DNA from: an uncultured Candidatus Saccharibacteria bacterium
GTDB lineage: Bacteria; Patescibacteriota; Saccharimonadia; Saccharimonadales; Saccharimonadaceae
Assembly (NCBI GenBank): GCA_937902295.1
Contig: CALGUM010000068.1
Location: 1-12,546 of the forward strand
Direction of reading: 5' to 3'
Length of the DNA: 12,546 nucleotides
In this document: positions 1 through 12,546 of the stretch, piece after piece
How the letters are laid out: each line of letters begins with the position of its first letter
How positions within the stretch are numbered: position 1 is the first letter of the stretch
Notes under the pieces: model-generated
The model's database searches: none
Told to the model about the DNA's origin: nothing
The model's input: only the letters and a program-made list of their open reading frames with translations
Translations under genes and position numbers: made by a program

Positions 1-760
1 GTACTAATATGGTAAAATTATAACCGCTTGCCACTACTACATGCGTTAAGCCCGTTGCAAGGAGTGCCTCTTCGAATTCTGGCGGGAGTGCACGTTTTTG
101 CCCCAAAAGATACCCTACGCCAAGTGCCGCTTCTGGATCAGGCATGACACTTCTGATAGCGCGGCTAAATGCATTGCGAGCCTCAAGCATCGGGTCGAAC
201 TGTGCCATTTTGTGCAGCTCTATGACATTCGCTCGAAACATTGATGCAGCATACGTTCCAAACCCACTACTGAGTTTTCCGGTAGCAACTATTTTGTCGG
301 AGCGTTCTACCACTACACCCGACTCAGGTGTTGTGGTCACCCAGTACACCCCTCCATATGAGGTGCCGTCAATTTTTACTTGACCAACTCGTAGTCGTAT
401 CTCGCTACCACTCCCTTGCTCGGGATCCTCTCGCACAATGCCCTCAAGCTGCACTACAGTCGCACCGTAGTTTTCAGCATGCACCCATGAAGTTAATTCT
501 GCGACGCCGCGGCTATAGCCAATCATACTGCCGACTATTACAATAGCCACCACACACCAGCGTTGCCGCCGCCAAAAAAGTAACACCAGCCATGCAGCCC
601 ACACAACCCACCATAGCGCCGAGGCGAACCACACACTTGGCACCCCTAGCGCAAGAAGTGCTCCTATAAGTACCCCTGCTGCTAGACTCGATATCAAAAA
701 GACTGGATGAATACGACGACGCCACCACGAGCTACGAACATATCGACGCGAGTATTTCAT
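1..760 (-). CDS. comEC: ComEC/Rec2-type DNA uptake channel protein, 5' part (3' end beyond the left edge)
   Basis: This is the N-terminal 253 residues of a ComEC-family protein, the inner-membrane channel that carries single-stranded DNA into the cytoplasm during natural transformation. The frame stays open from the ATG at 760 to the left edge. Hydrophobic segments lie at about residues 20-40, 43-62 and 68-82. A beta-rich region at about 100-182 fits the DUF4131/OB-like domain of ComEC, with a GIVREDPE motif near 107-114. The start of the competence domain follows: LGVGYLLGQKRALPPEF (213-229), then ATGLTHVVVASGYN (235-248), the counterpart of the family's TGL-H-hydrophobic-SG-N signature. The start codon has no properly spaced Shine-Dalgarno sequence; AAAGG abuts it. 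It is separated from the upstream tRNA by a terminator, so it needs its own promoter. The rest of the channel and any C-terminal nuclease-like domain lie outside the window. Confidence 0.85.
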   Translation of the reverse strand, partial: MKYSRRYVRSSWWRRRIHPVFLISSLAAGVLIGALLALGVPSVWFASALWWVVWAAWLVLLFWRRQRWCVVAIVIVGSMIGYSRGVAELTSWVHAENYGATVVQLEGIVREDPEQGSGSEIRLRVGQVKIDGTSYGGVYWVTTTPESGVVVERSDKIVATGKLSSGFGTYAASMFRANVIELHKMAQFDPMLEARNAFSRAIRSVMPDPEAALGVGYLLGQKRALPPEFEEALLATGLTHVVVASGYNFTILV

Positions 761-767
761 ACCTTTT

Positions 768-773
768 AGTGTA
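768..773 (-). promoter_or_regulatory. Possible -10 box for comEC
   Basis: TACACT ends seven bases before the comEC start codon, which would give a leaderless transcript. The hexamer 17 bases upstream (TGGATT, 791-796) is a poor -35. The terminator just upstream means some promoter should exist here, but the match is weak. Confidence 0.3.
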
Positions 774-793
774 CGACCGAAATCTTGGTTAAT

Positions 794-836
794 CCATAGA
801 AAAAGACCCATCGTGAGGATGAGTCGTTTTCTATGG
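794..836 (-). terminator. Intrinsic terminator after tRNA-Lys
   Basis: Read on the minus strand, GACTCATC and GATGGGTC (818-825 and 805-812) pair over eight positions, including one G-T wobble, around a five-base loop, followed by TTTTTCT. An outer perfect 10-bp inverted repeat (CCATAGAAAA at 836-827 and TTTTCTATGG at 803-794) extends the hairpin and takes in the CCA end of the tRNA. It separates the tRNA from comEC and is the first clear terminator after the six-gene operon at 5255-970. Confidence 0.75.
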
Positions 837-910
837 AGGAGCCACTGGGACTTGAACCCAGGACACCCTGCTTAAAAGGCAGGTGCTCTAACCAGCTGAG
901 CTATGGCTCC
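834..910 (-). tRNA. tRNA-Lys (anticodon UUU)
   Basis: The sequence folds as a full cloverleaf. The acceptor stem is GGAGCCA/TGGCTCC, the D stem GCTC/GAGC, the anticodon stem CCTGC/GCAGG with loop CTTTTAA (anticodon TTT), and the T arm is CTGGG TTCAAGT CCCAG. The CCA end is encoded (836-834). The discriminator base before CCA is T, whereas tRNA-Lys usually has A; the stem pairing leaves no other reading. A good promoter precedes it and an intrinsic terminator follows directly. Confidence 0.95.
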
Positions 911-917
911 AAATATT

Positions 918-936
918 CATATTTCTGCGAAATATG
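918..936 (-). repeat. Perfect 8-bp inverted repeat in the pre-tRNA leader
   Basis: CATATTTC and GAAATATG are separated by three bases and lie between the tRNA promoter and the mature tRNA 5' end. In the precursor RNA this would form a hairpin about eight bases upstream of the RNase P cleavage site. It is not followed by a U tract, so it is not a convincing terminator. Confidence 0.6.
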
Positions 937-944
937 CTCCGTAC

Positions 945-973
945 ATGATAGCACTCAAGCAGTAATACGTCAA
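945..973 (-). promoter_or_regulatory. Promoter of tRNA-Lys
   Basis: TTGACG (973-968) and TATCAT (950-945) are 17 bases apart, and TGC before the -10 gives an extended -10. The expected start is near 938, giving a leader of about 28 bases. The -35 box contains the TGA stop codon of the upstream gene, so the promoter is nested in the end of the operon. Confidence 0.7.
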
Positions 974-1455
974 TGCTTCTTGCTGGGTTTTGCATCTGTA
1001 TTTGAACGTCCATGCACAATATCCACTACAGAGATTCCGAGGGCTAGCGTCAAAATATATTGCTGATATTCAATCAGCGTATCAAACACGACGCGGCCTT
1101 GCCCCATGAGCACCAATGAATGCTCAAGCGCACCGAGACTAAACACGGTCGCGAGCAACGCATAGAATAATGATCCCATCAGTCGCCCCCGCACTGTTCG
1201 GTAACTCGGTCCTCCCAGCAACAATACAAGCGAGGGTAGCAAAATAACACCCAGCGTAATGAGCGTGACAGAATCAACCACACCTACATCAAGCGGTACA
1301 TGAGACGCCCATCCCGGAATACTCTCTTCCCACACCTTACTCAGTACATACCCTGCCGCTAGTGCTAGGCCCAGTACACCAAACCGGCGACGTGTGAAGT
1401 ACGCGAGTGCAAACAATACTGCTGCGATACTACCGATTGCGAATACAACATTCAT
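970..1455 (-). CDS. Multi-pass membrane protein of unknown function
   Basis: I do not recognise this 161-residue protein. It is strongly hydrophobic, with probable membrane segments at about residues 2-20, 25-40, 58-80, 93-115 and 125-147, and a short lysine-rich tail (KPSKKH). Basic residues follow the first segment (TRRR, 21-24) and lie between the third and fourth (YRTVRGR, 85-91), which suggests where the cytoplasmic loops are. A strong Shine-Dalgarno sequence, AGGAGG, lies seven bases before the ATG. The gene starts 11 bases after the DUF192 gene stops and is the last protein gene of the operon. The small size and topology resemble CvpA-like or generic small membrane proteins, but no signature allows a family call. 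Confidence 0.8.
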   Translation of the reverse strand: MNVVFAIGSIAAVLFALAYFTRRRFGVLGLALAAGYVLSKVWEESIPGWASHVPLDVGVVDSVTLITLGVILLPSLVLLLGGPSYRTVRGRLMGSLFYALLATVFSLGALEHSLVLMGQGRVVFDTLIEYQQYILTLALGISVVDIVHGRSNTDAKPSKKH

Positions 1456-1466
1456 ATTATTGCCTC

Positions 1467-1937
1467 CTAGCCTTCAAATTCCACTGTTCTACCAGGACTC
1501 ACATTATATCGGCTGATGGAACCTTCGGACAATTGCAAGACGTAGCGAGATTTCCCCGAAGGACGGTACACAGTGTCTTGTGACGGCTGTGCACTCCTCG
1601 CTACAAATACTACTTTCTTTTCCGCGGTAATCCATACGATATCAATGGGAAATTGCAATCCCTCTGTCCTTACTGGCCACACATCATCGTGAGGATGCTT
1701 TACGAGTAGCGCTCGGTCTTCCGGCAACCTCGACACACCGCGCAGACCCGCCTCTCGACGCTGGTCAGTATCAGCTACGTCCGCATAAAAGGTCTTAGCT
1801 CCGATGTGCACCTGAGTTGATGCCCCCGTATGCGGCAAGAAAAAATACACCACAAATGCGACAAGCAGTCCGACAGCCCCAAATATGAGTATCCATACAA
1901 ATACGTGCTCAAAACGGCTTCTAGATCCAGCTTCCAT
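1467..1937 (-). CDS. DUF192 family protein, membrane-anchored
   Basis: One hydrophobic helix at about residues 12-33 anchors a DUF192 domain (about 45-155) outside the membrane. Family features are visible: DVADTDQRREAGLRGVSRLPED (53-74, the segment where the family has the ER-GL-R-L-D pattern), then LQFPIDIVWI (94-103), the counterpart of the PLDIVFID core, and SGKSRYVLQLSEGS (127-140), matching the ARYVLELPAG motif. DUF192 has no firmly assigned biochemical role. It lies 32 bases after rimK. There is no Shine-Dalgarno sequence; instead TATACT ends six bases before the ATG, so the gene may have its own leaderless transcript as well as readthrough from the ligase cluster. Confidence 0.85.
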   Translation of the reverse strand: MEAGSRSRFEHVFVWILIFGAVGLLVAFVVYFFLPHTGASTQVHIGAKTFYADVADTDQRREAGLRGVSRLPEDRALLVKHPHDDVWPVRTEGLQFPIDIVWITAEKKVVFVARSAQPSQDTVYRPSGKSRYVLQLSEGSISRYNVSPGRTVEFEG

Positions 1938-1943
1938 GCGCTT

Positions 1944-1949
1944 AGTATA
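1944..1949 (-). promoter_or_regulatory. Possible internal -10 box for the DUF192 gene
   Basis: TATACT matches the consensus at five of six positions and ends six bases before the start codon in the short gap after rimK. No good -35 is present: the hexamer at the 17-base position is TAGCGC. It is listed because the same -10/start spacing recurs at other genes in the window that lack a Shine-Dalgarno sequence. Confidence 0.35.
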
Positions 1950-1969
1950 CCCGAGTTACACCGTAAGCG

Positions 1970-2881
1970 CTATGCGCCAACTTTGTCTTTTTTGGGGCGG
2001 CGCTTGGCATTGCGTTCGACGTAGTCTATTACTGCCCCAGCTACGTCGCGTTTGGTCACCTTTTCTATCCCGAATCCAGGACTCGCATTCACTTCGAGAA
2101 TCAGTGGTCCGCGGTCGCTGCGCATCATGTCGACACCAGCTACATTCAAGCCCATAGCCTTGGCTGCTTTGATTGCCATTTTGCGCTCTTCCTCGGTTAG
2201 TTTTACCACTGTACCTTCACCACCTTTGTGGAGATTAGAGCGAAAATCATCATCAAGGCTTTGACGCTTCATACTGGCGACTACGCGGCCACCAACTACC
2301 ATGGCACGGATGTCTGTGCCAGCAGATTCTTTGATAAACTCTTGAAGTAAGATGTTTGTTCCGTCCTCGTTACTCAGATAAAAAGCCTGTAGTACAGATT
2401 TAGCTGCTTTCTTGGTTTCGGCGAGCACTACCCCGTTACCATGTGTGCCTCGTGCCAACTTAATAATCACTGGTGTACCGCCAAGCTTTTCTAGTAGGTC
2501 GTCTATGTCAGCAGAATTACGAGACACCACCGTTTTTGGTATTCCTACTCCCGCTTTTGCGAGTAACTGCATGCTTCGCAGCTTATCCCTCGAACGCGCA
2601 ATCGCGATCGAACTGGAGATACTGTACACTCCTTGCATTTCAAGCTGTCGCACGATAGCAGTGCCGTATCGTGTCATGTTACTTGCGATGCGCGGGATAA
2701 TTGCATCAAACCCAGCCAAATCATCACCACGGTAACTCACAGTCGGATTACTCCGCTCAATTGAGGCGTAGCATTCTTTATATTTAATTACCTTCACCTC
2801 GTGACCGCGCGCTTTTGCTACCTCTTTGAGGCGTTTTGTCGAATAATTACCGGGTCCATTGGATAGGATTGCAATTTTCAT
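1970..2881 (-). CDS. rimK: RimK, ribosomal protein S6-L-glutamate ligase family (ATP-grasp)
   Basis: At 303 residues this matches E. coli RimK (300) throughout. RimK adds glutamate to the C-terminus of ribosomal protein S6 using ATP. The pre-ATP-grasp domain opens with MKIAILSNGPGNYSTKRLKE. FDAIIPRI (58-65) and IARSRDKLRSMQLLAKAG (94-111) are near-identical to RimK. The ATP-grasp fold shows VIIKLARGTHGNGVVLAET (138-156), LLQEFIKE (178-185), DFRSNLHKGGEG (212-223), AGVDMM (248-253) and LEVNASPG (262-269). Asp251, Glu263 and Asn265 are the expected metal ligands. Its ATG overlaps the protease stop codon (ATGA), and GAGGAG lies five bases upstream, so the two genes are translationally coupled. 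The true acceptor may be S6 or another protein; the family also includes non-S6 ligases. Confidence 0.93.
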   Translation of the reverse strand: MKIAILSNGPGNYSTKRLKEVAKARGHEVKVIKYKECYASIERSNPTVSYRGDDLAGFDAIIPRIASNMTRYGTAIVRQLEMQGVYSISSSIAIARSRDKLRSMQLLAKAGVGIPKTVVSRNSADIDDLLEKLGGTPVIIKLARGTHGNGVVLAETKKAAKSVLQAFYLSNEDGTNILLQEFIKESAGTDIRAMVVGGRVVASMKRQSLDDDFRSNLHKGGEGTVVKLTEEERKMAIKAAKAMGLNVAGVDMMRSDRGPLILEVNASPGFGIEKVTKRDVAGAVIDYVERNAKRRPKKDKVGA

Positions 2882-3345
2882 ACCTGCTCCTCAACTCTAT
2901 ATTTTCGTAGTTCTTGGGATCGACGGTCTTCTTCGGTGCGCAGCGGGTTACCTTTTGCTACGTCAACGATAAATTTACCCTTCAGCGTCGATCTACCCAC
3001 TAACACTGGGTACACCTGTGTGCTTCTGTCAGCGAGAGTAAAAGTCGCTAAAATACGTCGTCCCTTTATTATAGTCGGTAGCTTTACCTTGTAGCGCACT
3101 TGCTGTTGCCCCATCGAACTTGCAACACCAACCCGTTCATAACGAGAAAATAGTACTTCATGTTTATAAATCTCATGGTCTGACGAAGCCAAACGCACAC
3201 GTAGTCCCTCTGCTGTTTCTAAAATGTCAGTTGCCCAAATCGAGGACGTCTTAGCGCCAGTATCGATACGAGCGTACAGTGTGCTATTGCCAAGAGTAGG
3301 AAAACACACTTTCTCAGCACGACCTATTATCACCTTCTCTTTCAC
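2878..3345 (-). CDS. Retropepsin-like aspartic protease, RimB / 'ATP-dependent zinc protease' family
   Basis: This 155-residue protein belongs to the family annotated in databases as ATP-dependent zinc protease (PF05618), whose fold and motif are those of a retropepsin-like aspartic protease. The catalytic motif ARIDTGAKTSSI spans residues 25-36, with Asp28-Thr29-Gly30. The second conserved half is seen as VYPVLVGRSTLKGKFIVDVA (111-130). The single DTG implies a working homodimer, as in retropepsins. Related proteins are encoded next to rimK in other bacteria (RimB in pseudomonads) and are thought to act with RimK. The start is GTG at 3345, overlapping the upstream stop by four bases (GTGA), with GGAG eight bases upstream. 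The rimK start overlaps its own stop. No signal peptide is visible, so it probably acts in the cytoplasm. Confidence 0.87.
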   Translation of the reverse strand: MKEKVIIGRAEKVCFPTLGNSTLYARIDTGAKTSSIWATDILETAEGLRVRLASSDHEIYKHEVLFSRYERVGVASSMGQQQVRYKVKLPTIIKGRRILATFTLADRSTQVYPVLVGRSTLKGKFIVDVAKGNPLRTEEDRRSQELRKYRVEEQV

Positions 3346-4256
3346 TGTACCAGCTCCACTTCAAGTAACGACTGTATCATTTGCGCATAGGAGGTAGATT
3401 TCTCAGCCGTAAACGTTCCTGAAGAAATCTGAGGAGCATTATTTATTTCTAGAAAATAGAAATCATTATTGCGAGCATCAAACATTACATCAACTCCCGC
3501 AACTTGTAGCTTTGCAACATGAGCGGCCTTAAGACTTAGATCTATAATTTTAGAGTCTACCTCACTAATAGACACCAATTCTGCATCCCCGCCTTGTGAG
3601 GTATTGTTTAGATGCGATGATCCATCTCCAGTGCGGCGAATTATCATCGATACGTGTTTATTCATAATTAATATACGCAAATCGCTGTCATTTGGAATAA
3701 ACTCTTGTAAGACAAACTGCACGTCTGGATACTGACGAACTATTGCCCGAATCTCATCTGGAGTAGACACTACAAAATTAAGACGTCCTTTACTGCCGTT
3801 GCTATCTTTAAATACCGCTTTGTCGCCCAGTTCTGGGAGCCGTCGAACAAGTTCGTCGACCGGGCCATACATCGTCCATGGCCACTGCGTAATGCCATTA
3901 CACCATAATAGAAACTCGTTACTGAGCTTACTGTCTAATAGCAATCTGTCTAAATACGTATCAGTGTAACGCACATCAAACCGTTCACAGTATCGGGCTA
4001 TAGCCTGAGCTTCAACCCAACATTTGCCCGTGTGTCGCATAATCACAAGGTCAAAATCTCGAACATCAAATTTTTTTTCAGGATGATAAATACCGATCTT
4101 GTCTTTGGCTACTTCAAAAAAAAGCTCAGTAATCTCACAATTTTCTATTTGAATGTCCTCATTACCCAGAAGTTGGCGCATCTTATCTGCAAAAAGATCA
4201 GCTTTTTGAACTGATCCGGGGCTCTTCGCCCTTGCTATAAGCAGTACTTTTTTCAT
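3342..4256 (-). CDS. RimK-like ATP-grasp ligase of unknown specificity
   Basis: This 304-residue ATP-grasp protein has an N-terminal half (about 1-90) that is not closely RimK-like. The ATP-grasp core is visible: AVFKDSNGSKGRLNFVV (147-163) as the ATP-binding loop with Lys150, VLQEFIPNDSDLRILI (182-197), IIRRTGDGSSHLNNTSQGG (205-223) where RimK has its R-SN-GG segment, AGVDVMFD (253-260), and YFLEINNAPQ (267-276) with Glu270 and Asn272 as metal ligands. It should ligate a carboxylate to an amine through an acyl-phosphate; the substrate is unknown. It begins 18 bases after the upstream ligase gene and overlaps the protease gene by four bases. Hand counts of five 60-base lines give about 36% GC, against about 51% in three lines of rimK, which hints at a different origin. 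A promoter lies directly upstream and there is no Shine-Dalgarno sequence. Confidence 0.85.
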   Translation of the reverse strand: MKKVLLIARAKSPGSVQKADLFADKMRQLLGNEDIQIENCEITELFFEVAKDKIGIYHPEKKFDVRDFDLVIMRHTGKCWVEAQAIARYCERFDVRYTDTYLDRLLLDSKLSNEFLLWCNGITQWPWTMYGPVDELVRRLPELGDKAVFKDSNGSKGRLNFVVSTPDEIRAIVRQYPDVQFVLQEFIPNDSDLRILIMNKHVSMIIRRTGDGSSHLNNTSQGGDAELVSISEVDSKIIDLSLKAAHVAKLQVAGVDVMFDARNNDFYFLEINNAPQISSGTFTAEKSTSYAQMIQSLLEVELVQ

Positions 4257-4263
4257 CTATACA

Positions 4264-4292
4264 ACTATACCATTTTATACACTTATATTCAA
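4264..4292 (-). promoter_or_regulatory. Internal promoter for the second ATP-grasp gene
   Basis: TTGAAT (4292-4287) and TATAGT (4269-4264) are 17 bases apart, with TGG in front giving an extended -10. The -10 ends seven bases before the ATG, predicting a leaderless transcript. The -35 lies in the last codons of the upstream ligase gene. The second ligase, the protease and rimK could therefore be made without the first ligase. Confidence 0.55.
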
Positions 4293-5255
4293 GTGTCTGT
4301 GTGTTGCGTTGACTATCTTATCGGCAACCCAACTAGCGTCGGCATTACGAGCTAATGAATACATTTTGAGCGAAGGTGAAGTGTTGCATTCATTGAACCA
4401 ATATCCCCCCTGTGCCGCTGGCGCAGTATGGTCCACAATAAACATATCGATGGCCGATAGTCCGGCACCCAATGTTGCAGCAAACGTCGTCGCAACTTGC
4501 ATATAAGAATCGTCAACCTCATCTGCCAGCTCATAGGCTGATGCACCTTGAGAGACCATTGTAGTTGTCGAGAGCAGGCGCACCTCATCTTTATTAAGCA
4601 CATGGTCGCTTCTAACACTTGCCCCCATTAGCTCGTCAGTCCATTGTGGATAGTCAGCACCCCTTGCGCCCGAAGAACGACGTAGCGTATTCTCACGCTC
4701 CACAAGTTGACTAATTGTGCTCGTGCCATCACCTTGCACCTGCGGCCTTTCTCTTCGAAGCACGGATACTATCTCACCTTCGAGAATCGTAAACCGATAT
4801 TCTTCCCCTCGCACTTGCTCTTGAATAATAGCGGTTGGTGAGAACTTATAAGCATCTTCTAGTGCATCGGTAAGTGCCTCATTCGTATCCACCTCGAGCG
4901 TTACCCCACGGGACTTGTAACTATCAAGAGGCTTAATGATAACCTCGGAGTATTGACTCATAAATAATCTTATTTGATCTATATCGGTACCTCGATTCAC
5001 ATACATTGTATGTGGTATGTGAATCCCCAACCTATTAGCAAGTTCATAAGATAGTTGTTTGTTGTCTGCAATCTGATGAACGTAATGATTATTCATAGGG
5101 TATGCCATTTTGCTACCGCTCATCCAAACACGCCCAGAAGGAGACGTGATACGAATCATTAACTGATCTTTTACAGTCGTCTCCTCGATAATATGACCTA
5201 ACGAGGATAAAGCAGCATAAAGACCACCGCGCTGACTCAACTCAAATATATCCAT
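4275..5255 (-). CDS. ATP-grasp ligase resembling the C-terminal domain of cyanophycin synthetase or bifunctional glutathione synthetase
   Basis: The 326 residues form a stand-alone ATP-grasp enzyme. Visible elements are ADNKQLSYELANRLGIHIPHT (63-83), the usual N-terminal subdomain; VIIKPLDSYKSRGVTLEV (105-122), corresponding to the KPLDG-GRGV loop of CphA/GshAB but poor in glycine; IIQEQVRGEEYRFTIL (143-158); a loop PQVQGDGTSTISQLV (171-185) typical of CphA-like enzymes; GLSAIDMFI (265-273); and WFNECNTSPSL (286-296), with Glu289 and Asn291 as metal ligands. Such enzymes couple amino acids or peptides, as in cyanophycin, glutathione and related compounds. There is no CphA Mur-ligase half and no GshA half in the window. 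It is the first gene of the operon, with AGG five bases before the ATG; an in-frame TAA just upstream rules out an earlier start. The substrate is unknown. Confidence 0.83.
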   Translation of the reverse strand: MDIFELSQRGGLYAALSSLGHIIEETTVKDQLMIRITSPSGRVWMSGSKMAYPMNNHYVHQIADNKQLSYELANRLGIHIPHTMYVNRGTDIDQIRLFMSQYSEVIIKPLDSYKSRGVTLEVDTNEALTDALEDAYKFSPTAIIQEQVRGEEYRFTILEGEIVSVLRRERPQVQGDGTSTISQLVERENTLRRSSGARGADYPQWTDELMGASVRSDHVLNKDEVRLLSTTTMVSQGASAYELADEVDDSYMQVATTFAATLGAGLSAIDMFIVDHTAPAAQGGYWFNECNTSPSLKMYSLARNADASWVADKIVNATHRHLNISV

Positions 5256-5397
5256 ATTACCTATTTACCTTGACTTCCATTTAATCTCACCGATTCACTC
5301 TCCGTAGATAAAAGGAGAAGTTCATATCTCTATCGTAGGCAAAATTTATTTTAGTTGCCTTGCACAGGGTATTGGTGTATTTTTATTACGACTCGTA
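5256..5397 (-). other. Untranslated leader of the ATP-grasp operon
   Basis: If the promoter at 5433-5405 is used, the mRNA has a leader of about 140 bases, long for this window. It is AT-rich. It holds GGCAA/TTGCC arms around an AT-rich loop (5338-5359), a 5-bp TCTCC/GGAGA inverted repeat (about 5300-5320), and a 12-codon ORF starting near 5322 (peptide MNFSFYLRRVNR) that ends before the first ligase gene. I recognise no known riboswitch and see no U-tract attenuator. Confidence 0.4.
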
Positions 5398-5404
5398 TAT
5401 TTTT

Positions 5405-5433
5405 ATACTACCATTTATAGAGAAAAATGTCAG
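5405..5433 (-). promoter_or_regulatory. Promoter of the ATP-grasp/protease operon
   Basis: CTGACA (5433-5428) and TAGTAT (5410-5405) are separated by exactly 17 bases in an AT-rich gap, giving a start near 5398. The same TAGTAT -10 is used before the VirB6-like gene. No other good candidate was seen between the terminators at 5471-5555 and the first ligase start. Confidence 0.55.
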
Positions 5434-5470
5434 CCAAGACCACTTTGGCATTAACACATGTAGCAAATAA

Positions 5471-5497
5471 TAAAACCTTTCAAATCTCGAAAGGCTA
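5471..5497 (-). terminator. Second hairpin after the 124-residue protein gene, likely terminator
   Basis: On the minus strand CCTTTC and GAAAGG (5494-5489 and 5481-5476) pair around a seven-base loop, with a G-T and an A-T pair extending the stem. TTTTATTATTT follows. The U-rich tail makes this the better terminator of the two hairpins downstream of the gene at 5937-5563. Confidence 0.6.
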
Positions 5498-5516
5498 TTG
5501 GTTGAAAAGTATTTAA

Positions 5517-5555
5517 GCCACACCCCTCATCCGTCGAAACGGAGAGGGGTATGGC
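5517..5555 (-). terminator. Long GC-rich hairpin just after the 124-residue protein gene
   Basis: GCCATACCCCTC-TCCG and CGGA-TGAGGGGTGTGGC pair over about 16 positions with one bulge and one G-T wobble around a six-base loop. The hairpin begins eight bases after the stop codon. The following TTAAATACTTTT is only a moderate U tract, so this may stabilise the mRNA 3' end while the hairpin at 5471-5497 terminates. Confidence 0.6.
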
Positions 5556-5562
5556 CAAATGG

Positions 5563-5937
5563 TCAGTGGTGATTATCACCCGGCTGTTTCTGCACGATTT
5601 CATCGTACGGCGCATTGCAGAGTGACTCCGTGCAATTAGTCTCCGGAGTGAGCTCACGCCCGACGTCTGCGCGTCTTACTCCTGCATCGTGCACCAGCCA
5701 CAAGCGTGCAAAGAACCCGGCATTCATAATGATAGCTGTGACTACTATAATCACAGGTACCAAAATGACAAGTGTCCGCATGCTTATGGCCTGTAGTCCG
5801 TGTAGAATAAAGACACACGCCACCAACGCGACAGCAATGAGATACATAATCATCGCATGTCCGCCGTCTTTGATGCGCTGATCAACATCCACAATTGACA
5901 TTGCCTTTTCCTGACCATTTTCCTTCTCGCTACTCAT
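5563..5937 (-). CDS. Small two-helix membrane protein of unknown function
   Basis: I do not recognise this 124-residue protein. It has a charged N-terminus, two membrane helices (about residues 27-47 and 54-74), then a polar tail with two cysteines (Cys102, Cys107) that ends in NHH. Basic residues after the second helix (LVHDAGVRRADVGR, 81-94) suggest that both ends face the cytoplasm. GGAGGTGG lies immediately upstream with good spacing, and a perfect consensus promoter drives it. Two hairpins follow, so it is a single-gene transcription unit and is probably well expressed. It sits just downstream of the VirB6-like gene, but nothing in its sequence ties it to secretion. Confidence 0.8.
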   Translation of the reverse strand: MSSEKENGQEKAMSIVDVDQRIKDGGHAMIMYLIAVALVACVFILHGLQAISMRTLVILVPVIIVVTAIIMNAGFFARLWLVHDAGVRRADVGRELTPETNCTESLCNAPYDEIVQKQPGDNHH

Positions 5938-5974
5938 GGTCCACCTCCATAATAGTCATAGACGAGATAAGATT

Positions 5975-6003
5975 ATTATAAATTTTATTTTAAGTTATGT
6001 CAA
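5975..6003 (-). promoter_or_regulatory. Perfect sigma-70-type consensus promoter
   Basis: TTGACA (6003-5998) and TATAAT (5980-5975) are separated by 17 AT-rich bases. The start should fall near 5968, leaving a leader of about 30 bases with a strong Shine-Dalgarno sequence before the ATG at 5937. This is the strongest promoter match in the window. Confidence 0.85.
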
Positions 6004-6071
6004 TATTAGACTCTTGTGCTTCAGACCGTCCTCCCTCATAACTGAGCGCACATACATGGGAACAATGCAAA

Positions 6072-8726
6072 CTATTTTGTTTCGAAGAGGCCCTCTATCT
6101 TCTCTAAAATATCAAGAGACCCTTGCGATAAACTGCCTGACAAGTTTTCGTTTCCAAGTGTGGTTTTTGCCATTGAGCTAAGCCGTTGTACATTCTCGTG
6201 GAACCTCGTTGCAGTATCGTCATCCAGGTCGCCAGTATTCATATTATTACGCATAACATTATAGACATCTTTTAATGCTTCTGTGTCGTTAGTTGCGAAA
6301 AATTCCTGCTTAAACTTACCGCCCGCAATAGCAGTTCGTATCACGTCATTGTACTGTTCTGGGCTCGCAACACCGCCAGTAGTTACAGTATCGATACTTC
6401 GACCCCCCATAAATCCTGCTTTGCCGACCATCTTTGTAGCCACCCCTTGAACAATTGTAGTAAGATACGGCTCGTACTCTGCCTGTCCAGACTTGACAAC
6501 AATTTCACGCATATCCTTGTAGTTACCTTTTTTCTCAAAGATACTTTCTATGGCTGCATCTATTGTATATTCATCGTCAGATTTGAAAGTGAAATTTAAT
6601 CCATCTTTCGACACTGCAACATCTGATCGCATATTTGCCAGATCTTTCACCTGCTCACCCGAAAGTTTGAAGTGATCCATCATCTCTTTCATAGCTGCAG
6701 CACTTTTTCCAAAGTCAGCACGCATCTCTTGCACAGCACGCGCTGCTGCTTGTGCCTTACCTTTATCCCCAGTAATACCAGCTGCAGCTACCTGTAGCGC
6801 ACTTGCATGCGTGCCCTTCACCATATCCTCGGAATATTCAAGTTTTTCCTGCTCTTTGGCGAATTGTGATGCAGTTGCTAGCGCATGGCTTTTATGTGAC
6901 AGCTGGTTCATTCGCTGAGTAATACCTTCAAGCGGCGTCCCAGCTACACCATGGTGCTCTGCACCTTTCTTTGACTTAAGTTCTTCTAGAAGCGTGTCCG
7001 CTTCCGCCTTGTTCACATTAAACTGCATATCAGCAACATTCAATTTCATCGCAGCAATCTTAACCTTAGGGTCCGTACGCTTGAGTTCTTCATACGCTGC
7101 GTCATTAAGCTTGTCGACAGTAGCCAGGCGATCATTTTCATACTTTTGATCATTAGATAACTGTCTACCAATCTTACCGCTATTAAACCGACGGCTCGAC
7201 ATAGTTTCATACCGTTTCTTTAATGCTTCATCTCGGCGTTTACTCTCCGCCATTCGTCGCGCGAGACCACTACCAAATGCACCTTCTGCCACACGGCGAT
7301 CTTTTGATAGACCGGCCTTGTTGCTACTCCAATTTTTCGCTCGATCGCCAAGACCCTTGGCTGGATTATTAACCATACCGGCGATGCGACCAAGTATGCT
7401 GCCGCTAAACTTAATCAAAAATGGGGTGATAATGAGCGGTGCTACTTGGATAAACATCGCGAACAAAAGTGTCAACACGCCAGTTGCATTTTGCGCTATG
7501 AGGTGAGCAGCAAGTTGCGAGCCGCCAAACAGCAGAGAGAACATGGGGTACATTAGTAGCATTGTCATGAAGAGTGAGCGCCATCGCTCAAAATATTTTT
7601 GCGTGCTAGGCAAAATGAATGCAGTGAATGCGAGCGGTGAAAGTACAATGAGTACGGTGATAAGTGCGTGGCGTGCAGCAAATACTACGAGCACTACGAG
7701 TATGGCAGTGACCGCACCAACAAGCATTGGCATCAACAGGAAAAGTGCTGCCGTTCCATACGTCCCCAATACAGCCAATCCTGCCAGTCCGGCGCCTATA
7801 GTACCGCCCGATAGTATGTATGTTGTGACACTTGACCAGCTCCACGTGTTCGGATCTGTCACGGTATCGTCATTAGAGACAAGCCGACCACGGATATCAT
7901 TAAATATATCCTGAAGGTTAGCTCCTAGAATATTGGAGATGTCTACTGCGAGCGCACAGATGTAATACGAAGCATTTATTAAAATTGCTGCCACAATAAT
8001 GCGAGGTAAGATAGTGCGAATGTCGTGTTGCTTGACCCCACGATCTGTTATATAGGAGTATATGATAATCAAAAAACCAATCACGAACCCAACGTTCGCA
8101 ATTGCGAGTGCGAATGACCACGCCTGATATAAACCTGAGTTTGTATCTGAAATCAACGGTGCAACATGCAGTAGGCTTTTGAATACATTGAAGAGCTTAT
8201 CCATCCCCTCTGCCATAAGATTCATGACAGGGCAAATAACATATCCAATACCACCGACCACACATGACGTAACCTCTGGCTCTCCATTTGCTTCGTACGT
8301 AGACTGGTCGAGTGACACCTCTTGCTGGCCACCGACCCTTGTGTACGTTTCGCCAGCTGTACCTTTGTCGACTACAGAAAATACTGCATGGCGAGCAGTT
8401 GTTGCGTTTTGCAACTCTACATCTGGTGCAAAGTATAAAATCTGGTGGACTGGCGGCAGCTCTGTGTCGTCGATATGAACAAAGTGTTCAGACCCTTCGG
8501 GGATGCCCGTATGATCAGAAAGCGCAGGTGACACAGGGCCACTACGCAAATAACTTCGCTCATCGTAGACGATCTTGCCTGATTCCCACGCTGCGTCAGC
8601 GGCATGGGTGGTCGTAGAAAAGATAGTTGTGGACAGCAAGACCGCTAGGATAACGACCAAAAAATGTAGGGCATATCGCAATAGCGACACACCCCCCGTG
8701 TGCGGTCTAGTAGAATTAACCCACAT
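6072..8726 (-). CDS. VirB6/TrbL-like type IV secretion membrane protein with a long soluble tail
   Basis: This 884-residue protein begins with a signal-like hydrophobic segment (about 16-38) and a possible AxA-type cleavage site near 40-44. An extracellular domain of about 150 residues follows, with Cys155 and Cys165. Membrane helices lie at about 200-226, 238-265, 302-330, 333-352, 354-374, 386-405 and 415-440. The cytoplasmic region (about 445-884) is basic at first and then charged, alanine-rich and mostly helical. This arrangement fits VirB6/TrbL components of type IV secretion channels, which are common in Saccharibacteria; the assignment rests on architecture and not on a motif. No VirB4 or VirD4 gene is in the window. 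The start at 8726 is preceded by a promoter leaving almost no leader. A GTG at 8690 is an alternative start, but the G-run abuts it too closely for a Shine-Dalgarno role. Confidence 0.72.
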   Translation of the reverse strand: MWVNSTRPHTGGVSLLRYALHFLVVILAVLLSTTIFSTTTHAADAAWESGKIVYDERSYLRSGPVSPALSDHTGIPEGSEHFVHIDDTELPPVHQILYFAPDVELQNATTARHAVFSVVDKGTAGETYTRVGGQQEVSLDQSTYEANGEPEVTSCVVGGIGYVICPVMNLMAEGMDKLFNVFKSLLHVAPLISDTNSGLYQAWSFALAIANVGFVIGFLIIIYSYITDRGVKQHDIRTILPRIIVAAILINASYYICALAVDISNILGANLQDIFNDIRGRLVSNDDTVTDPNTWSWSSVTTYILSGGTIGAGLAGLAVLGTYGTAALFLLMPMLVGAVTAILVVLVVFAARHALITVLIVLSPLAFTAFILPSTQKYFERWRSLFMTMLLMYPMFSLLFGGSQLAAHLIAQNATGVLTLLFAMFIQVAPLIITPFLIKFSGSILGRIAGMVNNPAKGLGDRAKNWSSNKAGLSKDRRVAEGAFGSGLARRMAESKRRDEALKKRYETMSSRRFNSGKIGRQLSNDQKYENDRLATVDKLNDAAYEELKRTDPKVKIAAMKLNVADMQFNVNKAEADTLLEELKSKKGAEHHGVAGTPLEGITQRMNQLSHKSHALATASQFAKEQEKLEYSEDMVKGTHASALQVAAAGITGDKGKAQAAARAVQEMRADFGKSAAAMKEMMDHFKLSGEQVKDLANMRSDVAVSKDGLNFTFKSDDEYTIDAAIESIFEKKGNYKDMREIVVKSGQAEYEPYLTTIVQGVATKMVGKAGFMGGRSIDTVTTGGVASPEQYNDVIRTAIAGGKFKQEFFATNDTEALKDVYNVMRNNMNTGDLDDDTATRFHENVQRLSSMAKTTLGNENLSGSLSQGSLDILEKIEGLFETK

Positions 8727-8735
8727 ATCGTTTTT

Positions 8736-8764
8736 ATACTATCACTTTTAAGCAGAATAGTCAA
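8736..8764 (-). promoter_or_regulatory. Promoter of the VirB6-like gene
   Basis: TTGACT (8764-8759) and TAGTAT (8741-8736) are 17 bases apart. The -10 ends nine bases before the ATG, so the transcript would carry a leader of only two to four bases. No Shine-Dalgarno sequence precedes the ATG. Confidence 0.65.
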
Positions 8765-8830
8765 GCCCCTTACCTCTTATTACGAGGTGGGTCAACTATA
8801 TGGTCATTATTATCATACTTAGAAAGGTAT

Positions 8831-9931
8831 CTAAGAAAATATCGAGCGTTTTTTACTACTCTTCAGCTCTTTGAGAAGTTCTTTTTGCTTCTTGGAAAGT
8901 TTTGTAGGCGTGTCTACGACAATACTCACAATATGCGCGCCCCGCCCGCCATGCTGCAATGGTACGCCATGCTCATTAAGCTTAAAATCTGTACCGCTCT
9001 GTGTGCCCGCAGGAATCTTCATACGTACCACACCATCTACCGTTGTTACGTCGATTTCAGTGCCAAGTGCCGCGTCAACCATGTCAACATGCTCTTCACT
9101 TAGTATGAGGTCACCCTCTCGAGTAAACTGTTTGTGAGCCTTAACCCGCACGTGCACATAGAGGTCGCCTCGTGCGCCACCAGCAATGGCTTCGCCGCGT
9201 TCACGAAGACGAATTGTGACACCATCGTCGATACCTGCTGGAACTTTAATCTTAAGATCCTGCGTACGACGCTCAGTTCCTCGGCCACGACATACAGAAC
9301 AAATCTTCTCTGGAATTTGGCCACGCCCTTCACACGTTTGACATACTACCGCTTGTTGGATTTGACCAAACATCGTATTCATAACTCGGGGAATCTGGCC
9401 CGAACCTTTACAGGTCGCACAGGTTTTCATACCATGGCCGGGCTCTGCACGCTCACCGTGACAATGCGAACATTCATCTTGCATATCAAGCGACAAGGTT
9501 TTCTCGACACCAAATATCGCTTCTTCGAAATCAAGCGTGATACGAGTCTCTACGTCGTTACCGCGCTGTGTGCGCTGACCACCGCCCGAGGCACCTCCGA
9601 AGAACTGTCCAAAAATATCACCCAGGCCTCCATCGCCAAAGTCAAAGTGCATTCCTTGGCCGCCAAAGCCTTCAAATGGGTTGCCCCCACCACTATACCC
9701 GCCACCCGACGCACCGCCAACACCCGCATGACCAAATTGGTCATAACGCTGACGTTTCTGTTGATCTTTGAGTACTTCGTACGCTTCGTTCACTTCCTTG
9801 AACTTTTCTTCGCTTCCCCCTTCTTTATCGGGGTGATGCTTAACAGCAGCCTTACGAAAGGCTTTTTTTATTTCATCGGCACTTGCTTCTTTGCCGACAC
9901 CAAGTACTTCATAATAATCACGTTTGCTCAT
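8831..9931 (-). CDS. dnaJ: Chaperone protein DnaJ (Hsp40)
   Basis: DnaJ delivers unfolded proteins to DnaK and stimulates its ATPase. From the ATG at 9931 the protein has 366 residues, normal for the family. The J domain (about 4-67) has the HPD triad at 33-35. A Gly/Phe-rich linker spans about 68-120. Four zinc-binding repeats follow: CSHCHGER (154-161), CATCKGSG (171-178), CQTCEGRG (197-204) and CSVCRGRG (211-218). The last glycine of the first repeat is arginine. The C-terminal substrate-binding domains run to 366. An ATG ten codons upstream (9961) lies inside the CIRCE operator and would place MSASFCILVV before the usual SKRDYYEVLG start, so I reject it. The promoter implies a leaderless mRNA, and control by the heat-shock repressor HrcA is expected. 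No dnaK, grpE or hrcA gene is in the window. Confidence 0.97.
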   Translation of the reverse strand: MSKRDYYEVLGVGKEASADEIKKAFRKAAVKHHPDKEGGSEEKFKEVNEAYEVLKDQQKRQRYDQFGHAGVGGASGGGYSGGGNPFEGFGGQGMHFDFGDGGLGDIFGQFFGGASGGGQRTQRGNDVETRITLDFEEAIFGVEKTLSLDMQDECSHCHGERAEPGHGMKTCATCKGSGQIPRVMNTMFGQIQQAVVCQTCEGRGQIPEKICSVCRGRGTERRTQDLKIKVPAGIDDGVTIRLRERGEAIAGGARGDLYVHVRVKAHKQFTREGDLILSEEHVDMVDAALGTEIDVTTVDGVVRMKIPAGTQSGTDFKLNEHGVPLQHGGRGAHIVSIVVDTPTKLSKKQKELLKELKSSKKRSIFS

Positions 9932-9938
9932 TACTACC

Positions 9939-9968
9939 AGTATACAAAAACTAGCACTCAAATGTAAA
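9939..9968 (-). promoter_or_regulatory. Promoter of dnaJ
   Basis: TTTACA (9968-9963) and TATACT (9944-9939) are 18 bases apart. The -10 ends seven bases before the ATG at 9931, so transcription should begin at or next to the start codon. The -35 lies in the spacer of CIRCE and one operator arm lies between the two boxes, so bound HrcA would block the promoter. Confidence 0.7.
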
Positions 9969-9977
9969 GAGTGCTAG
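9951..9977 (-). promoter_or_regulatory. CIRCE operator (HrcA binding site), also a terminator-like hairpin
   Basis: The arms CTAGCACTC and GAGTGCTAG are perfect inverted repeats separated by nine bases, matching the CIRCE consensus TTAGCACTC-N9-GAGTGCTAA at all but the outermost base of each arm. CIRCE is bound by HrcA, which represses heat-shock genes. On the minus strand the second arm is followed by TTTTTGT, so the same element read as RNA from the upstream gene forms a 9-bp stem with a U tract, the shape of an intrinsic terminator. Confidence 0.93.
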
Positions 9978-10013
9978 TTTATTTTATGTCCGCAGTTTAT
10001 TTTATGTCCGCAG
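9978..10013. repeat. Two perfect tandem copies of an 18-bp unit
   Basis: The unit TTTATTTTATGTCCGCAG occurs at 9978-9995 and again at 9996-10013, followed by a partial third copy (TTTATT) that includes the stop codon of the upstream gene. It fills the whole gap between that gene and the CIRCE element. Confidence 0.95.
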
Positions 10014-10014
10014 T

Positions 10015-10656
10015 TTATTGAGTAATAGCGCTCAGGTTCGCTTGTCGCGCAATTGCCAGCACAATATCCTTCGCCGCTTGCTCATCGTAGATCATATTTT
10101 CTGCCTGCTGGACGAGTGCAAATTTGTACGAGGTCTTCCCGTCGACAACAAGGAGAGCGACTTGTTGCTCGCTCAAGCGATCTTGACCAAAAGGCACCAG
10201 GTAGTGTGCCTCACGTCCAATTCCCTCTACGAGCGTCTCTTCGGCACCAGCAAAAGGAGTTGCTCGCTCTATATCGTCCTCTGTCTTGTAAGTGCGAGTA
10301 TCCACTTCAAACGTCACAGGACCCTGAGGTGTCTCAACCGAAAAAGTAGCTGTTTCCGCAAGCACCGAGCCAAGTCGCACTACCCCAGACTCTTTTGGCT
10401 CACTCACAGTCGCATCGTCGCCAAAACTATCTCGTACTTGAGTTGCGCTTACCACCTTTGCAGTACCAAGTTGACTGTCCTCGTCCACCGAAAAACTAAA
10501 GCCATCTGGATCGCGACCATAATACGCACCTGGGTTTTCTACCGCAGTTTTGTCGTTATTGATAATATATACGGCCACTGCAAGGCCTGCGAGTGCAATA
10601 ACGACCACGCCGATTGCGACAGCTACTCGTGTATTTATATTGAATCGATTTTTCAT
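10015..10656 (-). CDS. Membrane-anchored extracytoplasmic protein of unknown function
   Basis: I do not recognise this 213-residue protein. It has a basic N-terminus (MKNRFNINTR) and one helix at about residues 10-32, then a polar, acidic region predicted to lie outside the membrane. Short beta-like stretches such as ATFSVETPQGPVTFEV (103-118) and ALLVVDGKTSYKFALVQQ (167-184) suggest a small globular beta-rich domain. There are no cysteines and no lipobox. It has its own promoter, starting right after the upstream stop codon, and AGGAAG eight bases before the ATG. The transcript probably ends at the CIRCE hairpin before dnaJ. Its neighbours give no firm clue to its role. Confidence 0.82.
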   Translation of the reverse strand: MKNRFNINTRVAVAIGVVVIALAGLAVAVYIINNDKTAVENPGAYYGRDPDGFSFSVDEDSQLGTAKVVSATQVRDSFGDDATVSEPKESGVVRLGSVLAETATFSVETPQGPVTFEVDTRTYKTEDDIERATPFAGAEETLVEGIGREAHYLVPFGQDRLSEQQVALLVVDGKTSYKFALVQQAENMIYDEQAAKDIVLAIARQANLSAITQ

Positions 10657-10687
10657 AGATACGACTTCCTATCGTGCTTATGGTGTT

Positions 10688-10716
10688 AGTATATCCAAAT
10701 TATCAATAGCTGTAAA
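10688..10716 (-). promoter_or_regulatory. Promoter of the 213-residue protein gene
   Basis: TTTACA (10716-10711) and TATACT (10693-10688) are 17 bases apart, starting three bases after the stop codon of the FAD oxidoreductase gene. The expected start near 10681 gives a leader of about 25 bases carrying AGGAAG. Confidence 0.65.
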
Positions 10717-10718
10717 TC

Positions 10719-12377
10719 CTAAAAGCTTTTACGGATATGGCTAAAGCTAAAATCCCAATCCGCATCTGTCTTCTTTTTTGGATTAAATATATTTTGCGGA
10801 TCATAAAGATGCTTTACTTCTTTCATATATCCAAGTATCGAAGTGCCGTACATCTCTTGAAGCCATGGGCCACGAACCATACCATCGTTATGTTCACCAC
10901 TGATACTTCCGCCATAATGCAACACGAGCTCATTCACCTCTCTCATAGATGGCTCTAACTTAGCTCGTTCTTTCGGGTCTTCGATTTTCATCAGCGGAAT
11001 CACGTGGAAATTGCCGTCACCCATGTGCCCAGCGATTGTAGCAAATAACTTATATTTTTTGATGATTTTCTGCAATTGCGGCAAAAACTCCGGCAAATGT
11101 TCGGGCGGTACGACAAAATCATCAATATAGGGTGCTGTATGCTTGTCTTTTACCTTGCTGCGCAAAATCTGGAAACTATAGCGACGCATGACCCAGAACT
11201 TTTCACTCTTACCCTCGGTTGGGGTCTCTTCGAAGCCGTTGATTTCGTAACGCACGCGATGTTTTTTGAGGCGCATATGGAGCTCTCGCACCTTTTGACG
11301 CACCTCGGCTTCACTATTACCATTAAACTCAACCATGAGAATCAGCTTTGGCACACCGCGTAGCAACTGCACACCTGTGGTGACCAAGCTAAAGAGCAGC
11401 TTAATAAATCGCACTGGACCCAGCATCTTCAGGAAGCTCGGCATAAAACGAATACTCAGCCAGAGTGTCTGGTCATCGAAGCTTTCAAATGTCGCTGGTC
11501 GACTTTTGAGCACTTCGGGAATAAGCTCACCGAGTTCATTGGTGTTTTTGAGAAACAGAATCAATAAACCACTGTGGCTACGTCGTGGCACAAGTCGGAA
11601 CTTGATGTCCGTAACAATACCAAGAGTACCCTGGGCACCTACAAAGAGCTGGGTGAGATCAAATATCCCTGTCTCCCTGTTCCACACGCTCCATAAGTGA
11701 TACCCCGTGGAGTCTTTTGAGACCTTGGGCTGTGCTGCCTGAATTTCATCGTAATGCGCATCGAGCAGCTCGAAGGTCCGACGGTATACCTCTCCTTCGA
11801 AATCTTCTTGCGCCATCTTGGCATTGAGCTCGTCGCGATTGAGTGGATGAACTGTATATTCGTTGCCATCACTCAAAACCACCTTTAGCTCCATAACATA
11901 TTTATCCGTCTTACCGTACTCGAGCGACTTTTCACCACCGGAGTTGTTGTTGACCATACCGCCAACACTCGCAAGATCGCGACTCGCCGGATAACTTGGC
12001 AGCAAACTTCCCTGTTCGATAGTACGGGCATCAAAATCTTTGAAGAGTACACCTGGTTGCACATGAGCCGTTTCGCTCGTCACTTCATGAATCGCATTCA
12101 TATATTTACTAATATCAAGCACGATCGATTGTCCGATCGCCGCACCTGACATATCAGTACCGCGTGAACGTGGTGTAATACTCAGCTCTGGATACGCAGC
12201 TTTGTGCGTGGCCACAAATTTGACAGTGTTTTTGATATCTTCAGCATCTTTCGGAAAGCCGACAACTTCTGGCTTAAGCTCGAATAGACTAGCGTCGTGG
12301 CTATAAAATTCACGCGTCTCGTCTGAGGTATCAAGCTCGCCTTTAAAAATCTTTGCAAGTTCTTCCTGTACATTCAT
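10719..12377 (-). CDS. FAD-binding oxidoreductase of the GlcD / D-lactate dehydrogenase type
   Basis: This 552-residue flavoprotein has the vanillyl-alcohol-oxidase-type FAD fold and most resembles GlcD and D-2-hydroxyacid dehydrogenases. The pyrophosphate loop is PRSRGTDMSGAAIG (69-82). YPASRDLASVGGMVNNNSGG (129-148) and FVGAQGTLGIVT (245-256) are the usual FAD-contacting segments. The C-terminal FAD-linked oxidase domain shows DDFVVPPEHLPEF (419-431), AGHMGDGNFHVIPLM (449-463), the metal/substrate histidine motif of the family, and SGEHNDGMVRGPWL (493-506), followed by LYDPQNIFNPKK near the end. It probably oxidises a 2-hydroxyacid such as D-lactate, glycolate or 2-hydroxyglutarate. No Fe-S partner domain or neighbouring gene is present, so the electron acceptor is unknown. 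There is no Shine-Dalgarno sequence; an extended -10 ends six bases before the ATG. Confidence 0.92.
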   Translation of the reverse strand: MNVQEELAKIFKGELDTSDETREFYSHDASLFELKPEVVGFPKDAEDIKNTVKFVATHKAAYPELSITPRSRGTDMSGAAIGQSIVLDISKYMNAIHEVTSETAHVQPGVLFKDFDARTIEQGSLLPSYPASRDLASVGGMVNNNSGGEKSLEYGKTDKYVMELKVVLSDGNEYTVHPLNRDELNAKMAQEDFEGEVYRRTFELLDAHYDEIQAAQPKVSKDSTGYHLWSVWNRETGIFDLTQLFVGAQGTLGIVTDIKFRLVPRRSHSGLLILFLKNTNELGELIPEVLKSRPATFESFDDQTLWLSIRFMPSFLKMLGPVRFIKLLFSLVTTGVQLLRGVPKLILMVEFNGNSEAEVRQKVRELHMRLKKHRVRYEINGFEETPTEGKSEKFWVMRRYSFQILRSKVKDKHTAPYIDDFVVPPEHLPEFLPQLQKIIKKYKLFATIAGHMGDGNFHVIPLMKIEDPKERAKLEPSMREVNELVLHYGGSISGEHNDGMVRGPWLQEMYGTSILGYMKEVKHLYDPQNIFNPKKKTDADWDFSFSHIRKSF

Positions 12378-12383
12378 ACTACT

Positions 12384-12411
12384 ACTGTAGCATAAGCACG
12401 TACACTAGCAA
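12384..12411 (-). promoter_or_regulatory. Promoter of the FAD oxidoreductase gene
   Basis: TTGCTA (12411-12406) and TACAGT (12389-12384) are 16 bases apart with TGC before the -10 (extended -10). The -10 ends six bases before the ATG at 12377, predicting a leaderless mRNA. Confidence 0.5.
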
Positions 12412-12483
12412 CTACCTTGCAGTCAACACCCTCCCCGCATGGCTATAAATAAGTTCAGCATTTGTTAGCAAAATATAAGTCTA

Positions 12484-12512
12484 TTGACATTTTATATTAA
12501 TTATGCTAATAT
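12484..12512 (+). promoter_or_regulatory. Plus-strand promoter reading out of the right edge
   Basis: TTGACA (12484-12489) and TAATAT (12507-12512) are 17 bases apart, with TGC before the -10. The start should lie near 12519. ATATTA (12494-12499) and TAATAT (12507-12512) form an inverted repeat over the spacer and -10, as an operator might. What it transcribes lies outside the window; the 27 remaining bases hold a short CCTTG/CAAGG inverted repeat (12520-12535) and no recognisable gene. Confidence 0.65.
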
Positions 12513-12546
12513 TGTAGTACCTTGTAGATGCAAGGTGGCTGACACT

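Follow-up and report, generated by a model that had tools for sequence, protein, structure and literature searches.

The window, by which we mean the whole 12,546-nucleotide stretch of DNA from an uncultured Candidatus Saccharibacteria bacterium that was analysed, carries four adjacent genes on the minus strand. These encode a stand-alone CphA/GshAB-type ATP-grasp ligase of 326 aa (g1, 4275-5255), a divergent RimK-like ATP-grasp ligase of 304 aa (g2, 3342-4256), a RimB-like retropepsin of 155 aa with a GTG start (g3, 2878-3345), and RimK, the ribosomal protein S6--L-glutamate ligase, of 303 aa (g4, 1970-2881). The original prediction had described this arrangement as a four-gene operon, and its coordinates, minus-strand orientation and family calls were all confirmed, as were on the sequence the two predicted 4-nt stop/start overlaps, GTGA at 3342-3345 between g2 and g3 and ATGA at 2878-2881 between g3 and g4. 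The junctions in g1-g2-g3-g4 order are 18, -4 and -4 nt, the first being a gap. The Glu-x-Asn motif was likewise found to be retained in all three ligases (E289-C-N291 in g1, E270-I-N272 in g2 and E263-V-N265 in g4), and g1 and g2 are predicted from homology to be active ligases. A promoter-like site with an extended -10 (9/12) lies 5′ of g1 at 5405-5433 on the minus strand, close to terminator-like hairpins at 5474-5496 and 5433-5449; all of these are consensus matches only, and as 15 promoter-like sites were observed compared to 9.3 expected, the support for the site is weak. A DUF192 gene, which often flanks the island downstream, follows 32 nt 3′ of RimK (1467-1937, minus strand), and DnaJ, the usual upstream flank, is located at 8831-9961 on the same strand.

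The g4 protein passes the RimK equivalog NF007764 with 351.6 bits against a cut-off of 331 and matches P. aeruginosa RimK (PDB 7qyr) with an E value of 2.7e-100. Among the seven residues of the P. aeruginosa enzyme named in PMC10092738 as contacting poly-glutamate, five are kept in g4 in the alignment to 7qyr (S7, S14, R64, R192 and N265), and the remaining two, R8 and S68, are replaced by Asn. RimK is under similarly strong constraint as DnaJ, with a median pairwise identity of 69% compared to 70%. The window RimK is 90% identical to the RimKs of loci L002, L102 and L135, whose DnaJ proteins are 70-78% identical to that of the window (for L002 over 125 residues only). Recent horizontal spread of RimK was rejected as explanation of the 90% identity, as fourfold sites agree only to 26-36% and are thus saturated; strong constraint fits better. 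We also considered the C-terminus of S6 as proof of the substrate. An EE terminus was read for S6 in 28 of 57 genomes with RimK compared to 4 of 28 without (Fisher p 0.002, before phylogenetic correction), G004 and G020 being counted as RimK-negative with no RimK match at E<=1e-40; a contig end truncates the island of G004, and absence of RimK is uncertain in any RimK-negative genome whose assembly is incomplete. Phylogenetic pairing gives the raw association no support, but with three supported independent pairs it decides neither way; S6 does not end in EE in 29 of the 57 RimK-positive genomes. The S6 tail was not taken as proof of the substrate.

The g3 protein has a PF05618 domain (E 6.9e-15) with the DTG active-site motif at residue 28, and its best PDB match is 9g59 (E 4.5e-6). 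Since it scores 55.4 bits against the RimB equivalog NF052261, below the cut-off of 200, we refer to it as RimB-like and not as RimB. A retropepsin is present in 78 of the 117 sampled genomes, and in all but one of them (77/78) it is no farther than 2.5 kb from RimK. Separate retropepsin-RimK pairs on the same strand overlap by exactly 4 nt in 28 of 74 cases, and the two proteins are fused in 2 of the 78 loci; one further locus (1/78) carries a g1-like-retropepsin fusion. On the RimK tree the retropepsin changes only three times, a stability which is partly due to selection, because loci L080-L152 were chosen for holding a retropepsin. Retropepsin and RimK are the conserved core of the island.

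For g2, the RimK ATP-grasp domain PF08443 was detected with an E value of 3.9e-16. An identity as LysX-type ligase was rejected, as g2 reaches 47 bits with the LysX model TIGR02144, far under its cut-off of 275.6, which sets it apart from the LysX/ArgX amino-group-carrier ligases; the structural kinship of LysX/ArgX with RimK does not settle the question. Of the 24 carriers of g2 (>100 bits) among the 117 genomes, 23 have it at most 4.5 kb away from RimK, and it is fused to the retropepsin in 10 of 78 loci, the ligase being N-terminal in the aligned examples. A viral origin was also discarded, a single-protein query having found no g2 relative among viral contigs.

Among NCBIfam models, g1 best matches cyanophycin synthetase in its ATP-grasp part (TIGR02068, E 9.3e-37), scoring 126.5 bits where the family cut-off is 850 and covering model positions 208-471 of 862. 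The protein is closest to the ATP-grasp of CphA and shares the fold of that part of CphA1, but it is not a full cyanophycin synthetase with ATP-grasp and Mur-ligase halves in one protein, and a Mur-ligase half is missing from the window. In a scan of 392 genomes with a threshold of >=230 bits, g1 was found in 14 genomes and in all 14 inside a RimK island (L002, L108, L131, L137, L144, L154 and L250-L257). In L131 it occurs together with a CphA-type Mur-ligase half, and in L144 the gene next to it falls into the Mur-ligase cluster of the L131 protein. Regions with g1-like proteins of 101-143 bits contain RimK in only 4 of 12 cases (L263, L264, L266 and L269). With 14/14 g1 carriers and 23/24 g2 carriers by RimK, the linkage of the four genes is not a matter of chance. 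The gene order recurs in relatives, as the original prediction required: two of the 14 g1 genomes show exactly the order g1-g2-retropepsin-RimK (L002 in G002, L256 in G217) and one shows it with g2 and retropepsin fused (L257 in G396). Neither of the extra ligases reached the cut-off of any curated model for a family from an unrelated pathway. As the islands of the remaining 11 genomes hold other gene sets, we rejected a fixed machine of three ligases as general rule.

The position just upstream of retropepsin-RimK represents a variable slot. It contains at least one extra ligase in 41 of 78 genomes and at least two in 15, and none of the modelled accessories was found in 32 of the 78 retropepsin genomes; DnaJ is located upstream within seven genes in 53 of 78 loci. 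Ligase or peptidase profiles were matched by 79 of 151 slot genes, compared to 5 among 298 genes on the downstream side of RimK and 0 among 142 on the far side of DnaJ. This control relies in part on profiles derived from slot genes, so that flank genes of unmodelled ATP-grasp families would escape it; the PF08014, g1 and g2 linkage counts are free of this bias. Accessory genes turn over frequently on the RimK tree, with 24 changes for 45 carriers of g2, 25 for 42 of the MATCAP-like metallopeptidase and 12 for 15 of g1, and close RimKs are mostly paired with different accessory sets (493 RimK pairs, all of which had passed a shared-word prefilter). L153 and L158, duplicates of L016 and L020, were excluded from the tree and from the motif count, and L052-L054 were excluded as they had no anchor. 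In L020 and L268, a g2, a g1-like and a LAL-type ligase are situated behind DnaJ and RimK is absent from the region, the genome of L020 being G020, which gave no RimK match at E<=1e-40; L259 and L262 resemble them in holding slot ligases without RimK. A glycosyltransferase and a 312-aa protein were also found in slots. Comparing the profiles of slot unknowns with those of MATCAP, g1, g2, RimK and retropepsin identified some as ATP-grasps and revealed one missed ATP-grasp-retropepsin fusion (L093), but provided no explanation for the 312-aa gene U6, for U26 or for genes of 437, 441 and 453 aa.

A MATCAP/TMCP-like metallopeptidase occupies the slot in 26 of 78 genomes and is not found in the window itself; the profile was widened across four rounds, and seven rows of ~600-676 aa, six of which count towards these 26, are of doubtful membership and perhaps a product of drift. 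L088, the only doubtful row that was scanned, had no Pfam match. PF08014 exceeded the Pfam cut-off in 31 of 117 genomes, and 20 of 33 carriers had it no more than 7.5 kb from RimK, where an arithmetic estimate with a binomial tail (15-kb target, 0.9-Mb genome) gives about 0.5 expected co-locations. In the other 13 carriers it was unlinked, that is on another contig, farther off, or in a genome where RimK was not found. The H, E, H ligand columns and a third Glu are kept in all 41 aligned MATCAP-like rows, with an exact EEG in 24 and a zinc motif that reads HExxxH in 25, HExxH in 15 and neither of the two in one; several of those proteins of the in-house set that were scanned singly against PF08014 stayed below its cut-off. 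Human TMCP1, which has the same motif set, trims the C-terminus of alpha-tubulin (PMC10499314). Both the slot variation between species and the frequent metallopeptidase lie beyond what the original prediction had considered.

We tentatively propose, with a probability of about 0.45, that the operon is a tail-editing module in which RimK adds tails, accessory ligases extend or cap them, and the retropepsin and carboxypeptidases trim them. By analogy to the Pseudomonas work, RimK would make poly-glutamate tails and the retropepsin would act together with it and cut poly-glutamate; RimB is reported to cut poly-glutamate, to remove glutamate from S6 and to stimulate RimK (PMC11957791). The g2 and g1 ligases might act on what RimK produces, or share its acceptor, and attach further kinds of residue in the form of branches, caps or a second block, where both the residue and the site of action are guesses. 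In related species the slot is filled by other ligases, in one tested case the Mur-ligase half of cyanophycin synthetase, and/or by a MATCAP/TMCP-type metallocarboxypeptidase, which would trim the tail from its end. The g2-retropepsin and retropepsin-RimK fusions tie these parts to one another. The original prediction of a system that builds and trims a tag or peptide fits best in this respect, given RimK/RimB chemistry, fusions and linkage, whereas its division of the three ligases into fixed roles of initiation and extension is unlikely to be general, as the four-gene order is one of many slot combinations.

Among the closest known systems is RimABK of Pseudomonas, which also has RimK and a DTG retropepsin of RimB type in one operon, the protease here being expected to cut poly-glutamate and to modulate RimK in the same manner; GGDEF genes in the vicinity of some Saccharibacteria islands recall the connection of Pseudomonas RimK to c-di-GMP. 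In contrast to RimABK, no EAL-domain match was obtained among the window proteins scanned, and the island comprises two further ATP-grasp ligases for which relatives swap in MATCAP-like peptidases or other ligases, which points to a richer tail-editing system than that of Pseudomonas. RimB-RimK hybrid proteins, the existence of which is described in PMC11957791, correspond to the two single-protein retropepsin-RimK fusions, but most fusions here join g2 and retropepsin, in reverse order and with a different ligase. The pairing of ATP-grasp ligases with a metallocarboxypeptidase of the tubulin-tail-trimming family in relatives resembles tubulin-tail editing, where the TTLL enzymes are ATP-grasp ligases building glutamate tails (PMC4431377), with the differences that the system is bacterial and that the MATCAP gene is missing from the window. 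In the one open-access literature collection searched, no report of the arrangement was found.

Synthesis of a free branched oligopeptide or polymer, cyanophycin-like and perhaps with a poly-glutamate backbone, that serves in storage, in osmotic balance or in the cell envelope would make S6 a side issue and the peptidases recycling enzymes. We consider this somewhat unlikely. It would account for the kinship of g1 to the CphA ATP-grasp, for the Mur-ligase cluster partners in L131 and L144, and for the slots that keep g2, g1-like and LAL-type ligases without RimK. Moreover, a Moranbacteria relative (L028) has an RloABC-like set with extra ligases, in which g1-like and g2-like ligases are joined to 7TM_transglut, an ATPgrasp_ST-retropepsin fusion, a Mur ligase and a penicillin-binding protein; since the g2 relative lies there in an Rlo-type cluster near the penicillin-binding protein, its context suggests an envelope polymer rather than S6. 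RloABC of P. aeruginosa likewise combines a retropepsin with an ATP-grasp ligase, and RloA cleaves poly-glutamate and acts in osmotic stress (PMC12239564). However, RloA is described in that source as secreted and as having the 7TM/transglutaminase partner RloB, neither of which is seen in the window: the family match of g3 begins at residue 6, leaving no space for the signal peptide of an Rlo protease, no RloB-type gene was present among the window proteins scanned, and PF14402 was absent from the ten scanned with Pfam. The window g1 also has no Mur-ligase partner, and a RimK constraint equal to that of DnaJ fits a fixed partner, for example the ribosome.

That genes merely tend to insert between DnaJ and the retropepsin, at a hotspot whose extra ligases serve unrelated pathways (D-Ala-D-Ala-like, glutathione-like or lysine-like) appears quite improbable. 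The high accessory turnover, the glycosyltransferase and 312-aa genes and the ligases persisting without RimK would be expected of such a site, but ligases and peptidases make up about half of the slot and are almost absent from the flanks, albeit by profiles partly derived from slot genes, fusions and 4-nt overlaps bind g2 to the retropepsin, and the unbiased scans place g1 and g2 with RimK. A graspetide-type RiPP, in which g1 and/or g2 would modify a ribosomal precursor matured by the protease, is less probable still. Such clusters are reported in CPR bacteria, including two ATP-grasp branches with peptidases in which the precursor is not visible (PMC8939145); RimK and RimB-like retropepsins, however, are not graspetide enzymes. 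Furthermore, when the 500 nt 5′ of g1 were compared between the window and nine relatives, on one strand and with uncalibrated pairwise scores, the only small ORFs in common were pieces or alternative frames of neighbouring genes.

A bold and rather doubtful extension of the tail-editing module is a bacterial "tail code", in which a near-constant RimK would write poly-glutamate on an unvarying acceptor, for example ribosomal S6, swappable ATP-grasp and Mur-type ligases would add other residues, and MATCAP-type carboxypeptidases and a fast-evolving retropepsin would erase them; the tails would then differ chemically between species, as with TTLL and MATCAP on tubulin. In Pseudomonas, the known switch for poly-glutamylation of S6 comprises two or three genes, and Saccharibacteria are tiny bacteria with very small genomes that are thought to live on other bacteria. 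If a RimK core is combined with exchangeable ligases and tubulin-type carboxypeptidases in many Saccharibacteria, tail chemistry would be broader than glutamate, and S6 or free poly-glutamate of these species is predicted to carry non-glutamate residues. MATCAP-like enzymes beside ATP-grasp ligases would gain an evolutionary foothold outside the eukaryotes, and bacteria with very small genomes living on other bacteria would possess a regulated tail chemistry.

Judged from its nearest relatives, the window belongs to Saccharibacteria. All features mapped in it lie on the reverse strand. Gene g1 (4275-5255) encodes a stand-alone ATP-grasp ligase of the CphA/GshAB type, g2 (3342-4256) a divergent RimK-like ATP-grasp with 25% identity to g4 across 223 positions, g3 (2878-3345) a RimB-like retropepsin with a DTG motif and a score under the cut-off of the RimB model, and g4 (1970-2881) is RimK by the curated family model. 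The gene identities of the original prediction agree with family models and the DTG motif. Its stop/start overlaps were read in the sequence as 4 nt each at g2-g3 and g3-g4, the gap between g1 and g2 being 18 nt, and the Glu-x-Asn motif that it had noted is kept in all three ligases (g1, g2 and g4). Certain Lys, Arg, Asp and Glu positions are additionally invariant within the g1 and the g2 families. A confident AF2 model of g2 suggests equal likeness to LysX, ArgX and RimK, which were tied. By alignment, five of the seven residues contacting poly-Glu in P. aeruginosa RimK, as reported in PMC10092738, are present in g4.

Upstream of g1 follow a 124-aa membrane ORF (5563-5937), for which no family above cut-off and no match in the searched loci was found, a weakly TrbL/VirB6-like protein (6072-8726) and DnaJ (8831-9961). 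A weak promoter-like site is located at 5405-5433, close to terminator-like hairpins. On the other side, a DUF192 gene (1467-1937) begins 32 nt after RimK, followed by a 161-aa membrane protein (970-1455), tRNA-Lys (834-910) and, at the window end, an edge open reading frame which matches genes at the same position in relatives and which, judging from its sequence, may be ComEC.

Conservation of the core was evaluated in 117 genomes drawn evenly across the class. Of these, 91 have RimK and 78 the retropepsin; the distance between the two is no more than 2.5 kb in 77 of the 78, and in the remaining genome (G076) they are on different contigs. Among 74 loci with separate retropepsin and RimK genes on the same strand, 28 show a 4-nt overlap and 68 a gap of at most 30 nt. 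Of the 117 genomes, 24 carry g2 (>100 bits). In 23 of these, g2 and RimK are no more than 4.5 kb apart; the remaining one (G056) gave no RimK match. With a threshold of at least 230 bits, g1 was found in 14 of 392 genomes (loci L002, L108, L131, L137, L144, L154 and L250-L257), always within the RimK island and in 13 cases together with the retropepsin. The four-gene arrangement noted in the original prediction recurs in part: the exact order g1-g2-retropepsin-RimK is seen in L002 and L256, and L257 carries g1, a g2-retropepsin fusion and RimK, but the other 11 of the 14 g1 genomes differ. The window RimK (1970-2881) shares 90% protein identity with RimK of L002, L102 and L135, with fourfold sites saturated, and is more conserved than DnaJ at these loci.

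Between DnaJ and the retropepsin lies a variable slot. In the islands of the 78 retropepsin genomes, MATCAP-like proteins occur in 26 (six of the doubtful 600-aa type), g2 in 19, g1-like ligases in 10, g1 in five, ATP-grasp_4/L-amino-acid-ligase-like proteins (LAL) in nine, other ATP-grasps in eight and Mur ligases in four. Of these islands, 41 hold one extra ligase or more and 15 hold at least two; 32 are without any modelled accessory. In 10 islands g2 is fused to the retropepsin and in two the retropepsin is fused to RimK, fusions that would predict physical contact of g2 with the retropepsin and RimK. Accessory profiles, some of which were built from slot genes, matched 79 of 151 slot genes, five of 298 downstream genes and none of 142 beyond DnaJ. 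A gene of ~312 aa on the opposite strand (cluster U6), mostly between g2 and the retropepsin, was observed in 10 loci (L008-L011, L021, L023, L092 and others); the two members scanned (L009, L010) gave no Pfam family above cut-off.

The single accessory that occurs most often in the slot is related to PF08014/TIGR02421, with H, E, H and the third Glu kept in all 41 aligned MATCAP-like rows; an example of an island MATCAP-like protein is encoded at 8444-9793 of L108. Human proteins of this family trim the C-terminal tails of tubulin (PMC10499314). Five islands (L016, L030, L032, L155, L157) contain RimK, g2 and a MATCAP-like gene without a retropepsin, and a retropepsin search of three of their genomes (G016, G054, G094) found none. 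It looks as if one eraser, the MATCAP-like peptidase, could stand in for the other, the retropepsin. At L250, which is otherwise without MATCAP, a fragment located ~215 nt upstream of g1 is similar to the C-terminal part of the MATCAP-like gene found at L108 and L251, and is perhaps a relic of MATCAP-like gene loss in the slot.

Weaker g1-like ligases (12 regions, matches of about 110-141 bits) are less tied to the RimK island than g1. RimK is present in four regions (L263, L264, L266, L269), in three the ligase is fused to a retropepsin and RimK is missing (L258, L260, L261), and five have neither RimK nor retropepsin (L259, L262, L265, L267, L268). The g2 gene is found among the slot genes of L020, L262 and L268 with no RimK in the region. 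DnaJ-side slots with g2, g1-like or LAL ligases in regions lacking both RimK and retropepsin were observed at L020 (7983-11341), L259, L262 and L268, and the L020 genome gave no RimK match at E ≤ 1e-40. Since such slots hold g2 or g1-like ligases but no RimK, these ligases can persist after the loss of RimK or get by in its absence.

In PMC11957791, Pseudomonas RimB is described as removing Glu from S6, cutting poly-Glu and stimulating RimK, and RimB-RimK hybrid proteins are reported to exist. In the simplest reading, g2 and g1 would act on the product of RimK, extending, branching or capping it. S6 proteins ending in Glu-Glu were found in 28 of 57 genomes with RimK versus four of 28 without, a difference that was not upheld by phylogenetic pairing (three supported pairs). 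A serious though somewhat less probable alternative is that the ligases make a free branched polymer. The resemblance of g1 to CphA and the existence of some slots without RimK are in line with such a product, as are a matching Mur-ligase half beside g1 at L131 (and, by cluster membership, at L144) and the similar ligases that L028 of Moranbacteria carries next to a penicillin-binding protein and genes of the type of the P. aeruginosa RloABC operon. This Rlo-like cluster (4821-13694) comprises 7TM_transglut, an ATPgrasp_ST-retropepsin fusion, three further ATP-grasps, a Mur ligase and the penicillin-binding protein.

The RimB-RimK pair is already known, as the original prediction had stated, and ATP-grasp/peptidase operons were reportedly surveyed by Iyer in 2009. 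The two extra ligases beside the pair had been called unfamiliar. No report of an exchangeable slot with extra ligases and MATCAP-like peptidases beside RimB-RimK was found in the open-access literature searched. In Photobacterium (L035, 7626-12727), two RimK-like ATP-grasps are followed by an M14 zinc carboxypeptidase (Pfam and M14 checked for L035 only), and a similar ATP-grasp pair occurs in 15 more Photobacterium, Veronia and Shewanella loci (L036-L038, L040-L051). In 14 loci (L008, L009, L018, L020, L021, L025, L092, L096, L112, L118, L140, L144, L155 and L158, which duplicates L020), a GGDEF-type gene (cluster U3) is located on the opposite strand, upstream of the island anchor and at most six genes away from it. 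The GGDEF-like motif is present in 12 of them, and Pfam agreed in both loci tested. These genes near Saccharibacteria islands echo the c-di-GMP control of Pseudomonas RimK.

Across the 111 rows of a RimK tree, 24 state changes were counted for 45 carriers of g2, 25 for 42 of MATCAP, 12 for 15 of g1 and 11 for 12 of LAL, and 56 of 493 RimK pairs with at least 80% identity have the same accessory set. RimK and DnaJ have median pairwise identities of 69% and 70%, whereas the retropepsin reaches 36% (1485 pairs, 55 loci). Because RimK is about as conserved as DnaJ while the retropepsin has diverged and the accessories change frequently, the island thus combines a constant writer, RimK, with a fast-changing protease and changing helpers.
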